64,000 nucleotides of DNA. Origin: Brevibacterium sp. S111 (GTDB lineage: Bacteria > Actinomycetota > Actinomycetes > Actinomycetales > Brevibacteriaceae). This document shows positions 1 through 64,000 of this stretch, piece by piece. The notes under the pieces were generated by a model, which did not search any database, was not told the DNA's origin, and worked only from the letters and a program-made list of their open reading frames with translations. Both the position numbers and the translations under genes were made by a program. Each line of letters starts with the position of its first letter. Within the stretch, counting starts at the first letter, position 1. The stretch is from contig NZ_RHFH01000007.1 in assembly GCF_004745075.1 (NCBI RefSeq), positions 186,001 through 250,000 of the forward strand, written 5' to 3'.

Positions 1-648
1 CTCCTCGAGTCCGCGACGGATGAGCCATGCGGTGAGCACGACGAGGGCCGACAGCCAGAACGGCACACGCCAGCCCCAGCTGAACAGGGCCTCATCGGGC
101 AGGAACGCGGTGAAGGGGATGAAGACTGCGGTGGCCAGCAGAGTGCCGAACTGGGTTCCGTGCAGTGTCCAGCTCGTCGTCCACGAACGCCTCTCCTCCG
201 CTGAATGCTCGAGTGAGACAGAGATCGCGCTCGCCTGCTCACCGGAGGCGGAGAGCCCCTGAATGATGCGGCAGAGCACGAGCAGCGCCGGCGCCAGCAT
301 TCCGACCTGGTCATAGGTCGGCAGGCAGCCGACGATGAACGTCGAGATGCCCATGAGGAAGAGGGTGAGCATGAGGACGAACTTGCGACCGAAGCGGTCA
401 CCGAGCGGTCCCATGATGAGGGCGCCCAAGGGCCTGACCACGTAGGCGACGCCGACGGTGCCCATGGCCAGGAGGATGGAGATTCCCGGAGCGGTGGTCT
501 CGGGGAAGAACAGGGTGTTGAGCACCAGTGCGGCTGCGGTCCCGTAGACCGCGAAGTCGTAGTACTCGAGTGCGGAACCCGTCCAGCTCGACAGGGCCGC
601 ACGAAGCGGCGTCTTCGGCGGGCGAGCTTCCTCGATCGCGTTGTTCAT
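1..648 (-). CDS. MHS-family MFS transporter, 3' end cut by window (probable quinate/shikimate importer)
   Basis: The 216 visible codons encode the N-terminal half of a major facilitator of the metabolite:H+ symporter (MHS) subfamily, an inner-membrane proton symporter for organic acids. Visible signatures are SALEYYDFAVYG in helix 1 and the loop 2-3 motif GPLGDRFGRK near residue 86. The start is the ATG at 646-648, with GAGGAGG almost directly upstream (the spacing is short). The gene is divergent from the IclR gene and the aroQ/qsuD-like genes, so by context (ShiA/QsuA-like) I infer quinate or shikimate as substrate. The C-terminal half lies outside the window, so the substrate is not proven. 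Confidence 0.85.
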   Translation of the reverse strand, partial: MNNAIEEARPPKTPLRAALSSWTGSALEYYDFAVYGTAAALVLNTLFFPETTAPGISILLAMGTVGVAYVVRPLGALIMGPLGDRFGRKFVLMLTLFLMGISTFIVGCLPTYDQVGMLAPALLVLCRIIQGLSASGEQASAISVSLEHSAEERRSWTTSWTLHGTQFGTLLATAVFIPFTAFLPDEALFSWGWRVPFWLSALVVLTAWLIRRGLEE

Positions 649-721
649 GCCTCCTCGCATTTCTCATTCACTGGGTGCGTCATCGGCTCATCGAATCGAC
701 GTTTAATTGCCATAGTGTGGC

Positions 722-731
722 AACAATTGTT
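722..731. promoter_or_regulatory. Perfect AACAATTGTT palindrome between divergent transporter and IclR gene
   Basis: A 10-bp perfect inverted repeat lies in the AT-richer middle of the 205-bp divergent intergenic region, about 75 bp from the transporter start and 120 bp from the iclR start. IclR regulators bind short palindromes in such positions and often autoregulate. This makes it the best operator candidate here, by inference only. Confidence 0.4.
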
Positions 732-853
732 ACATGGTGGTTTACAGTGTGATTGAGATGACATAGTCTGTCAACGTGCGCCACGGGAATTCTGCATCAC
801 GGACACCCGACCCGGCACCATCGATCCGATCCAGCAACGCAAGGAGGCGAAGC

Positions 854-1603
854 ATGCCGCCCAAGGGCTCGAACGCGGTGACGAAGACCTTCGAGATGCT
901 CGACCTGCTCGGCGAATCTCCCGAGGGAATCAGCGCCGCCCAGGCCGCCGACGTCACCGGCTACCCGTTCTCGACGGCCTATCGCCTCCTCGGCGGGCTC
1001 GTCGAATCGGGGTACGCGCACTTCGACGCACGCACGAAGATCTACACCCTCGGCATGGAGGTCTTCCGGCTGGCCCAGAAGGTCGCGCATCGACGCGGGC
1101 TGTCCGGAGCGACGAAGGAACTGCTGCGGGAGCTGACGGAAACCACCGGCGAATCGAGCATCCTCGCCATCCGCCGCGGAAACGCCGCACTGACAGTGCT
1201 CACCGTCGACGGCCCGCAGTTCCGCACGACCACGGACCCCGGCGATGAATCTCCGCTGCACACCTCTTCGCTCGGCCAGGCCCTGCTCGCCCATGACCCG
1301 AACGCCGACGCCACGATCGAGGCTCTCGACCTCGTCGCCCGCACCCCGAACTCGATCACCGACCCGGCGAAGATGCGGTCTCGACTCGAGCGGATCCGCA
1401 CCGACGGCTGGGCAGGCCAATCCGAGGAGAATGACATCGGCATGAACGCCCTGGCCGTGCCCGTCTTCGACCTCGACGGGACACTGCTGGCCTCTCTGGC
1501 GCTCGCGGCTCCGGTCTTCCGGCGCACCCTCGACGAGCTCATCGACTTCGTCCCCCAACTGACCGAGACCGCCGCGGCCATCGCGGCCCGATTCCCGAGG
1601 TGA
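854..1603 (+). CDS. IclR-family transcriptional regulator of quinate/shikimate cluster
   Basis: 249-residue DNA-binding regulator. The N-terminal winged helix (about residues 5-65, containing [20 protein letters not shown]) is followed by the IclR effector-binding domain (about 75-245). I chose the ATG at 854 because AAGGAGG (841-847) precedes it at ideal spacing and the protein then begins like other IclR members ([13 protein letters not shown]); an upstream in-frame ATG at 776 would add 26 low-complexity residues. The stop overlaps the GTG alternative start of aroQ. By position it is expected to control the divergent transporter and the downstream aroQ-qsuD genes, with quinate, shikimate or an aromatic intermediate as ligand. 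The ligand is inferred. Confidence 0.9.
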
Positions 1604-1605
1604 GC

Positions 1606-2058
1606 ATGCCCGAGATCCTCGTCCTCAACGGACCCAACCTCAACCTCCTCGGCGAACGCGAACCTGAGATCTACGGCCGCACCACCCTGGCCGACATCGA
1701 GGAGATGTGCACCGATGCCGCGGCCGAGGCGGGACTGACCACTCGCTGCATCCAGAGCAACCATGAGGGCGGGCTCATCGACGCCGTTCATGAGGCCCGG
1801 CACTCCACGGTCGGGGCGATCATCAACGCCGGAGCGTACACGCACACCTCCCTGGCTCTGCACGATGCGCTGAAGTCCTACGATCATCCGATCATCGAGG
1901 TGCACCTGAGCAACCCGCATGCGCGGGAAGCCGTGCGCCACCATTCCTTTCTCTCACCCGTGGCCTCAGCCGTCATCGCCGGAGCCGGCGCGAAAGGCTA
2001 CGTCCACGCGGTGGAGATCCTCATCGACCTCACTCTGAACACGAAAGCGAGACTATGA
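1606..2058 (+). CDS. aroQ: Type II 3-dehydroquinate dehydratase (AroQ/QsuC)
   Basis: 150 residues, the usual size of the dodecameric type II enzyme that interconverts 3-dehydroquinate and 3-dehydroshikimate in the cytoplasm. Motifs seen: [20 protein letters not shown] with the catalytic Tyr, [26 protein letters not shown], and [17 protein letters not shown] with the catalytic His. The start is probably the ATG at 1606 with GAGGTG just upstream; a GTG at 1600 overlapping the iclR stop is the alternative. Its end overlaps the next gene by ATGA, so the two are translationally coupled. With an IclR gene and a QsuD-like partner, a catabolic role is more likely than a biosynthetic one. Confidence 0.95.
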
Positions 2059-2915
2059 CCGCATCCCTCCTCCTCGGCCTCATCGGCGAAGGCATCTCCG
2101 CCTCCCGCACCCCACGGATGCATGAGAACGAAGGCGCCGCCCACTCCATCCCCACGATCTACCGCACCATCGACGTCGCCGAACGTCGACTTACGAGCGC
2201 CACGCTTAACGAACTGCTCACTGCGGCGATCCGACTCGGGTTCAACGGGCTCAACATCACCCACCCGTTCAAGCAGCAGGTCATCGGTCTCCTCGATTCC
2301 GTCGATCCGGTCGCGGCGCGCATCGGTTCGGTCAACACCGTCGTCATCGATGAGCAGGGCCGCACAACCGGGTACAACACCGACGTCACGGGTTTCGCCG
2401 CCGGATTCCGTGCCGGTTTGGACGGCGCCGACACCGAGGCGGTCGTGCAGATCGGTGCGGGCGGAGCCGGCCGGGCGGTCGGGTTCGCCCTCGCCGAAAT
2501 CGGGGTGGGTCAGCTCATCATCGCCGATACCGATGTCGACCGGGCCGCGGGCCTGGCCGCGGACATCGGGGAGGCTGCGGATTCTCCGAACCGGGCGCGA
2601 GCGATCGGGCTCGATGAGCTGGCCGGGGCGGCCGCCTCGGCGAGGGGGATCGTCAACGCCACCCCGGTGGGGATGAAAGCCTACCCGGGCACGCCCGTCG
2701 ACACCTCGGTGTTCGGCGCGGATACGTGGGTGGCCGATGTCGTGTACTTCCCCCTCGAGACGCAGCTGCTCGCCGAGGCCAGGGCCAAGGGGTGCCGTAC
2801 GCTCGACGGCTCGGGGATGGCGGTCAATCAGGCCATCGACGCTTTCGAACTCTTCAGCGGGCAGCAGGCGGATCCGCAGCGCATGCGCGAGACCTTCCTG
2901 TCGTTCGGGGCCTGA
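2055..2915 (+). CDS. qsuD: Quinate/shikimate dehydrogenase (QsuD-like AroE)
   Basis: 286-residue AroE-family NAD(P)-dependent dehydrogenase. The substrate-binding N-terminus carries S17-R-T19-P; the Ser-x-Thr form matches Corynebacterium glutamicum quinate/shikimate dehydrogenase, whereas biosynthetic AroE enzymes normally have Ser-x-Ser. Further signatures: [11 protein letters not shown] with the catalytic Lys, [16 protein letters not shown], and the Rossmann glycine motif [15 protein letters not shown] near residue 135. It overlaps aroQ by ATGA. It probably oxidises quinate to dehydroquinate and shikimate to dehydroshikimate for entry to protocatechuate; the dehydroshikimate dehydratase is not in the window. 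The catabolic assignment is an inference from the motif and neighbours. Confidence 0.88.
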
Positions 2916-2930
2916 ACCGGCTCCGAACGG

Positions 2931-3731
2931 TCAGCCCCCGGAGCTGTCGTCGGCAGCCTGCGTCTTCTTCTGTTTGCGGTATTCCTTGGCGAAGCTGAAG
3001 ACGAAGATGCCGACGATGAGCGCCAGGGTCAGCCACAGCGCGTACTTGTCGATGACCTTGAGGACGTCGACGGCGGTCTCGCCGAGCTGGTAGCCCAGCG
3101 CGGTCCAGATGAGGGTGAAGACCACGCAGCCGAGGAGGTCGGCGACGAGGAAGAGGGACAGACGCATCCGCGTCCATCCGGCGGCGAGGTAGACGAGTGT
3201 GCCGGGAATGCCCGGGCAGCGGGAGATGACGGTCATGAGGAAGAGCGCCCAGTTCGGGATCTTCTTCAGCTGGTTGATGCGTTTGAGCTGGCGTTCGTTC
3301 TGCGCGAAGAGCCGCAGGACCCCGTCACCCCAGCGGCGGCCGGCCAGCCAGAACGCCCAATCGAGTTTCGCCATGCCGATGAATCCGGCGCCGATGACCA
3401 GCCACAGCGGGATCTCGCCGACGCGGGCATAGGCGGCCGCGGCGACGATCGAGGTCTTCGCTCCGTTGATGAACTCTTGGGCGACCGGGGCGTGGACGAG
3501 CATCCAGGGGCGAAACGGCATGAGCCCGAGATAGATGAGCGGGACGCCGATGATGATGAACAGCAACAGCTTGTCCAGGCCCTGGGCTTTGCCCTTCCAG
3601 GGTTTGATCGCGGCCCAGGGGTTCTCCGTGGGAGAGTCTGATGACTCCTGTGCGCTCTCCGATTCCTCTGGCTCTTCGCCACCGTGAGGGATGGGCTCGG
3701 CATCCTCACGGGGGATGCGTTCGTCGCTCAT
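2931..3731 (-). CDS. DedA/VTT-domain membrane protein
   Basis: 266 residues: an acidic, proline-rich cytosolic N-terminus (1-45), then a VTT (SNARE-associated) membrane domain with hydrophobic stretches at about 55-75, 105-130, 165-190, 205-225 and 235-255. The re-entrant region contains RCPGIPGTLVYLAAG, matching the conserved F/SRxxPxxxG segment of the DedA family, whose members act as phospholipid flippases or affect membrane energetics. The start has an RBS (CAGGAG). It is convergent with the quinate genes (16 bp gap) and has no obvious functional link to its neighbours. Confidence 0.82.
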   Translation of the reverse strand: MSDERIPREDAEPIPHGGEEPEESESAQESSDSPTENPWAAIKPWKGKAQGLDKLLLFIIIGVPLIYLGLMPFRPWMLVHAPVAQEFINGAKTSIVAAAAYARVGEIPLWLVIGAGFIGMAKLDWAFWLAGRRWGDGVLRLFAQNERQLKRINQLKKIPNWALFLMTVISRCPGIPGTLVYLAAGWTRMRLSLFLVADLLGCVVFTLIWTALGYQLGETAVDVLKVIDKYALWLTLALIVGIFVFSFAKEYRKQKKTQAADDSSGG

Positions 3732-3812
3732 CGGGGCTCCTGCCGGTCGTCTGGGAGGTCGGCGCTTACGGTATCACAGGCGGATGAGCCGGTCCGGGTG
3801 AGCGCCGGCACG

Positions 3813-4853
3813 TCACTGCGCGGTGCTGCGGCGGGCATCGCCCCAGATGTCGACGCCGGAGTCGACGGCGTATTCGTCGATTGTCTTGAGCTCCTCGGCG
3901 CTCAGGGGCGCTGCGTCGAGGGCCGCGACATTGTGCTCGAGCTGTTCGACCCGGCTGGCCCCGATGACCAGGGAGGACACGCGGTCATCTCGCAGTGCCC
4001 AGGCCAGGGCCATCTGGGCCAGGGACTGACCGCGGGCGGTCGCGATGTCGTTGAGAGCCCGGATGCGTGCGAGGTTGTCGGCGTTGAGGAAGCCGTCCCT
4101 GAACGACGGGGTGCTCTTTCCCGCCCGTGAATCCTCGGGGACACCGCCGAGGTACTTGTCCGTGAGCAGGCCCTGTGCGAGAGGCGAGAACGCGATGACA
4201 CCGAGGCCCTCGCCCTCCGTGGTCTCGAGCAGTCCGTCGTCTTCGATCCACCGATTGACCATCGAGTAGGAGGGTTGGTGGATGAGCAGCGGTGTTCCCA
4301 GATCCCTGGCGATCTGAGCGGCCCGGGCAGTGTCGGCGGCGGAGTACGAGGAGATGCCGGCGTAGAGCGCACGCCCGGAACGGACTGCCGTGTCGAGGGC
4401 GCCGATCGTCTCCTCGAGCGGTGTCGAGGCGTCCGGGCGGTGGGAGTAGAAGATGTCGACGTAGTCGAGCCCGAGCCTGCGCAGCGAAGCATCGAGGCTG
4501 GCCAGCAGGTATTTGCGGCTGCCGCCCGGACCGCCGTAGGGGCCGGGGTGCATGCCCCATCCGGCCTTCGTCGAGATGATGAGTTCGTCGCGGTAAGGGA
4601 GGAGGTCTTCGCGCAGCAGTCGTCCGAAGTTGGTTTCGGCCGAGCCCGGAGGAGGTCCGTAGTTGTTCGCGAGGTCGAAGTGCGTGATTCCGAGGTCGAA
4701 GGCCCGGCGGACGATATCGCGCTGATTCTGGAAGGCGACGTCGTCACCGAAGTTGTGCCACAGCCCCAGTGAGAGTGCGGGCAGGAGGAGCCCGGACCGG
4801 CCGACTGGGCGGTAGGTCATCGAGTCGTAGCGGTTCTCGGCGGCTAGGTGCAC
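3813..4853 (-). CDS. Aldo/keto reductase, YghZ (L-glyceraldehyde-3-phosphate reductase) type
   Basis: 346 residues from a GTG start, the same length as Escherichia coli YghZ. I chose GTG 4853 because CCAGGAG lies about 5 bases upstream and homology begins at once (VHLAAENRYDSMTYRPVGRSG); the longer open frame to 4919 adds unlike residues. Catalytic residues are visible: Asp and Tyr in DLANNYGPPPGSAE, Lys in STKAGWG, His in IFYSHRPD. The NADPH-binding C-terminal motif IGASRVEQLEHN is present. The fold is a TIM barrel, NADPH-dependent and cytosolic. The family reduces L-G3P and toxic aldehydes such as methylglyoxal; the physiological substrate here is unknown. Confidence 0.9.
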   Translation of the reverse strand: MHLAAENRYDSMTYRPVGRSGLLLPALSLGLWHNFGDDVAFQNQRDIVRRAFDLGITHFDLANNYGPPPGSAETNFGRLLREDLLPYRDELIISTKAGWGMHPGPYGGPGGSRKYLLASLDASLRRLGLDYVDIFYSHRPDASTPLEETIGALDTAVRSGRALYAGISSYSAADTARAAQIARDLGTPLLIHQPSYSMVNRWIEDDGLLETTEGEGLGVIAFSPLAQGLLTDKYLGGVPEDSRAGKSTPSFRDGFLNADNLARIRALNDIATARGQSLAQMALAWALRDDRVSSLVIGASRVEQLEHNVAALDAAPLSAEELKTIDEYAVDSGVDIWGDARRSTAQ

Positions 4854-4988
4854 ACGTACTCCTGGGTTTCGCGCGGATGGCTGTATCCCCAGATTAGTAC
4901 GGACCGCACCCGAAGGCACGGTTCGTACTCGGCCGTACCGTTCGTGGCCCCAGCTTGTCGGTGCCCGGTGCGGTGGCGGTTGCGCCCG

Positions 4989-5309
4989 TCAGTCCGCGTT
5001 CGGGTCCGCCTTCACCCCCGCCGAGGCGGCCAGCTCGCTGATCGTGCCCGCGAGGTCGAGGTCGCGTTCGGTTACGGCATTCGTGTCGTGGCTGGTCAGC
5101 TGGATGTCGACGTGGGGGAACGTCAGGGTGATGTCGGGATGGTGGCCGGCATCCTCGGCGGCTGCGCCGATCTTATTGATGAGGTCGAGGCCGGTCGCAA
5201 AATCACCGGTGAGCAGTCGAGTGCTGATCGTGTCATTCCGAGCCTGCCAGTCGGCCAGACCATTGTTGTTGAGGGCGGCAGTCAGGTTCTGTCCGGTATA
5301 TGCAGTCAT
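4989..5309 (-). CDS. phhB: Pterin-4a-carbinolamine dehydratase family protein
   Basis: 106 residues, standard size for PCD/DCoH proteins. The family motif (E/K)xxxHHPxxxxxYxxVxxxxxTHxxxGxxxxD is recognisable as DAGHHPDITLTFPHVDIQL followed by TSHDTNAVTERDLDLA; the usual Tyr is Phe and the second His sits in TSHD. The reaction is dehydration of 4a-hydroxytetrahydrobiopterin in aromatic amino-acid hydroxylation, or moonlighting in other pterin steps. A TAGCAT box (minus strand, 5316-5321) ends 6 nt before the ATG, so the mRNA may be leaderless. No aromatic amino-acid hydroxylase gene is nearby. Confidence 0.85.
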   Translation of the reverse strand: MTAYTGQNLTAALNNNGLADWQARNDTISTRLLTGDFATGLDLINKIGAAAEDAGHHPDITLTFPHVDIQLTSHDTNAVTERDLDLAGTISELAASAGVKADPNAD

Positions 5310-5389
5310 GGCTTCATGCTAGGGACTTCACGGTCCCGCGTGAACCCCTTGTGTCTGACTCCCGTAGGCCGGGGCGTAACGTTGCGCCA

Positions 5390-6775
5390 GTGATTGGCTC
5401 AACCGCATACCTCGTGACGCTTCTCTTCGCGTCGATCGCGCTTCTCATCCTCCTCATCAACTGGAAGACGAAGCTGCATCCGTTCCTCGCCCTCCTCATC
5501 ACCTCTGCGGTGACGGCGCTTGCGGCCGGAGAGGAGGTCGGCAAGATCCCGGAAACGATCGTCGCCGGAGCCGGGGACACCCTCGGCGAGACCGGTGTCG
5601 TTGTCGCCCTCGGCGCGATGCTCGGTCGGCTCCTGGCCGACAGCGGCGCCATCCAGCGGATCGCAAACCTCGTCATCGAGCACTCCTCACCGAGGGTCGC
5701 CCCGTGGATCATGACGGGGGTCGCCTTCATCATCGGTATCCCGATGTTCTTCGAGGTCGGCCTCGTCGTTCTCATTCCGGTCATCTATGCGGTCGCGTCC
5801 CAGCTGGAGAAGAAGACCGGCCAGAAGAAGCTGTGGTACCTGCGGATCCTCGTCCCCGCTATCGCCGCTCTCGCCTGCCTCCACGGCATGGTCCCGCCCC
5901 ACCCGGGACCGCTCATCGCCGTGTCCGGACTGGGCGCAAACGTCGGAACGACGATCGGACTCGGCCTCGTCTGTGCGATTCCCACCGTCATCCTCGCCGG
6001 CCCGGTGTACGCCCGCTGGATCGCCCCGCGCGTCAAGCTCGAACCGACCGCCGACCTCATCGACCAATACACCGGAGCCCGCGCCGAGGTGGACTCACGG
6101 GAGCTGCGAACGATCCCCATCTGGCTCGCTTTCGTCACCGTCCTCGTCCCCGTCGTCCTCATGCTCGTGCACACCGTGGTGCAGCTCGTGGCGCCGGAAT
6201 CGTCCTTCGAACCCGTCGCCGAGGTCATCGGCAACCCGGTCATCGCCATGCTGGCAGGAGTCATCTTCGCCGCGATTGCGCTCGGGTGGACCTCGGGCAT
6301 GGGCGGAGAGCGGATCCGCAGCTCCTTCGGCGGCAGTCTCAAATCAATCGCCGGAGTCATTCTCATCATCGGCGGAGGTGGTGCCTTCAATGAGGTGCTC
6401 AAGGATTCGGGAATCGGCGACGCCGTCGTCGGTGCGACCTCTCACCTGGAGATGAACCTCATCCTGCTCGGCTGGTTCATCGGCATCCTGCTGTCGTTCG
6501 CCACAGGATCGGCGACTGTGGGAATCACCTCGGCGACCGGCATCGTCGCACCTCTCATCGGTGATCACTCCGGGGCATACGTGTCTCTGGTCGTCATCGC
6601 GATCGGTTCGGGCTCGATCGGCCTGAACTGGGTCAACCATGCGGGATTCTGGTTCGTCAAGGAGAGCTTCGGCATGACGATCGGCCAAGCGACGAAGACT
6701 CACATGATGGTCCAGACCCTCGTCAGCGTCTTCGGGCTGATCTTCGCCTTCCTGCTCTCGCTCCTCTTCGTCTGA
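5390..6775 (+). CDS. gntP: GntP-family gluconate:H+ symporter
   Basis: 461 residues with about 12-14 hydrophobic segments. Family hallmarks include GAMLGRLLADSGAIQRIA, FFEVGLVVLIPVIY, CLHGMVPPHPGPL, and the C-terminal SATVGITSATGIVAPL and GLNWVNHAGFWFVKE. It imports gluconate or a related sugar acid by proton symport. The start is assigned to GTG 5390: TAACGT (5377-5382) lies 7 nt upstream, the leaderless pattern seen repeatedly in this window, and there is no RBS for the upstream in-frame ATG at 5300, which overlaps the divergent phhB start. No gluconate kinase is adjacent, so the exact sugar acid is open. Confidence 0.9.
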   Translation: MIGSTAYLVTLLFASIALLILLINWKTKLHPFLALLITSAVTALAAGEEVGKIPETIVAGAGDTLGETGVVVALGAMLGRLLADSGAIQRIANLVIEHSSPRVAPWIMTGVAFIIGIPMFFEVGLVVLIPVIYAVASQLEKKTGQKKLWYLRILVPAIAALACLHGMVPPHPGPLIAVSGLGANVGTTIGLGLVCAIPTVILAGPVYARWIAPRVKLEPTADLIDQYTGARAEVDSRELRTIPIWLAFVTVLVPVVLMLVHTVVQLVAPESSFEPVAEVIGNPVIAMLAGVIFAAIALGWTSGMGGERIRSSFGGSLKSIAGVILIIGGGGAFNEVLKDSGIGDAVVGATSHLEMNLILLGWFIGILLSFATGSATVGITSATGIVAPLIGDHSGAYVSLVVIAIGSGSIGLNWVNHAGFWFVKESFGMTIGQATKTHMMVQTLVSVFGLIFAFLLSLLFV

Positions 6776-6846
6776 CCGCCGTCAGGGAGCCACCGTCGGG
6801 CACTCAGAATCCGCCGCCCAAGGCATCCCTCAGGCGGAAAGTGCGT

Positions 6847-6910
6847 CAGGTAGCGCGAAGCTCGAAAAAGTCGTCGCCAGTGAGAACTTTTTCGAGCTTC
6901 GCGTTACTTG
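6847..6910. repeat. 64-bp intergenic palindrome, copy 1 (25-bp arms)
   Basis: Left arm 6847-6871 and right arm 6886-6910 pair over 25 bp with two G-U wobbles and a 14-nt loop. The arms contain CGAAGCTCGAAAAAG and its complement. It is the same element as 12790-12853, with the wobble positions replaced there by Watson-Crick pairs. It may act as a terminator for gntP, but the T-rich run lies inside the stem rather than after it, so a dispersed palindromic repeat is equally likely. Confidence 0.8.
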
Positions 6911-7060
6911 AGAGGTGCGTGCACGGAATTTACGTGAGTGGTGACAGGCGGAACGCCCAGCCGCGCCGCGCGCCGCCCGGCCCGGCCTCACCCAGTTCCG
7001 CTTCGGCTGGGTTCACCGCGTCGCGTGCTGCGCGGCTCCGTCGGCTCTGCGGCACAAAAT

Positions 7061-7073
7061 AGACCAGTGGTCT
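7061..7073. promoter_or_regulatory. GntR operator candidate AGACCAGTGGTCT
   Basis: A perfect 13-bp palindrome (AGACCA-G-TGGTCT) sits 36 bp before the GTG start of the GntR regulator. The half-sites TGGTCT/AGACCA are those of NagR/DasR-type amino-sugar regulators (HutC subfamily), though in the opposite order around the centre. The position suits autoregulation of the whole amino-sugar operon. Confidence 0.55.
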
Positions 7074-7108
7074 TGAATTCAGTGTGTGACCTGTGACTCA
7101 ATGGTGGG

Positions 7109-7945
7109 GTGACGAAGTTCCACTCCATCCGGGATCAGCTCCTCGACCGCCTCGAAGAGATGGTCGCTGGCGAACAGTTCCCGCCCGAACGCCAGCTCGC
7201 CGAGACGCTGGGCATCTCACGGATGACCCTGCGCCGGGCGATCGACGAACTTGTGGCCAAAGGCGTCGTGAGGCGTCGGCACGGCACCGGGGTCTTCGCC
7301 CTCGGCCCGAAGCTCGACCAACCGCTGGCCGCGAGTTCCTTCACCGAGGACATGCTCGCCCGCGGGATGCGACCGGGCTCCCGTGTGCTCAGCTTCGACA
7401 CCGCTGCGGCCGGAGCGCACATCGCCCGCAGGCTCCACCTCGATGCCGGCGAGGAGGTCGTGGCGATCGTGCGCCTGCGGCTGGCCGACGAGGAGCCGAT
7501 CGCCCTCGAAGAGCTCCATGTCCCGTCCTCCCTGGTGCCGGGGCTGTGCGCCGAGGACCTGGAGAACAGTTCGTTCTACGTATTGCTTCGCGAGCGCTTC
7601 GGCATCAGCCTCAACCACAGCGTGCAGACGATCGAACCGACTCTTCTCGACGCTGCCGAGGCCAAGCATCTCGGCGTGGACGAACTCTCCGCCGCGCTGC
7701 TGTTCGAACGCACCTCCCGCGGCTCGGGCGATGTGCCCTTCGAGTTCGTCAGGTCCGTCTACCGCGGTGATCGCTACAAAGTCCGCACCGAACTCACCGT
7801 CCCCGACCGCACATCCGTCGTTTCGGGACCAACCGACACCGAAACCGACCATGTGAACCCCGACTACACACCCGTCGGTTCGGGACCGACAGACAACAAA
7901 TCCGACCACGCGAACCCCGACCACACGGGAGACGACCAGCCATGA
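7109..7945 (+). CDS. GntR/HutC-family regulator of anhydro-MurNAc operon
   Basis: 278 residues. Winged helix at about 1-70 (QFPPERQLAETLGISRMTLR, RRRHGTGVF) followed by a UTRA effector domain at about 85-230 that typically binds sugar phosphates. Start is GTG 7109, shortly after the operator-like palindrome. The last about 45 residues are an unusual hydrophilic tail made of two copies of a 19-residue unit encoded by a 57-nt tandem duplication (7814-7870, 7871-7927). The stop overlaps the anmK ATG (ATGA). Likely ligand: MurNAc-6-P or GlcNAc-6-P, inferred from the operon. Confidence 0.88.
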   Translation: MTKFHSIRDQLLDRLEEMVAGEQFPPERQLAETLGISRMTLRRAIDELVAKGVVRRRHGTGVFALGPKLDQPLAASSFTEDMLARGMRPGSRVLSFDTAAAGAHIARRLHLDAGEEVVAIVRLRLADEEPIALEELHVPSSLVPGLCAEDLENSSFYVLLRERFGISLNHSVQTIEPTLLDAAEAKHLGVDELSAALLFERTSRGSGDVPFEFVRSVYRGDRYKVRTELTVPDRTSVVSGPTDTETDHVNPDYTPVGSGPTDNKSDHANPDHTGDDQP

Positions 7946-9147
7946 TCATCGCCGGACTCATGACCGGAACCTCCGCCGACGGCCTCGACCTCGTCATCGC
8001 CGAGTTCCTGCCCGACCCCACCGTCGGCTCCGACCTCGTCGGCGCGGACCCGAGCACTCTGGACGTGCGCATCCTCGCTGAACGCGAAACCCCGTTCGAC
8101 GAGGAGCTCGGCGCCGACATCCTCCGCCTCCTGCAGCCGGCCGACATTCCCCTGTCCCTGGTCAGCAGCGTCGACGCTCGGCTCGGACGCTTCTCCGCCG
8201 AGGCTCTGTCCGAACTCTGCGCCGAGCACGACCTGCGCCCCGACCTCGTCGTCTCCCACGGGCAGACGGTCCGGCACGACATCAGCGACGGGCACGTCAC
8301 CTCGACCCTCCAACTCGGGCAGCCGGCCTTCATCGCTGAGAGGCTCGGCGTTCCCGTGCTCTCCGACGTGCGTTCCCGCGATGTCGCCGCCGGCGGTCAG
8401 GGCGCTCCGCTCGTCGGGATGCTCGACTCCCTGCTGCTGGCCGATGCCGCTGCTGCCACCGCGGTGCTCAACCTCGGAGGGATCGCGAACATCACCGTCG
8501 CTGCCCCCGGTCAGGACCCCATCGCCTTCGACACGGGACCGGCCAACGCGCTCATCGACGTCCTCGCCCGCCACATCACCGACGGCACGCAGAACTGCGA
8601 CCGGGACGGCGCGCTCGCCGCTTCGGGCACCGTCGATGAGGCGCTGCTGAGCGACTTCCTCACCGAGCCCTACTACGGGCTCCCGGCCCCGAAATCGACG
8701 GGCAAGGAACTCTTCCACGCCGTCTACCTCGACTCCTTCCTCGACGCCCACCCTCACCTCGGCGAGCGTGATCAGATCGCCACGGTCACTGCGCTGAGCG
8801 CGCGCACCATCGCCGAGGCGTGCCGACGTCACGACGTCACCACCGTCATCGCCTCCGGGGGTGGGACGAGGAACCCGGAGCTCATGCGCCTCCTCGGCGA
8901 GGAACTGGGTGCAGGGGTCGAACTCACGAGCACCGACGTCGCCTTCGGGCTGCCCGAAGGCAGCAAGGAGGCTCTGCTCATGGCACTCATCGGGTGGCTG
9001 AGCTGGCACGGCCTCGACGGCACCGAACCGAGCCTGACCGGGGCGACCGGCCCGCGCATCGCCGGGCGATTCACCCCCGGGTCCGGGCCGCTGCGCCTGC
9101 CCGAGCCGCTCCACCGACGACCGATCCGGCTGAGACTGACCGACTGA
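7942..9147 (+). CDS. anmK: Anhydro-N-acetylmuramic acid kinase
   Basis: 401 residues. The N-terminal signature AGLMTGTSADGLDLVI (ATP/sugar binding, ASKHA fold) and the later NLGGIANITV, FDTGPANALID and ASGGGTRNPELM identify AnmK, which hydrolyses the 1,6-anhydro ring and phosphorylates the sugar to MurNAc-6-P in the cytoplasm. It overlaps the regulator by 4 nt. With MurQ downstream it forms the first two steps of MurNAc salvage. The protein is about 30 residues longer than the E. coli enzyme, mostly through an acidic insert at residues 20-50. Confidence 0.95.
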   Translation: MIIAGLMTGTSADGLDLVIAEFLPDPTVGSDLVGADPSTLDVRILAERETPFDEELGADILRLLQPADIPLSLVSSVDARLGRFSAEALSELCAEHDLRPDLVVSHGQTVRHDISDGHVTSTLQLGQPAFIAERLGVPVLSDVRSRDVAAGGQGAPLVGMLDSLLLADAAAATAVLNLGGIANITVAAPGQDPIAFDTGPANALIDVLARHITDGTQNCDRDGALAASGTVDEALLSDFLTEPYYGLPAPKSTGKELFHAVYLDSFLDAHPHLGERDQIATVTALSARTIAEACRRHDVTTVIASGGGTRNPELMRLLGEELGAGVELTSTDVAFGLPEGSKEALLMALIGWLSWHGLDGTEPSLTGATGPRIAGRFTPGSGPLRLPEPLHRRPIRLRLTD

Positions 9148-9243
9148 GACTGACCGACTGATCAGGCGTCCCATCCAGCAGCGCATTCCACCCCGACCAC
9201 AACACGACCCACCCGATCCACCCCCTCTATCAAGGAGAGACCA

Positions 9244-10755
9244 ATGCAGATCATCGACCTCCTGGTGATCATCGCCTATCTCGTCGCAACGGCGTGGCTG
9301 GGACTGGCGTTGAGCGGAAAGCAGAGCAACCTCAAAGGCTACTTCCTCGGCGGCCGCGACCTGCCGTGGTGGGCGGTGTGCATGTCCGTCGTCGCCACCG
9401 AGACCAGTGCCCTGACGGTCATCGGCATTCCGGTCATGAGCTACCTCGGCGACCTCAACTATCTGCAGCTGGGCTTCGGCTACATCCTCGGCCGCGTCAT
9501 CGTCGCCTTCTTCATGCTTCCGCGCTACTACGACGGTGAGATGGTCACCGCCTACGCCTACCTCGGCAAGCGCTTCGGCACCTCGACCCAGACGACGGCG
9601 GGTGTGACCTTCCTCTTCACCCGTCTCCTCGCCGACGGCATCCGGGTGCTCGCCTGCGCCATCCCCGTCAAGGTCATCCTCGACGGGCTCGGCATCCACA
9701 CGAACTACTTCGTCATCATCGTCGTCCTGTCCGTGGTCACGATCGCCTACACCTTCATCGGCGGCATCAAGGCCGTGGTCTGGGTCGATGTCGCACAGAT
9801 GTTCCTCTACGTCATCGGCGGTCTGCTCACGATCGTCGTCATCTCTGCGGCGGTGGGCGGCAGCTGGCTCACCGACGCGATCGACGCGGGCAAGCTCAAC
9901 GTCTTCGTCTTCGAAGGCAACCCGCTCTCCGCGGACACGTCGTTCATCCCCTCCTTCCTCGGCGGTGCTGTCTTCGCGATGGCCTCCCACGGCTCGGACC
10001 AGCTCATCGTCCAGCGTCTGCTCTCCTGCCGGTCGAAGCTCGAGGCGCAGAAGGCCCTCATCTGGTCCGGTGTCGTGGTCGTCGTCCAGTTCGCCGTCTT
10101 CCTTGCCGTCGGACTCGCTCTCTGGGCCTACTACAACCACGCGCTGCCCGCCGATCTCGGTCTGACCCGCGACGACGAGATCTTCCCCCGATTCATCATC
10201 GAAGGCCTGCCCACGGGAGTCTCGGGGCTGCTGCTGGCCGGCATCCTCGCCGCCGCGATGTCGACGCTGTCCTCCTCGCTCTCGGCACTGTCGTCCTCGA
10301 CCGTCAACGACGTCTATGCGAAGCTCAAGCGCACCCCGATGACCGATGAGCAGGGCTTCACGGTCGGGCGCTGGGCGACGATCGGTTGGGGTGTGGCCTT
10401 TATCCTTCCGGCCACCGTGTTCCAATCCGATGAGGGCAACATCGTCATCCTCGCCCTCGGCATCGCCGGCATCACGTACGGCGGTCTGCTCGGCGCGTTC
10501 GTCTTCGGCATCGTCAACAAGCGGGCCCGGGCCGTGGACGCGAACATCGCATTCGCTCTGGCCGTGGCCGTCAACGCGTTCTTCTTCGTCATGGAGAAGT
10601 ACGTCACCGGTGAGGTGTGGGTGGCGTGGCAGTGGTATCCGCTGCTCGGCGTCCTCGTCACCTTCGTCGTCGGCGGCCTGCTCGGCCTGCGTCACAAGAC
10701 GCGGGTCGTCGAAGAGTCCACCATCGCCGAGGCGGAAGGAAGCAACCGTCCATGA
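9244..10755 (+). CDS. Sodium:solute symporter (SSS family), probable (anhydro)MurNAc importer
   Basis: 503 residues with about 13 hydrophobic segments. SSS signatures: KGYFLGGRDLPWWAV, TYGYILGR-like GFGYILGRVIVAFFMLPRYY near residue 80, and SSSLSALSSSTVNDVY near residue 350. RBS AAGGAGAG lies 6 nt before the ATG. It is sandwiched between anmK and murQ, and its stop overlaps the murQ start (ATGA), so it very probably brings in the substrate of this pathway: MurNAc, anhydro-MurNAc or GlcNAc-anhMurNAc. No PTS genes are present, fitting an unphosphorylated substrate for AnmK. Substrate is inferred. Confidence 0.88.
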   Translation: MQIIDLLVIIAYLVATAWLGLALSGKQSNLKGYFLGGRDLPWWAVCMSVVATETSALTVIGIPVMSYLGDLNYLQLGFGYILGRVIVAFFMLPRYYDGEMVTAYAYLGKRFGTSTQTTAGVTFLFTRLLADGIRVLACAIPVKVILDGLGIHTNYFVIIVVLSVVTIAYTFIGGIKAVVWVDVAQMFLYVIGGLLTIVVISAAVGGSWLTDAIDAGKLNVFVFEGNPLSADTSFIPSFLGGAVFAMASHGSDQLIVQRLLSCRSKLEAQKALIWSGVVVVVQFAVFLAVGLALWAYYNHALPADLGLTRDDEIFPRFIIEGLPTGVSGLLLAGILAAAMSTLSSSLSALSSSTVNDVYAKLKRTPMTDEQGFTVGRWATIGWGVAFILPATVFQSDEGNIVILALGIAGITYGGLLGAFVFGIVNKRARAVDANIAFALAVAVNAFFFVMEKYVTGEVWVAWQWYPLLGVLVTFVVGGLLGLRHKTRVVEESTIAEAEGSNRP

Positions 10756-11726
10756 CCTCCTCCCAGCGTCGGCTCTCGCCGACCGAGCAGCGCAATCCCG
10801 CGAGCTCCGGACTCGACGACCTCGACACCCTCGGGGTGCTGCAGGTGCTCAATTCCGAAGACCGCGCGGTCATCGACGCGGTCGCCGCGGCCCTGCCCCA
10901 GTTGGCCGAGCTCGTCGACATTGCGGCAGAGCGCCTGTGCCGAGGCGGTCGTGTCCACTACTTCGGCGCCGGTACGTCGGGTCGGCTCGGTGTCCTCGAC
11001 GCGAGCGAGCTCCTGCCGACGTTCAACCTCGAACCCGGCCGGGTCATCGGGCACATTGCCGGCGGCCGGGCGGCCCTGGTCAACGCGGTGGAGAACGCCG
11101 AGGACTCCGAGGCCGACGGACGCGCAGTCGGGACCGAACTCGGACCCGATGACGTGGCGATCGGCATTGCCGCCAGCGGGTCGACGCCCTACGTGGGCGG
11201 GGCACTCGACGCGGCTCGGACCGCGGGCGCGCACACGGTGCTCATCTCGAACAACCCGTATGCCTCCCTGGCCGACAAAGCCGAGGACCACATCGTGCTG
11301 GACACCGGGCCCGAGGTGATCACGGGATCGACGCGGCTCAAGGCCGGTACCGCGCAGAAGCTCACCCTCAACGGGTTCTCGACCGCGCTCATGGTCGCGT
11401 TGGGGCGGACGTGGGACAACCTCATGGTCTCGGTCGTCGCGACGAACGAGAAGCTGCGCGAACGCACCGTCCGCATCCTTCGGGAGGCCGCTGACCTCGA
11501 CGAAGCGGAAGCGAGGTCGCTGCTGGAACGCTGCGACGGCGATCTCAAGACCGCCATCGTCGTCTCCTTCACCGAGGCGGCCCCCGCTCGGGCGGCTTCG
11601 ACACTGGAGTCCCATGATGGTTCGGTCAGAGCCGCGATCACCGAACTCGTCGGGACGAGCACATCGTCCGAAGCCGGTGACAGCTCCGGACCGGACAACG
11701 CCGGCCCGGGTACCGTGGGCGCATGA
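10752..11726 (+). CDS. murQ: N-acetylmuramic acid 6-phosphate etherase
   Basis: 324 residues. MurQ/GCKR-type SIS domain with HYFGAGTSGRLGVLDASELLPTF (about 75-97), AASGSTPYVGGAL and the C-terminal ATNEKLRERTVRIL. It cleaves the lactyl ether of MurNAc-6-P to GlcNAc-6-P and D-lactate. Start ATG 10752 overlaps the symporter stop; the open frame extends upstream to 10617 but only as antisense-like Arg-rich sequence. The last about 25 residues are Ser/Gly-rich. The stop overlaps the next kinase start (ATGA). Confidence 0.95.
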   Translation: MTSSQRRLSPTEQRNPASSGLDDLDTLGVLQVLNSEDRAVIDAVAAALPQLAELVDIAAERLCRGGRVHYFGAGTSGRLGVLDASELLPTFNLEPGRVIGHIAGGRAALVNAVENAEDSEADGRAVGTELGPDDVAIGIAASGSTPYVGGALDAARTAGAHTVLISNNPYASLADKAEDHIVLDTGPEVITGSTRLKAGTAQKLTLNGFSTALMVALGRTWDNLMVSVVATNEKLRERTVRILREAADLDEAEARSLLERCDGDLKTAIVVSFTEAAPARAASTLESHDGSVRAAITELVGTSTSSEAGDSSGPDNAGPGTVGA

Positions 11727-12781
11727 CCCTGATCCTCGGCATCGACATCGGCGGCACCGGCAGTCGCGCCGCGCTCGGCGAGGTCGATGAAGCGGGCTCT
11801 GCCCCACGCGTCATCGATCAACTCACCGGCCCGCGGATCGAGATCGGGCCGAGCGGCAGCAACGTTCTTCATGTCGTCCGGGAACTTGTGAGAACGGCGT
11901 CGGAGACGTGGACTGACCGCTTCTGCGAGGTGGGCGGCATCGGCATCGGTGCGACCGGCATCGCCTCTCTTGCCGAGGATCCGTCCGATGTCCTGGCGGA
12001 GATCTCAGCCGACCGCTGTGTGCCTGCGGTCGCAGCCATTGACGCAGTCACCGCCCAGCTCGGAGCGCTCGGCGGGAGCGGTGGTGCGATCACTGTGCTC
12101 GGAACAGGGGCGATTGCCATCTCCCATCCGGGCCCGGACGAGACAGGTAACTGGTCTGCCGACTGGTCGCGAGCCGACGGCTGGGGCCACCTCTTCGGCG
12201 ATCGCGGGGGAGGAGCGTGGCTGGGACGTCATGGTCTCGAACTCGCTCTGCGCACTCACGACGGAATCGACGAACACGGGCGCACACTGCTCGAGGCGGC
12301 CACCCGAAGATTCGGTTCTCCCGCCACGTGGCCGAGCCAGTTCTATACGCGCAGCGACCGAGCCGGGCTGCTCGCCGAATTCGCCGTCGACATCGCCGAC
12401 TGTGCTTGCTCCGGCGACGCGGCATCTGCCGATCTGCTCCGCGAGGCGGGGAGAGAAGCCGCCCGCAGCGCGCTCGCCGTGGCACGCGCCGCCGACTCCG
12501 GTGGCCGATCATTCCCGATTGGCGAGGGCAGCACATCCAGTGCTCCCGTATTCTCGCTGCACGGCCGGACTGCCGATTCGCCGATCCGCATCGCGCTCAC
12601 CGGGGGACTCGCGGCCGCCGGCGGCCGCCTCGTCGAGGGATTCCGCACCGAAGCAGCACGTCTGCACCCGAACGTCACCATCCTCGAGCCCGCCGGCGGG
12701 CCGCTTGATGGCGCACTCACGCTCGGCCGCCTCGGTGCCGGTGGGAAGCTGAGTGCACAGGAACGGACCGTCTGGACCTGA
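11723..12781 (+). CDS. nagK: BadF/BadG-type N-acetylglucosamine kinase
   Basis: 352 residues of the ASKHA superfamily, BadF/BadG/BcrA group. ATP-phosphate motif GIDIGGTGSRAAL (6-18), VLGTGAIAI (about 131), and GWGHLFGDRGGGAWLGR (about 153), which is typical of NagK-like sugar kinases. It probably phosphorylates GlcNAc (or GlcN) released together with anhMurNAc. It ends the five-gene coupled operon; a palindromic repeat follows 8 nt later. A glucosamine or MurNAc kinase role cannot be excluded by sequence alone. Confidence 0.85.
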   Translation: MTLILGIDIGGTGSRAALGEVDEAGSAPRVIDQLTGPRIEIGPSGSNVLHVVRELVRTASETWTDRFCEVGGIGIGATGIASLAEDPSDVLAEISADRCVPAVAAIDAVTAQLGALGGSGGAITVLGTGAIAISHPGPDETGNWSADWSRADGWGHLFGDRGGGAWLGRHGLELALRTHDGIDEHGRTLLEAATRRFGSPATWPSQFYTRSDRAGLLAEFAVDIADCACSGDAASADLLREAGREAARSALAVARAADSGGRSFPIGEGSTSSAPVFSLHGRTADSPIRIALTGGLAAAGGRLVEGFRTEAARLHPNVTILEPAGGPLDGALTLGRLGAGGKLSAQERTVWT

Positions 12782-12789
12782 CAGGGCCT

Positions 12790-12853
12790 CAGGTAACGCG
12801 AAACTCGAAAAAGACGTCGCTGGAGACGACTTTTTCGAGTTTCGCGTTACCTG
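12790..12853. repeat. 64-bp intergenic palindrome, copy 2 (24-bp perfect arms)
   Basis: Arms 12790-12813 and 12830-12853 are exactly complementary (CAGGTAACGCGAAACTCG continuing into GAAAAAG) around a 16-nt loop that can add a short GTC/GAC pair. It is the same family as 6847-6910. It lies between the convergent nagK and acetyltransferase genes, so a bidirectional terminator role is plausible. Confidence 0.85.
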
Positions 12854-12860
12854 AAGCGAA

Positions 12861-13394
12861 TCAAGCCCGTCCCGGCCGCACCATCCGCACCTCGCGGACG
12901 CCGTCGTACTCGTCGGTCTTGACGGTTCCATCGGCGACGAACCCGTTCTTTGCATAGAACGCTTGGGCCCGGGGGTTCGGGTCGGCCACCCACAGAGCCG
13001 TTGTTGCAGAGGGGTCGAGGACGGCGTCGAGGAGGTCCTGCCCGACACCCGTTCCGTGTACGGATCGATAGGCATAGAGGACGTAGAGGTGCCGATCCTC
13101 GGGGCGAAGCGCCTCGGTGCCTCCGCCGGCGGGTTCGCCATCGTTTTGCGGGGGACCGGACATGGCGATGCCGACGATCTCACCGTCGTGCTCGGCTGCC
13201 GCGCAGATAAACGCAGATGGGGCCGCCTCGGTGAGGATGTTGGTCCACATCTGCCGCCGTCGATCGATGAAGTCGGGGGCGTCGAGCAGCTTGTCGGGCA
13301 TGATCCCGCGGTAGGTCTCGAGCCACGTGTCGACATGGACGCGCGCCATGGCGGCGGCATCGGCGGGGACGGGGCGTCGGACAGTGGGAGCCAT
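12861..13394 (-). CDS. GNAT-family N-acetyltransferase
   Basis: 177 residues, single GNAT domain. N-terminal VRRPVPADAAAMARVHVDTWLETYRG, the acetyl-CoA loop near YRSVHGTGVGQDLLDAVL (about 111-128) and the C-terminal AFYAKNGFVADG are visible. It acetylates an unknown small amine or protein. TAACAT on the minus strand (13401-13406) ends 6 nt before the ATG with no RBS, so the transcript is probably leaderless. It is divergent from the flavin monooxygenase. Confidence 0.85.
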   Translation of the reverse strand: MAPTVRRPVPADAAAMARVHVDTWLETYRGIMPDKLLDAPDFIDRRRQMWTNILTEAAPSAFICAAAEHDGEIVGIAMSGPPQNDGEPAGGGTEALRPEDRHLYVLYAYRSVHGTGVGQDLLDAVLDPSATTALWVADPNPRAQAFYAKNGFVADGTVKTDEYDGVREVRMVRPGRA

Positions 13395-13535
13395 GACTGG
13401 ATGTTACCTGAGGGCACAGGCTGCCGGAGTGCGCTTCGGCGTAGCGGTCCCGCAGACCGACGCCCGAGACCTATACCCAGCAGCAGCCCCGAGGTCTACT
13501 CTGGACACTGGAACCAACCAGCGGAGGAGGGTGTC

Positions 13536-14864
13536 ATGGCCGACACCGAACACGCAGACTGCATCATCGCCGGAGGTGGTCCGGCCGGCGTCGTCGCAGG
13601 GCTTCTGCTTGCCCGCGGCGGGGTGAAGGTCATGGTGATCGAGAAGCACACCGACTTCTTCCGCGACTTCCGCGGCGACACCATCCATCCCTCAACCCTG
13701 CGGCTGCTCGACGAGCTCGGACTCTACCGCGAGTTCGCCCGCATCGCTCACCGCCGCGTCGAAGGCGTGACACTCACCGGACGAGACGGCAACGATGTCC
13801 TCCTCGCCGACTTCACCCGCCTCGACCTGCCCCACCCGTTCATGACGATCGCACCCCAGTGGGACTTCCTCAACCTGCTCGCGAAGGCCGGGGAAGCCGA
13901 ACCGAACTTCGACCTGCGGATGGGGGTCGAGGCCACCTCGTTGATCTGGGACGGCGATCGTGTGGTCGGTCTGCGTGCGCGCAGCACCGCCGCCGAGGCG
14001 GTGCCTCCGACCGAGGCCGGCACCATCCCGACAGAGGGAGCCGCCGCGAGACCATCTGATATCGCCCAGGCAGGGCCGTTCGAGTTCCGGGCCCCGCTCG
14101 TCATCGCCGCCGACGGCCGGTGGTCGAAGGCCCGCGCCGAGGCGGGGCTGTCCGTGCGTGAGCTGTCGTCGACGATCGACGTGTGGTGGTTCCGCATCGA
14201 CACCGAGGCGGATCTGCCCGACTCCGTGGCCCCGCGAGGTGGCGACGGCAAGGTCTTCGTTGCGATCCCGCGCAGAGGTCATGTCCAGATCGCCCGCATC
14301 ATCCCGAAGGGTGCCGACGCCAGACTCCGCGCCGAGGGCATCGAGGCGCTGCGCGACGCCGTCGCCGAGACCTACCCGCAGCTTGCCGGGGACGTCGGCG
14401 CCGTCGAACTCGACGATGTGAAGCTTCTCGACGTTCGCCGGAACGAGGCCAGGCGATGGTTCGCCGAGGGGCTGCTGTGCATCGGCGATTCGGCGCACGC
14501 GATGAGTCCGCTCGGGGGAGTCGGGGTCAACCTCGCGGTGCAAGACGGAGTCGCCGTCGCCCGGGTGCTCGCAGAACCGCTGCGCTCAGGAACGGTCAGC
14601 CCGGCGGATCTGCGACGTCTCCAGCTCAGACGGCTGCCGACCACCCGTGCCGTCGAAATTCTGCAGTCGGGCATCCACCGGATGGTCGAACCCGCCGTCC
14701 ACGGTCGGCGCCCCATCCGCCCACCTGCACCGATCGAGTGGCTGCTCACGACTTTTCCCGCACTCACGCGCGTGCCGGCGAGAATCCTCGGTGTCGGCAT
14801 CACGCCCGAGCACGCCCCGGACTTCGCTCGGCGTGAGGAACCGGCCTTCGAGGGAGCACGATGA
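13536..14864 (+). CDS. FAD-dependent monooxygenase (PHBH/UbiH-like fold)
   Basis: 442 residues. FAD-binding GxGxxG as IIAGGGPAGVVAGLLLARGGV (about 10-30), the DG motif VIAADGRWSKAR near residue 190, and the second FAD motif LLCIGDSAHAMSPLGGVGVNLAVQDG (GD, about 310-335). GGAGGAGG lies 5-6 nt before the ATG at 13536, deciding against the long upstream open frame. Members hydroxylate aromatic or halogenated substrates, and many actinobacterial homologues detoxify antibiotics. An Ala/Pro-rich insert (about 150-180) is not typical. Substrate unknown. Confidence 0.85.
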   Translation: MADTEHADCIIAGGGPAGVVAGLLLARGGVKVMVIEKHTDFFRDFRGDTIHPSTLRLLDELGLYREFARIAHRRVEGVTLTGRDGNDVLLADFTRLDLPHPFMTIAPQWDFLNLLAKAGEAEPNFDLRMGVEATSLIWDGDRVVGLRARSTAAEAVPPTEAGTIPTEGAAARPSDIAQAGPFEFRAPLVIAADGRWSKARAEAGLSVRELSSTIDVWWFRIDTEADLPDSVAPRGGDGKVFVAIPRRGHVQIARIIPKGADARLRAEGIEALRDAVAETYPQLAGDVGAVELDDVKLLDVRRNEARRWFAEGLLCIGDSAHAMSPLGGVGVNLAVQDGVAVARVLAEPLRSGTVSPADLRRLQLRRLPTTRAVEILQSGIHRMVEPAVHGRRPIRPPAPIEWLLTTFPALTRVPARILGVGITPEHAPDFARREEPAFEGAR

Positions 14865-14952
14865 CCGAGGACCGCGGACTCCGGTTTCCCTCACTCTGCT
14901 TCGACGGTCAGCACCAGTGCCTCAGCACATACGGGTCCGTAGAGTCTCAGGT

Positions 14953-15204
14953 ATGAACTCAATCTTCGACTCCATCCGCAAAGTCAGTTTCCGACGCGGG
15001 CCCGACCGCATCCTCGGTGGTATCGCCGGGGGCCTCGCCGAGGTGACCGGCATCAATGTCTGGCTCATGCGCCTCATCGTCCTCGCGTCGTTCCTGCTCC
15101 CCGTGCTGGGAATCGGTGCCTACCTCGTCGCATGGATCCTCACCCCGTGGCAGGACGATTCGATCCCGCTTCAGCAGGTCTTCGGCGGCCCTTCGATTCG
15201 CTGA
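14953..15204 (+). CDS. PspC-domain small membrane protein
   Basis: 83 residues. The PspC core is clear: RGPDRILGGIAGGLAEVTGIN (about 15-35), one hydrophobic helix (about 39-60) and the end motif LTPWQDD. It is probably a membrane-stress or envelope-associated factor. TAGAGT (14940-14945) ends 7 nt before the ATG and there is no Shine-Dalgarno, so translation is likely leaderless. The next 150 bp carry a promoter-like region ahead of an IS110 element. Confidence 0.85.
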   Translation: MNSIFDSIRKVSFRRGPDRILGGIAGGLAEVTGINVWLMRLIVLASFLLPVLGIGAYLVAWILTPWQDDSIPLQQVFGGPSIR

Positions 15205-15370
15205 CATCTCATTACCTGATTCGGTGAGTGTGTCTGCGAACGTGCAGTTCAGGCCGGGTACCGACGATGTGGGTTGCGCTAGCATAATAAACACGGAATG
15301 GTACCGTGAAAAATGCAAAGTGAAGTCCCACGCGTGACGAAGGAGAATCTCAATGAAGTTGTCAAGTGCT
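15205..15370 (+). other. Orphan promoter/RBS/start codon left of the IS110 element
   Basis: Beyond the PspC stop this stretch has AT-rich sequence (CATAAT near 15283), a CACGG/CCGTG dyad (15292-15308), then GAAGGAGA followed by an ATG at 15353. The reading frame opened by this ATG runs into the IS110 transposase 3' end within about 20 nt. It looks like the 5' end of a gene cut by the IS insertion. The remaining 3' part cannot be identified with confidence on the far side. Confidence 0.35.
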
Positions 15371-16570
15371 TCACCCCGGTATCGGGGAGATTCCTTGACC
15401 GAACATTGTGCGGTCTCGCAGCATCGCCCAGAGCACGTTGATGCGTCGGCGTGCCAGGGCGAGGATCGCTTGTTTGTGGTTCTTGCCTTCAGCCCGTTGT
15501 CGGTCGTAGAACGCCTTCGATACCGGGCACCATCGCGATGCCACTTGCGCGGCGAGGTAGCAGGCCCGCAGCAGTCTGCGGTCGTAGCGTTTCGGTCGGT
15601 GGTGGTTACCGCTGATGCGCCCCGAGTCCCGGGGCGCTGGCGCCAGGCCCGCGACTCCGGCCAATCGGTTCGCGCTGTCGAACTGGTCGATTCCGCCCCC
15701 GGTCGCGGCGGTGAATTCTGCGCCCAGGAGGGGTCCGAATCCGGGCATCGACAGCAGGATCTCGGCATCAGCATGCTCACGGAACCGGTCCTCGATGCGG
15801 TTCTCGATACCGGTGATGTCATCAGCCAGTCGCAGGATCTCAGCAGCGAGACGAGCCACGATCATCGCACCCGCGTCCTGGCCGGGCACCGTGGTGTGCT
15901 GCTTATCGGCGACCTCGACGGCGATGTCAGCGACTCGGGCAGCCGACCTGGCTCCACGCTTCTTCAACCACGCGGTGAGGCGTTTGACGCCCATGCGGCG
16001 GATCGCCGCTGGGGTCTGGTATCCGGTGAGCAGGAGCAGGGCAGCCTGCGAAGTCGAGTAGTCGAACGCGGCTTCCAGGGCGGGGAAAAACTCACCGAGG
16101 CTGGCACGCATCCGGTTGATCGCCCGCGTTTTGTCGCAGGCCAGGTCGGTACGGTGAGCGGTGAGCAGTCGCAGTTCGGTCGCGATGTCATCGCCAAGTC
16201 GGATGGGTTGCAAGTCGCGGCGCATCCGGGCCTTGTCGGCGATGATTCCGGCGTCTTTAGCGTCGGTTTTCCCGTCGCCGCGGTAGGTGCGGGCAGCGTT
16301 GTAGACGGTGCGCCCGGGAATATAGAGCAGCGTCTGCCTGTGCGAGGCCATGAGCGCGATGAACAGCGCGGCTCCTCCCCGGTTGAGGTCAGTCGCCCAC
16401 GTCACCGAACCCGAGGGATCGGTGAGGGTGTTGACCTCGTCGATGAGGTTCGTGATGACGGTTTCGTCGTTGGTGATCTTCTGCGACAGAAGCCTGTTGC
16501 CGTCGGTGTCGATGACGACGCAGTGATGGTGGGACTTGCCGGCGTCGATGCCGGCGAACAGGTCGGCCAT
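15371..16570 (-). CDS. IS110-family transposase (DEDD recombinase)
   Basis: 399 residues from ATG 16570, preceded by AAAGGA. The N-terminal RuvC-like DEDD domain is seen as FAGIDAGKSHHHC (first Asp) and GKTDAKDAGIIADKAR (later Asp pair), with Glu between. The C-terminal Transposase_20 domain has MPGFGPLLGAEF and RDSGRISGNHH, the latter probably containing the catalytic Ser. The frame is intact over the full family length, so the element may still be active. Members recombine through a bridge RNA encoded in the element. Confidence 0.93.
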   Translation of the reverse strand: MADLFAGIDAGKSHHHCVVIDTDGNRLLSQKITNDETVITNLIDEVNTLTDPSGSVTWATDLNRGGAALFIALMASHRQTLLYIPGRTVYNAARTYRGDGKTDAKDAGIIADKARMRRDLQPIRLGDDIATELRLLTAHRTDLACDKTRAINRMRASLGEFFPALEAAFDYSTSQAALLLLTGYQTPAAIRRMGVKRLTAWLKKRGARSAARVADIAVEVADKQHTTVPGQDAGAMIVARLAAEILRLADDITGIENRIEDRFREHADAEILLSMPGFGPLLGAEFTAATGGGIDQFDSANRLAGVAGLAPAPRDSGRISGNHHRPKRYDRRLLRACYLAAQVASRWCPVSKAFYDRQRAEGKNHKQAILALARRRINVLWAMLRDRTMFGQGISPIPG

Positions 16571-16790
16571 AACGGTTCCTTTCGTAAGTGTGGACGTGTT
16601 CCACCCCGTGTTCAACAGCCACGCCGTCGTGTCCTTACACAGCGATCGTGTCGCGTTTCTCAATCAGCGGTCGAGCCGTTGCGGGATGCGAGGTGGCCAA
16701 TCTCCTTCGACCATGCATCAAGCGGGTAACACCTGACAGCCATGCCCCGCATCCCCGGAGTGGTCGGAAACTTACCACTGCTCCCAATCC
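16571..16790 (-). ncRNA. Candidate IS110 bridge RNA / non-coding end
   Basis: In the IS110 group proper, the non-coding end upstream of the transposase encodes a bridge RNA with two internal loops pairing with target and donor DNA. Here that end contains an AGTGGT/ACCACT stem-loop (16759-16779), suited to be the 5' hairpin, and further dyads before the transposase start. Exact RNA ends and guide loops are not resolved by reading. Confidence 0.4.
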
Positions 16791-16816
16791 ACATATAAGA
16801 AAGGTAAGGAACTGCC

Positions 16817-17059
16817 ATGAGCAAGGAGATCGAACTGGATGTGCGAGCTGAGGTTCCTGCACGCCGTCACGAGCTGATCTTCGAGACGTACAACAACCTT
16901 GCGGTCGGCGATGCATTCGTACTCGTCAACGACCATGACCCGAAGCCTCTGTATTACCAATTCGCCGCCGAACAGGCTGGGAAGTTCACCTGGGACGCGA
17001 TCGAGGAGGGCCCGGAACGCTGGCAGGTGCGCATCGGTCGGACCGAACCGACTGCGTGA
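16817..17059 (+). CDS. DUF2249 domain protein
   Basis: 80 residues, a single DUF2249 domain: ELDVRAEVPARRHELIFETY, LAVGDAFVLVNDHDPKPLYYQF and FTWDAIEEGPERWQVRI are the typical blocks. The His and Asp residues of NDHDPKPLYY are conserved in the family, which often sits with hemerythrin, nitrite/NO and iron-sulfur repair genes and may bind a metal or heme. GGTAAGGA precedes the ATG. It is followed after 4 nt by a small partner gene. Confidence 0.88.
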   Translation: MSKEIELDVRAEVPARRHELIFETYNNLAVGDAFVLVNDHDPKPLYYQFAAEQAGKFTWDAIEEGPERWQVRIGRTEPTA

Positions 17060-17063
17060 CCGC

Positions 17064-17333
17064 ATGCAGGCAGATTTGACGGCAGCAGACGCTGACGAGT
17101 TGGTCGCTTCACTGACTGCCGTATTGGCGAAGAGCCTGCGGGCGTTGGGCAAAGCCGGTCAACCCAATGAAGCCAGCCGTCTGGCTGCCACCGGTTGGTC
17201 GGTGCTGCGGCACAGACACCCACGCGAGGCCGAGAAGATCAACGGAACGATGCACTATCTCGCGCGGCTGCCCGGGTCGCCGACTTCAAGCGAACTGGCG
17301 CAGGCCGATTCGCACTCGACCACGGAGAACTGA
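17064..17333 (+). CDS. Small conserved partner of DUF2249 protein, function unknown
   Basis: 89 residues, soluble, mostly helical: SLTAVLAKSLRALGKAGQP, then ASRLAATGWSVLRHRHPREA and INGTMHYLARLPG. I do not recognise a named domain, but the residue pattern (helix, W/H-rich middle, MHYLARL) resembles small actinobacterial proteins encoded next to DUF2249. Start ATG 17064 lies 4 nt after the DUF2249 stop; the longer open frame is a shadow. The two genes probably form one operon. Confidence 0.6.
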   Translation: MQADLTAADADELVASLTAVLAKSLRALGKAGQPNEASRLAATGWSVLRHRHPREAEKINGTMHYLARLPGSPTSSELAQADSHSTTEN

Positions 17334-17343
17334 ATACACGCAA

Positions 17344-17374
17344 GATCGGCTGAGTCGCGCAGGCTCAGCCGATC
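17344..17374. terminator. Bidirectional stem-loop between convergent genes
   Basis: A perfect 11-bp inverted repeat (GATCGGCTGAG / CTCAGCCGATC) with a 9-nt loop lies between the DUF2249 operon and the nitrobindin gene, overlapping the stop of the latter. No long T tract follows on either strand. Confidence 0.65.
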
Positions 17375-17838
17375 CTGTGCATCTGCGAGGCCAGATGGTG
17401 TCTCATGGGCACGCCTACGGCGGCCATGGCGAAGCTGGTCGTGAGGGCGTCTGCGGACAGTACGATTCGCCGCGTGGTCGACTCGACGTGCTTTGCCGAA
17501 CTCGCGCAGTTGACCTGGGAACGCAGCTCGCAGGTGAAGCCATCGGCCGTCACGGTCAGCGGGCCTTCGGCGAGTTCGGTTTGTCCGGTCGGCTGGGCAA
17601 GCACGAATTCCACCTGTGAAGCGTCGACGATCCGCAGGTAGCCGGTCTCTGTGTGCATCGGCGCTCCGGCTGGTGACCAGGTCTTCTGCACATAGTGGAG
17701 GAACGGTTTGCCGACGTCGGTGAACGTCGCTTCTTCTGCGTAGTCGAATGGTTCGATCGTCGGATACTCGCCGTGGCCTTCACCACGCCAGGTTCCGAGA
17801 AGACCCGAGACGACCTCGAGTCCGGGATGCAGTGTCAT
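17365..17838 (-). CDS. Nitrobindin-family heme-binding protein
   Basis: 157 residues, a FABP-like beta-barrel. The nitrobindin N-terminal motif GTWRGEGHGEYPTIEPF (15-31) and the C-terminal helix MAAVGVPMRHHLASQMHRI with the proximal heme His are present. Family members bind ferric heme, react with NO and isomerise peroxynitrite to nitrate. AAGGAAAG lies before the ATG. Convergent with the DUF2249 pair, it supports a nitrosative-stress theme; a second, diverged family member occurs at 41047-41646. Confidence 0.9.
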   Translation of the reverse strand: MTLHPGLEVVSGLLGTWRGEGHGEYPTIEPFDYAEEATFTDVGKPFLHYVQKTWSPAGAPMHTETGYLRIVDASQVEFVLAQPTGQTELAEGPLTVTADGFTCELRSQVNCASSAKHVESTTRRIVLSADALTTSFAMAAVGVPMRHHLASQMHRIG

Positions 17839-17859
17839 GGCTCTTTCCTTCGGGTCCGG

Positions 17860-18318
17860 TCAGTCGGAGGTTCGCTTCTTGTAGTGGATCGCGCTGCGAC
17901 CTTCGGGCAGATTGATGTGCGTCTGTGCGCTGGGTTCGATATCTGTGTTCTGCGCCGTGACGGCGATCCACCCGTCCTTGCTGCGTTCGAGCACGAAGGT
18001 GAATACTCCGCGGCGGTCACCGGCCGGCTCTCCAGCGGGTGTGACCTGGCCCGTGAGGTGCCATCCGGCTTGGACGACTGCTGCATCGGTGCCGACGAGG
18101 CGAGTTCTCGGTTCGTCCATGCTGATCCGTGAGTTCGGGAAGATGTGGGCGAAGCCGAATGCGTGTGCGTCGCGGATGTTCGCTCGGTCGTGCCACCAGA
18201 GGCCCACCACGTTGACGAACTCGGCGTCTTCAGCGAACAGATCAGCCAGATCATCGGCATCGGCTCGGTTCCACGCGTCTTCCCATCCGGTGACGACGTC
18301 TTCCGGAGTCTTCAGCAT
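17860..18318 (-). CDS. SgcJ/EcaC-type NTF2-like protein
   Basis: 152 residues, cone-shaped NTF2/SnoaL-like fold: EDVVTGWEDAWNRADADDLADLF, FVNVVGLWWHDRANI, GVFTFVLERSKDGWIAVTAQN. The start is the second of two close ATGs (18318), because AGGAAGG abuts the first and is correctly spaced for the second. It lies 21 nt upstream of the nitrobindin gene on the same strand, so the two probably form an operon. Function unknown; homologues appear as small-molecule binding proteins or cyclase-like enzymes. Confidence 0.8.
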   Translation of the reverse strand: MLKTPEDVVTGWEDAWNRADADDLADLFAEDAEFVNVVGLWWHDRANIRDAHAFGFAHIFPNSRISMDEPRTRLVGTDAAVVQAGWHLTGQVTPAGEPAGDRRGVFTFVLERSKDGWIAVTAQNTDIEPSAQTHINLPEGRSAIHYKKRTSD

Positions 18319-18528
18319 GGACATCCTTCCTATCTGCGGTGATCAACGTGAGCCGGGACCGGTGGCTTTCGGCGCGAATGCGAACGCGGGTGCGAACGAA
18401 GTCATCTCCCAATTACACCAGCAGGGTCGTGGGACCGCGGTTCCAGGACGAATGTGGGCGCGTCGAGGAATATCCAAATGGAGCCCAGTCTCGAAGCGAC
18501 AGGCGTGGCCCGCCGACCCGGTGGAAGA

Positions 18529-18552
18529 GGGTTATAGGCCAAAATGTGTGTA
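18529..18552 (+). repeat. Left terminal inverted repeat of IS1249-like element
   Basis: 24 bp, exact reverse complement of 19815-19838; preceded by target duplication GTGGAAGA. Confidence 0.95.
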
Positions 18553-18621
18553 CAGGATGGCCTGCTTGCCCAGTAGCCAGTAGGGCAAGACTGGATTGAA
18601 CATGCTCTGCAACCATGTTCA

Positions 18622-19788
18622 GTGCCCAATCCCAGAAATCACCCCGTCTGTGGTGTATGTGCAAACAAGCTCGTCAAGAATGGCAAAACCGGTGCCGGAC
18701 GCACCAGGTGGCGGTGCAAACACTGCGGCTGTTCAGCGATTCAGAAGCGCACCGATTCGGCGAAGAAGGCAGACTTCAACAGCTTCATCGCATGGTTGAC
18801 CAGCACGCAGCCACGAGGCGATTTCGCTTCCAGCACTCGTACCTTCACGCGAAAGATTCAATGGTGCTGGAACGTAACCCCCAGGGTGGTCCTGACAGGC
18901 GAGATCCATGACCAGATCATGCTCGACGGCACCTACTTCAACGGTTGGTGCGTGCTCATCGCCTACACCGGCACTCACGTCATCGACTGGCAATGGTGCG
19001 ACCAGGAGAAGAACGCGTCCTGGACAGCCCTCATCAGCCGCATCCCCGCCCCGGTGGCTGCGATCGTCGATGGCAACGGACCATTGACGACAACGATCAA
19101 GCGACTCTGGCCGACCACCCGTATCCAACGGTGTCACTTCCACATCCGACAGGCCGCACATCGGTACCTGACCATGCGGCCTGTCCTGCCGGCGAACAAG
19201 GAACTCCTCGGCCTGTTCAAGATGCTGCCGAAGGTCACCAGCCTCGACGAAGCCGCGAAGTGGACAGGCGCATTCACGTCCTGGGAAGCGAAATGGGAGT
19301 CGTTCCTCAAACACCGCACCCAGGTGCGGTCAGGAACACCCCGACCGGCACACGTGAAGCCGGGACAGCGCTGGTGGTACACGCATCTTCGGACCCGTCG
19401 AGCCCACAACCTGCTGACAGGACTCCTCCGCGACCGGCAACTGTTCACGTGGCTAGAACTAGCCGAAGACGACTACACGATCGCGAAGACTACGAACCCA
19501 TTAGAGGGCGGCCCGAACAAAGCGATCAAGGACTTCCTCCGAGCCCATCGAGGACTGAACATCGATCATGCCCGCCGAGGAGTCGACTGGCTGTTGTATC
19601 TGCGCACCGAGGCACCCAAGGACCCGTGGTCGTTCGTTACTCCACGAGCGTGGACACCACCGCGCAGCGTCCCGAATGTGGTGAAACCCGACACGGGCCG
19701 AGAGGAGACGAATCTTCTCTACGGGACGGGATTCAGCGTCGAGGATGGCAATGGGATCCAGAAGGGCTGGGGCGGCAGAACCCGGTGA
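18622..19788 (+). CDS. IS1249-like transposase (DDE, MULE-type)
   Basis: 388 residues. An N-terminal zinc ribbon (CGVCANKLVKNGKT ... WRCKHCGC) precedes a DDE nuclease with Asp in LDGTYFNGW, Asp in IVDGNGPLTTTIK and Glu in NPLEGGPNKAIKDFLRAHRG; CHFHIRQAAHRYLT is the C/H region typical of IS256/MULE enzymes. GTG 18622 is used as start, so that the protein begins just before the zinc ribbon. The frame is intact between the terminal repeats. Confidence 0.92.
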   Translation: MPNPRNHPVCGVCANKLVKNGKTGAGRTRWRCKHCGCSAIQKRTDSAKKADFNSFIAWLTSTQPRGDFASSTRTFTRKIQWCWNVTPRVVLTGEIHDQIMLDGTYFNGWCVLIAYTGTHVIDWQWCDQEKNASWTALISRIPAPVAAIVDGNGPLTTTIKRLWPTTRIQRCHFHIRQAAHRYLTMRPVLPANKELLGLFKMLPKVTSLDEAAKWTGAFTSWEAKWESFLKHRTQVRSGTPRPAHVKPGQRWWYTHLRTRRAHNLLTGLLRDRQLFTWLELAEDDYTIAKTTNPLEGGPNKAIKDFLRAHRGLNIDHARRGVDWLLYLRTEAPKDPWSFVTPRAWTPPRSVPNVVKPDTGREETNLLYGTGFSVEDGNGIQKGWGGRTR

Positions 19789-19814
19789 GAACCAGCATCG
19801 ACACGCCCTGCCCA

Positions 19815-19838
19815 TACACACATTTTGGCCTATAACCC
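19815..19838 (-). repeat. Right terminal inverted repeat of IS1249-like element
   Basis: 24 bp, exact reverse complement of 18529-18552; followed by the second target-duplication copy at 19839-19846. Confidence 0.95.
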
Positions 19839-19893
19839 GTGGAAGATTTCGTGCGTGAGAGTGAGGGCGAGCTGACATCGCACTCAAATGACA

Positions 19894-19924
19894 GTCGGCG
19901 GTTCGGATGAACCGAACCGCCGAC
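19894..19924. terminator. 13-bp stem-loop downstream of tRNA-Lys
   Basis: GTCGGCGGTTCGG pairs perfectly with CCGAACCGCCGAC around loop ATGAA. It lies about 30 nt past the 3' end of the minus-strand tRNA gene and is the likely terminator of that transcript. Confidence 0.7.
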
Positions 19925-19955
19925 CTCAGCACCCGTTCTGACCTGGGGCAGGGGG

Positions 19956-20029
<74 letters not shown>

Positions 20030-20142
20030 GTCCCAACTCGACTGATCGGCAGAGCCGGAACACGACAGTTGGAGACTCAATAATATTAGAGGTACGTGAC
20101 CCCATTACTCAAACCAGAGGACGCGGTCGAACACCGCTTCCC

Positions 20143-21081
20143 TCATTTCTCCAGCTCGGGTCGATCCGGGCCGGTGTAGGTCTGAGGCAATGAGTCCGGA
20201 GAGGACAGATCCTCGTCCGCAGCCTCGTCGATGACCGAGCTCTCAATGGCCTTGTTCTTCTTGAGCTTCCCGAGCAGCGCGGAGACGTTCTTGAGGCTAG
20301 CGAGCAGCCTGCGGTCCTTCTTCGGGGCGACGTATTCGGGGTCGGTTTCGATGGGGAAGATCGTCGGAGCTGCACCGAAGGCTTCCTTCGACTCCGCGGC
20401 CACCTTCCGTGCCATCTGCGCATTCACGACGGCTCCGATGACGGCACCGATTCCGAACGGCAGCAGCCGGCCGACGAAGGAGCCGCCTGCGCGGGCGGCG
20501 AATTTGCGGATGAAGGTCTTCCGCAGCTTGCGCACGAGCAGGTCGACCAGCGGACCGGGCAGCTGCTTGGTCACGGTGGCGCCCCAGCTGCCGAACATGG
20601 ATTCGACTCCGCCGTTCTGCTTGCTGAACCGCTGCACGAGGTTCTTCCCGTCCTTGCCCAGCATGAGGCCGAGCACGAGAGCGTTCGCCCGCTTGGCATC
20701 GGCCACGGGCAGTCCGTGGATCTCCGAGATCGCTTGGGCGAACAGCGCCGTGCCTTCGAGGAATCCGGCGGTCTCCGCACTGGCCACGCCGAGGGCGGCC
20801 GTGGTTCCCAGGCCCGGCACGGCGGCGGTCGCGCCCACCGCTGCGCCGCCCGAAGTCGTCAGAGTCAGGTAGTGCCTGCGAATGATCGCGATGAGTTCCT
20901 CGGGCGTCGCTTCCGGATGCTTCCGGCGCAGACTGCGCACATAAGCCAGGGCGACGGGCCGTTGCACGGACAGCAGACGCGACAACATCGACTGGGCGCG
21001 AGGATTGAGGGTGCCGTCCTCATTGACTGCGAGCTTCGCCGCCTTGTCGAGGCCCTTCTTCGCCACGGATGATTTTGCCAC
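20143..21081 (-). CDS. EcsC-like membrane-associated protein
   Basis: 312 residues, GTG start with GAGGAGGA upstream. A basic N-terminus is followed by a Gly/Ala-rich amphipathic block (about 75-125, GGAAVGATAAVPGLGTTAAL) and a second Gly-rich segment (about 200-235) as in EcsC-domain proteins, then a charged tail. EcsC proteins are of unknown biochemical role, linked to ABC transporter function and membrane association. It is single-gene and divergent from the next ORF. Confidence 0.65.
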   Translation of the reverse strand: MAKSSVAKKGLDKAAKLAVNEDGTLNPRAQSMLSRLLSVQRPVALAYVRSLRRKHPEATPEELIAIIRRHYLTLTTSGGAAVGATAAVPGLGTTAALGVASAETAGFLEGTALFAQAISEIHGLPVADAKRANALVLGLMLGKDGKNLVQRFSKQNGGVESMFGSWGATVTKQLPGPLVDLLVRKLRKTFIRKFAARAGGSFVGRLLPFGIGAVIGAVVNAQMARKVAAESKEAFGAAPTIFPIETDPEYVAPKKDRRLLASLKNVSALLGKLKKNKAIESSVIDEAADEDLSSPDSLPQTYTGPDRPELEK

Positions 21082-21256
21082 GAGAGTTCCTCCTCGTATC
21101 GGTCACTCGCGACTGCGGGTCGCAGACACGAATCACCAGCAAGTTTAATAGCCGCCACTGTGAGCTCGGGGAGCGAACCCTGACCGTCGGACAAAAGCCC
21201 GGCTGTGATCTGGGTCCTGGTCACCGCGCACGCCGGCGGACTAGACTGCCTTGACG

Positions 21257-21844
21257 ATGACACAGCGACCCTTCCACCGCCCCGTTCCCCTCGCCGACCT
21301 CGACTCCGTCGGTGCCTCCGACGATCCTGTAGCCCGGTCCGAAACCTCGCACGCGACCGCCGCGCTGCTGCTCGGCGACGCCGACGGCAACCGCGACGAG
21401 GCAGCCACCCGACGGTTCATCGAACTCGCCGACGACATCGGTTTCGAAATCATCGCCGAGATGTGGTCGGCTGCCCCAGCCGTCTCAGCGCCCGGCGCCC
21501 TGTGGCGTCTCTACGCATTGCGCGAATGGATCACGTCTGCACCCCGCGACCTGTCCGAGATGTTCGCCGACGGACAGCGCAGAGTCACTGACGGCATCGG
21601 ATACGACGAGATCCTCGCCGGCGTCGAACTGCCCGCCGGCCCTGATGAGGTGGCGCGGGCGATCGACGAGATCCTCGCCGGAGCTTTCCGCGGCGACGTC
21701 GTCATCGCCTTGCTGCGCGCCGCCGCGTTCGTCGCCATCTGTGCCGCCGGCACGGACGACAACGACGTCAGCGCTCGACTGAGCCGACTCTCCCAGGATC
21801 TCTCCGACGCGGCCGTCGCTCACCGCCGAGGCGGCCTCGACTGA
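21257..21844 (+). CDS. Conserved actinobacterial hypothetical protein
   Basis: 195 residues, acidic, alpha-helical, no signal peptide or membrane segment. Blocks VGASDDPVARSETSHATAAL and ALWRLYALREWI are reminiscent of a small actinobacterial family of unknown function. TAGACT (21242-21247) lies 9 nt before the ATG and there is no RBS; an in-frame TTG at 21251 would add two residues. No functional hint from neighbours. Confidence 0.7.
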   Translation: MTQRPFHRPVPLADLDSVGASDDPVARSETSHATAALLLGDADGNRDEAATRRFIELADDIGFEIIAEMWSAAPAVSAPGALWRLYALREWITSAPRDLSEMFADGQRRVTDGIGYDEILAGVELPAGPDEVARAIDEILAGAFRGDVVIALLRAAAFVAICAAGTDDNDVSARLSRLSQDLSDAAVAHRRGGLD

Positions 21845-22002
21845 CCGTGTGAACACGAACCCAGCCCCGCCGAGGCTACCCAGTCCGGCCGCGCCGACGC
21901 GCCCCCGGTCCGGCCGGCGCCCGGCCCCGGCCCTGCCGATATTCCCACGTGCCCCCGAAGTCAACTGTGAGATTCTCAACGAACCAACAGCCGCCTCGGC
22001 GG

Positions 22003-22030
22003 TGGACTCATGCGTGTGAACGAGTATCGT
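22003..22030 (+). promoter_or_regulatory. Probable promoter of structured RNA / DUF47-pit transcript
   Basis: TGGACT (22003-22008), 16-bp spacer, TATCGT (22025-22030). Transcription would begin near 22037, exactly at the first hairpin of the candidate RNA. Confidence 0.5.
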
Positions 22031-22034
22031 AGGG

Positions 22035-22139
22035 GGTGGCCTTCGGGCCACCGGACGCTGGATCGCTGAAGCCCCGGGCTCCAAATTCAGCCGCTTCGAG
22101 CGGCCTTCCGCCGAGAGGCGCTCTCGGTTCAGCGTCCGG
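22035..22139 (+). ncRNA. Candidate branched structured RNA upstream of DUF47-pit
   Basis: The 359-bp gap 21845-22203 holds a dense set of complementary segments. A UUCG-capped hairpin GGTGGCC/GGCCACC (22035-22052) comes first. Then a 10-bp closing helix CCGGACGCTG (22051-22060) / CAGCGTCCGG (22130-22139) encloses GCTGAA (22065-22070)/TTCAGC (22086-22091), GCCGCT-TCG-AGCGGC (22090-22104, overlapping slightly) and CCGAGAG-GCG-CTCTCGG (22110-22126). The segment CGCTGAA can alternatively pair with TTCAGCG at 22128-22134, so two exclusive folds exist. It is not a known riboswitch I recognise. It ends about 65 nt before the DUF47 start, so it may be a leader regulating phosphate uptake or an independent small RNA. 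Confidence 0.5.
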
Positions 22140-22203
22140 CACATATCATTGAGGCATCATGCATATTCGTCCGGCTCGTCCGGGCCCCGGGCAGGAGGAG
22201 CGC

Positions 22204-22824
22204 ATGCGGCTCAAGCGAGTACCGCAGGACACTGTCTTCTATGAGCGGCTGTCCGCTCTCGTCTCACAGATGCGGCAATGCAACTTGGTGCTCGCCGAAC
22301 TCTCCGGCATCGAAATCAGCGAACGTCGCGACGTGGCCGATCGTCTCCGCGAGATCGGGGACAGAGCCGATGAGGACATGGGCGCGATGCTGCGGGCGCT
22401 GCGCGAGAACTACATCACTCCATTCGACCGCAATGACCTCTACCTGCTCAGCCACCACATGCGCGACATCTGCCACCGTCTGCACGGGGTCGGATTCGTC
22501 CTCGCTTCGGAAGCCTTCGACCCGTTGCCGTCCGGCGTGCCCGAGACCTTGGCGGTGCTGTCGAACCAGACCGACCACACCTCGCGGATGATCACCCGCA
22601 TGCCGGGCAAACTCGACCAGTGGGACTACGTCGACGCGATCAACCGGCTGACCTACCAAGTCGAGACCCTGCAGTGGCGGATGTCGGATGCGGTGCCGAA
22701 CTCCAAACGCGGACTCACGTACATGGCGGCCGTGTCCCAGCTCGGGCAGGCATTCGTCCGGGCCGCTCACGGGTTCACGGAGCTCGGCAAGGTCGTCGCG
22801 GCCATCGCGATCAAGGAGTCGTAG
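22204..22824 (+). CDS. DUF47/PhoU-like phosphate transport regulator
   Basis: 206 residues, all-helical DUF47 (PhoU-related) protein: DTVFYERLSALVSQM near the N-terminus, DMGAMLRALRENYITPFDRNDLYLLSHHMRDI (about 60-90) and a C-terminal helix ending in AIAIKES. AGGAGGAG just before ATG 22204 fixes the start. It is immediately upstream of the Pit permease; DUF47 proteins are usual partners of Pit transporters and are thought to control their activity or coupling to phosphate status. Confidence 0.88.
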   Translation: MRLKRVPQDTVFYERLSALVSQMRQCNLVLAELSGIEISERRDVADRLREIGDRADEDMGAMLRALRENYITPFDRNDLYLLSHHMRDICHRLHGVGFVLASEAFDPLPSGVPETLAVLSNQTDHTSRMITRMPGKLDQWDYVDAINRLTYQVETLQWRMSDAVPNSKRGLTYMAAVSQLGQAFVRAAHGFTELGKVVAAIAIKES

Positions 22825-22827
22825 TCC

Positions 22828-23841
22828 GTGGAGCTGCTTTTGGTGGCCGTCATCGTCGCCGGGGTGATCTTCGCCGGCTCGAACGGCTTCCATGACGCTG
22901 CGCTGACGATCGGCAATGCCGTCGTCGGTCGGGCCCTCAACCCGAAGTGGGCACTGGGCCTGGCCGTGGTCTTCAACTTCATCGGGGCGCTGCTCGGCGA
23001 GGGCATCGCCATCGTCGTGGCGAACCAGATCGTGCTCTTCTCCGGTTCCGCCGACCTCATTCTCACCTGTCTGCTCGTCGCGTTCGTGGCCGCGACGATC
23101 TGGAGTCTCTTCACCTACTTCCTGGCGCTGCCGGTGTCCTCGACGCACTGTCTCATCGGCGGACTGCTCGGTGCCGGAATCGTGTTCGGTTTCTCCGTCA
23201 ACACCGGTGAGGCGATGGACTCCGTCGTGTGGCCGCTGCTGCTCTCACCCGTTCTCGGGTTCATCCTCGCGTGGGCGTTGACCCTCGTGCTGTCGAAGTT
23301 CCTCGCCTCCGTTCCGCCGAAACCGCTGTTTCGCGGCGCGCGCATGGTCGACTCAGTGCTCACGGCATCCCTGTCGCTCGTCCACGGAGTCCAGGATGCG
23401 CAGAAGGTCGCGGCCCTGGTCATGGTCGGCATCCTCGCGGTCGAGGCCACCCCGCACGACGGCCTGTCCATCGTCGAGATCTCTTGGCCCGTGCGCCTCC
23501 TCATTGCCGCGGCCCTGGCACTGGGCACCGGGCTGAGCGGGTGGCGGGTGGTCCAGACCCTGTCAGTGCGGATGGTCCGGCTCGACCCGCTCAAATCCGC
23601 CATCGCCGATGGTGCCGCCTCGATCCTCATGTACACCGCGGCTCTGGTCATGCGCGTGCCCGTGTCGCTGACCTTCGTCCTGGGCTCGTCGATCCTCGGC
23701 ACCCAATACGCCGGACGCAAGGGCCACGCCCGAGCCCGCTACTTCCTGCCGATGTTCGGCGTGTGGCTGCTGACGATCCCGGCCGCAGCGCTGTTGGCGC
23801 TGGGCCTGGGAGGGATCGTCAAAGCGGCTGCAGGAATCTGA
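22828..23841 (+). CDS. pit: Low-affinity inorganic phosphate transporter, PiT family
   Basis: 337 residues, about 10 membrane segments in two inverted halves. PiT signatures: SNGFHDAALTIGNAVVGRALNP (about 15-36), PVSSTHCLIGGLLGAG (about 106) and the repeat SLSLVHGVQDAQKVAALV (about 185). GTG start 4 nt after the DUF47 stop, so co-transcribed. Imports phosphate (often as metal-phosphate) with H+; complements the Pst system encoded at 29.3-33.6 kb. Confidence 0.92.
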   Translation: MELLLVAVIVAGVIFAGSNGFHDAALTIGNAVVGRALNPKWALGLAVVFNFIGALLGEGIAIVVANQIVLFSGSADLILTCLLVAFVAATIWSLFTYFLALPVSSTHCLIGGLLGAGIVFGFSVNTGEAMDSVVWPLLLSPVLGFILAWALTLVLSKFLASVPPKPLFRGARMVDSVLTASLSLVHGVQDAQKVAALVMVGILAVEATPHDGLSIVEISWPVRLLIAAALALGTGLSGWRVVQTLSVRMVRLDPLKSAIADGAASILMYTAALVMRVPVSLTFVLGSSILGTQYAGRKGHARARYFLPMFGVWLLTIPAAALLALGLGGIVKAAAGI

Positions 23842-23845
23842 AGGA

Positions 23846-24304
23846 TCAGACTCGAGGCTTGCGACCGAAGACGATCCCGGTCGTGATCATGGCCGCCGCG
23901 AGGACGAAGTGCAGCCAGTTGTCGGCGGTGTTGAGCCCGACGAAGTTGCCCATCGACTCCATCGGAATCACCATTCCGTAGATCCACAGCACCGCATAGA
24001 TGATGCCGCCGATGATGAGGTAGTTCTTCGCCAGTGCACGCGAGCGGAGCCCGAGCATTCCGACGAGTCCGAACAGCAGATGGACGATGTTGTGGAGCAC
24101 CGTGACCTGGAAGAGACCGAGCAGCGCCGCATCCGTATGATGTCCGGCGAAGCTGATCGAACCGAGGTTCGCGGTGATGCCCGGGACGAATCCGAGGATG
24201 CCCACGAGCAGGAACACGGCGCCGAAGAGCCCCGAGACCATCTGCACCTGCGAACGCGTGCTGTGTGAGGCTGCGGGCGACTGTGATGACATCGAGATAT
24301 TCAT
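23846..24304 (-). CDS. DUF4383 four-helix membrane protein
   Basis: 152 residues with four hydrophobic helices (about 24-44, 62-84, 90-112, 125-145) and the family-typical HNIVHLLFGLVGMLGLRS in the second-third helix region. AAAGGATC precedes the ATG. Convergent with pit, only 4 bp apart. Family function unknown; frequent in actinobacteria. Confidence 0.82.
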   Translation of the reverse strand: MNISMSSQSPAASHSTRSQVQMVSGLFGAVFLLVGILGFVPGITANLGSISFAGHHTDAALLGLFQVTVLHNIVHLLFGLVGMLGLRSRALAKNYLIIGGIIYAVLWIYGMVIPMESMGNFVGLNTADNWLHFVLAAAMITTGIVFGRKPRV

Positions 24305-24415
24305 GACGATCCTTTCTCAAAGGTGACTGGTATCGATGATTCGGAGCCGATGCCGATTCGGATGGCTGCTGCGCGCAGAATCGTCGTGTCAGTCCGTCGC
24401 TGTAGTCTGGTGGCG

Positions 24416-25864
24416 ATGGGAGCTTGGGCGGTGAAGCTGTGGCGCAGACTGCTGGTCCTTCTGATCGGCGGGGTCGTCGCCGTGCCCTATATCGCGGTGA
24501 TCATCTGGGTCGTCACCGCGTGGAACGAGGCCAGCGACCGGTCCCTGGCCCTGGGCATCTTCGTCTTCGGCATCATCGTCTTCATCCTGTTGTGCATTCC
24601 CGCGTTCCTGGCAGTGATCCGCGCGCTCGAGCGGACCCTGGCCGAGCAGCTCCTCGAACTGTCCATCCCCACCCCGCCGAGGCGGCCGACCGCCTCCGAC
24701 CGAGTCCGCGGTGCCCTGTTCTACTTCGGCCACGCTTTTGCCGGCGCACTGCTCCTCCTCACCGTGGTTGTTGTCATCCCCTCCGCTTCGCTGATGACCG
24801 CCGATCCGCAGCAGGCCTCGGAACTGTCGAACGGGCTCCTCGGCATTGCGGGTTCCACCGGCGGGCCAACGGGCGGAGGCGGGGATTCGTCGGCCGGCCC
24901 GTGGACCGAGCCCGCCGTCGTTCTGCCCGCCGGACTCATCCAGATCCTGGCGCCCTTGGTTCTTCTCCTCCTCGCTGCCTTCATCATCACCGAGGGCTAT
25001 TTCCTGCCGCACTATGCACAGATCCTGCTCGGCCCCTCTGCAGCTGACCGGGCTGCGCTAGCCGGGGCCGATCGCGTCCGTCGTTTCCGCCGCACCGTCC
25101 TCGCCCGTGAGGTCCACGATTCGATCGGCCATGCCCTGACCGTCATGACGATGCAGGCAGCGGTGGCCAAGCGTGCCCTGCACCACGATGAGAAACTCGC
25201 CGAGGCGGCCGTCGACGAGATCGCTCGCACCGGCCGTGACGCCGTGGCTGAGTTGGATCATGTGCTCGCGCTGCTGCGCGCGGAGGCAGATGCCGAAGGC
25301 ACTGTGAGCGAGATCGAAGACTTGGTGGGCGGCGCCGGCGCCATCGCCGGCACCGAGGCTGATGTCGGAGGGATCGCGGACGACGGTGACAGCGGAAGTG
25401 CGCGGCCGCCTCGGCCAACGATGCTCGACATCACCCGCTTGGCCGAAGAAGCCCGCTCCATCGGGCACCCCACCCGGCTGACCATCAGCGGGGACGCCGC
25501 CGGACTGCCCACGGCGGTGGTCCGCGAACTCCACCGGATCGTGCGTGAAGCGGTGACGAACTCGCTGCGGCATGCGACGACGCCGGGCCTCGACGTGACC
25601 ATCGACTTCGGCGCGGACTGCGTGCAGGTGGTTGCGCGCAATGCCGGCGGGGCCACCGGCCCCGTGTTCGGCACGGTCAGCGAGGGCAGGTCCGATCTGA
25701 AGGGGGCGGCCGCCTCGGCGAGGGAATCACGGGGACTCGTGGGCATCGGCGAAAGAGCTGCGCTGTTCGGTGGGAACGCGGCCTGGGGAGTCGATGGCGG
25801 ACAATGGGTTCTGCAGGTGAGGCTGCCGTATTCGGAGGGACAGGTGCCATGGCCATCAGAGTGA
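24416..25864 (+). CDS. Sensor histidine kinase (NarL-type, HisKA_3)
   Basis: 482 residues: three to four transmembrane segments in the first 200 residues with a short Gly-rich extracytoplasmic loop, then HisKA_3 with the phospho-acceptor His in REVHDSIGHALTVMTMQ and an HATPase domain with the N-box REAVTNSLRHATT and a late G-box GLVGIGERAALFGG. TAGTCT (24403-24408) ends 7 nt before ATG 24416, the leaderless pattern, so this start was chosen over upstream ATGs. Its 3' end overlaps the response regulator by 16 nt. The signal is unknown. Confidence 0.9.
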   Translation: MGAWAVKLWRRLLVLLIGGVVAVPYIAVIIWVVTAWNEASDRSLALGIFVFGIIVFILLCIPAFLAVIRALERTLAEQLLELSIPTPPRRPTASDRVRGALFYFGHAFAGALLLLTVVVVIPSASLMTADPQQASELSNGLLGIAGSTGGPTGGGGDSSAGPWTEPAVVLPAGLIQILAPLVLLLLAAFIITEGYFLPHYAQILLGPSAADRAALAGADRVRRFRRTVLAREVHDSIGHALTVMTMQAAVAKRALHHDEKLAEAAVDEIARTGRDAVAELDHVLALLRAEADAEGTVSEIEDLVGGAGAIAGTEADVGGIADDGDSGSARPPRPTMLDITRLAEEARSIGHPTRLTISGDAAGLPTAVVRELHRIVREAVTNSLRHATTPGLDVTIDFGADCVQVVARNAGGATGPVFGTVSEGRSDLKGAAASARESRGLVGIGERAALFGGNAAWGVDGGQWVLQVRLPYSEGQVPWPSE

Positions 25865-26486
25865 TCCTCATCGACGATGAGCCGCTCGTTCGCGCGGGAC
25901 TGGCCGCGATCATCGACTCCGATCCGGGGCTCGAAGTGGTCGGGGAAGGCGGCGATGGGGCGGAGGCGGTGGATCTCGTGACTCGGCTGCGTCCCGACGT
26001 CGTCGTCATGGATGTGCACATGCCCCGACTCGACGGGTTGGAGGCCACGCGGCTGCTCGTGGACCGGCAGGAGTCGCCCCGGGTGCTCATCCTCACGACC
26101 TTCAACAGCGATGATTACGTCTTCGAGGCCTTGCGTGTGGGAGCCGACGGCTTCGTCCTCAAACGCGCTCAGCCGGACGAGCTGATCAGAGCGGTGCATA
26201 CCGTGGCAGGGGGAGAGGCGCTGCTCTATCCGCAGAGGATCCGGGACATGGCGGCACGGTCGGTCCGACACGTCGACCTGGTGAGTTCGGCTCAGCTGAG
26301 CAGCCGGGAACAGGAGGTTCTCACCCTGATGGCGCGGGGGATGAGCAACGCCGAGATCGCCGTTGAGATGTTCCTCGGGGCGGAGACGGTCAAGACTACG
26401 TCAGTTCGCTGTTGTCGAAGCTCGGCGCGAGAGATCGGACGCAGGCGGTGATCCTGGCCTTCGAATCGGGATTCATCACGCACTGA
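25849..26486 (+). pseudogene. NarL/LuxR response regulator with apparent 1-nt frameshift in HTH
   Basis: Receiver domain intact (phospho-acceptor Asp55 in VVVMDVHMPRLDG; start ATG 25849 with GGAGGG upstream). The LuxR-type HTH begins normally (LSSREQEVLTLMARGMSNAEIA) but after ETVKT the frame runs to a stop at 26451 with unrelated Arg/Cys-rich residues. One base later the other frame reads YVSSLLSKLGARDRTQAV and continues to a natural end at TGA 26484-26486. One base appears lost at about 26396-26398, inside the recognition helix. Either the gene is inactivated or the sequence has an error; the kinase upstream and the membrane-protein gene downstream are intact. Confidence 0.85.
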
Positions 26487-26572
26487 GCCCGAATCGGACT
26501 TCACCCGCTCGGGGACGGGGTTCACCCTTGTGGGGGAGACCGTGGCAGGTCTGCGGGGGCGAATGTGGAGGC

Positions 26573-27670
26573 ATGACACAGAAACAGCTCCACCACACAG
26601 TCCATCATCCATCACAACCCGCACTCGTCGCTGTTCGGGCGGGACTTGCGGCCACCTCGGCGTGGTCGCTCTTCCTCTTCGTCATGGCGGTCCTCTGGGG
26701 ACTGGGAACCGTCGGCGCACCGCTGGCCGGATCCGAAGACGGGGCGTTCACCTCGGCAATCGCCTCGCTCCCGACATCGGTCATGGCCGGCGTCGTCGGC
26801 TTCGTCGCTCTGCTGAGCTTCGTCCTCTCTGCGGTTCCGCTCACCGTGGCCCGTGTGCGGGAACAACTGAGCGAACATTCCGCGGTCCGGGCCCTCGGGA
26901 TCGTCGCACTCGCGATCACCGCAGTCATCACCGTCTTCTTCACCGATACCCTGCTGCTGGCCTACCTCGGCTATACGCTCAGCCTGCAGTTCCCGCCGAT
27001 CCCGGCTCCAGTGATCTGGCAGGCGATCATGCTCATCGGTCCGGTGCTGTGGCTCGTCGTCTGGGCCGTCGCCGAACGGTCGCGTCGGGTAGGGCTGAGC
27101 AGGGGCAGTGACCGGCATCCGGCCGGAGATGCCGGTGCGGTCGACGGGCCTTCGCCTGCCGAAGGAAGCGGTTCGACCGCGGTCTCGACCAGTGCGAAGG
27201 TCGCAGTCGGTGTGGCCGTCGTCGTTCCGGGTTTCTACGCACTGACTCGGATTCTCTGGGCGTTCGGAATTCCGGTCGGTCTGAGCCAAGGCCTCTTCGA
27301 CGAAGGGCAGCGCGTGGGGCTCTGGCATTCGGGTCTGGCGCTCGCCCTCGCCGCGGTGGCAGGCATCCTGCTCACACTCGGGCTCGTGCAGAAGTGGGGA
27401 GAACGGCTGCCTGCGTGGCTCGGTCCTTTGGGCGGGAGACGGGTGCCGATCACTCTTGCGACGATTCCTGCGACGGTCGTGTCGTTGGCGATCTTCACCG
27501 GCGGAGTCGGCCTGGTGTGCACAGCCTTCTCAGGCATGCCCGAAGTCTTCGCCGACAGCTGGTGGGCGACGATCGGGCCGACGCTGCTCTTCCCGGTCTG
27601 GGCCGTGGCCCTCGGCTGGGCGACCTTTGCCTATCGGGAACGCCGACTGACCGCCGAAGCTCGGAACTGA
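26573..27670 (+). CDS. Multispanning membrane protein of unknown function, downstream of two-component system
   Basis: 365 residues, about 8 hydrophobic helices with a Gly/Ser-rich cytosolic loop near residues 170-205. No named domain recognised. GTGGAGG lies before ATG 26573; the longer upstream frame is not coding. It follows the kinase and frameshifted regulator on the same strand, separated by 86 bp, and may be the target or sensory partner of that system. A 19-bp terminator hairpin follows. Confidence 0.7.
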   Translation: MTQKQLHHTVHHPSQPALVAVRAGLAATSAWSLFLFVMAVLWGLGTVGAPLAGSEDGAFTSAIASLPTSVMAGVVGFVALLSFVLSAVPLTVARVREQLSEHSAVRALGIVALAITAVITVFFTDTLLLAYLGYTLSLQFPPIPAPVIWQAIMLIGPVLWLVVWAVAERSRRVGLSRGSDRHPAGDAGAVDGPSPAEGSGSTAVSTSAKVAVGVAVVVPGFYALTRILWAFGIPVGLSQGLFDEGQRVGLWHSGLALALAAVAGILLTLGLVQKWGERLPAWLGPLGGRRVPITLATIPATVVSLAIFTGGVGLVCTAFSGMPEVFADSWWATIGPTLLFPVWAVALGWATFAYRERRLTAEARN

Positions 27671-27713
27671 TAGCCGAAGTACAGACGTGACAGCCGAACA
27701 GCGAGTGCTCACC

Positions 27714-27756
27714 ACGGCCGATGAGGCGGACGGGAATCGTCCGCCTCATCGGCCGT
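27714..27756. terminator. Perfect 19-bp stem-loop terminator between convergent genes
   Basis: ACGGCCGATGAGGCGGACG (27714-27732) pairs perfectly with 27738-27756 around loop GGAAT. Placed between the membrane-protein gene and the convergent reductase gene; no U tract, so a bidirectional intrinsic-type terminator of the actinobacterial kind. Confidence 0.85.
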
Positions 27757-27842
27757 CGAGCTGCGCCCAAGAGATGCCGGTTCACTTGACCCAGCCCGTC
27801 TGTCGAGGCTGCCTCGTCGGACTGCGCCCCTCTAGGTGCCGT

Positions 27843-28436
27843 TCAGCCGGACTGCCCGCCCGTAGGACCGGCGGTCAGTCCGGCGAATGGTCCGTATGTG
27901 ACCAGCAGATTGCCTTTGCTGGTGCGCTGCACGTCTTTGAATGCCAATCGAGTTGTCGTGCCTCCCTCGAAGAGCGAGCGTCCGCTGCCGGCGACAACCG
28001 GATGGACGGCCAGCGTCAGTTCGTCGATGAGCTCGGCTTCGACGAGTTGACGGACCACTGACATCGACCCTTCGACGGCGATTTTGCCGCCGTCGGTGCC
28101 TTTGAGTTCACGGACGAAGTCGACGAGGTCTCCTTGGATGAGCGTGGAGTTCTCCCATCGGAGGTCCGCCTGCGACAGAGTCCTCGAGGCGACGTGCTTG
28201 GGCGTCGCGTTGATGAAGTCGGCGAACGGTGCGTCTTCGCCTTCGGTGTGGTTCGGCCAGTAGTTCTCCCACTCCGAATAGGTGACACGGCCGAGGATGC
28301 AGTCGTCAACTCCACCGATGGCCGTGTTCATCCACTGTCCCACCTCCTCGTCGAAGGAGTCGAACTGGAATTTGAACGGGTCCGATGCGATGCCGTCGAG
28401 CGATTGGAACAGTGCGGCGATGACAGTGCGGCTCAT
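27843..28436 (-). CDS. Dihydrofolate-reductase-like (RibD C-terminal) protein
   Basis: 197 residues of the RibD_C/DHFR-fold family: N-terminal MSRTVIAALFQSLDGIASDP, GRVTYSEWENYWP, and the nucleotide-binding KIAVEGSMSVVRQLVEAELIDEL with LHP-like LAVHPVVAGSGRSLF. Probably an NADPH-dependent reductase of an unknown pteridine, flavin-precursor or other substrate. Divergent from an HxlR regulator across a large dyad, so probably repressed by it. Confidence 0.87.
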   Translation of the reverse strand: MSRTVIAALFQSLDGIASDPFKFQFDSFDEEVGQWMNTAIGGVDDCILGRVTYSEWENYWPNHTEGEDAPFADFINATPKHVASRTLSQADLRWENSTLIQGDLVDFVRELKGTDGGKIAVEGSMSVVRQLVEAELIDELTLAVHPVVAGSGRSLFEGGTTTRLAFKDVQRTSKGNLLVTYGPFAGLTAGPTGGQSG

Positions 28437-28488
28437 GATGATCTCCTCATCGAGTGTCGTGTGGGCCGAGCATGATGCATTAAATGTC

Positions 28489-28524
28489 AGTTCAAAAAGT
28501 AAACTGCAGTTTCAATAGTGAACT
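28489..28524. promoter_or_regulatory. 36-bp concentric dyad, HxlR operator candidate
   Basis: Inner palindrome AAACTGCAGTTT (28501-28512) and outer arms AGTTCA (28489-28494) / TGAACT (28519-28524) share exactly the same centre. It lies in the divergent region, just upstream of the TAGACT box (28533-28538) of the HxlR gene. Winged-helix dimers of the HxlR family bind such paired half-sites. Confidence 0.65.
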
Positions 28525-28545
28525 ATGTTGGCTAGACTGTCAATC

Positions 28546-29199
28546 ATGAAGTCGTATGGGCAGTTCTGCGGTTTGGCCAGGGCGGCAGAGGCTCTGGGCG
28601 AGAGGTGGTCGCTGATCATTCTGCGCGATCTTCTCGTGGGCGCGAAGCGCTTCAATGAATTGCGGCAGGGCATTCCCGGCATCCCATCGAACCTGCTGAC
28701 CACACGACTGCGTGAACTCGAAGCTGCCGAGATCGTCGAGCGCAGCATTGATGGGCGCAACGTCGTCTATCGTCTCAGCGAGTACGGTTCGGACCTCGGG
28801 CCGGTGCTGATCGAACTCGGCCGCTGGGGCGCTCGACGTCTGGCCGCTCCGCGCGAGGACGAAGTTCCCACCGACAGCTCGCTGGCTGCGGCTCTGCTGT
28901 CATCTCGCACCGAGGCGGCAGTGCGGCCATTCACCGTCGAAGTCACTGCGGGGCCGGCAGAGGCCCATGCGGTCGTGCATGAGTTCGGGGTCGATGTCGC
29001 CGAAGGTGCTGATCCGCACGCGCAGCTCTTCATCGGTGGGCCGGGGTTGCGGGGTGTGCTTGCCGATGGTGAAGCGGAGGCAGCCGTGGCGGCTGGAGCG
29101 GTGACAGCAGACGGCGACGCATCCCTGCTGCCCGAGTTCGTCCGTGCCTTCCGAGCACCACTCGACGAGGGCGTCAGCAGCCCATCGACCGCAGAGTGA
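28546..29199 (+). CDS. HxlR-family regulator with C-terminal SCP2-like domain
   Basis: 217 residues. HxlR winged helix at 1-105 (KSYGQFCGLARAAEALGERW, LRDLLVGAKRFNELRQGIPGI, NLLTTRLRELEAAEIVER) followed by a domain resembling SCP2 sterol-carrier modules (about 125-210), a combination known in actinobacteria. Start ATG 28546 follows TAGACT by 7 nt (leaderless); an upstream ATG at 28525 lies within the promoter. Likely autoregulates and controls the divergent reductase. Confidence 0.87.
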   Translation: MKSYGQFCGLARAAEALGERWSLIILRDLLVGAKRFNELRQGIPGIPSNLLTTRLRELEAAEIVERSIDGRNVVYRLSEYGSDLGPVLIELGRWGARRLAAPREDEVPTDSSLAAALLSSRTEAAVRPFTVEVTAGPAEAHAVVHEFGVDVAEGADPHAQLFIGGPGLRGVLADGEAEAAVAAGAVTADGDASLLPEFVRAFRAPLDEGVSSPSTAE

Positions 29200-29216
29200 G
29201 CTCGTTCAAGGGATTC

Positions 29217-29268
29217 TCTGGTCGATCCGCGGTGTTTCAGAGCGGCTGAACGCCGTGGAACGACCAGA
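29217..29268. terminator. 21-bp imperfect stem-loop between convergent HxlR gene and pstB
   Basis: 29217-29237 pairs with 29248-29268 (TCTGGTCG / CGACCAGA at the base) with one mismatch and a few G-U pairs; 10-nt loop. Probable bidirectional terminator. Confidence 0.7.
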
Positions 29269-29334
29269 CAATGACGTGCGTCGGCGGACCCGACCGGAAA
29301 ACTCAGGTCCCCGAAGCGACCGGCACGGCTCAGG

Positions 29335-30114
29335 TCATCCGAAGCGGCCGGAGATGTAGTTCTCGGTCTCTTCCTTGTCCGGGTTGGAGAAGATCGTCGA
29401 GGTCTCATTGAACTCGATGAGCTTGCCGGGCTTGCCGGTGCCGGCGATGTTGAAGAACGCGGTCTTGTCGGACACTCGCGCGGCCTGCTGCATGTTGTGG
29501 GTGACGATGACGACCGTGTACTTGTCCTTGAGGTCGTTGATGAGGTCCTCGATCGCCAGCGTCGAGATCGGGTCGAGGGCCGAACACGGTTCGTCCATGA
29601 GCAGAACCTCGGGCTCGACGGCGATCGCGCGAGCGATGCACAGGCGCTGCTGCTGACCGCCGGAGAGGCCGGAACCGGGCAGGTTGAGACGGTCCTTGAC
29701 CTCGTTCCACAGGTTCGCGCCGCGCAGGGCACGTTCCGTGAGCTCGTCGGCCGCGGACTTCGACAGGCGCTTGTTGTTCAGCCGCACGCCGGCGAGCACG
29801 TTCTCCTTGATGCTCATCGTGGGGAACGGGTTCGCACGCTGGAAGACCATGCCGACCTCACGGCGGACGTTGACCGGATCGACGCCGGCGCCGTAGATGT
29901 CGTTGCCGTCCATGAGGACCTCACCGGAGACGCTGGCGCCGGGGATGACTTCGTGCATGCGATTGAGGGTGCGCAGCACGGTGGACTTGCCGCATCCCGA
30001 GGGGCCGATGAACGCGGTCACGGAGCGCGGCTTGATCTGCATCTGCACACCGTCGACGGCGCGGAAGTCTCCGTAGAAGATGTCGAGATCCCTGATGTCG
30101 ATCTGCTTGGACAT
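29335..30114 (-). CDS. pstB: Phosphate ABC transporter ATPase
   Basis: 259 residues. Walker [10 protein letters not shown] (about 34-42), Q-loop region [11 protein letters not shown], signature [16 protein letters not shown] and Walker [14 protein letters not shown], then the switch His in VTHNMQQA. The PstB-specific [15 protein letters not shown] and the C-terminal YISGRFG are present. Last gene of pstSCAB, 132 bp after pstA; the gap includes one GCCGAGGCGG motif and GC-rich short repeats. Confidence 0.97.
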
Positions 30115-30246
30115 TGTGTTTCCTATCCGTGGATTGTGATGAGTCTAGAGAATCGTGACCGGCATGCGCCGCTGTGATGATCGCCGAGGCGGCCGCACCG
30201 TGACCAGATCACGTCGCACGTCCGCGTCGCGCGTCCGCGCCGCACA

Positions 30247-31383
30247 TCAGCGGCCGGCCTTCGGCGCCAGCACCTTCGCGATGATGCGGGCGAGCAGGTT
30301 GAGGACCATGACGAGGAGGACGAGGACGAGGGCGGCGGCCCAGGCCCGTTCGGAGCTGGCCAGCGCGGCCGCACCGGGGGAAACGGGGCGCAGCTGCGAA
30401 TCGTAGATGAACGTCGGCAGCGTCGACATCCAGCCGGAGAAGAGGTTCCAGTTGAGGGTCTTCGCGAATCCGGCGGTGACCATGATCGGTGCGGTCTCGC
30501 CGATGACGCGGGCGATGGCGATGGTGACACCGGAGAGGATTCCCGACACCGAGGTGGGCAGGACGATCTTCATGATCGTCTTCCACTTCGGCACGCCAAG
30601 AGCGTACGAGGCTTCACGCAGATCCATCGGCACCAGACGCAGGATCTCCTCGGTGTTGCGCACGACGATGGGGATCATGAGCACCGACAGGGCCACAGCC
30701 GCGGTGAAGCCGGTCTTCGCGATTCCCGCCGAGGCCGGCATGAGCACATTCGCGATCGTCGAGAAGAGTGCGAAGGCGAAGAGACCTGCGACGATCGAGG
30801 GAATGCCGGTCATCACGTCGACGAGGAAGGTGATGGCCTTGCCCAGGCGGTTCTTGTTCGAGTACTCGACGAGGTAGATGGCGGTGAGGACACCGATCGG
30901 GATCGAGATGATGCAGGCGGCGAGTGTGATGAGCACGGTGCCGACGATGGCGTGGTAGAAACCGCCGGCGAGGGTGGCTTCACCGGCGACGTACTGCTGG
31001 TCGAGCACACCCTTCATCCCGAGCATCGTGCGAGTGAGCAGGTCGCCGCTGATGGCGGCCCCGCCCTTGGACACGGTCAGCCACAGCAGCGAGATGAGGG
31101 GAACGCAGGCGAGGACGAAGGTCGAGGTGACGACGGTGGTCGCCACGCGGTCGACGGCCTTGCGGCGTCCTTCGTAGGCTGCGGATGCCGCGAACACGGC
31201 GACCATGTTGATGAGGCCCGCGAGCACGGCGACGACGGGGATGTTGAAGCCGCCGAAGGAGATGAGGCTGATGAGGGTCGCTACGACGATCGAGGCGGCG
31301 GCGACGACCCAAGGGGTGGCGTTGGGCAGCTGCTTCGAGGTCAGCTTCTTCGGCTTTGCGATGGCGGTATCTGCGGTGGTCAA
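30247..31383 (-). CDS. pstA: Phosphate ABC transporter permease PstA
   Basis: 378 residues; an extra pair of N-terminal hydrophobic helices precedes the six-helix permease core. The EAA-loop region EASYALGVPKWKTIMKIVLP is clear. TTG start at 31383, 5 nt after the pstC stop, with GGAAG upstream inside pstC. Forms the membrane channel with PstC. Confidence 0.95.
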   Translation of the reverse strand: MTTADTAIAKPKKLTSKQLPNATPWVVAAASIVVATLISLISFGGFNIPVVAVLAGLINMVAVFAASAAYEGRRKAVDRVATTVVTSTFVLACVPLISLLWLTVSKGGAAISGDLLTRTMLGMKGVLDQQYVAGEATLAGGFYHAIVGTVLITLAACIISIPIGVLTAIYLVEYSNKNRLGKAITFLVDVMTGIPSIVAGLFAFALFSTIANVLMPASAGIAKTGFTAAVALSVLMIPIVVRNTEEILRLVPMDLREASYALGVPKWKTIMKIVLPTSVSGILSGVTIAIARVIGETAPIMVTAGFAKTLNWNLFSGWMSTLPTFIYDSQLRPVSPGAAALASSERAWAAALVLVLLVMVLNLLARIIAKVLAPKAGR

Positions 31384-31388
31384 CGTTC

Positions 31389-32411
31389 TCAGCTTCCCTT
31401 CACCGAGGTACGGGCGACGATGGCGCGGGCTCCCATGTTCACCAGCAGAGTGATGACGAAGAGGACGAGGCCGACCGTGATGAGTTCGGACAGACGCAGA
31501 CCCGCGGCTTCGGGGAAGTTCTGCGCGATCTCCGAGGCGATGGTCTGGTTGCCGCTGACGACGAGCGAGGCGGTGAGGACGCCGGGGGAGAGGATCATGG
31601 CCACGGCCATGGTTTCACCGAGCGCGCGTCCGAGGCCGAGCATCGTCGCCGAGACGATGCCGGACTTGCCGAACGGGAGCACGGCCATGCGGATCATCTC
31701 CCAGCGGGTGGCGCCGAGGGCCAGTGCCGCCTCTTCCTGCAGACGCGGGGTCTGGAGGAAGATCTCCCGGGTCAGCGAGGTGATGATCGGCAGAATCATG
31801 ATCGAGAGCACGAGGGAGGCGGTCAGCAGCGTGCGTCCCGTCTGCGAGACGGACCCGTCCTCGGCCGGAGCGAAGATCGGGATCCACCCGAACCACTTCG
31901 ACAGCCACAGGTAGAAGCCCGTGAGGTTCCCGGCCAGGGCGATGCCCCATAGGCCGTAGACGACCGAGGGGATCGCGGCGAGCAGGTCGATGACGTAGCC
32001 GAGCGTCGGGGCGAGCCTGCGCGGAGCCATATGCGTGGTGAACAGTGCGATGCCCAGGGCGAAGGGAGTCGCCACGATCAGCGCGATCGCCGCGGAGATG
32101 AGGGTGCCGATGACCAGCGGCCACACATAGGAGAGGAACCCCTTGCCGCCGGTGATCTGCGCCGGATCGCTGATCTGCGCGGCGATGGTGTCCTTCGACT
32201 GTGCGAGCAGGAACAGCGCCACCCCTGCGAGGATGAGCAGGATCAGGATGCCGGCGATGAGTGTGGCGGCGGAGAAGATGCGGTCGCCGGGGCGGACGAC
32301 GGCCTTCTGCTGCCGAGGAGCGGGACTCGAGCTCTGCGGCTGCGGCCCGGCCTCGGGAGCGGAGCCCGGACCTGTGGGGCCGGACTCGGTGATCGGTGTG
32401 CTGGTCGGCAC
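31389..32411 (-). CDS. pstC: Phosphate ABC transporter permease PstC
   Basis: 340 residues, GTG start with GAGGAG 6 nt upstream. A Pro/Ser-rich cytosolic N-terminus is followed by six helices; PstC signatures FLSYVWPLVIGTLISA, IPSVVYGLWGI and EEAALALGATRWEM. It is separated from pstS by 115 bp carrying a stem-loop, so permease expression is probably lower than PstS. Confidence 0.95.
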   Translation of the reverse strand: MPTSTPITESGPTGPGSAPEAGPQPQSSSPAPRQQKAVVRPGDRIFSAATLIAGILILLILAGVALFLLAQSKDTIAAQISDPAQITGGKGFLSYVWPLVIGTLISAAIALIVATPFALGIALFTTHMAPRRLAPTLGYVIDLLAAIPSVVYGLWGIALAGNLTGFYLWLSKWFGWIPIFAPAEDGSVSQTGRTLLTASLVLSIMILPIITSLTREIFLQTPRLQEEAALALGATRWEMIRMAVLPFGKSGIVSATMLGLGRALGETMAVAMILSPGVLTASLVVSGNQTIASEIAQNFPEAAGLRLSELITVGLVLFVITLLVNMGARAIVARTSVKGS

Positions 32412-32465
32412 AAGTACTCCTCACGTGACTTGTGGTGGAACCCTGGTCGGTTCACAGGCGCCGAA

Positions 32466-32492
32466 GAGCGGCGCAGGGACTCTGCGCCGCTC
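32466..32492 (-). terminator. Stem-loop between pstS and pstC (attenuator type)
   Basis: Perfect 11-bp stem GAGCGGCGCAG / CTGCGCCGCTC with a 5-nt loop in the pstS-pstC gap, not followed by a T run on the minus strand. Such hairpins commonly stabilise the binding-protein mRNA and reduce read-through. Confidence 0.7.
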
Positions 32493-32526
32493 CGGCTGGT
32501 TATTTCTCGAGGTCAGAGACCAAATG

Positions 32527-33627
32527 TCAGCTCGCGACCTTGATCGAGTCGATGACTTTCTCGATCTCCGCACGCAGGTCGTCGGAGATCGGGGCGGACC
32601 CTGCCGAATCGGCGGCCGACTTCTGTCCCTCTTCCGAGACGACGAACTTCTCCCAGGCCTTGACCATGTCCACGGTCTCCTGGTCCTCGTAAGAGGAGCA
32701 GACGAGGTGGTAGGAGACGAGGACGATCGGGTAGGCACCGGACTCGGTGGTGTCGCGGGCGAGGTCGAAGGCGAGATCGCCTTCGTCGCGTCCCTCGACC
32801 CTCTCCGAAGCGTCGACGACCTTGGTCGCGGCTTCGGGGGAGAGCTCGACGAACTCGTCGCCGACCTTGACCTTGGCGGTGTTGAGCTCACCGACGGCGG
32901 AGGCATCCGCGTAGCCGATGGCACCGTCGGTGTCCGAAACCGTCTGGATGACGCCGTCGGTGCCCTGAGCGGCCTCGCCGCCGTACTCCTTCGGGAAGTT
33001 TCCGTCGACCTCGGCGTCCCACGTCTTATCGGCGGTGGCCTTGAGGTACTCGGCGAAGTTCTCGGTGGTGCCCGAGTCGTCGGCACGGTGGACTGCGGTG
33101 ATCTTGAGATCAGGCAGCTCCGCGTCCGGGTTGTCGGCCTTGATGGCCTTGTCGTTCCAGTTCGTGATGTCACCCTTGAAGATCTTCGCAATCGTGTCGG
33201 GCGAGAGGTTGAGCTCCTCGACGCCCTCGACGTTGAAGGTCACGGCGATCGGGGAGATGTAGACGGGGAACTCGAAGGCTCCGTCGGCGCCGCAGGCCTC
33301 CTGACCGGCCTTGACCTCGTCATCGTCGAGGTGGGCATCGGAACCGGCGAACTGTGCGTTGCCGGCGAGGAACTGTTCACGGCCGGCACCCGAGCCGTCG
33401 GGGGAGTAGTTGACGGTCACACCGGAGTTCTGCGAGGTGAAGTCCGCTGTCCAGGCATCCATGGCTGCCTTCTGCGAGGAGGCGCCGATGCCGGTCAGGG
33501 TGCCCTGCAGGTCACTGCTGCCGCCCGAAGCCTCCTCGCCGGTGGCGGACTGGCCGCCGCAGGCCGAGAGGGTGATGGCGCCGACCGCGAGGATCGCAGC
33601 GGAGGGGGCGAGATGCTTCATCTTCAC
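32527..33627 (-). CDS. pstS: Phosphate-binding lipoprotein PstS
   Basis: 366 residues from GTG 33627, chosen because GAAAGG lies 7 nt upstream; an in-frame ATG at 33654 is the alternative. Lipoprotein signal with lipobox LSAC (Cys 23 in this numbering) followed by a Gly/Ser linker. Phosphate-binding blocks GIGASSQKAAMDAW, FAGSDAHLDDDEVK, HRADDSGTTENFAEYL and IGYADASAV are visible. Captures phosphate at the outer membrane face for PstCAB. A PHO-box-like site lies upstream. Confidence 0.96.
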   Translation of the reverse strand: MKMKHLAPSAAILAVGAITLSACGGQSATGEEASGGSSDLQGTLTGIGASSQKAAMDAWTADFTSQNSGVTVNYSPDGSGAGREQFLAGNAQFAGSDAHLDDDEVKAGQEACGADGAFEFPVYISPIAVTFNVEGVEELNLSPDTIAKIFKGDITNWNDKAIKADNPDAELPDLKITAVHRADDSGTTENFAEYLKATADKTWDAEVDGNFPKEYGGEAAQGTDGVIQTVSDTDGAIGYADASAVGELNTAKVKVGDEFVELSPEAATKVVDASERVEGRDEGDLAFDLARDTTESGAYPIVLVSYHLVCSSYEDQETVDMVKAWEKFVVSEEGQKSAADSAGSAPISDDLRAEIEKVIDSIKVAS

Positions 33628-33695
33628 GAAGATGCCTTTCATGGTTGTGGACACAGCTCGAGAGTTCTCGATTGCTCGTGTTCCACGCTAAAGAC

Positions 33696-33739
33696 CACGC
33701 GTGAAGTGCAAGGAGTTGAAACGTGAATGGGAGGTGAAC
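33696..33739 (-). promoter_or_regulatory. PHO-box-like 11-nt direct repeats upstream of pstS
   Basis: On the minus strand four consecutive 11-nt units read GTTCACCTCCC, ATTCACGTTTC, AACTCCTTGCA, CTTCACGCGTG. Units 1, 2 and 4 match the actinobacterial PhoP direct-repeat unit (G/A)TTCAC(C/G)-type. The site lies 70-110 bp before the pstS start, suitable for activation during phosphate starvation. Confidence 0.7.
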
Positions 33740-33914
33740 GAGGGGCGAAGGGTTGGAACCGCCTTGAGCGCTTGATCACAGACCGCGCCGTTTTCGTGAA
33801 AGGATCGTTGTCGGGACCGGCATTCCCTTGCCGAGGCGGCCCGCCCGGTACTCGTGCACGCTCGCCGAGGCGGCCCGCCGTATGCGTACGCGCCCCCTGA
33901 GGTTCGTCGATCTC

Positions 33915-33943
33915 TTGTCCCGGTCCGGCCCCGTTCCTACGGT
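33915..33943 (+). promoter_or_regulatory. Leaderless promoter of methyltransferase gene
   Basis: TTGTCC (33915-33920), 17-bp spacer, TACGGT (33938-33943), then 7 nt to the ATG at 33951. Confidence 0.7.
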
Positions 33944-33950
33944 CGAAGCC

Positions 33951-34760
33951 ATGAAGGATGGGAACCGATATGTCCTCGGCGAGTCCGAGAGCGAACGTTC
34001 ACGACTGCGCGACCAGTCGGTCGTCTTCGACCCTCTGACCAAGCAGCTGCACATCGAAGCGGGAATCACTGAGGGCATGAGCGTCCTCGACATCGGCACC
34101 GGCGCCGGAGACGTCGCCGTCATCGCCGCCGATCTCGTCGGCCCGGACGGGCATGTGCTCGCCGTCGACCGCAATCCCGAGGCGCTCGAGGGCGCCCGCA
34201 GTCGGCTGGGCCATCGGCGAGAGATCGAGTTTGCCGAGGCGGATCTCTGCACCCTCGACCTCGACGAAGACTTCGACGCGATCGTCGGCCGAGCCGTGCT
34301 CATGCATCTGCGCAGCCCAGTCGAGGTGGTGGAGCGACTCGGCCGGCACCTGCGTCCTGGGGGTCTGCTGGTCATGCACGAACTCGACGTCGCACAGGGG
34401 TGGGCGAGTGCGGACACGCCGCTGCTGGAATACGTGAGAGAACTGATTCTGCAGACATTCGCATCGATAGGAATCCACGGCAGGATGGGCAGAGACCTGT
34501 TCGCGGCGTACCGTTCCGCCGGGCTGCCCGACCCGCACCTGACCTTGAGCGCACCGGTGGGCGGCGGGGCGGAGGCACCGAGCTTCGGCTGGGTGAATGC
34601 CCTGGCCGCTCTGTTGCCCTACCTCGAGCAGCAGGGGATTGTGACCGGCGATGAGCTCGGAATCGACTCGCTCACGCAGCGGCTCACCGACGAGTTGGAT
34701 GCTGAAGACGCCACCCTCCTCGGGCCGCTGATGTACGGCGCCTACTGCACCGTCGGCTGA
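33951..34760 (+). CDS. Class I SAM-dependent methyltransferase
   Basis: 269 residues. SAM-binding motif I VLDIGTGAGDVAVIAADLVG (about 44-63), acidic post-motif LAVDRNPEAL, motif II DAIVGRAVLMHL and LRPGGLLVMHE. The N-terminal RYVLGESESERSRLRDQSVV is shared with ubiquinone/menaquinone-type and small-molecule methyltransferases. Start chosen by the TTGTCC/TACGGT promoter 7 nt upstream. Substrate unknown. Confidence 0.88.
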   Translation: MKDGNRYVLGESESERSRLRDQSVVFDPLTKQLHIEAGITEGMSVLDIGTGAGDVAVIAADLVGPDGHVLAVDRNPEALEGARSRLGHRREIEFAEADLCTLDLDEDFDAIVGRAVLMHLRSPVEVVERLGRHLRPGGLLVMHELDVAQGWASADTPLLEYVRELILQTFASIGIHGRMGRDLFAAYRSAGLPDPHLTLSAPVGGGAEAPSFGWVNALAALLPYLEQQGIVTGDELGIDSLTQRLTDELDAEDATLLGPLMYGAYCTVG

Positions 34761-34764
34761 GGGC

Positions 34765-34796
34765 AGTCCCTTCGCCGAGAAAGTCCCTTCGCCGAG
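34765..34796 (+). repeat. Two direct copies of AGTCCCTTCGCCGAG
   Basis: 15-nt units at 34765-34779 and 34782-34796, separated by 2 nt, immediately after the methyltransferase stop; the second runs into a GCCGAGGCGG decamer. Confidence 0.85.
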
Positions 34797-34807
34797 GCGG
34801 CCCTTCC

Positions 34808-34873
34808 TCACAAGCGGATCGGTTCACCGTCACAAGCGGATCGGCTCACCCTCACAGGCGAATCCGTTCATCC
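34808..34873 (+). repeat. Three imperfect tandem 22-nt repeats
   Basis: Units 34808-34829, 34830-34851 and 34852-34873, each beginning TCACA(A/G)GCG(G/A)ATC. They fill the gap between the convergent methyltransferase and mutT1 genes. Function unknown. Confidence 0.85.
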
Positions 34874-34897
34874 GCCCTAGGGGCTGAGATCCCTCGA

Positions 34898-35872
34898 TCA
34901 GCTGTCGATGGGGCGGACGCGTTCGATCGCGACGATGCGCGGCATCGCGCCGGGTCGCACATAGGCGACGAGGACCTCACCGGGCTTGAGATACGGGTCG
35001 TCTTTCGGCAGCTTCGCGACCACGCGTTTGGGGGCATGTTCGGCGTAGACGGAGAAGATCGTCGGCAGCACCGGGCGGTGCGTGCAGTAGATGACGGGTT
35101 TTCCCTTCTCCAGCAGCTTGCGGATGAACCGTGCGGTCTTCTCCGGGTTCGCCGAGGCCGCCTTCTCACTGAGCGTCGGGGCTTTCTTGATCGGCTGTCC
35201 CCTGGCCGCTGACAGCGGGGCCAGGGTCGCCATGCACCGCTTCCACGGGCTGGAGATGAGCTTCTTCGTCTTCCAGGCTCCCAGCAGACCGGTCAGGGCC
35301 ATCGCCTGTCGGGTGCCGAGTTTGAGCAGCGGTCGCACATGTTCGGTCTCGTACCACTTCGACCGCGGGAACGCTTTGCCATGGCGGACGAGGATGAGCG
35401 GCCAGGCGCGCAGCGCATCCGTGGAGTCGAACTTCTCCACCGCGTCGAGCTGCTCCCGATCGGCATAGGACGTCAGCTTGGTCCGGGCCTTGTCGACCGG
35501 GAACCATGCGGCCCGGTCGACTTCGCGTCTGTTCAGCGGAGCGAAGACAGTTTCGCCCTTGACCTCGGCCGACCAGTAGAAGACCTTCTTGAGGTTCTTT
35601 CCTCCGACCGTGTATTCGGCCGAGGGCAGCGGAACGCCGAGGTGGATGTCGAGGCCGGTCTCCTCCTTGACCTCGCGTACGGCGGTCTCCGGCAGGGTCT
35701 CGCCCGGGTCGACCTTGCCCTTGGGCCAGGACCAGTCGTTGTACTTCGGACGGTGGATGAGCACCACTTCGAGGCCGTCGGGTCCGCGTCGCCAGCAGAC
35801 GGCGCCGGCGGCGAGCACATCGGCCTTGACCCGGGACGACGCCTGCGCCGAACTGACCGACGAGCGGCTCAC
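34898..35872 (-). CDS. mutT1: MutT1-like Nudix hydrolase fused to histidine phosphatase domain
   Basis: 324 residues. Nudix domain at about 15-150 with the complete box [20 protein letters not shown] (from residue 52), then a histidine-phosphatase module starting LILVRHGKA (about 175) with later HRPVLPT. This is the architecture of mycobacterial MutT1, which hydrolyses 8-oxo-(d)GTP and diadenosine polyphosphates. Start GTG 35872 overlaps the ppk1 stop (GTGA). Pairing of mutT1 with ppk1 is also found in Mycobacterium. Confidence 0.92.
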
Positions 35873-38013
35873 GCCTCGTCCCCGATTCGACGCCGCTTCC
35901 GGTGTCTGCGGATGAGTTCGGTCTGGTAGTCGATGAGGGTGTTGCCGTCGGCATCGTGAGTGCTCCGGGTCCACTTGCCGTCGTCGGCGAGTTCGAACGC
36001 CGAGGTGGTCGGGGCGAACGCGAGGTCGAAGAGTTCGATGACCTCGTCCCGGTGGCTGTCGTCGACGATCTGCACGAGCGTCTCGACCCTCCGGTCGAGG
36101 TTGCGATGCATCATGTCCGCCGACCCGATGTAGACGATGGGGTCGCCGTTGTTGCCGAAGACGAAGGTGCGGGAGTGCTCGAGGAACCGGCCGAGCACGG
36201 AGCGGACGGTGATGTTCTCACTGAGTCCTTCGATTCCCGGTCGCAGGGCGCAGATGCCGCGGACGAAGACTTCGACGCTCACCCCGGCACGAGACGCCCG
36301 GTAGAGGGCGTCGATGATCGCTTCGTCGACGATCGAGTTGACCTTGATGCGCACCTGCCCGGTGCCGCCCGACTCGACATTGGCGATCTCGGCGTCGATG
36401 AGTTCGATGAGTCCCGTGCGCACCTGGCTGGGGGCGACGAGGAACCGTGAGTACTCGGACCGCGGCGCATAGCCGGAGAGCTGGTTGAACAGCTTCGTCA
36501 GATCATCGGCGACCGCGCGGTCCTTCGTCAGCAGTCCGAAGTCCTCATAGCCGCGGGCGGTCTTCGGGTGGTAGTTGCCGGTGCCGACATGGCAGTAGCG
36601 GGCCAGCCCCTCGGCCTCCTGCCGCACCACCAGAGACAGCTTCGCATGCGTCTTGAGTCCGACGATGCCGTAGACGACGTGGACGCCGGCGCGTTCGAGC
36701 TTGCGCGCCCACGTGATGTTGGCCTCCTCGTCGAAGCGGGCCTTGATCTCGACGACGGCGAGCACCTGGATGCCGGCCTGGGCGGCATCGACGAGGGCGT
36801 CGATGATCGGCGAATCGCCGGAGGTGCGATAGAGCGTCTGCTTGATCGCGAGCACGTTCTTGTCCGAGGCGGCCTGCTCGAGGAAGGCCTGCACACTGGT
36901 GGAGAACGAATCGTAGGGGTGGTGCAGCAGGATGTCGTGATGGGACACCGCTTCGAACACGTCGACCTGGTCGCTGGATTCGCGCAGGGACAGATCCTTG
37001 TTCATCTGCGGGACCATCTTCGGGAAATGCAGGTCATCGCGCGGCACATCGGCGATATCGGACATTCCCGACAGGTCGAGCGGCGTCGGCAGATGGTAGA
37101 TCTCGGATTCGTGGATGCCCAGTTCGTCCTTGAGCATCTCGAGCACGCGGGGATGGATGTTCTCCGTGATCTCCATCCGCACGGCCGGGCCGAAGCGCCT
37201 GCGCAGCAGCTCCTTCTCCAGGGCCTTGAGCAGGTTCTCCGCATCGTCCTCTTCGACTTCGAGGTCTTCGTTGCGGGTGACGCGGAAGGTCGAGTGGTGG
37301 ACGACCTCCATGCCTTCGAAGAGGGTGCCCAGATGTTCGGCGATGATGTCCTCGAGGGCGACGAACCGGGCCGGGACGTCGCGTCCGGCGGGGCGGTCGG
37401 TCGCCGCGGCGACGTTGAAGAACCGGGGCAGACGCGGGGGCACCTTGACGCGGGCGAAGAGCTCCTTGCCCGAGTCCGGGTAGCGCAGGAGCACGCCGAG
37501 GTTGAGCGAGAGTCCCGAGATATAGGGGAACGGGTGCGCGGGATCGACGGCGAGCGGGGTGAGGACGGGGAAGACGTGACCGAAGAAGAACGCGTCGACG
37601 CGGGTGCGTTCGTCCGCGGTGAGATCGTCGACCTGGACCTTCGAGATCGACTCCGCGTCGAGACGGGGGCCGATATCGTCCTTGAGCAGCGCGGCGTGCC
37701 GACTCATCAGCTCATACGCGCGGACCCCGATGTCGTGCATGACCTGGGCGGGCATCCGTCCGGTCACACTCGGCACGGCCAGCCCGGTGTTGATGCGGCG
37801 TTTGAGACCGGCGACGCGGACCATGAAGAACTCGTCGAGATTCGTTGCGAAGATCGAGAGGAACCGGACCCGCTCGAGCAGCGGGATCTCCGGATCCGAG
37901 GCGAGGTCGAGGACTCGTTCGTTGAAGGCCAGCCAGCTGAGTTCCCGGTCGAGGAAGCGGTCCGCGGGATCGGGCAGACCCAGCTCCTGGCCGGCCGCTG
38001 CGATGTCGTACAA
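35869..38013 (-). CDS. ppk1: Polyphosphate kinase 1
   Basis: 714 residues from a TTG start, selected because AAGGAG lies 7 nt upstream within the end of mshD and homology starts at once ([18 protein letters not shown]). PPK1 domains follow in order: N domain, middle domain, and two PLD-like C domains with [10 protein letters not shown] (HxK), [19 protein letters not shown] and [13 protein letters not shown]. It reversibly transfers the gamma phosphate of ATP to polyphosphate through a phospho-His. Coupled to mutT1; near the Pst operon, consistent with phosphate storage. Confidence 0.96.
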
Positions 38014-38017
38014 CGCT

Positions 38018-38989
38018 CTACTCCTTCTCGCTCGTCGTCGCTGGGCTCGTGCTCTCGGCACCGATGGGCTGAGATGCCGGTGCATAGGACACGTGCGCGA
38101 CCGCGACATGGAATCCCAGCCGCTCGTACAAGCCTAGCGCCGGGGCGTTGTCGGATTCGACGTAGAGTTCGATGACCTCGGCGCCGGCGGCGACCATCCG
38201 CCGCATCCCCTCGATCGTCAGCGCCTTGCCCACACCCTTGGCGTGGATGGTCGGATCGACACCGACGACATAGACCTCGCCGAGGCGGCCCTGCCCGTCC
38301 GTGTCCGTGAGTTTGATCTGGTGGAAGCCGATGACCTCGCCGTCGCGGACGGCGAGCACGACGGTGTCGGGGTCAAAGTCGGCCGCGGTGACGATAGTGT
38401 CGATATCGGCGCGGGTCTGTGAGCCCTGTTCGGGGTGCCAGTCGAAGGCCGCGTTGTTCACAGCCAGCCAGCCGGCTTCGTCACCGGGGGCGAAGGATCG
38501 GAGCTCGACGCCCTCGGGCGCCTGCGTGGCAGGCAGGTCGGCCAGCCTCAGCCCCGACTCGGTGCGCATCTGATAGAGCACGCGGTCACGGCCGAGCCCA
38601 TGCTTCTTCGCCAGGTGCGCCGCGGCCGGATGGTCGCCGTGGGACCAGCACCAGGATTCGGGCTCCTCGGCGAGGATCAGGGCCAGCAGCTCTGCGCCGA
38701 GGCCCTGCCCGCGGTGGTCGGGGGAGATGAGGAATTCGGCGGCGTGACGGTCGCCCTGCAGGGCGCGGATGCCGAAGCCGATGAGAGTCTGTCCGTCGAA
38801 GACGCGCCACACGGACGAGGCGGTCTGCGCCGCGTAAGCGGTGTCCTCTCCGGTGGCGATGGCCATGAGCCCGCCGGAGATCTCGGGCGCTCCGTCGGCG
38901 GCGGCCACACGGTCGAGGAAGGACAGCTCCTCCTCGGTGAGGGTGTCGATCGGGGTGTTCGCGGTCGCTCCGCTGGCCTGGATTCTCAT
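38018..38989 (-). CDS. mshD: Mycothiol synthase
   Basis: 323 residues with two GNAT domains, as in MshD. N-terminal half includes [18 protein letters not shown]; the active C-terminal half includes [20 protein letters not shown] (acetyl-CoA site) and [19 protein letters not shown]. It acetylates Cys-GlcN-Ins with acetyl-CoA, the last step of mycothiol biosynthesis. Start overlaps the upstream regulator stop (ATGA). Diagnostic for Actinomycetota. Confidence 0.95.
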
Positions 38990-39873
38990 GCCTTCACGTC
39001 CTCTGGTTCGGTGACGCTGTCGGCGCTGAAACGGTAGCCGACGTTGCGCACGGTGTGGATGGCGTTCTCAAGGTCTTTGCCGAGTTTGGCACGGAGGCGG
39101 CGAACATGCACGTCAACGGTGCGGGTGCCGCCGAAGTAGTCCTCACCCCACACGGCCAGGAGGATCTCGTCACGGGTGAAGACGCGTTCGGGATGCATGG
39201 CGAAGAACTTCAGCAGCGCGAACTCGCGGTAGGTCAGGTCGAGGCTGCGTCCGCCGAGGTCGGCGGTGAATGAGGTCTCGTCGATGCGCAGGGTGCCGGT
39301 GACGACGACCAGCGGTTCGCCGTCGGCGTTCCACGGGTCATCGCCGTGGCGGCGCTGACCGGTGCGGTTCGTGCCGCTGCCCCCGGCGTACCCGGCCGAG
39401 CTTCGGCTGCCGGAGAATCCTCGGTTTCCGGACAGTCCTCGGTTCCCGGCCGCGGTCGGGCCGGCCCAGCCCTGCGGACCGGTGGGCGGGGCGGACCGCT
39501 GCGCGTCGAGGTGACGGTCACGGGCCACGCGCAGCCGCGCCTCCACCTCGGCGGGGCCGGCGGTGGTGAGGATGAGGTCGGAGACGTTCCATTTCGCCGA
39601 GGCGGTCGCCAGTCCGCCCTCTCCGAGGACGACGATGATCGGGGCGGTGACCTTCCGCGCGGTGAGCACCTCGGCGATGCGCGGGGCCAGGGACAGGTCG
39701 AGGCAGGCATCGGCGATGACGACGTCGGCGGTCAGCGATTCGCGGTGCGCGTGCGTGATCTCATCTGCGCCGCGGCGGTCGATGTGATGGCCGAGGTACT
39801 GCAGGGATTCGGGCGCGATGGGGGCCTCGAGTCTGTCCGTGGGGCAGATGTGCAGAATCCGCATGTGCTGCAT
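38986..39873 (-). CDS. GlnR-like orphan OmpR-family regulator
   Basis: 295 residues: an atypical receiver-like N-terminal domain (1-115; Asp in VVIADACLDLS but no typical DD pair), a long Gly/Ser/Arg linker with near-repeats GNRGLSGNRGFSGSRSS, and a C-terminal winged helix (about 195-285; TYREFALLKFFAMHPERVFTRDE, VDVHVRRLRAKLGKDL). Actinobacterial GlnR has this architecture and lies beside mshD in Mycobacterium. If orthologous it controls nitrogen assimilation genes. The elongated linker is unusual. Start ATG 39873 follows GAGGAGG; ATG 39864 is possible. Confidence 0.72.
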   Translation of the reverse strand: MQHMRILHICPTDRLEAPIAPESLQYLGHHIDRRGADEITHAHRESLTADVVIADACLDLSLAPRIAEVLTARKVTAPIIVVLGEGGLATASAKWNVSDLILTTAGPAEVEARLRVARDRHLDAQRSAPPTGPQGWAGPTAAGNRGLSGNRGFSGSRSSAGYAGGSGTNRTGQRRHGDDPWNADGEPLVVVTGTLRIDETSFTADLGGRSLDLTYREFALLKFFAMHPERVFTRDEILLAVWGEDYFGGTRTVDVHVRRLRAKLGKDLENAIHTVRNVGYRFSADSVTEPEDVKA

Positions 39874-40100
39874 CCACCTCCTCGGCGCCCGTCGTCTGTG
39901 CAGATTATAGCGAGACCGGTGCGCCGTTCCCGACGGCGGACCGGCGGGAACGGCGGGTGCTCGGCCGTGTGAGTCCGGGGTGGGACGGGGGCGGGCGAGG
40001 GTGAAAGGAATGCGCGGGACGGCGTCCGCCGAGGCTGAAAGGAACGGGCGGGACCGGAGCGAAATCGCTTGCGTGCGCTGAGATGAGGCACGATAGTGCT

Positions 40101-40904
40101 GTGATCAGATGGATTCGAGTAGCCGTCGCCCTGGTACTGGTGCTGGCCCTCAGCACCTCCGTGTACTGGGGCTATTCAGTGTTCCTGTTGGCGACCGGAC
40201 TCATCGTCCTCGGCGTCGCCTACGGGTGGCCGCGCCTGACGGACTCCCCGCAGCCGCGGGCGACGTCGATCATGCTCGCCCTCTTCGGGATGGCGGGACT
40301 GTTCGCAGCGTGGCAGGACGAGTCGGCCCCGTATCTCGACTGGCTGCCCGTGCTCGCCGGCCTGGGACTGCTGTGGACCTTCGTGCAGAACCTCACCCGC
40401 GGCATCGGCGCCTCCTACGCGGTGGCGAATGTCTCCGCGCAGGTCTCCGGCCTCGTCATCGTCCTGTCGGCGAGCACCTGGGTCGCGGCGATCACGGTGC
40501 CCGGCGACAAGGAAGCCATCATCATCGGCCTCATCGCACTCATCACGGCGCAGTGCATGACCGCTCTGCCATGGCCGGCGATCTACACCTCGCCGCTGGC
40601 CCTGGCCATGTCGACCGCCGTGGCCGGGATCCTGTCCGTGCTCGTGTTCGATGATTCGATCACCTGGCCCACCGCTCTCATCCTCGGCATCATCATGGGT
40701 CTGCTCGTAGCCGCTGTCGACCGGATGCTCGGGCTCATCGCGTATGCGAAGTTCCAAGCGGCGAACCTCGAAGCCTCGCAGAACCTCGAGATGAAGAAGA
40801 ACGTCGAGAAGGCCCGCAGCTTCGCCGTGCAGCTGGCCCTCGGTGCCGCCCCCATCGCGCTCGGCGGAGTCGTCGTCTACGCCCTCGAACGCATCGCACT
40901 CTGA
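40101..40904 (+). CDS. Eight-helix membrane protein, unknown function
   Basis: 267 residues from GTG 40101; regularly spaced hydrophobic helices at about 3-40, 50-70, 78-98, 105-130, 140-160, 165-190, 195-215 and a C-terminal helix after a basic/charged loop (about 215-240, NLEASQNLEMKKNVEKAR). No named domain recognised. It is divergent from the GlnR-like gene (about 230 bp) and followed after 19 bp by the microprotein. Confidence 0.7.
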   Translation: MIRWIRVAVALVLVLALSTSVYWGYSVFLLATGLIVLGVAYGWPRLTDSPQPRATSIMLALFGMAGLFAAWQDESAPYLDWLPVLAGLGLLWTFVQNLTRGIGASYAVANVSAQVSGLVIVLSASTWVAAITVPGDKEAIIIGLIALITAQCMTALPWPAIYTSPLALAMSTAVAGILSVLVFDDSITWPTALILGIIMGLLVAAVDRMLGLIAYAKFQAANLEASQNLEMKKNVEKARSFAVQLALGAAPIALGGVVVYALERIAL

Positions 40905-40923
40905 GCAAATGTAGACTGGGAGC

Positions 40924-41040
40924 ATGGAAAATCTTCTTGCCCTCGAAATCGTCTTCTCCAGCCTCGTCGGCCTCGCCGCTCTCGGTGCCCTGGGCGTCGG
41001 AGTCAAGGTCGTCACCGCGCTGTTCAAAGACAACCGCTGA
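40924..41040 (+). CDS. 38-residue single-helix microprotein
   Basis: ATG 40924 to TGA 41040. A hydrophobic helix (about residues 4-30; LLALEIVFSSLVGLAALGAL) is flanked by an acidic first turn (MEN) and a basic end (KDNR), as in single-span microproteins. TAGACT (40912-40917) ends 6 nt before the ATG, matching leaderless starts elsewhere in the window. It lies between the membrane protein and nitrobindin-like genes, 6 nt before the latter. Function unknown; it could be a regulator of the membrane protein upstream. Confidence 0.65.
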   Translation: MENLLALEIVFSSLVGLAALGALGVGVKVVTALFKDNR

Positions 41041-41046
41041 TCCCTC

Positions 41047-41646
41047 ATGATCGAACTTGATGCCTCGGTCCATCCTGAGCTCGTCCCCCTGTCCTGGCTG
41101 ATCGGGTCCTGGGAAGGCGTCGGTGTCGTCGGCTATGCGGACACGCCTGAGAAGCAGTTCGGCCAACGCATCGACTTCGTCGCCCATGAGGGCACTCCGT
41201 TCCTCCAGTACACCGCGCATGCATGGCTGCTCGATGAGTCCGGTGAACTCGAATCGACCCTGACCCTGGAGACCGGGATCTGGCAGCTCGTGCGTCAGCA
41301 TGACGACGGTGACGTCGGACCGGGCATGATGGTGCCTACGGCCGAACAGAGCTTCACCTCTGCCGCCGCGGTCGAAACCCTGCGCACGAACGACGACGCC
41401 TTCGAGATCGAAGCCGAGATCGTCCACCCGCACGGTGTCATGGAACTCTATGCCGGCACCGTCAAGGGCCCGCGCATCGACCTGGCCACCGACGTCGTGG
41501 CCCGGACGAAGACCGCGAAGGAGTACTCCGCTTCGACGCGGATGTACGGCCTCGTCGGCGGCGAACTCATGTGGGCCTGGGACATGGCCGCCATGGGCCA
41601 CGAACTCGCCTCCCATTCCTCTGCCAGATTGAAGAAGCTGTCTTAA
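41047..41646 (+). CDS. Nitrobindin-like (FABP-family, DUF1794) protein
   Basis: 199 residues. Beta-barrel with GSWEGVGVVGY in place of the canonical GxWxGxGxGxYPTI, and a C-terminal helix MAAMGHELASHSSARLKKL keeping a candidate heme His. The N-terminal motif is degenerate and the middle is longer than in the copy at 17365-17838, so heme binding is less certain. It lies 6 nt after the microprotein and 1 nt before ygfZ; the nitrobindin-ygfZ pairing near mshD/glnR recalls the Mycobacterium region around Rv0811-Rv0819. Confidence 0.85.
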   Translation: MIELDASVHPELVPLSWLIGSWEGVGVVGYADTPEKQFGQRIDFVAHEGTPFLQYTAHAWLLDESGELESTLTLETGIWQLVRQHDDGDVGPGMMVPTAEQSFTSAAAVETLRTNDDAFEIEAEIVHPHGVMELYAGTVKGPRIDLATDVVARTKTAKEYSASTRMYGLVGGELMWAWDMAAMGHELASHSSARLKKLS

Positions 41647-41647
41647 G

Positions 41648-42859
41648 ATGACTGATCCTGTGTCGCCGAATGCCGTTCCCTCCGATTCGCCGTCGCCGGA
41701 GAACACCGACACCCCCGCCGAGGCGGTGCGTCGGTCCTCGCTCGCCCGCGGGCTGAGCTCGACTGCAGTCCTGGGCGCGGGCGAACTGTCGCAGACACCC
41801 ATCCACTACGGAGCGTCCCTGCGTGAGCAGCGGGTGCTCGAGGACAAGGACGGCCTCGTCGACCTCGCCCACCTGCGCGTGCTGCGCCTGAGCGGACCCG
41901 ACCGGCTGACCTGGCTGAACTCGATCACGACGCAGAAGATCGACGCCCTGGCTCCCGGAGTGTCCACCGAAACGCTGGTCCTCGACCCCAACGGCCGCAT
42001 CCAAGGGTGGCTGAAGATCGTCGACGACGGCGAGGCACTGTGGGCGATCAGCGAACTGGCCACCGATGAGACGCTGGATTTCCTGCGCAAGATGGTCTTC
42101 ATGATGCGCGTTGAGATCGACGATCTCAGCGACGACTATCAGTGCTTCGGTGCCGTGACAGCGCTTCCTGAGAAGCTGCCGGTGACCCAGCTGTGGTCCG
42201 ACCCGTGGCCGCACATCGGCCCCGGCTCGGCCTCCTACGCTCAGGTCGACCTCGGCCAGTCCGTCGCCGGCACCGAACACCCGGGGCTCGAGACCCCGTT
42301 CGTCATCGGCATCGTCAAACGCTCCGAGCTGCAGGGACTGTCGGTCCGAGACTTCGACATGGCCGGGTTCGACGCCTGGGAAGCGCTGCGGATCGCCGCG
42401 TGGCGGCCGGGGAGGAACGAGGTCGACCACAAGGCGCTCGTCGGCGAACTCGACCTGCTGCGCACCGCCGTCCACCTGGCCAAGGGCTGCTACCGCGGCC
42501 AGGAGGCCGTGGCCCGTGTGCACAATCTGGGTCAGCCGCCTCGGCGATTGGCCTTCGTCCACCTCGACGGGTCCGGGCACATCGCCCCCGACCCCGGCAC
42601 CGAGGCGCTCGCGGAGGTCCGTGGGTCCGAACGCGGCGTCGGCACCCTGACCTCGGTGACCGTGCATTGGGAGCTCGGACCGATCGGTCTGGCCGTGGTC
42701 AAACGCAATCTGTCACCCGAGGCGCAGCTGAGCTTCGAAATGAGTGACGGCGACCGCGTGGTCGGCGCGCAGGAGACGATCGTCGTGCCCGTGCGCGAAC
42801 ACGAACGGGTCCTGCCTGCGCGGAACAAGGACGTCGACGCCCGCAATCAGCACCGCTGA
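41648..42859 (+). CDS. ygfZ: YgfZ/GcvT-type folate-binding protein
   Basis: 403 residues. The YgfZ signature KGCYRGQE with the invariant Cys is present near residue 280, followed by ARVHNLGQPPRRLAF; the GcvT-like N-terminal domain contains LDPNGRIQGWLKI. A Pro/Ser-rich N-terminal extension of about 35 residues is not conserved. YgfZ uses folate to help repair or assemble certain Fe-S enzymes. Start ATG 41648 lies directly after the upstream stop. Confidence 0.93.
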   Translation: MTDPVSPNAVPSDSPSPENTDTPAEAVRRSSLARGLSSTAVLGAGELSQTPIHYGASLREQRVLEDKDGLVDLAHLRVLRLSGPDRLTWLNSITTQKIDALAPGVSTETLVLDPNGRIQGWLKIVDDGEALWAISELATDETLDFLRKMVFMMRVEIDDLSDDYQCFGAVTALPEKLPVTQLWSDPWPHIGPGSASYAQVDLGQSVAGTEHPGLETPFVIGIVKRSELQGLSVRDFDMAGFDAWEALRIAAWRPGRNEVDHKALVGELDLLRTAVHLAKGCYRGQEAVARVHNLGQPPRRLAFVHLDGSGHIAPDPGTEALAEVRGSERGVGTLTSVTVHWELGPIGLAVVKRNLSPEAQLSFEMSDGDRVVGAQETIVVPVREHERVLPARNKDVDARNQHR

Positions 42860-43073
42860 TCGCGCCGGTTCGCGACCCTGATCGACGGGTCTGCGGGCGG
42901 CCGCGCGCGAAGCGGCATCCGTGCCGAACCGGGGCGCCGGCGGGCACGACTGCGCCTCAGCGCACCGCCGCGACATCCGTCTCAGCGGCGCAACGGATTC
43001 CGTACCGAAAACGCTCCGATCGTGATCGTTCGATGCCCTGGGCGTGACGTACTGCTCAGCCTGCGGACGGTAA

Positions 43074-43103
43074 GTGACAAAAACCGTTGCGAACCCCTAT
43101 TGT
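43074..43103 (+). promoter_or_regulatory. Leaderless promoter of gabT
   Basis: GTGACA (43074-43079), 18-bp spacer, TATTGT (43098-43103), then 7 nt to the ATG at 43111. Confidence 0.6.
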
Positions 43104-43110
43104 TCCCCTT

Positions 43111-44475
43111 ATGACAGCTTTCGAGATTGGCGGCGAAGCTCTGCCGCAGGAACGTAAAATCGTCACCGAGATTCCGGGACCGAAGTCCCGTGAACTCGAG
43201 ACGCGTCGCAAGTCTGCCGTGGCGACCGGTGTCGGTTCGAGCCTGCCCGCCTATGTGGTTGCGGCCGGCGGCGGCATCCTCAAGGACGCCGACGGCAACC
43301 AGCTCATCGACCTCGGTTCGGGAATCGCGGTGACCACCGCCGGCAACGCGAACCCGCGCGTGGTCGAGAACGCGAAGGCTCAGCTCGAGGCCTTCACCCA
43401 CACCTGCTTCATGGTCAATCCGTATGAGAGCTACGTCGAGGTGGCAGAAGCGCTCAATCGGCTGACCCCGGGAGACCACGAGAAGCGCACCGTGCTGCTC
43501 AACTCCGGTGCCGAAGCGGTCGAGAACGCCGTGAAGATCGCGCGTGCCCACACCGGCCGCGACGCCGTCGTCGTCTTCGACCACGCCTACCACGGCCGCA
43601 CCAACCTGACCATGGCGATGACCGCGAAGGCCGCGCCCTACAAGGCCGGCTTCGGCCCCTTCGCCGGTGAGGTCTACCGTGCGCCGATGTCCTACCCGTT
43701 CCGCGACAACGATGCGGCCGGCACCAAACTCAGCGGTGAGGATGCCGCCAAGCGCGTCATCTCGATGATCGAGAAGCAGGTCGGCTCCGAGTACGTCGCC
43801 GCGATCGTCATCGAGCCGATCCAGGGCGAGGGCGGCTTCATCGTCCCGGCCGAGGGCTTCCTGCCCACGCTCGTCGACTACGCCCGCGAGAAGGGCATCG
43901 TCTTCGTCGCCGATGAGGTGCAGGCCGGATTCGCCCGCACCGGAAAGATGTTCGCCTCCGAATGGGAGGGCATCGTCCCCGACCTCGTCGCCACCGCCAA
44001 GGGCATCGCCGGCGGCCTGCCGCTGTCGGCCGTGACCGGTCGCGCCGACATCATGGACTCGGTCGGACCGGGCCGCCTCGGCGGCACCTACGGCGGCAAC
44101 CCCATCGCCTGTGCTGCCGCACTCGGCGCGATCGCCGCGTACGAGGAGGACGGACTGGCCGATCGGGCCGGACACATCGGTGAGATCATCGTCGACCGTC
44201 TCACGAAGCTGCAGTCGAAGTACCCCGAGGTCGGCGACGTCCGCGGCCGCGGCGCCATGATCGCCGCCGAGTTCGTCGAGCACGATTCGATCGAACCGAA
44301 CGCGGACCTGGTCAAGAAGATCGCGGACTACTGCGCGAAGAACGGTGTCCTCGTGCTCACCACGGGAACCTTCGGCAATATCCTGCGCTTCCTGCCGCCG
44401 CTGACGATCTCGGACGAGCTGCTCCACGACGCCTTCGACGTCATCGAGGCAGCCCTCGCCGAACTCCTCCCCTAA
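43111..44475 (+). CDS. gabT: 4-aminobutyrate aminotransferase (class III)
   Basis: 454 residues. Class III PLP aminotransferase: NSGAEAVENAVKIAR, HAYHGRTNLTMAMTAK, IVIEPIQGEGGF, FVADEVQAGFARTGKMF and the PLP Lys in VATAKGIAGGLPLSAVTGR. Converts GABA and 2-oxoglutarate to succinate semialdehyde and glutamate. Start ATG 43111 was chosen by the promoter spacing; TTG 43087 upstream lies inside the promoter. No gabD or gabP is adjacent, but a PucR-type regulator (46872) like C. glutamicum GabR lies 2.4 kb downstream. Confidence 0.93.
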   Translation: MTAFEIGGEALPQERKIVTEIPGPKSRELETRRKSAVATGVGSSLPAYVVAAGGGILKDADGNQLIDLGSGIAVTTAGNANPRVVENAKAQLEAFTHTCFMVNPYESYVEVAEALNRLTPGDHEKRTVLLNSGAEAVENAVKIARAHTGRDAVVVFDHAYHGRTNLTMAMTAKAAPYKAGFGPFAGEVYRAPMSYPFRDNDAAGTKLSGEDAAKRVISMIEKQVGSEYVAAIVIEPIQGEGGFIVPAEGFLPTLVDYAREKGIVFVADEVQAGFARTGKMFASEWEGIVPDLVATAKGIAGGLPLSAVTGRADIMDSVGPGRLGGTYGGNPIACAAALGAIAAYEEDGLADRAGHIGEIIVDRLTKLQSKYPEVGDVRGRGAMIAAEFVEHDSIEPNADLVKKIADYCAKNGVLVLTTGTFGNILRFLPPLTISDELLHDAFDVIEAALAELLP

Positions 44476-44483
44476 CAATTACT

Positions 44484-44535
44484 ACCTGACGGCGGCCCAG
44501 CAACCTCGCGCGAGGTAGCTGGGCCGCCGTCAGGT
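44484..44535 (+). terminator. Strong gabT terminator, 18-bp perfect stem
   Basis: ACCTGACGGCGGCCCAGC (44484-44501) pairs perfectly with 44518-44535; the interior contains a second palindrome ACCTCGCGCGAGGT (44503-44516). GTTTT follows at 44536-44540, making this a classical intrinsic terminator. Confidence 0.92.
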
Positions 44536-44586
44536 GTTTTGGAGGAGGCGTTTCTGGTTCGCCGGAACTGTAGCAGAATAGAACAC

Positions 44587-46086
44587 ATGACTTCAGCGAT
44601 CGACGACTCCGCCATGAGCGTGCCTGCCCGGGTCTGGCGGTTCCTCAGGGGACCGCGCTTCATCGACCTGCCGATCCGTCTGCTTGCGCTCATCATGAGC
44701 CTGACCATCCTCGTGCCCGGGGCGTTCGAAATCGTCGAACCGCGCTATGCGACGTTCCTCGTCGTGGCCTATGCGCTCATCCTCCTCGCCGCTTTCGTGC
44801 CGCTGACGACCGTCATCGCCTCCACTGGCCTCGGCATCCTCTTCTCGCCGCTCTATCCGGACCTGGAGAACATGTTCCCCGAGGCGCTGCTGCTGGCCAC
44901 GGCGGTCCTCATCAGTCGTCGTCGCTGGATCGGCTTCTCCGTCGGCACAGCGGGGCTGGGCGGCTACCTCGGGCTCTCGACCTGGGTCGGATCCTACGAC
45001 GCGGGCTTCGAGGGGTTCACCGACCTCGGCTACGGATGGCTGACCTACTCACTCCTCGGACTGTGCGCGAGCTTCGTCGAAGCACGGATCAGCCGTGAGA
45101 TCGACCGCCGCGAGCGGGCCGCCGTCGACCATCAGCGCAGCCTCGACGCGATGCGGGCCCGGTTCACCAGCGACATGCACGACACGATCTCGCACTCCCT
45201 GACCACCGAGTCCGCGATCATCCGCACGCTCGCGAAGGAGACCGACCCGGCTCATGCCGACCGGCTCCTCGCCGAACTCGCCCTCGTCAACGCCGAAGCG
45301 ACCAAACGCCTGCGCCAGCTCGTGAGGAGCCTGAGCACATGGGAGGCTGAGACCAGCTCCGCGGGCACCCGCGACGCCCGCATCCGGTTCCGCGCCGAGG
45401 CGGAGCAGCTGACGAGTGCGATCGAGGACGGCTGCGCTGCCGGATCCGTGCCGCTGAACGTGCAGCTCGCGTGGTTGCCGAGCTATTCCTCGAGCACGCT
45501 CGCCCGTCATTTCCGCGCGATCCTGCTTGAGCTCGCCACGAATGTCATCCGCTACTCCACCCCGGACACGCCCGCGAGCCTGACCGTCGAAATCCGCGGT
45601 GAGAGCGGCGACCGGGCCGAGCTCGTATGCCGCAGCACGAACGATTCGCCGACTGAGCTGACCGTGGTGCCGCGATCGCTGTCGAGCCGCGCGACCGCCG
45701 TGGGCGGAACCTGTGAAGTGGGCTCCGACGAGGCGAAGCGCACCATCGTCGAGGTGGCCCTGCCCGTCCGCTTCATGTCACCGACCGCAACGGCCGACAC
45801 CGCCGACAGGGCCGACACCACCGAAAAGGCCGAGACCAGCGAAAAGGCCGAGACCAGCGAGATGATCGACGTCATCGACCCTCGATCTGACGCGACCGGT
45901 GACACCCGCTCCGACGCGACCGGTGACACCCGACTCGGCGCGACCGCCGAGACCCGATCCGCCACAACCGGCGGAACCGACCGCGAGACCGGCCGCAGGC
46001 CCGCAACGGCCACCGGTCCCACCACATCCGGCACCGTCCCCGCACGGACCGAGTCGAGGGACGACCACGACAAGGTCGACGTTTGA
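44587..46086 (+). CDS. Sensor histidine kinase with long repeat-rich C-terminal tail
   Basis: 499 residues. Four to five membrane helices (about 25-165), HisKA_3 dimerisation helix with His in FTSDMHDTISHSLTTESAI, and a degenerate HATPase domain (N-box LLELATNVIRYS; no clear later G-box). From about residue 395 on, the protein is a hydrophilic Thr/Asp/Glu/Arg tail with tandem units (EKAETS twice, DATGDTRS repeated). The final bases overlap the regulator start (TTGA). Signal unknown; the tail is unusual for the family. Confidence 0.85.
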   Translation: MTSAIDDSAMSVPARVWRFLRGPRFIDLPIRLLALIMSLTILVPGAFEIVEPRYATFLVVAYALILLAAFVPLTTVIASTGLGILFSPLYPDLENMFPEALLLATAVLISRRRWIGFSVGTAGLGGYLGLSTWVGSYDAGFEGFTDLGYGWLTYSLLGLCASFVEARISREIDRRERAAVDHQRSLDAMRARFTSDMHDTISHSLTTESAIIRTLAKETDPAHADRLLAELALVNAEATKRLRQLVRSLSTWEAETSSAGTRDARIRFRAEAEQLTSAIEDGCAAGSVPLNVQLAWLPSYSSSTLARHFRAILLELATNVIRYSTPDTPASLTVEIRGESGDRAELVCRSTNDSPTELTVVPRSLSSRATAVGGTCEVGSDEAKRTIVEVALPVRFMSPTATADTADRADTTEKAETSEKAETSEMIDVIDPRSDATGDTRSDATGDTRLGATAETRSATTGGTDRETGRRPATATGPTTSGTVPARTESRDDHDKVDV

Positions 46087-46784
46087 CCCCTCCCGTCCCG
46101 CACCCGCCCACCGCTGCCGACGTCGAAGCCGCAGCCGCCCCCTCCGTCCTCGTCGTCGACGACGATTCCTGGACGACGCGCGCGATCACTGCGGCGCTGC
46201 GTGACGCTGGCGAATTCCGCGTCCTCGACCCGGTCCACACCGGTGAGGACGCCGTCGATGTCTTCGTCGCGAGTCGCCCCGATCTTGTGCTCATGGACGT
46301 CAACATGCCGCCGGGCATGACCGGGGTCGACGCGACGGCGGCGATCATCGATCACGATCCGCGGGCCCATGTGGTGCTGCTGACCACGGTGGCGCCGGGT
46401 CCGGGGATCGCCCGCGGCCTCGAGGCCGGTGCCCTGGCCGTGCTCAACAAGACCGCGGGTGAGAGCGAACTCGTCGCGGTCGTGCGTGCCGCCTCGGCGG
46501 GGGAGTCGCCCGAACTGCTCAAGGGCCTGGCCGAGGACATCGCCATCAGCGGCGATTATCTGCCCGAGGCTCCGGTATCGGCCCCGCAGCTGACGGAGCG
46601 CGAGCTGGAGCTGCTCATCCTGCTCTGCCAGGGCTTCGGGTACGACGAGATCGCCGAGGCACTGGGCCTGAGCATGCACACGATGAAAACGCACTCCCGG
46701 AACCTGCGCATCAAACTGGAGGCGAAGAACCTCGCCCAACTCGTCGTCCGGGCCCTCCAGTTCAAGTTCTATTCCCCGGAATAG
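46083..46784 (+). CDS. NarL/LuxR-family response regulator
   Basis: 233 residues from a TTG overlapping the kinase stop. Receiver domain with acidic VVDDDS and phospho-acceptor Asp72 (LVLMDVNMPPG), then a LuxR HTH at about 165-230 (LTERELELLILLCQGFGYDEI, LGLSMHTMKTHSRNLRIKL). Intact, unlike the regulator at 25849. Possibly regulates the neighbouring gabT or pucR genes; no direct evidence. Confidence 0.9.
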   Translation: MTPPVPHPPTAADVEAAAAPSVLVVDDDSWTTRAITAALRDAGEFRVLDPVHTGEDAVDVFVASRPDLVLMDVNMPPGMTGVDATAAIIDHDPRAHVVLLTTVAPGPGIARGLEAGALAVLNKTAGESELVAVVRAASAGESPELLKGLAEDIAISGDYLPEAPVSAPQLTERELELLILLCQGFGYDEIAEALGLSMHTMKTHSRNLRIKLEAKNLAQLVVRALQFKFYSPE

Positions 46785-46871
46785 ACCTCCCGCGCCGAGG
46801 CGGCCGCCCCCTGTTCCGCGGCAACCGACTCGACCGCGCGGGCCCCACCGGCGGTTGACTACAGTGGGGAT

Positions 46872-48731
46872 ATGACCGACACCGCGAGCCCGCGCCTGTC
46901 CCGCCTCATCCGGGACACCGAGGGCCTCCTCCTGCCGCTCACCGAGGTGGCCGACGATGTCGTCATCACCCGGATCGAGTTCGGCTTCGACCTGCCGACG
47001 ACGAATGAGTCCCGCGCCGAGGAGGCCGATCGCAGCCGCAGCACCGTGGTCTCCTACCGTGGCTCGTATCGGGCCGACCGCGCGCGGTCGGGCACCGTCG
47101 TCCTCGTCACCGAGGAGGTGCACAGTCGCGCGGGACTGGGCACGGTGTTGGCCGACTATGCGGGAGCAGCGGCACTGGTCCTTCCACCCGGATCGCACAC
47201 CCACCTCGGCGAGGGTGCGCACACCGCCGACGATGCTCCAGCAAGCGGGGGCGAGGCTCCGGTGCTCCTCGAACGGTCGCCGCACGTGACCTGGTCGGAG
47301 GTGCTTGTCCACCTGCGGCAGCTCACGGAAGGTGCGACGAGCGCTCTGGCCTGGCCCGATGCCGACGATCTCAGTTCCCTGGCCGCGGTCATCGCGGATT
47401 CCACGGGGGCATCGATCACGATCGAGGACCCGGCCTCGCGTGTGCTTGCCCATGCCAACCTCGGCGATGACATCGATGAGATTCGGCGCGAGACGATTCT
47501 GTCCGGGGCCATCCCCGGCTGGCGGATCGCCGAGCTCGAGGAGTCCGGCTTCCTCGACACGGTCCGGCGATCGACCGATGTCGTCGAGCGTCCCGCCGCG
47601 GGCGCATCGCCGGCTCGGTCCGTCATCGCCCTGCGCAGCGAGGGCGAACTCATCGGCACGATCTGGGCGGCCTACCCGGCCGAGCTCGACCCGGCTCCGC
47701 TGCGGGAGGTGCTGCGCGATGCCGCTCGTGCCGCCCTGCCGGTGATGCTGCGGACGCTGCGGCGCTCACCGTTCGAGAAGCGCATCCGGCGGGAGGCGCT
47801 CGCCGCGATCCTCGCCGGGTCCGCCGAACTCGGCCCCTCGGCGACCCTGCTCGCCCTCCCGTTCGCCGGGCACTACTGTGTCCTTGCCTTCGCCGAGGTG
47901 GCCCCCGAACGAGAGCCCGTCCTGCGGTTCCATCTGCGGGCCGCTTTCGCCGATGCCGTGCTCTCGCAGGTCGAGTCGGGGACGGGGGAGCATCTTGCGG
48001 CTCTCGTGCAGATGAGCGCACCAGCGGATGCCGCGCAGATTCGGAACCGTGTGCTGTCGACGCTGCGGCGTTCGCTGCCGGGTGCTGAGGGGCTGAGCTT
48101 CGGCGTCGGTGCTCCGGTCGACCGCCTCGATCGGGTTCATCGTTCCTGGTCGGAAGCCGCATACGTCGTCGATGCCCTGAACAGCGGACAGCACGCGGCC
48201 GGCAGTGGTGCTCACGACGGTCGAGCTGACGGCGGTGGTGCTGACGACGGTCGAGCTGACGGAGGGCGAGCTGACGGCGACGCGGACAGGGGCGGTCAGG
48301 GCCCTGCGAAGGCGAGACGGGGAGAGGGAAGCGCCGAGGCGGCCCAGGCGATCATCGGAGCGACCGTTGAAGACGTTGCCGCCGAGGTCATCGGACTGCG
48401 CGTCGCCGATGCCCTGCTCGCTGCCGAGGGCGATGCTGCAGGTGCCGATGTTGGAGCCGCCGGGGCAGACGTCGGAAGCGTGGTGTGGCCGGCTCGGGCA
48501 CTGGCCGCGCACGATGCGGCCCACAACGGCAGCCTGCTCGAAACTCTGCGAGTCTATTTCGCCACGGTCGGCAATTCCGCCGAGGCGTCCCGCAGGCTGC
48601 ACGTGCATACGAATTCGCTGCGGCACCGGCTCGGTCGGATCGAGGAGATCACCGGCTTATCGACGGCAGAACCCGCCGAGCGGCTGTGGCTCGAACTCGC
48701 GGTGCTCGCTCACGACCGGGCCGGTGGCTGA
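46872..48731 (+). CDS. PucR/CdaR-family transcriptional activator
   Basis: 619 residues: an N-terminal ligand-binding region (about 1-300), a central GGDEF-like CdaR segment (about 300-435), a Gly/Ala/Asp-rich insert (about 437-475) and the terminal PucR HTH (LLETLRVYFATVGNSAEASR, HVHTNSLRHRLGRIEEITGL). The insert comes from short tandem repeats (GACGGTCGAGCTGACGG-type) and is not family-typical. TACAGT (46860-46865) lies 6 nt before the ATG. In C. glutamicum a PucR-type GabR activates GABA catabolism; an equivalent role with gabT is an inference. Confidence 0.87.
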   Translation: MTDTASPRLSRLIRDTEGLLLPLTEVADDVVITRIEFGFDLPTTNESRAEEADRSRSTVVSYRGSYRADRARSGTVVLVTEEVHSRAGLGTVLADYAGAAALVLPPGSHTHLGEGAHTADDAPASGGEAPVLLERSPHVTWSEVLVHLRQLTEGATSALAWPDADDLSSLAAVIADSTGASITIEDPASRVLAHANLGDDIDEIRRETILSGAIPGWRIAELEESGFLDTVRRSTDVVERPAAGASPARSVIALRSEGELIGTIWAAYPAELDPAPLREVLRDAARAALPVMLRTLRRSPFEKRIRREALAAILAGSAELGPSATLLALPFAGHYCVLAFAEVAPEREPVLRFHLRAAFADAVLSQVESGTGEHLAALVQMSAPADAAQIRNRVLSTLRRSLPGAEGLSFGVGAPVDRLDRVHRSWSEAAYVVDALNSGQHAAGSGAHDGRADGGGADDGRADGGRADGDADRGGQGPAKARRGEGSAEAAQAIIGATVEDVAAEVIGLRVADALLAAEGDAAGADVGAAGADVGSVVWPARALAAHDAAHNGSLLETLRVYFATVGNSAEASRRLHVHTNSLRHRLGRIEEITGLSTAEPAERLWLELAVLAHDRAGG

Positions 48732-48902
48732 GGCCCGGTGTCTGAAGTCGGACGGTTGTCGACCCGGCGGCCGAACGTCGCCGGCCGTCGTTCCGTCATG
48801 GTGTGAAACCTACAATCGACCTTGGTGAAGTTTGGTGCGGATTTGTCGGTTCCACGAGGTCAGCCGTCCTAAAGTGACATCAGATCACGAACAAAGGATG
48901 TC

Positions 48903-50408
48903 ATGCCCCGCAGCCAGCAGCCCATCGCGGACAGTCGCGCACACGCGATCAGAGCGATCGCCGAGAACAGCACCCCTCCCGCCGCCTCCGGAGCCGACCA
49001 CGTCGGTCTCGGAGCGGCCGGCCTCGGAACGGCCGGTCTCGGAGTCACCGGCGCGCGATCCGCTGGCACCTCCGGCCTCGGGGCCGCGGTTCGCGATGAC
49101 GTTCCCGCGCTGTCGGATCAGTCGCCTGTTCTCGGACTCGTCGACCTCGACGCAGTGGACGCCGCTTTCGAACATCTGACTTCTGCTTTTGCATCCGATC
49201 GTGAGGTCCTCCACGCGGTGGCCTGCAAGGCTGCGCCGCTGCCGTCACTGCTGCGTCGCTACGCGCAGGCCGGTGCGGGCTGCGAAGTCGCAAGCCCCGG
49301 AGAGCTCGAACTCGCCCTCGCCGCCGGTTTCGCACCCGATCGGATCGTCTTCGACTCTCCGGCCAAGACCTGGATGGAGCTGCGTCGCGCGGTCGAGCTC
49401 GGGGTCTCGATCAATGTCGACAATTTCGATGAACTCGCCCGCCTCGATACCCTCCTGGGCGAACACGGCCGCGGCTCCGCCTCGGCGAGGATCGGGTTCC
49501 GCATCAATCCGCAATCGGGGACAGGCGCGATCGGTGCTCTGAGCACAGCGACCGAGACCTCGAAATTCGGCGTCGGACTCGCCGACCCGGGAATCCGTGA
49601 GGCGCTCATCGCGGCTCATCTCGGCCGTCCCTGGCTCAATCAGATCCACGTTCATTCCGGCTCTCAGGGCATCAGCCTCGACAAGGCCGCCGCCGGCATC
49701 CGCGCCGCCGTCGACCTCGCCCTGGAGATCAATGCGCGCGCCGCAACCCGCCAGATCACGCGCATCGACATCGGCGGCGGACTGTCGGTGAACTTCGACG
49801 GCGAGGGCGTCACCCCGACCTTCGCTGATTACCGCTCCGCACTCGATGAGGAAGTGCCGGAGCTGTTCGACTTCGACGTCGTCACCGAATTCGGCCGCGC
49901 GCTGCTGGCGAAGGCCGGCACCATCCTCACCCGCGTCGAATACGCGAAGACCACTGGCGGGCGACACATCGCCATGACCCACGCCGGTGTCCAGGTCGCC
50001 ACGCGCACCGCCTACGCCCCCGCGGACTGGCCGCTGCGGATCCTGCCGTTCACCGCCTCCGGTGAGCCCAAGATCGCCGAGACGGTCCCCACCGACGTCG
50101 CCGGCCCCGCCTGCTTCTCCGGTGACCTCCTCGCCCGTGATCGGCTGCTGCCGCGCCTCGACGTCGGCGACCTCGTGGCCGTGCCCGAGACCGGTGCCTA
50201 CTACTTCTCGAACCCGTTCTCCTACAACCTGCTCCCGCGGGTGCCCGTGTACGGATATCGCGCTGTGGTCGGCATCGAAGCAGAGGGAGAAGGCACGCTC
50301 CAGTTCTTCCTCATCCGGCAGGGCCAGACGATCGACGACGTCCTAGCCGAGGCGGGCGAGGCGGAGCTGCGGAATCTGGGCCGGAAGGTCGAAGGGAGCG
50401 GCGTCTAA
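48903..50408 (+). CDS. Group IV PLP decarboxylase / amino-acid decarboxylase (LysA fold)
   Basis: 501 residues. Alanine-racemase-like barrel with the PLP Lys in HAVACKAAPLPSLL, PGELELALAAGF, GFRINPQSG, QIHVHSGSQG, the phosphate-binding IDIGGGLSVNFDGEG and the C-terminal CFSGDLLARD with the active-site Cys/Asp. The first about 70 residues contain repeats of GLG(A/T/V)AG and are atypical. AAAGGA lies 7 nt before the ATG. Candidates are diaminopimelate, ornithine/arginine or a D-amino-acid decarboxylase; I cannot choose. The next genes encode a TRAP transporter. Confidence 0.85.
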   Translation: MPRSQQPIADSRAHAIRAIAENSTPPAASGADHVGLGAAGLGTAGLGVTGARSAGTSGLGAAVRDDVPALSDQSPVLGLVDLDAVDAAFEHLTSAFASDREVLHAVACKAAPLPSLLRRYAQAGAGCEVASPGELELALAAGFAPDRIVFDSPAKTWMELRRAVELGVSINVDNFDELARLDTLLGEHGRGSASARIGFRINPQSGTGAIGALSTATETSKFGVGLADPGIREALIAAHLGRPWLNQIHVHSGSQGISLDKAAAGIRAAVDLALEINARAATRQITRIDIGGGLSVNFDGEGVTPTFADYRSALDEEVPELFDFDVVTEFGRALLAKAGTILTRVEYAKTTGGRHIAMTHAGVQVATRTAYAPADWPLRILPFTASGEPKIAETVPTDVAGPACFSGDLLARDRLLPRLDVGDLVAVPETGAYYFSNPFSYNLLPRVPVYGYRAVVGIEAEGEGTLQFFLIRQGQTIDDVLAEAGEAELRNLGRKVEGSGV

Positions 50409-50443
50409 CGATTCAGCAAACATTCAGGTCAAGTGGCCAAAAG

Positions 50444-50472
50444 CTCCCTGTGTCCGCATAATCTCTAGGGAG
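50444..50472 (+). promoter_or_regulatory. Dyad CTCCCT/AGGGAG around a CATAAT box before TAXI gene
   Basis: CTCCCT (50444-50449) and AGGGAG (50467-50472) flank CATAAT, a plausible -10 hexamer of the TRAP operon. A repressor site overlapping the promoter is possible; weak evidence. Confidence 0.3.
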
Positions 50473-50527
50473 TTCACTGAGTATCCAGCAGAGCAGCTGG
50501 TGACGACGACGTACCAGGAAGGACGAC

Positions 50528-51508
50528 ATGACATTCCGACGCGCGACCATCGCGGCCATCGCCGCCTTGGCTCTCAGCCTGACAGCCTGCGGATCCGGAG
50601 GCAGCGGGGGCGGGGGCGAAACCACGGACGACCTCACCCTCGGCACCGGCGGCACTTCGGGCACTTACTATCCGCTCGGCGGTGAACTCGCCTCGATCTT
50701 CGAGGACGACGTCGACGGGGTCACCGTCAACTACGTCGAATCAGGAGCATCGGCCGAGAACCTCGGAAAGATCTACCAGGGCGAATGGCAGATGGGCTTC
50801 ACCCAGAGCGATACTGCGAACGATGCGGTCAACGGTGAGCTCGAGGACCTGGACGGCACGAAGCTCGACAACATCGGCTGGCTGGCCTCCCTCTACCCGG
50901 AGGCCGCGCATATCATCGTCCGCGATGATTCGAACATCAAGTCCGTCGATGACCTCAAGGGCAAGAAGATCGCCGTCGGTGACGCCGGATCGGGCACGCG
51001 GGCGATCTCCGATGCGATCCTCGAAGCCGCGGACATCGGCGAGTCCGAATACACCCCCGAGGTCACGGACTTCGGGGCATCGACCGATATGCTCGGCGAC
51101 AAGCAGATCGACGCGACGATCTTCGTCGTGGGCACGCCGGTCGCCGGTCTGACCCAGCTGGCCGCCTCGACCGACGTCAGGCTGCTCGAGCTCGATGATG
51201 ACGTCGTCTCGGCGATCGAGGAGTCGACGGGCGCGGAGTCCTATGACATCCCTGCCGAGGCCTACGACTTCCTCGACGATGACGTGCCGACGGTCTCCGT
51301 GTTCGCCGCTCTGGTGGCGTCGACCGAACAAGTCAGCGAAGACACGGCCTACGGGCTGACCAAGGCTGTGTTCGAGAACGCCGACGGCATCACCCTCGAC
51401 GTCGGCAAGCTCATCGAGAAGGACACCGCGATGCAGGGAATCGGAGACGTCCCGCTGCATCCCGGAGCCAAGAAGTATTTCGAAGAAGAGGGCGTCGACC
51501 TGCCGTGA
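50528..51508 (+). CDS. TAXI-family TRAP solute-binding lipoprotein
   Basis: 326 residues. Lipoprotein signal (lipobox LTAC, Cys 21) and Gly/Ser linker, then the TAXI domain: TLGTGGTSGTYYPLGGELAS, FTQSDTANDAVNG, VDDLKGKKIAVGDAGSGTRA. CCAGGAAGGAC precedes the ATG. It binds an organic anion (often glutamate or another dicarboxylate) for the fused permease whose GTG overlaps its stop. Confidence 0.93.
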   Translation: MTFRRATIAAIAALALSLTACGSGGSGGGGETTDDLTLGTGGTSGTYYPLGGELASIFEDDVDGVTVNYVESGASAENLGKIYQGEWQMGFTQSDTANDAVNGELEDLDGTKLDNIGWLASLYPEAAHIIVRDDSNIKSVDDLKGKKIAVGDAGSGTRAISDAILEAADIGESEYTPEVTDFGASTDMLGDKQIDATIFVVGTPVAGLTQLAASTDVRLLELDDDVVSAIEESTGAESYDIPAEAYDFLDDDVPTVSVFAALVASTEQVSEDTAYGLTKAVFENADGITLDVGKLIEKDTAMQGIGDVPLHPGAKKYFEEEGVDLP

Positions 51509-53586
51509 GTGACGAGACGACAGCACCCCGGCCGGGGGACTCCTCGGCCGGGACGGCTGCCGCGCCGACGGTGGCGGCCGATCAGGCGAGAGAGAAGGCC
51601 CTGCGTGACGTCGACTCCTCGAGTCGGTTCCGAACGGACCTCGGCTGGTGGGCGTGGGTGATCGGCGGTGTCTCCGTCGTCTTCACCCTCTACCACCTCT
51701 ACGCCGCACTCGAACGGCCGTTCAACACGTGGATGCATTCGTCACTCCACCTGGCCGGGGCGACCGCGCTGATCTTCTTCCTCTACCCGGCCGGCAGGAG
51801 GCTCCTCGACGCTCCCGCCACCGGCAACCGCGTCGCCGACTTCCTCATCGGCCGCGGCAGCCGTGTCCCCTGGTACGACGTGCTGCTCGGCCTCGCCGGG
51901 CTGTTCTGCAATCTCTACGTCTTCTTCGACTACTCGCGTCTGGTGAGCAACTCCGTCCAGATCCTCGGCTATTCGACTCTCGACTTCGTCGTGGCGATCC
52001 TCGGCGTGCTGCTCATCCTCGAAGCTACCCGTCGCTGCGTCGGTCTGCCCATCGTCGTCATCGCCGGGGCTGCGCTGTTCTACGGGCTCTTCGGCAACCA
52101 CAGCCCTGTCTTCAGGCACTCCGGGCTGAGCGTCGAGGACCTCGCGACGAACATGTTCCTGTCCAACGGCTCCGGCATCTTCGGCACCCCGGTGCAGGTT
52201 TCGGCCAACTTCATCTTCCTCTTCCTGTTCTTCGCCGTGATGCTCGTGCACACGAACATCGGTCAGTTCTTCAACGACCTCGCCTTCCGGCTCACCGGAC
52301 GCTACACCGGAGGACCGGCGAAGGCGGCCGTCGTCGCCTCCGGGCTCCAGGGAATGGTCTCCGGATCCTCGGTGGCCAATACCGTCGCCTCGGGATCGTT
52401 CACCATCCCGCTGATGAAGAAGGCCGGGTTCAAGCCCCACTTCGCCGCCGCCACCGAGGCCACGGCGTCGACCGGCGGTCAGATCATGCCGCCGATCATG
52501 GGCGCTGCCGCGTTCATCATGGCCCAGAATGTGCCCGACCTCGAATACAACGGCCTCATCGTCATCGCCATCATCCCGGCACTGCTCTACTTCCTCGGTG
52601 CGTTCCTGTCCATCCACTTCGAAGCGAAGATGAGCGGCATCCTCGGGATGGCGAAATCCGCCCTGCCGGAAGGTCGCGAACTGCTCAAGCGGCTCGACCT
52701 GCTGCTGCCGCTGGTGGTCATCGTGCTCACGCTGCTCTCGGGCATGTCTCCGATCCGCGCGGCGCTGTTCGGCATCGGCACAGCCTTCCTCCTCAGTTTC
52801 CTGCGGAAGATGACCCGTCTCAGCCCCAGGGCGCTCGTCAACGTCCTCATCGCGGGAGCGCGCACGGCGCTGCCGGTCATCGCCGCCTGTGCCACGGCCG
52901 GCATCGTCGCCGGCACGGTGACCGTGACCGGTCTCGGTGGTCAGCTGGGCAAGGGTCTGGTCAACCTGGCCGGCGGCAACTTCTTCATCGTGCTGTTCAT
53001 GGTCATGATCGCCTGCCTGGTCCTCGGCATGGGTCTTCCGACAACCGCGAACTACGTGGTCACGGCAACGGTCGCCGCGCCGATCCTGTACAACAACTTC
53101 GATGTGCCGCTGATCGCCGCGCACATGTTCGTCTTCTTCTTCGGCATCCTCGCCGACATCACCCCGCCCGTCTGCCTCGCTGCCTATGCGGGTGCCGGCA
53201 TCGCGGCCGCGAACCCGATGAAGGCAGGAATGACTGCAGTGCGCATCGCGATCGCCGGATTCCTCATCCCCTACGTCTTCATCCTCCAGCCGGCGCTGCT
53301 GCTGCAGGGAACCTGGCAGGACATGGTCACGGCCCTCGTGACGCTGTGCCTGGGGATGGTCGGCGTGGCCGCGGGAATGGCCGGCTACTTCTTCGGCGTC
53401 ACCAACGTGGTGGAGAGAGTGCTGCTGGTCGCCGGCGGGATCGCGCTGGTCTACCCGGCCCTGTGGATCTCGCTCATCGGCCTGGCGGTGCTCGTCGGCA
53501 TCGCGATCGTGCAGAGGCTGCGCAAAGCCGAGACCTCCGAACAGATCGCCCACCGCAGCGTCGACCGATCGACGCAGAAAGCCTGA
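51505..53586 (+). CDS. TRAP transporter fused 4TM/12TM permease (TAXI type)
   Basis: 693 residues; DctQ-like part in the first about 190 residues and DctM-like part after. Motifs include AVVASGLQGMVSGSSVANTV, ATASTGGQIMPPIMGAAAF, and LGMGLPTTANYVVTATVAAP. Start GTG 51505 overlaps the TAXI stop. A secondary Na+-driven importer with the binding protein upstream. A short stem-loop follows the stop. Confidence 0.94.
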   Translation: MSDETTAPRPGDSSAGTAAAPTVAADQAREKALRDVDSSSRFRTDLGWWAWVIGGVSVVFTLYHLYAALERPFNTWMHSSLHLAGATALIFFLYPAGRRLLDAPATGNRVADFLIGRGSRVPWYDVLLGLAGLFCNLYVFFDYSRLVSNSVQILGYSTLDFVVAILGVLLILEATRRCVGLPIVVIAGAALFYGLFGNHSPVFRHSGLSVEDLATNMFLSNGSGIFGTPVQVSANFIFLFLFFAVMLVHTNIGQFFNDLAFRLTGRYTGGPAKAAVVASGLQGMVSGSSVANTVASGSFTIPLMKKAGFKPHFAAATEATASTGGQIMPPIMGAAAFIMAQNVPDLEYNGLIVIAIIPALLYFLGAFLSIHFEAKMSGILGMAKSALPEGRELLKRLDLLLPLVVIVLTLLSGMSPIRAALFGIGTAFLLSFLRKMTRLSPRALVNVLIAGARTALPVIAACATAGIVAGTVTVTGLGGQLGKGLVNLAGGNFFIVLFMVMIACLVLGMGLPTTANYVVTATVAAPILYNNFDVPLIAAHMFVFFFGILADITPPVCLAAYAGAGIAAANPMKAGMTAVRIAIAGFLIPYVFILQPALLLQGTWQDMVTALVTLCLGMVGVAAGMAGYFFGVTNVVERVLLVAGGIALVYPALWISLIGLAVLVGIAIVQRLRKAETSEQIAHRSVDRSTQKA

Positions 53587-53598
53587 GAAGCGGAGAGG

Positions 53599-53617
53599 GC
53601 GGTCGCTCCACGACCGC
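53599..53617 (+). terminator. Short stem-loop after the TRAP operon
   Basis: GCGGTCG-CTCCA-CGACCGC followed by TGTGGTGTTT; a weak intrinsic-type terminator. Confidence 0.6.
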
Positions 53618-53757
53618 TGTGGTGTTTGCACAGTCGCTGACAAGCATCTTTGTGTGGTGTTGCGCCGAAAACACGTCACTTCGAACGTAGAGTGATAAGG
53701 AACACACTCACCCTGAGTCCGACGAACGACCCATTCGTCCCGGTCGGGGAGTGACAA

Positions 53758-55629
53758 ATGAATCACCGCACGAGCAGAAGGACAATGATGTTCACTCACC
53801 ACACGTCGCGCAGACACGGCACACTGCGCAAAGGCTGGCAACGATGCCTGGCCGGCGCCGCAGCACTGGCACTTGCCGGGTCGTTGGCCACCGCGCCGGC
53901 CCAGGCCGCCACCTCCGAGGCTCCGGCCGACGACAACGTCCTGCGGATCGCCACCGACGGCTTCGTCGATTCGTTCAATCCCTTCACCTCCTTCTATCTG
54001 GTCCCGACCAACACGTTCCGGTACATGTACGAGAACCTTGTGGCCAACGACGCGAAGGACGGCTCCGTCACAGAAGGACTGGCCACCGAGTGGACCACGG
54101 ACTCCGATGGCAAGGTCTGGACGTACACGATGCGACCGGACATGAAGTGGTCCGATGATGAACCGCTGACTTCGAAGGACGTCGCCTGGACCTACAACCA
54201 GATGATGGAGAAGGACGAGATGGCGGTGGCCAACGGCAGCCTCGTCGAAAACTTCGAGAAGGTCGAAGCCCCCGACGAATCCACCCTTGTCATCACCCTG
54301 AAGAAGCCGCAGGCGAACAACCCCGGCCAGGAGATCCCCGTCGTTCCCGAACACGTGTGGTCGAAGATCGACAAACCCAGCGACTTCAAGAACGACGAGC
54401 AGTCGGTTGGTTCGGGACCGTTCCAGCTCGAGTCCTATGAAGCGAACAAGTCGATCACGCTCAAGGCCAACCCGAACTTCTGGCGCGGCAAGCCGAAGCT
54501 CGACGAGATTCAGTATCGCTACTACACGAATTCCGACGCCCAGGTGCAGGCGATTCGCTCCGGCGAGGTCGACTTCATCACCGGGCTCAGCCCCGATCAG
54601 TTCACTGCCCTCGAGGGAGCGAAGAACGTCGAACTCAACGACGGCCACGGCCGCCGTTTCAACGGCATCTCCATCAACCCGGGAGTCGCCGACGCCAAGG
54701 GCAAGGAATTCGGCACCGGCAACGAGGCACTCAAGGACAAGAAGGTCCGCCAGGCCATCCGGGCCGGCATCGACACCGAGACCCTGCGCAAACAGGTCAT
54801 GCAGGACTACGCGCAGCCGGCCACGAGCTTCATCCCCGCCGTCTACCCGACGTGGGCACTGAAGCCCGACAACAAGGTCATCAGCGGCTTCGATGTGAGC
54901 AAGGCGAAGAAGCTGCTCGATGACGCCGGGTGGAAGGAAGGTTCGGACGGCATCCGCGAAAAGGACGGAAAGAAGTTGAAGCTGCGGTTCCTCACCGACG
55001 CCGACAACCCGATCGAAGAGAACACAGCGAAGTTCATCAAGCCGTGGATGAAGGACATCGGCATCGATCTCGACAACGAATCCACCGATGTCGACACCGT
55101 GTCCGAACGCACCACCAAGGGCGATTACGACATGTACTTCTCCGCTTGGTCGATCAACCCCGATCCCGACTACCAGCTGAGCATCAACACCTGCGGTCAG
55201 CGCCCCGACGCCGACGGCAACGGCGGCACGAGCCAGGACGGTTGGTGCAACAAGGAATTCGACAAGCTGTATCAGGCTCAGCACGTCGAACTCGACAAGG
55301 CCAAGCGGGCTGAGCTCGTCCAGAAGGCCCTGGCCATCCACTACGAGGAAGCCCCCTCGGTGACGCTGTGGTACCCGAACCAGCTCGAAGCCTCCCGCTC
55401 GGACCGGTTCGACAACTTCACGAAGCAGCCCACGGACGGCGGCGGCATCGCCAACCAGGTCGGCTACTGGGGCTACGCCTCGGTCGAACCGGTCAGTGAA
55501 GAAGACGCTGCAGGCGGCGGTGGGCTCGGCGCCGGCGGTTGGATCGGCATCGCGGCAGCCGTGATCGTCGTCCTCGGTGGAGGCGGCTGGCTGCTCAGCC
55601 GTCGCAAGAAGTCCGACGACCGCGAATAG
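53758..55629 (+). CDS. Peptide ABC transporter solute-binding protein with C-terminal membrane anchor
   Basis: 623 residues, family 5 extracellular binding protein (DppA/OppA type). The long N-terminus ends with a Sec signal (LAGAAALALAGSLATAPAQA) and no lipobox Cys. SBP_bac_5 blocks include YENLVANDAKDGSVTEGLA, WTYTMRPDMKWSDDEPLT, VGSGPFQLESY, and NPDPDYQLSINTCGQ. After a Gly-rich stretch a transmembrane helix (about 590-612) and RRKKSDDRE end the protein, so it is anchored by its C-terminus. Start 53758 has GGGGAG upstream; ATG 53788 is an alternative with AGAAGG. Confidence 0.9.
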   Translation: MNHRTSRRTMMFTHHTSRRHGTLRKGWQRCLAGAAALALAGSLATAPAQAATSEAPADDNVLRIATDGFVDSFNPFTSFYLVPTNTFRYMYENLVANDAKDGSVTEGLATEWTTDSDGKVWTYTMRPDMKWSDDEPLTSKDVAWTYNQMMEKDEMAVANGSLVENFEKVEAPDESTLVITLKKPQANNPGQEIPVVPEHVWSKIDKPSDFKNDEQSVGSGPFQLESYEANKSITLKANPNFWRGKPKLDEIQYRYYTNSDAQVQAIRSGEVDFITGLSPDQFTALEGAKNVELNDGHGRRFNGISINPGVADAKGKEFGTGNEALKDKKVRQAIRAGIDTETLRKQVMQDYAQPATSFIPAVYPTWALKPDNKVISGFDVSKAKKLLDDAGWKEGSDGIREKDGKKLKLRFLTDADNPIEENTAKFIKPWMKDIGIDLDNESTDVDTVSERTTKGDYDMYFSAWSINPDPDYQLSINTCGQRPDADGNGGTSQDGWCNKEFDKLYQAQHVELDKAKRAELVQKALAIHYEEAPSVTLWYPNQLEASRSDRFDNFTKQPTDGGGIANQVGYWGYASVEPVSEEDAAGGGGLGAGGWIGIAAAVIVVLGGGGWLLSRRKKSDDRE

Positions 55630-55645
55630 TCCCCACCCCTGAGGT

Positions 55646-55674
55646 CCGGGTGCCGCATGCGATGCGGCACCCGG
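55646..55674 (+). terminator. 13-bp stem-loop between binding-protein and permease genes
   Basis: CCGGGTGCCGCAT-GCG-ATGCGGCACCCGG, with outer GAGG/CCTC complementarity. No T run; probably an attenuator or mRNA-stabilising hairpin giving excess binding protein. Confidence 0.75.
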
Positions 55675-55756
55675 AGCCTCGGACGGCACGGCAGACCCGA
55701 CCGACAGACCAGCCTGAACGGGGCCGGACGCGGCCCCCACGATCTGGAGCACCACA

Positions 55757-56890
55757 GTGAGCACACCCACCCACGACGATCCCCAGCCCGGGGAATCCCG
55801 ACCCGAGGACCCCCGACCCGGTGACCCCGCGGCCCCGGACGCATCTCCGGAGAACTCGACGGCCGCCTCGGCGCCGGGATCCGTCGGCACCGCCGACATG
55901 GACGAACCACCTGCGGGCGGATCATTCGCCCGTTACCTGCTGGGCAAGATCGGCGGGGCCGCGACATCGATGGTGCTCGTCATCCTCCTCGGCTTCTTCG
56001 CCTTCCGCATGCTGCCCGGCGACCCGGTGCTCAAGATCGCCAAGGAACGGCCGATGAGTCCGGCGCAGATCGCCGAACTGTACCGCCAATACGGTCTCGA
56101 CAAACCCGTCATCGTCCAGTTCTGGGACTATCTCGTCGGCATCGTCACCGGTGACCTCGGCGAGTCCTACGTCTACCGCAAATCCGTGTCCTCGCTCATC
56201 GGCGACTACCTCGGACCGACGCTGCTGCTGACCGCCACCGCAGCGGTCATCGCGATCGCTCTGGGCCTGTGGCTCGGACAGCTCTCGGCCTGGCGGCGCA
56301 ATTCGCTCTTCGACAAACTCGCCTCCTCGACCTCGCTGGTGTTCTGGTCGGTGCCGACGTTCTGGCTCGGCCTCATCCTGCTCATGATCTTCGGAGGCAC
56401 CCTGCAGTGGCTGCCCACCGGCGGCATGATCACCCCCGGCCTCGACCCGTGGTCGCCCGCCGGCATCATCGACGTCATCAAACACCTCATCCTGCCCGTC
56501 ATCTCGCTGGTCGCGGTCGTCTACGCGCAGTTCCTCATGGTCATGCGCGCGTCCCTCCTCGAGGAGATGAACGAGGACTACCTCACCACCGCTCGAGCCA
56601 AGGGCCTGAACGAGGACGAAGTCCGCCGCAGACATGCCGTGCCCAACGCGCTGCTGCCGACCGTCACCGTCGTCTTCCTCCACATCGGCGGACTCATCGC
56701 CGGCGCCGTCACCGTCGAAGCGGTGTTCTCCTGGCCGGGCCTCGGCAAACTCACCTTCGAAGCGATCCGCGGCCCAGACCTGCCGCTTCTGCAGGGCACA
56801 TTCGTCGTGTTCTCGGCGATCATCATCCTGATGAACCTCGCCGCCGACATCGTCTACCGATTCCTCGATCCCCGCGTCAGGAGGGCCTGA
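55757..56890 (+). CDS. Peptide ABC transporter permease, DppB type
   Basis: 377 residues, GTG start after TGGAG. A 50-residue Pro/Asp-rich cytosolic extension (repeated RPEDPRPGDP-like units) precedes the usual first helix and LLGFFAFRMLPGDPV. The EAA loop is DYLTTARAKGLNEDEVRRRHAVPNALLP. Stop overlaps the next start (TGATG). Confidence 0.92.
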   Translation: MSTPTHDDPQPGESRPEDPRPGDPAAPDASPENSTAASAPGSVGTADMDEPPAGGSFARYLLGKIGGAATSMVLVILLGFFAFRMLPGDPVLKIAKERPMSPAQIAELYRQYGLDKPVIVQFWDYLVGIVTGDLGESYVYRKSVSSLIGDYLGPTLLLTATAAVIAIALGLWLGQLSAWRRNSLFDKLASSTSLVFWSVPTFWLGLILLMIFGGTLQWLPTGGMITPGLDPWSPAGIIDVIKHLILPVISLVAVVYAQFLMVMRASLLEEMNEDYLTTARAKGLNEDEVRRRHAVPNALLPTVTVVFLHIGGLIAGAVTVEAVFSWPGLGKLTFEAIRGPDLPLLQGTFVVFSAIIILMNLAADIVYRFLDPRVRRA

Positions 56891-57873
56891 TGAGCGCGAA
56901 CACCCCCGCCGAGGCGGCTCCCGGCCCCTCATCGAACGAACCGAATCCGCGTGGATCGGAAACACGGGGATCAACGCCCGCCATCGACGGGGCCAAACTC
57001 ATCCGCGAACGTCGGCTCAACAATGCGAAGAAGAACTGGGCGCTGTTCCGCGCGGACGTGCCCGCGCTCATCGGCGCGGTCGTCCTCCTGTTCTTCATCG
57101 TCATCGCGGTCGCCGCCCCGATCATCGCTCCCGAATCGATGCTCGACGTCACGAAGCAGCTCGATGCCCCTCGCTACGCCCCACCGAGCCTCGACCACCC
57201 CTTGGGCACCGATGGTCTGGGCCGAGAGCTGTGGGTGCGCATCCTCTGGGGTGCCCGCGTATCCATCCTCGTCGGTGTCGCGGCGACCGTCATGTCGATG
57301 GTCATCGGCACCATCATGGGCCTGGCCGCAGGCCACTTCACCGGACTGTTCGGCGGCGTCATCATGCGCATCGTCGACTTCTTCATCGTCCTTCCGTCCC
57401 TGCTGCTGGCGATCGTGCTCTCCTCCGTCCTCGAACGCGGAGTCCTCACCATCGTCATCGCCATCGGACTGACCTCCTGGGCCTCGACCGCACGGATCGT
57501 GCGCTCGCAGACCCTGAGCGTCGAATCTCGGCTCTACATCGAACGGGCGCGCATCCTCGGTGCCGGTCATCGGCATATTCTGTTCCGGCACCTGCTGCCG
57601 GCAGTGATGCCGCTCGTGCTCGCGAACACGACGCTGACCGTCGGCGGTGCGATCATCGCCGAATCGACGCTGTCGTTCCTCGGCCTCGGCGATACGAGCA
57701 AGGAATCATGGGGAACGATTCTGAAGAACTCGATGGATGTCTCGGCCGCGACCTCCGGATACTGGTGGTACGTGCTCACCCCGGGTGTGGCGATCCTCCT
57801 CGTCGTGCTTGCGTTCACGATGGTCGGGCGCGCGTTCGAAGCCATCATCAACCCGGCCCTGAGGAGTCGCTGA
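56890..57873 (+). CDS. Peptide ABC transporter permease, DppC type
   Basis: 327 residues. Cytosolic N-terminus (about 1-50), then the DppC signature PSLDHPLGTDGLGRELWVRILWG and EAA loop SRLYIERARILGAGHRHILFRHLLP. Overlaps dppB-type and ATPase genes by TGATG at both ends. The open frame reaching back to 56269 is a shadow. Confidence 0.93.
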   Translation: MSANTPAEAAPGPSSNEPNPRGSETRGSTPAIDGAKLIRERRLNNAKKNWALFRADVPALIGAVVLLFFIVIAVAAPIIAPESMLDVTKQLDAPRYAPPSLDHPLGTDGLGRELWVRILWGARVSILVGVAATVMSMVIGTIMGLAAGHFTGLFGGVIMRIVDFFIVLPSLLLAIVLSSVLERGVLTIVIAIGLTSWASTARIVRSQTLSVESRLYIERARILGAGHRHILFRHLLPAVMPLVLANTTLTVGGAIIAESTLSFLGLGDTSKESWGTILKNSMDVSAATSGYWWYVLTPGVAILLVVLAFTMVGRAFEAIINPALRSR

Positions 57874-59528
57874 TGACCGATCTCAGCTTCGAGAACGTCT
57901 CGATCACCTACCGCTCCTCCACCGACCGCGGCGATGTCATCGCCGTCAGCGACGTCAGCCTCGACCTGCCGGCAGGGGCCACGCTGGGCATCGCCGGCGA
58001 ATCCGGTTCCGGGAAGTCGACGCTGATCATGTCGGCCCTGCGCCTGCTGCCGAAGTCGGCTCGGCTGGATGGGCGGGTCCTCCTCGGCGGGAAGGACATC
58101 AAGGAGCTGAGCTTCGGCGAGATCCGCGCGGTCCGCTGGGCGCAGGCCTCGATCGTTTTCCAAGGTGCCCTGCATTCGCTCAACCCGGTCCGTGAGGTGG
58201 GCAAGCAGATCATCGAAGCCCTCGAACACCATGCGAAGGGCACGTGGACGACTCCGGAGAAGCGCCGGGAGCGGATGTTCGGACTCCTCGATGAGGTCGA
58301 CCTCGAGAGAGCGAAGGCCAGCGCCTACCCGCACGAACTCTCCGGCGGGCAGAAGCAGCGGATCATGATCGCCATGGCGCTCGCGTGCGAACCGGACATC
58401 ATCATCGCCGACGAACCGACCACTGCCCTCGACGTCATCGTGCAGAAACAGATCCTGTCCGGACTGGCCGACCTCGTGGCCGACCGAGGCATATCGCTGC
58501 TGATGATCAGCCACGACCTCGCCGTGCTTTCGGCCGTCTGCGCGAATCTCGCGATCATGCGCCATGGTGAGCTCGTCGAATACGGGCCCAGCGACGAGGT
58601 GTGCCTGCAGCCGCAAGTGGAATACACGAAGCAGCTGGCCGGTGCGTTCCCGCAGATCGGGGACCCCGAATCACGGTTGCATCCGCGCACTCTCAAACCC
58701 GCCGAGGTGCACCGGGCCGAACCGTTCGCCATGAGCGAGGAGGTGGTGCTCGAGGCGAAGAACCTCAGCGTCTCCTTCGATACCCGCAGAGGACGGGAAC
58801 GCGCCGTGCGTGGGGTCGACCTCAAGCTGCGCAGGGCCGAGATCCTCGCCGTCGTCGGCCAGTCGGGTTCGGGGAAGACGACCTTGGCACGGTCGCTGCT
58901 CGGACTGCAGGAGGTGGAGCCGGGCTCGCAGCTGGCCTTCGCCGGCTCGCCCCTGCCACGGAAGGCGAAGGCGCTGCGAACGTTCCGGAGGAAGGTGCAG
59001 ATGATCCTTCAAGATCCTTCGGGGTCGCTCAACCCCAAGCGCAGCGTCTACGAGGCCGTGGTCGAAGGACTGCGGGTGCAGGGGATCAGGGACCGTCAGT
59101 ACGAGAGGGTCATCGGGGCACTCGAAGCCGCCGAGCTCACTCCCGCCGCGGACTACCTCGAATCGATTCCGCAGGAGCTCTCCGGAGGGCAGCGGCAGCG
59201 TGTCGTCATCGCCGGCGCCTTGGCTCTGGAACCGCAGCTGCTCATCGCCGATGAGCCGGTGGCGTCGCTGGACGCCTCGGTGCGCGGAGAGATCCTGTCG
59301 CTGTTCCTCGCTTTGAAGAAGAACCTCGGGATGAGTGCCCTCATCATCACCCACGACCTCGGGCTGGCCTGGAACATCGCGGACACCGTGGCCGTGATGA
59401 AGAAAGGTGAGATTGTGGAATACGGTGAAGTCGACACGGTGCTGTCGAATCCACAGCACGAATACACGCAGGAACTGCTGGCCGCGGTTCCGCGACTGGG
59501 AAGTCAGAGTCTGGTGAGGAATGAGTAG
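57873..59528 (+). CDS. Fused double ATPase of peptide ABC transporter (DppD-DppF)
   Basis: 551 residues with two complete nucleotide-binding domains in one chain. First: Walker A GESGSGKST (about 44-52), signature LSGGQKQR, Walker B IIIADEPTTALD. Second (from about 290): Walker A GQSGSGKTT, signature LSGGQRQR, Walker B LLIADEPVASLD. Oligopeptide-type ATPases are usually separate; here they are fused. Its 3' end overlaps the S66 peptidase gene by 8 nt, linking transport to peptide cleavage. Confidence 0.94.
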   Translation: MTDLSFENVSITYRSSTDRGDVIAVSDVSLDLPAGATLGIAGESGSGKSTLIMSALRLLPKSARLDGRVLLGGKDIKELSFGEIRAVRWAQASIVFQGALHSLNPVREVGKQIIEALEHHAKGTWTTPEKRRERMFGLLDEVDLERAKASAYPHELSGGQKQRIMIAMALACEPDIIIADEPTTALDVIVQKQILSGLADLVADRGISLLMISHDLAVLSAVCANLAIMRHGELVEYGPSDEVCLQPQVEYTKQLAGAFPQIGDPESRLHPRTLKPAEVHRAEPFAMSEEVVLEAKNLSVSFDTRRGRERAVRGVDLKLRRAEILAVVGQSGSGKTTLARSLLGLQEVEPGSQLAFAGSPLPRKAKALRTFRRKVQMILQDPSGSLNPKRSVYEAVVEGLRVQGIRDRQYERVIGALEAAELTPAADYLESIPQELSGGQRQRVVIAGALALEPQLLIADEPVASLDASVRGEILSLFLALKKNLGMSALIITHDLGLAWNIADTVAVMKKGEIVEYGEVDTVLSNPQHEYTQELLAAVPRLGSQSLVRNE

Positions 59529-60672
59529 AACGGAAATCTCGAGCTCGTATCTTGAGTCGGCGCCGCTGCAGGCCGGGGACACCGTCCGCCTGATCGCGCC
59601 CTCGGGCCCGACCGATGAGGAGTCGCTGCTTCGCGCGATCGCGCAGCTCGAATCCTGGGGTCTGCGCGTCGTGCCTGGTGAGAACATCCGTGCCCGTCAC
59701 CCGCGGGTGACCTATCTGGCCGGCACCGATCGGCAGCGGCGCGACGACCTCGTCGACGCCTGGTGCGATCCGGGCACCGATGCCGTCATCGCACTGCGCG
59801 GCGGCTTCGGGGCGATGCGGCTGCTCGACGGCATCGACTTCGACCTCATGCGCAGGCACATGCGGCGGCGTGACGGTCGGCCCAAGCTGCTCACCGGGTC
59901 CTCGGACATCACCGCGCTGCACCAGGCGTGGGAGCATCACCTGGGGGTGGCGACGCTGTTCTGCCCGATGGTCGGCAACGATCCGTTCAAGAATTCGGCC
60001 GTCGTGCCCGACGAGGTGGCCTCCTGGCTGTTCGACCATTGGGGCGGCCGCGAACTCGGCTTCCCCGCGGAGGACGCAGACACGGAGAATAGGTCACCAT
60101 CGGACATTTCTGGCGCCGAAAAGTCTCCGAAAGTGACCAATTTTCTGCCGGACACTGTCGCGGGGGATGCGAATCGTCCTCTCAGCCGGGCGCAGACTCT
60201 GGTTCCCGGGCGAGCGCGGGGCCGCCTCGGCGGGGGAAATCTCAGTCTCATCGCCGCAGGCATGGGCAGTCCCGAGCTCGCCGATGTCCGCGACCGTCGG
60301 CAGAAGTACGGCCCGAGCGTCCTCATGCTCGAAGATGTCGACGAGGAACTGTACCGGCTCGACAACCTGCTGGTGCAGCTGGTCCGCGGCGGATGGTTCG
60401 CCTCGGCCGATGCCGTGGTGCTCGGGTCGTGGGAGGACTGCGCGAAGGTGCACGAGGTCGAGGCGCTGGTCATCGACTACCTCGGCGATGCGGGCATTCC
60501 GATCGTGTCCGAGCTCGGTTTCGGGCACGACCCGGATGCGCCCAGCGTCCCGCTCGGTGTCGACGTCACCCTCGACGCTCCGGCCGGTGAGGTGCCGCGG
60601 CTGTGGGTGGACCGAGCGGACGGGCATGATGCGGCAGCGAACACAACAGCGGAAGGAGCGGCTCAACGATGA
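59521..60672 (+). CDS. S66-family LD-carboxypeptidase (LdcA/YkfA/MccF-like)
   Basis: 383 residues. Nucleophile Ser128 in LLTGSSDITALHQ, Glu271 in MLEDVDEELYRLDN and His336 in LGFGHDPD form the S66 Ser-Glu-His triad. ALRGGFGAMRLL is the conserved oxyanion-side loop. S66 enzymes cleave the L,D bond of murein tetrapeptides or related peptides in the cytoplasm. Residues about 182-225, between the two domains, are non-conserved; the DNA there includes a 47-bp palindrome (60092-60138). Start overlaps the ABC ATPase gene. Confidence 0.92.
   Translation: MSRTEISSSYLESAPLQAGDTVRLIAPSGPTDEESLLRAIAQLESWGLRVVPGENIRARHPRVTYLAGTDRQRRDDLVDAWCDPGTDAVIALRGGFGAMRLLDGIDFDLMRRHMRRRDGRPKLLTGSSDITALHQAWEHHLGVATLFCPMVGNDPFKNSAVVPDEVASWLFDHWGGRELGFPAEDADTENRSPSDISGAEKSPKVTNFLPDTVAGDANRPLSRAQTLVPGRARGRLGGGNLSLIAAGMGSPELADVRDRRQKYGPSVLMLEDVDEELYRLDNLLVQLVRGGWFASADAVVLGSWEDCAKVHEVEALVIDYLGDAGIPIVSELGFGHDPDAPSVPLGVDVTLDAPAGEVPRLWVDRADGHDAAANTTAEGAAQR
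60092..60138. repeat. 47-bp imperfect palindrome inserted in frame in the S66 peptidase gene
   Basis: GGTCAC (60092-60097) / GTGACC (60133-60138), TCGGA (60100-60104) / TCCGA (60126-60130) and adjoining bases are concentric around a central GGCGCC. It encodes residues about 191-206, a linker absent from typical S66 enzymes, and is noticeably richer in A/T than the flanks. It looks like a palindromic repeat that landed in a coding region without breaking the frame. Confidence 0.75.
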
Positions 60673-61469
60673 GCGAACTGAAATTCGATGGACTGCCCGG
60701 AGTGCGCTTCAGTGCTCTGGCCTTCGACGTCGACAGCGGGGAACGGGTGTTCGCTCACAGAGAGAACGACGAACTCGACACCGCCAGCATGGGCAAGGTC
60801 TTCCTGCTCCACACGGCACTGCAGATGTCTAAGGACGGCACGCTTGACCTGGAGGAACGCCTGCACCGCAGGCCGTCGGAACGAGTCGACGAATCCGGGA
60901 TCTGGTACCTCATGGAGCAGGACGACCTGAGCATCTTCGACGTCGCTCTGCTCATCGGCGCGTTCAGCGACAACTTCGCCACGAACGTGCTCATCCGCCG
61001 GGTCGGTTTGGCCAATGTCGCGGAGCAGGTGGACAAGCTCGGGTACCGGAATTCGGGTCTGCACGACTTCCTGCGCTGGCCGCGACCTGCCAAGGCCCCG
61101 CGGACCCTGTCGACGGGCACGGCCGCGGAGATCAGTGACTTCATGGCCAGGCATGCCAAGGACGAGTTCTGGGACGAATCGACGAACGAGGTCTTCCGCC
61201 GCTGGTTGGGGGCCGGTGCGGACACCTCGATGGTCGCCTCGGCGTTCGACCTCGACCCGCTTGCGCACTACAACTACCAGCGCGACGTGTGGGTGTGGAA
61301 CAAGACAGGCACGAACGGGACGATCAGGGCCGATGCCGGGATCGTCATGACGCGCACCCGCCGTGTCGCCTATGCGGTGTTCGCGAACTGGGAGCCGGGC
61401 ACCGACCGCGTCGTCGACGTCATGCCGATCATGCGCGAAGCCGGCGACGCCATCCACCGGTTCCTATGA
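60669..61469 (+). CDS. Cytosolic class-A beta-lactamase-fold serine hydrolase
   Basis: 266 residues. The three penicillin-recognising motifs are present: S40-M-G-K43 (SxxK), S100-D-N102 (SDN) and K212-T-G214 (KTG). No signal peptide or membrane helix precedes the domain, and no ExxLN omega-loop motif with the deacylating Glu is seen between 102 and 212, so true beta-lactamase activity is doubtful. ATG overlaps the S66 gene stop. In this operon it may act as a cytosolic peptidase or amidase on imported muropeptides; inference. Confidence 0.85.
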   Translation: MSELKFDGLPGVRFSALAFDVDSGERVFAHRENDELDTASMGKVFLLHTALQMSKDGTLDLEERLHRRPSERVDESGIWYLMEQDDLSIFDVALLIGAFSDNFATNVLIRRVGLANVAEQVDKLGYRNSGLHDFLRWPRPAKAPRTLSTGTAAEISDFMARHAKDEFWDESTNEVFRRWLGAGADTSMVASAFDLDPLAHYNYQRDVWVWNKTGTNGTIRADAGIVMTRTRRVAYAVFANWEPGTDRVVDVMPIMREAGDAIHRFL

Positions 61470-61611
61470 CCGTGACTGCCGTCGATGCGACCTCGCCTTG
61501 CAACGCACGACCTTCGTCGTCAGCCGCACGACCCTCGACTGCGTCTGGTCGAAGTTCGACTCCCTCTGAACCACCCCCGGCGCGGAGAACCGTGGGGTAG
61601 TCTGGTGGGCG

Positions 61612-61923
61612 ATGTCCGAAACGATCTACCTCACTGGCGAAGCGAAGGCTCCGTCGAACAACCCGATCACCAGCCAGTTCGGTCTGTTCTACGTGGCTTT
61701 CGAGATCGATCCGGGCACCCACCGCATCCTCGATGTGGACTGCACGGCGACGTTGGCTCTGACTCGAAACTTCATTCGGAGCCTGTTCGTCGATGCCGAC
61801 ATCACGGACCCCGGTCGACTGATAGAGCGCATCCAGCGCCGCTACCACGGCTCCTCGCAGAAGGCCCTGATCACAGCAGTGAACAACGCCGTGAAGAAGT
61901 ACCGCGAGGTTGCCGCTCAGTAG
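61612..61923 (+). CDS. DUF3870 protein
   Basis: 103 residues: ETIYLTGEAKAPSNNPI, FEIDPGTHRILDVDCTATLALT and IERIQRRYHGSSQKALITAVNNAVKKY match DUF3870. TAGTCT (61598-61603) ends 8 nt before the ATG; no RBS, so probably leaderless and possibly the first gene of a new transcript with DUF819 and the M19 peptidase. Function unknown. Confidence 0.87.
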   Translation: MSETIYLTGEAKAPSNNPITSQFGLFYVAFEIDPGTHRILDVDCTATLALTRNFIRSLFVDADITDPGRLIERIQRRYHGSSQKALITAVNNAVKKYREVAAQ

Positions 61924-62055
61924 CGCGTCCGACCACCGCGATTGCCCGGTCCCTCACCGGACCGGATCCGATCGACAACTGCACATTGCTTCATCCCCGG
62001 TGCCGCCGACGGTGTCGCTGTCGGGGTGGACGAATTCAATGAGGAAGTGTCGTTT

Positions 62056-63213
62056 GTGATCACGGACGGTTATCTATTCATCAGCCTGCTTCTGGCGATC
62101 TCCGCAGCGCTCGTCGTTGCGGACCGGAGCGGGCGTTTCAGACTCTTCAAGTATGTGCCCGGCTTCGTCATCCTCTATATCGTGGCCGCGCTGCTCAACA
62201 CCATCGGCGTCTTCGACCACAACGGCGGGGATATCGACGACGTCGGCGATACTCTGCGCACGGCGCTGCTGCCCGCGATGATCCTGCTCATGCTGTTCAA
62301 ATGCGATATTCGGCAGATCATCAAGCTCGGTCCGAAGCTGCTGCTGACCTTCGCCGTGACCGCGGCGAGCATCATCGCCGGGTTCATCATCAGCTATCTG
62401 ATCCTGCACTCCAGTCTCGACCCCGAAGCGTGGAAGGCCCTCGGCGCACTCAACGCCTCGTGGACGGGCGGTTCGGCGAACATGGTTGCGGTGCAGGAGG
62501 TCCTCCATGCTCCCGAGGATGTGTTCGGTTACGTCCTCATCGTCGACACGGTGCTCTACTCGTTCTGGCTGCTGCTCATCTTCTCCTCCGTCACGGTCTC
62601 CGACGCGTTCAACCGGTGGACGGAGGCCGATATGTCGAAGCTCGATTTCACCGACAGGGTCGACGCGGAGGAGGAGAAGCCGATGACTCTGTCGTCGATG
62701 TTCGGGCTCATCGGATTTGCGCTCCTGGCCTCGGCACTGGCGATCCGCCTCGGCGAACTGCTTCCAGAGGTCGGTGTGGTCATCAACGCCACTGCGTGGA
62801 CGATCCTCATCGTCAGCGTCCTCGGCCTCGTCATCGGATCGACTCGGTTCGGCAAGACCTCCGGGTCCAATGAGCTGGCGACGATCCTGCTCTACCTCAT
62901 CATCGGCATCATCGCCTCCGGCTCGGACTTCACGTCTCTGGCGGAAGCACCGCTGTACCTGGTGGCCGGAATCATCGTCCTGGTCGTCCACATCGCCATC
63001 ATGCTCGTCTACGCGAAACTCACTCGCACCGAACTCTTCAGCATCGCCGTGGCCAGCACCGCGAACATCGGCGGCATCGCCTCGGCGCCGGTCGTCGCGG
63101 GTGCCTTCAACCGGCAGCTCGTCCCGGTCGGTGTGCTGTTCGCGCTGATGGGCACGTTCCTCGGCACGTTCCTGGGTCTGTGGTCGGCACAGCTGCTCTC
63201 TGGACTCGGATAA
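62056..63213 (+). CDS. DUF819-family membrane protein
   Basis: 385 residues with about 11 hydrophobic helices. DUF819 blocks: LPAMILLMLFKCDIRQIIKLGPK, NASWTGGSANMVAVQEVLHAPED and the C-terminal IAVASTANIGGIASAPVVAGAF. Start set at GTG 62056 (GAGGAAG upstream); GTG 62047 or further upstream is possible. Probably a secondary transporter; homologues occur near dipeptide epimerase and dipeptidase genes, so a dipeptide or amino-acid substrate is suspected, not shown. Confidence 0.85.
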   Translation: MITDGYLFISLLLAISAALVVADRSGRFRLFKYVPGFVILYIVAALLNTIGVFDHNGGDIDDVGDTLRTALLPAMILLMLFKCDIRQIIKLGPKLLLTFAVTAASIIAGFIISYLILHSSLDPEAWKALGALNASWTGGSANMVAVQEVLHAPEDVFGYVLIVDTVLYSFWLLLIFSSVTVSDAFNRWTEADMSKLDFTDRVDAEEEKPMTLSSMFGLIGFALLASALAIRLGELLPEVGVVINATAWTILIVSVLGLVIGSTRFGKTSGSNELATILLYLIIGIIASGSDFTSLAEAPLYLVAGIIVLVVHIAIMLVYAKLTRTELFSIAVASTANIGGIASAPVVAGAFNRQLVPVGVLFALMGTFLGTFLGLWSAQLLSGLG

Positions 63214-63280
63214 TGGCTTCGACGCAGACCTGCACTCAAGCTCCGCACCTCACTCACGCCTCATCGGAAGGATCAGCATC

Positions 63281-64000
63281 GTGACCGTAACAGATTCCAC
63301 CAACGCCGCCGCCGGCAGTTCCGCAGGCGCCTCGAGCAGCGCAGTCATCGACGTCTTCGACGGGCACAACGACCTCGCGTGGTTCCTGCGCGAGGAACGC
63401 GACTACAGCGTGGAGGGACTCAACGATCCGTCAGTCTCGCCCTTCACGACGATGGACCAGCTGCGTGCCGGCGGCGTCGCTGCGCAGTACTGGTCCGTCT
63501 ACGTCCATTCCTCGATCACCGGCGCGGACGCGGTCAAGGCCACGTGGGAGCAGATCGACGCCATCCAGCGCGTGGTCAGCGCCTACCCCGAACGTCTCGC
63601 TTTCGCCCGCACCGCCGCCGACGTCCGTGCCGCGCGCGCCGCTGGGAAGGTCGCCTCACTCATGGGCGTCGAAGGCGGGCAGCAGATCGACGAGTCGCTG
63701 GCAGTGCTGCGCTCCTACGCCCGTGCCGGGGCCCGATACATGACGCTGACATGGTCGACCACGCATTCGTGGGCCGACTCGGCGACCGACGAACCGCAGC
63801 ACGGGGGCCTGAGCGAATTCGGCCGTGAGGTCGTGGCGGAGATGAACCGGATCGGCATGATCCTCGACCTCTCCCATGTCGCGCCGAGCGTCATGCACCA
63901 GTCGCTCGACCAGTCGACCCTGCCGGTGCTCTTCACCCACTCCTGCGCCTACGGGCTCAACCCGCACCCGCGCAACATCCCCGATGACGTCCTCGACCGT
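63281..64000 (+). CDS. Membrane-dipeptidase-family (M19) peptidase, 3' end cut by window
   Basis: The first 240 codons from GTG 63281 (GGAAGG upstream) are visible. M19 zinc ligands: His and Asp of FDGHNDLAW, the bridging Glu in SLMGVEGGQQI, and His of LFTHSCAYGL. YMTLTWSTTHSWADSATD and ILDLSHVAPSVM are family blocks. These enzymes hydrolyse dipeptides, including those with D-residues in the second position. It follows DUF819 by 67 bp, consistent with uptake and cleavage of dipeptides. Confidence 0.93.
   Translation, partial: MTVTDSTNAAAGSSAGASSSAVIDVFDGHNDLAWFLREERDYSVEGLNDPSVSPFTTMDQLRAGGVAAQYWSVYVHSSITGADAVKATWEQIDAIQRVVSAYPERLAFARTAADVRAARAAGKVASLMGVEGGQQIDESLAVLRSYARAGARYMTLTWSTTHSWADSATDEPQHGGLSEFGREVVAEMNRIGMILDLSHVAPSVMHQSLDQSTLPVLFTHSCAYGLNPHPRNIPDDVLDR

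Follow-up and report, generated by a model that had tools for sequence, protein, structure and literature searches.

Positions 22035-22139 on the forward strand of the window, the stretch of 64,000 nucleotides of Brevibacterium sp. S111 DNA that was analysed as a whole, hold one copy of an RNA of about 95 nt. Its 12-bp closing helix encloses two hairpins and a junction rich in C, GCCCCGGGCTCCA. This RNA is almost certainly encoded by a conserved gene, belonging to a small RNA gene family spread through the class Actinomycetes, as judged from the comparison of its relatives. The window element is probably one copy of an independent small RNA gene, which would be stress-induced in many lineages and would likely act in trans. 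An independent small RNA had been one of two proposals of an earlier sequence-only reading of the window, and it is the one that the comparison bears out: the closing helix covaries, the hairpins and the junction are near-invariant, the gene has its own promoter, terminator-like hairpins follow part of the copies and the neighbouring genes change, which argues for a separate gene and against a switch of the adjoining operon.

The promoter TGGACT-16-TATCGT (22003-22030, + strand), of housekeeping type, is in place as that reading had described it, with TGGACT at 22003-22008 and TATCGT at 22025-22030; a stricter consensus promoter scan of the window gave no site at the element. TGGACT is present also in the loci L006, L014, L018 and L020, and TTTACT in L022 and L023. 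The predicted transcript start falls at P0, the UUCG-capped 5′ hairpin that had been claimed and was found at 22035-22052 (+). P0 is optional: among the Brevibacterium copies its stem is kept with changed letters (as seen by eye, uncounted), and in many copies elsewhere the -10 motif directly abuts P1. The closing helix P1 (+) pairs 22053-22064 with 22126-22137 and shows two-sided changes in the alignments, so that the helix first proposed is real and covarying, its length being 12 bp and not 10 bp. Of the three hairpins thought to lie within it two were recovered and the third is unsupported. The junction strand J1/3 (22065-22089, +), with invariant alignment columns and the near-invariant GCCCCGGGCTCCA at 22071-22083, leads into the hairpin P3, GCCGC-UUCGA-GCGGC (22090-22104, +), in which 100% of cells are paired in alignments of both 43 and 64 sequences, and P3 is followed by P4, CGCC-GAGA-GGCG (22109-22120, +), with 100% of cells paired in the 64 sequences. 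In folding energy the window element is ordinary, with z -1.72 and 11 of 200 shuffles as stable.

The evidence for the fold comes from two alignments. The first was built without structure and contains 43 distinct sequences (44 were extracted and L055 was dropped as doubtful). The second comprises 64 distinct sequences including more distant families; it was fitted to the model structure, so its pair counts lean towards the model, and L055 and the long-armed L085 were left out of the search that fed it. Covariation across homologous loci, named beforehand as a check, was found in the closing helix, where compensatory two-sided changes affect 9 of 11 pairs among the 43 sequences and 11 of 11 modelled pairs among the 64; for the whole structure the numbers of such pairs are 9 and 12, respectively. 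Within P1, P3 and P4 taken together, 99.2% of cells are standard pairs in the 43-sequence alignment, with 82 two-sided cells versus 21.7 in shuffles, and 98.8% of cells are paired in the 64-sequence alignment. When partners were slid, pairing fell to 32-43% (32-41% in the 43-sequence set). P1 alone has 98.5% of cells paired among the 43 sequences. In the 64 sequences, one of the five P3 pairs is two-sided (in 16 of 64) and the other four are invariant, whereas in P4 three of four pairs are invariant and one varies on one side; since these pairs do not covary, covariation is uninformative for P4 and for four pairs of P3. Long invariant blocks run through the junction and both inner hairpins of the 43-copy alignment, and CCCCGGG or CCCCCGGG occurs at match positions 11-60 in 155 of 158 copies, being missing there from L132, L177 and L192. 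A mini-hairpin around CCCCGGG is possible: in the 140 copies with the motif its outer pair is G-C in 92, G-U in 32, A-U in 6 and non-standard in 10.

The sequence-only reading had also seen in the element two mutually exclusive folds, as CGCTGAA could pair with either of two TTCAGC copies, which do occur in the window at 22086-22091 and 22128-22133. The first alternative pairing is formed in 73.9% of cells (shuffles 69.9) and the second in 72.0% (shuffles 69.3), against the 98.5% of the closing helix. Among 500 shuffles, 2 reach the first pairing in cells paired and 9 in covariation score, and none reaches the second in either measure; two-sided pairs (161 and 63 of 500) and pair types (357 and 374 of 500) are no better than in shuffles. 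The alternative pairings are only slightly over shuffles and far under the closing helix, and the two-state switch was rejected: on the alignments, two conserved exclusive folds have no support.

In a BLAST search with positions 21940-22240 against 59 relatives 55 matched, which is an underestimate, as G052 was matched by the first covariance model and G040 and G058 by the second. The part shared outside Brevibacterium in this search is approximately 22050-22138, with 22064-22127 common to most. The first covariance model matched 29 of 396 genomes of the phylum, all within one class, and gave no match in about 358 genomes of other classes (a number estimated from listing order). The second found the RNA in 236 of 394 genomes of the class and in 77 of 137 genera, mostly as one copy per genome among the matches listed. 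In the family of genome G446 the RNA was found in 75 of 151 genomes. Loss or divergence appears to be common, since 158 of the 394 class genomes and 76 of the 151 G446-family genomes gave no match. The core form of mycobacteria and nocardiae was collected as 53 stretches from named Mycobacterium, Mycolicibacterium and Nocardia records, and the model matches 53 of 53, L177 weakly. Paired nearby copies were noticed at L129:2886-2979 and 3068-3161 and at G922:C53:125613-125799, and two stretches each came from Nocardia nova, N. aobensis and N. africana. A longer-armed sister type of 112-121 nt, with extended P3, a CCCCCGGGCTCA-like junction and the same P4, is represented by L091:8882-8998 (-) and L223-L234; its hosts are one Streptomyces-like genome and 11 genomes of the G446 family.

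The copies were then inspected for promoters, those with incomplete flanks or identical letters being excluded (109 of 119 copies used in one set, 158 of 172 in the other). Among the 109 distinct copies the hexamer TANNNT precedes P1 at 1-13 nt in 67, at 14-26 nt in 18, at 27-39 nt in 7 and at 40-52 nt in none, and GGAA[TC]-N15..19-GTT is present in 42, with a mean of 0.39 and a maximum of 3 in 100 shuffles. In the set of 158, of which 49 come from a single pattern search for the mycobacterial/nocardial form so that sampling is uneven, GGAAT/C-N17..19-GTT lies within 70 nt in 89 and TANNNT at 3-30 nt before P1 in 86; 25 copies have both promoter types, 8 neither and 150 at least one. The 89 comprise GGAAT with spacer 18 (68 copies), GGAAT with 19 (10), GGAAC with 18 (9) and GGAAT with 17 (2); spacer 18 is thus found in 77 of 89, and GGAAT with N18 or N19 in 78 of 158. 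The SigR consensus has been given as GGAAT-N18-19-GTT in the available part of PMC9205884, and the family as a whole has promoters of this form, whereas the window copy and its genus do not. By group, the SigR-type promoter occurs in 47 of 49 named Mycolicibacterium/Nocardia copies, 11 of 12 Streptomyces-like copies and 31 of 74 of the rest. GGAAY-N-GTT within 70 nt was found in none of the 23 distinct Brevibacterium copies, all 23 of which have TANNNT at 3-30 nt before the closing helix; because of this the link to stress does not apply to the window copy. The window genome carries a SigH/SigR-type sigma gene scoring over the family cut-off. A later check of 20 further G446-family copies (8 ordinary ones from the upper match list and 12 longer-armed) gave the SigR-type promoter in 20 of 20, located 9-12 nt before P1, with spacer 18 in 19 and 17 in one. 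The longer-armed type accounts for 12 of 12 here, and L091 has GGAAC-N18-GTT; since the rate in the G446 family was already high, this check bears mainly on the longer-armed type and less on the class as a whole. SigR/SigH-type control is probable, on these motifs, in the lineages with the matching promoter. Mycobacterial SigE-type factors have a near-identical promoter.

We lean towards the view that the RNA is a non-coding output of the SigR/SigH thiol-stress regulon, from Streptomyces to Mycolicibacterium/Nocardia and in both types, which reprograms translation or transcription, Brevibacterium and some relatives having moved to housekeeping control. The gene would be transcribed by itself into an RNA of about 95-140 nt that acts in trans and whose level, in many lineages, would rise once SigR/SigH is released by disulfide stress. 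Its C-rich junction CCCCGGGCUCCA would pair with G-rich ribosome-binding sites and lower the translation of some mRNAs, the RNA being the repressing arm of the SigR response, and the stiff hairpins may protect or present the junction, or bind protein. In Brevibacterium the RNA would have been retained with a housekeeping-type promoter ahead of DUF47-Pit. In enterobacteria RybB, MicA and MicL are sigmaE-dependent repressor sRNAs. Like them, the present RNA would be controlled by an ECF-type stress sigma factor and is proposed as the repressing arm of a regulon; it differs from them in fold and lineage.

Within this scheme the action by pairing with mRNA is put forward tentatively, and a protein-binding role is nearly as likely. 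By the latter reading, which we regard as a serious though lesser possibility, the invariant junction and the two loops would be bound by a putative partner (a protein, the ribosome or RNA polymerase), and the RNA would serve as a decoy or scaffold in place of pairing with mRNA. The stems of P3 and P4 hardly vary, although paired substitutions could have kept them intact, and large parts of the junction and loops are conserved class-wide, both of which fit a bound partner. Nor are long perfect complements in excess: a search of 23 genomes for the 12-nt sequence exactly complementary to the junction gave 24 sites, of which the RNA gene itself accounts for 17 and other places for 7, with 13 for the reversed control, and in the window genome the sequence is present only in the RNA gene itself. 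However, C-rich stretches are common in mycobacterial sRNAs, according to the available part of PMC4109619, and fit pairing too. In single-sequence folding the CCCCGGG stretch is partly paired, the mean unpaired probability ranging from 0.15 to 0.89 over 12 positions in 153 copies.

The second proposal of the sequence-only reading, a phosphate- or metal-responsive leader, would make the RNA the 5′ end of the Brevibacterium DUF47-Pit mRNA, and is unlikely. The neighbour in question is a DUF47 (PhoU-like) gene (22204-22824, +) outside the RNA, followed by a Pit/PHO4 phosphate transporter gene (22828-23841, +; PF01384, E 5e-54). The likely DUF47 start is ATG 22204, with AGGAGGA before it, so the spacing of about 65 nt from the helix end stands. 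The longest open reading frame, from 22159, matches PF01865 at E 5e-4 and 19.9 bits, under the cut-off of 24.4; its start is probably spurious, and ATG 22204 is favoured because of its ribosome-binding site and because the upstream ATG is out of frame in L023. Directly before this ribosome-binding site, GGGCCCCGGGC (22181-22201) resembles the junction motif of the RNA, by chance or as a pairing site.

Within the genus the arrangement is what a leader would predict: DUF47 and Pit follow the RNA in 37 of 37 copies, close to the start codon, and on the + strand of the window no terminator-like site is listed after the RNA, between it and DUF47. In Brevibacterium itself transcription may read through into DUF47-Pit. 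The upstream neighbour, a gene for an unnamed 197-aa protein (21251-21844, +) with no Pfam or NCBIfam match, is kept in 34 of these 37 copies and lies upstream on the same strand in 11 of 18 others. Outside the genus the association loosens. Of the 18 copies from other families 4 have a detected DUF47, 7 a Pit downstream (which follows also in L137) and 11 neither gene, by one-sequence tblastn of the fetched DNA, which a divergent DUF47 may escape and for which some stretches were short (L055 has only about 0.3 kb downstream). By the usual test of a riboswitch or leader, then, the RNA is not kept ahead of the same genes across lineages. At 31 loci, picked for diversity and not at random, the two nearest genes per side include a member of the 197-aa family at 14 loci, and DUF47 and Pit at 4. 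Other copies adjoin an aldo-keto reductase gene (L090, L096), a metallophosphatase gene (L123, L126, L128), or WhiB with a carboxyltransferase (L131) or pirin (L181), and in the Streptomyces-like L086 the RNA lies between HelD-type and malic enzyme genes, both matches being under their models' cut-offs. A cis element is improbable as the general role because the neighbour genes change so often, and the leader was rejected as a general function on that account.

In L137 a terminator-like 13-bp hairpin with a T-run separates the RNA from DUF47, which also speaks against a leader. Hairpins of at least 8 contiguous pairs occur within 80 nt downstream of 61 of 158 copies; a stretch 200 nt beyond has them in 18 of 154, and ten shuffles gave 15.5 on average and 21 at most. 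Many of the downstream hairpins have at least 12 pairs, and some a T-run. In the window TATCAT (22144-22149, +), a weak candidate for the -10 of a separate DUF47-Pit promoter, follows the RNA; TACAAT stands at its place in L014, L018 and L020, and L013 and L023 lack it. The two-fold switch is not conserved. Promoter motifs of their own in 150 and terminator-like hairpins in 61 of the 158 copies argue for an independent gene.

A conserved DNA element or repeat in place of an RNA is very improbable: the strong conservation of core letters with a CCCGGG palindrome, and a near-symmetric fold owing to which the opposite strand also scores weakly (25.7 versus 88.4 bits in L048), would suit it, but the copies are mostly single in a genome among the matches listed, are preceded by promoters and followed by terminator-like hairpins, and were judged not to be a DNA repeat on account of G-U pairs specific to one strand (one pair is U-G in 21 of the 43 sequences) and compensatory changes.

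The small RNA belongs to a family without an Rfam entry and for which no published description was found. The sequence-only reading had recognised no known riboswitch class, and in agreement with this no Rfam 15 family reached its gathering score at the element in the scan of the window, which gave one tRNA only. A 601-base stretch searched at E up to 10 gave two chance matches, 11 relatives at E up to 1 gave one unrelated weak match, and seven long loci gave two tRNAs only. Elsewhere in the window a gene weakly matching a MULE transposase (18622-19788, +) lies close to a tRNA gene (19956-20028, -). In the literature, limited to open-licence papers, no described RNA family like this one was found, and no paper contained two of five sequence words of the RNA.

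Among known actinobacterial sRNAs, 6C RNA is similar in being structured, of like size and C-rich in parts. According to the available part of PMC8388888, 6C consists of two stem-loops that both carry at least six C. The window RNA has no such stem-loops: a run of 4-5 C is placed in its junction, its hairpin loops are UUCGA and GAGA, and it has no Rfam match. Ms1, a 6S-related RNA that attaches to core RNA polymerase according to the accessible parts of PMC9130861 and PMC4191392, is a widespread actinobacterial sRNA as well; the present RNA is a short three-way junction, and the missing Rfam match speaks against its being an Ms1 or 6S-like RNA. A further one is scr2952, an expressed sRNA of Streptomyces coelicolor that is said to be in Rfam (PMC8388888, part available) and by its name adjoins SCO2952. 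The HelD proteins listed in PMC10719064 include SCO2952, SCO2951 is given as malic enzyme in PMC7494193, and the Streptomyces-like copy in L086 lies between genes of these two types. The sRNA scr2952 may be the same transcript as the Streptomyces-like copies, yet the paper puts scr2952 in Rfam and no Rfam family matches those copies that were searched. SCO2951 and SCO2952 are not mentioned in PMC4681348, nor 2951, 2952 and sigR in PMC3765725; scr2952 is not among the six sRNAs named in the available part of PMC10771440, on sigmaE; the part of PMC11678152 at hand treats conserved intergenic regions and does not name the present RNA region; and the word whiB is absent from PMC3388012. Were scr2952 the same transcript, expression of the RNA would be shown.

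To our knowledge few trans-acting actinobacterial RNAs have a known inducer. As for RNAs linked to SigR/SigH in print, the open-licence papers, some available in part, yielded only the mycobacterial sRNA ncRv13596A, with a predicted SigH link (PMC4109619, in part), and SigH-type promoters before 44 transcript starts of Corynebacterium glutamicum (PMC4046766, in part). The available portion of PMC4109619 also discusses the missing Hfq of mycobacteria. The family described here would fill a gap in Rfam. Being conserved and having a predicted inducer, the RNA can be tested directly in laboratory strains, and it provides a way into RNA regulation in bacteria lacking Hfq.
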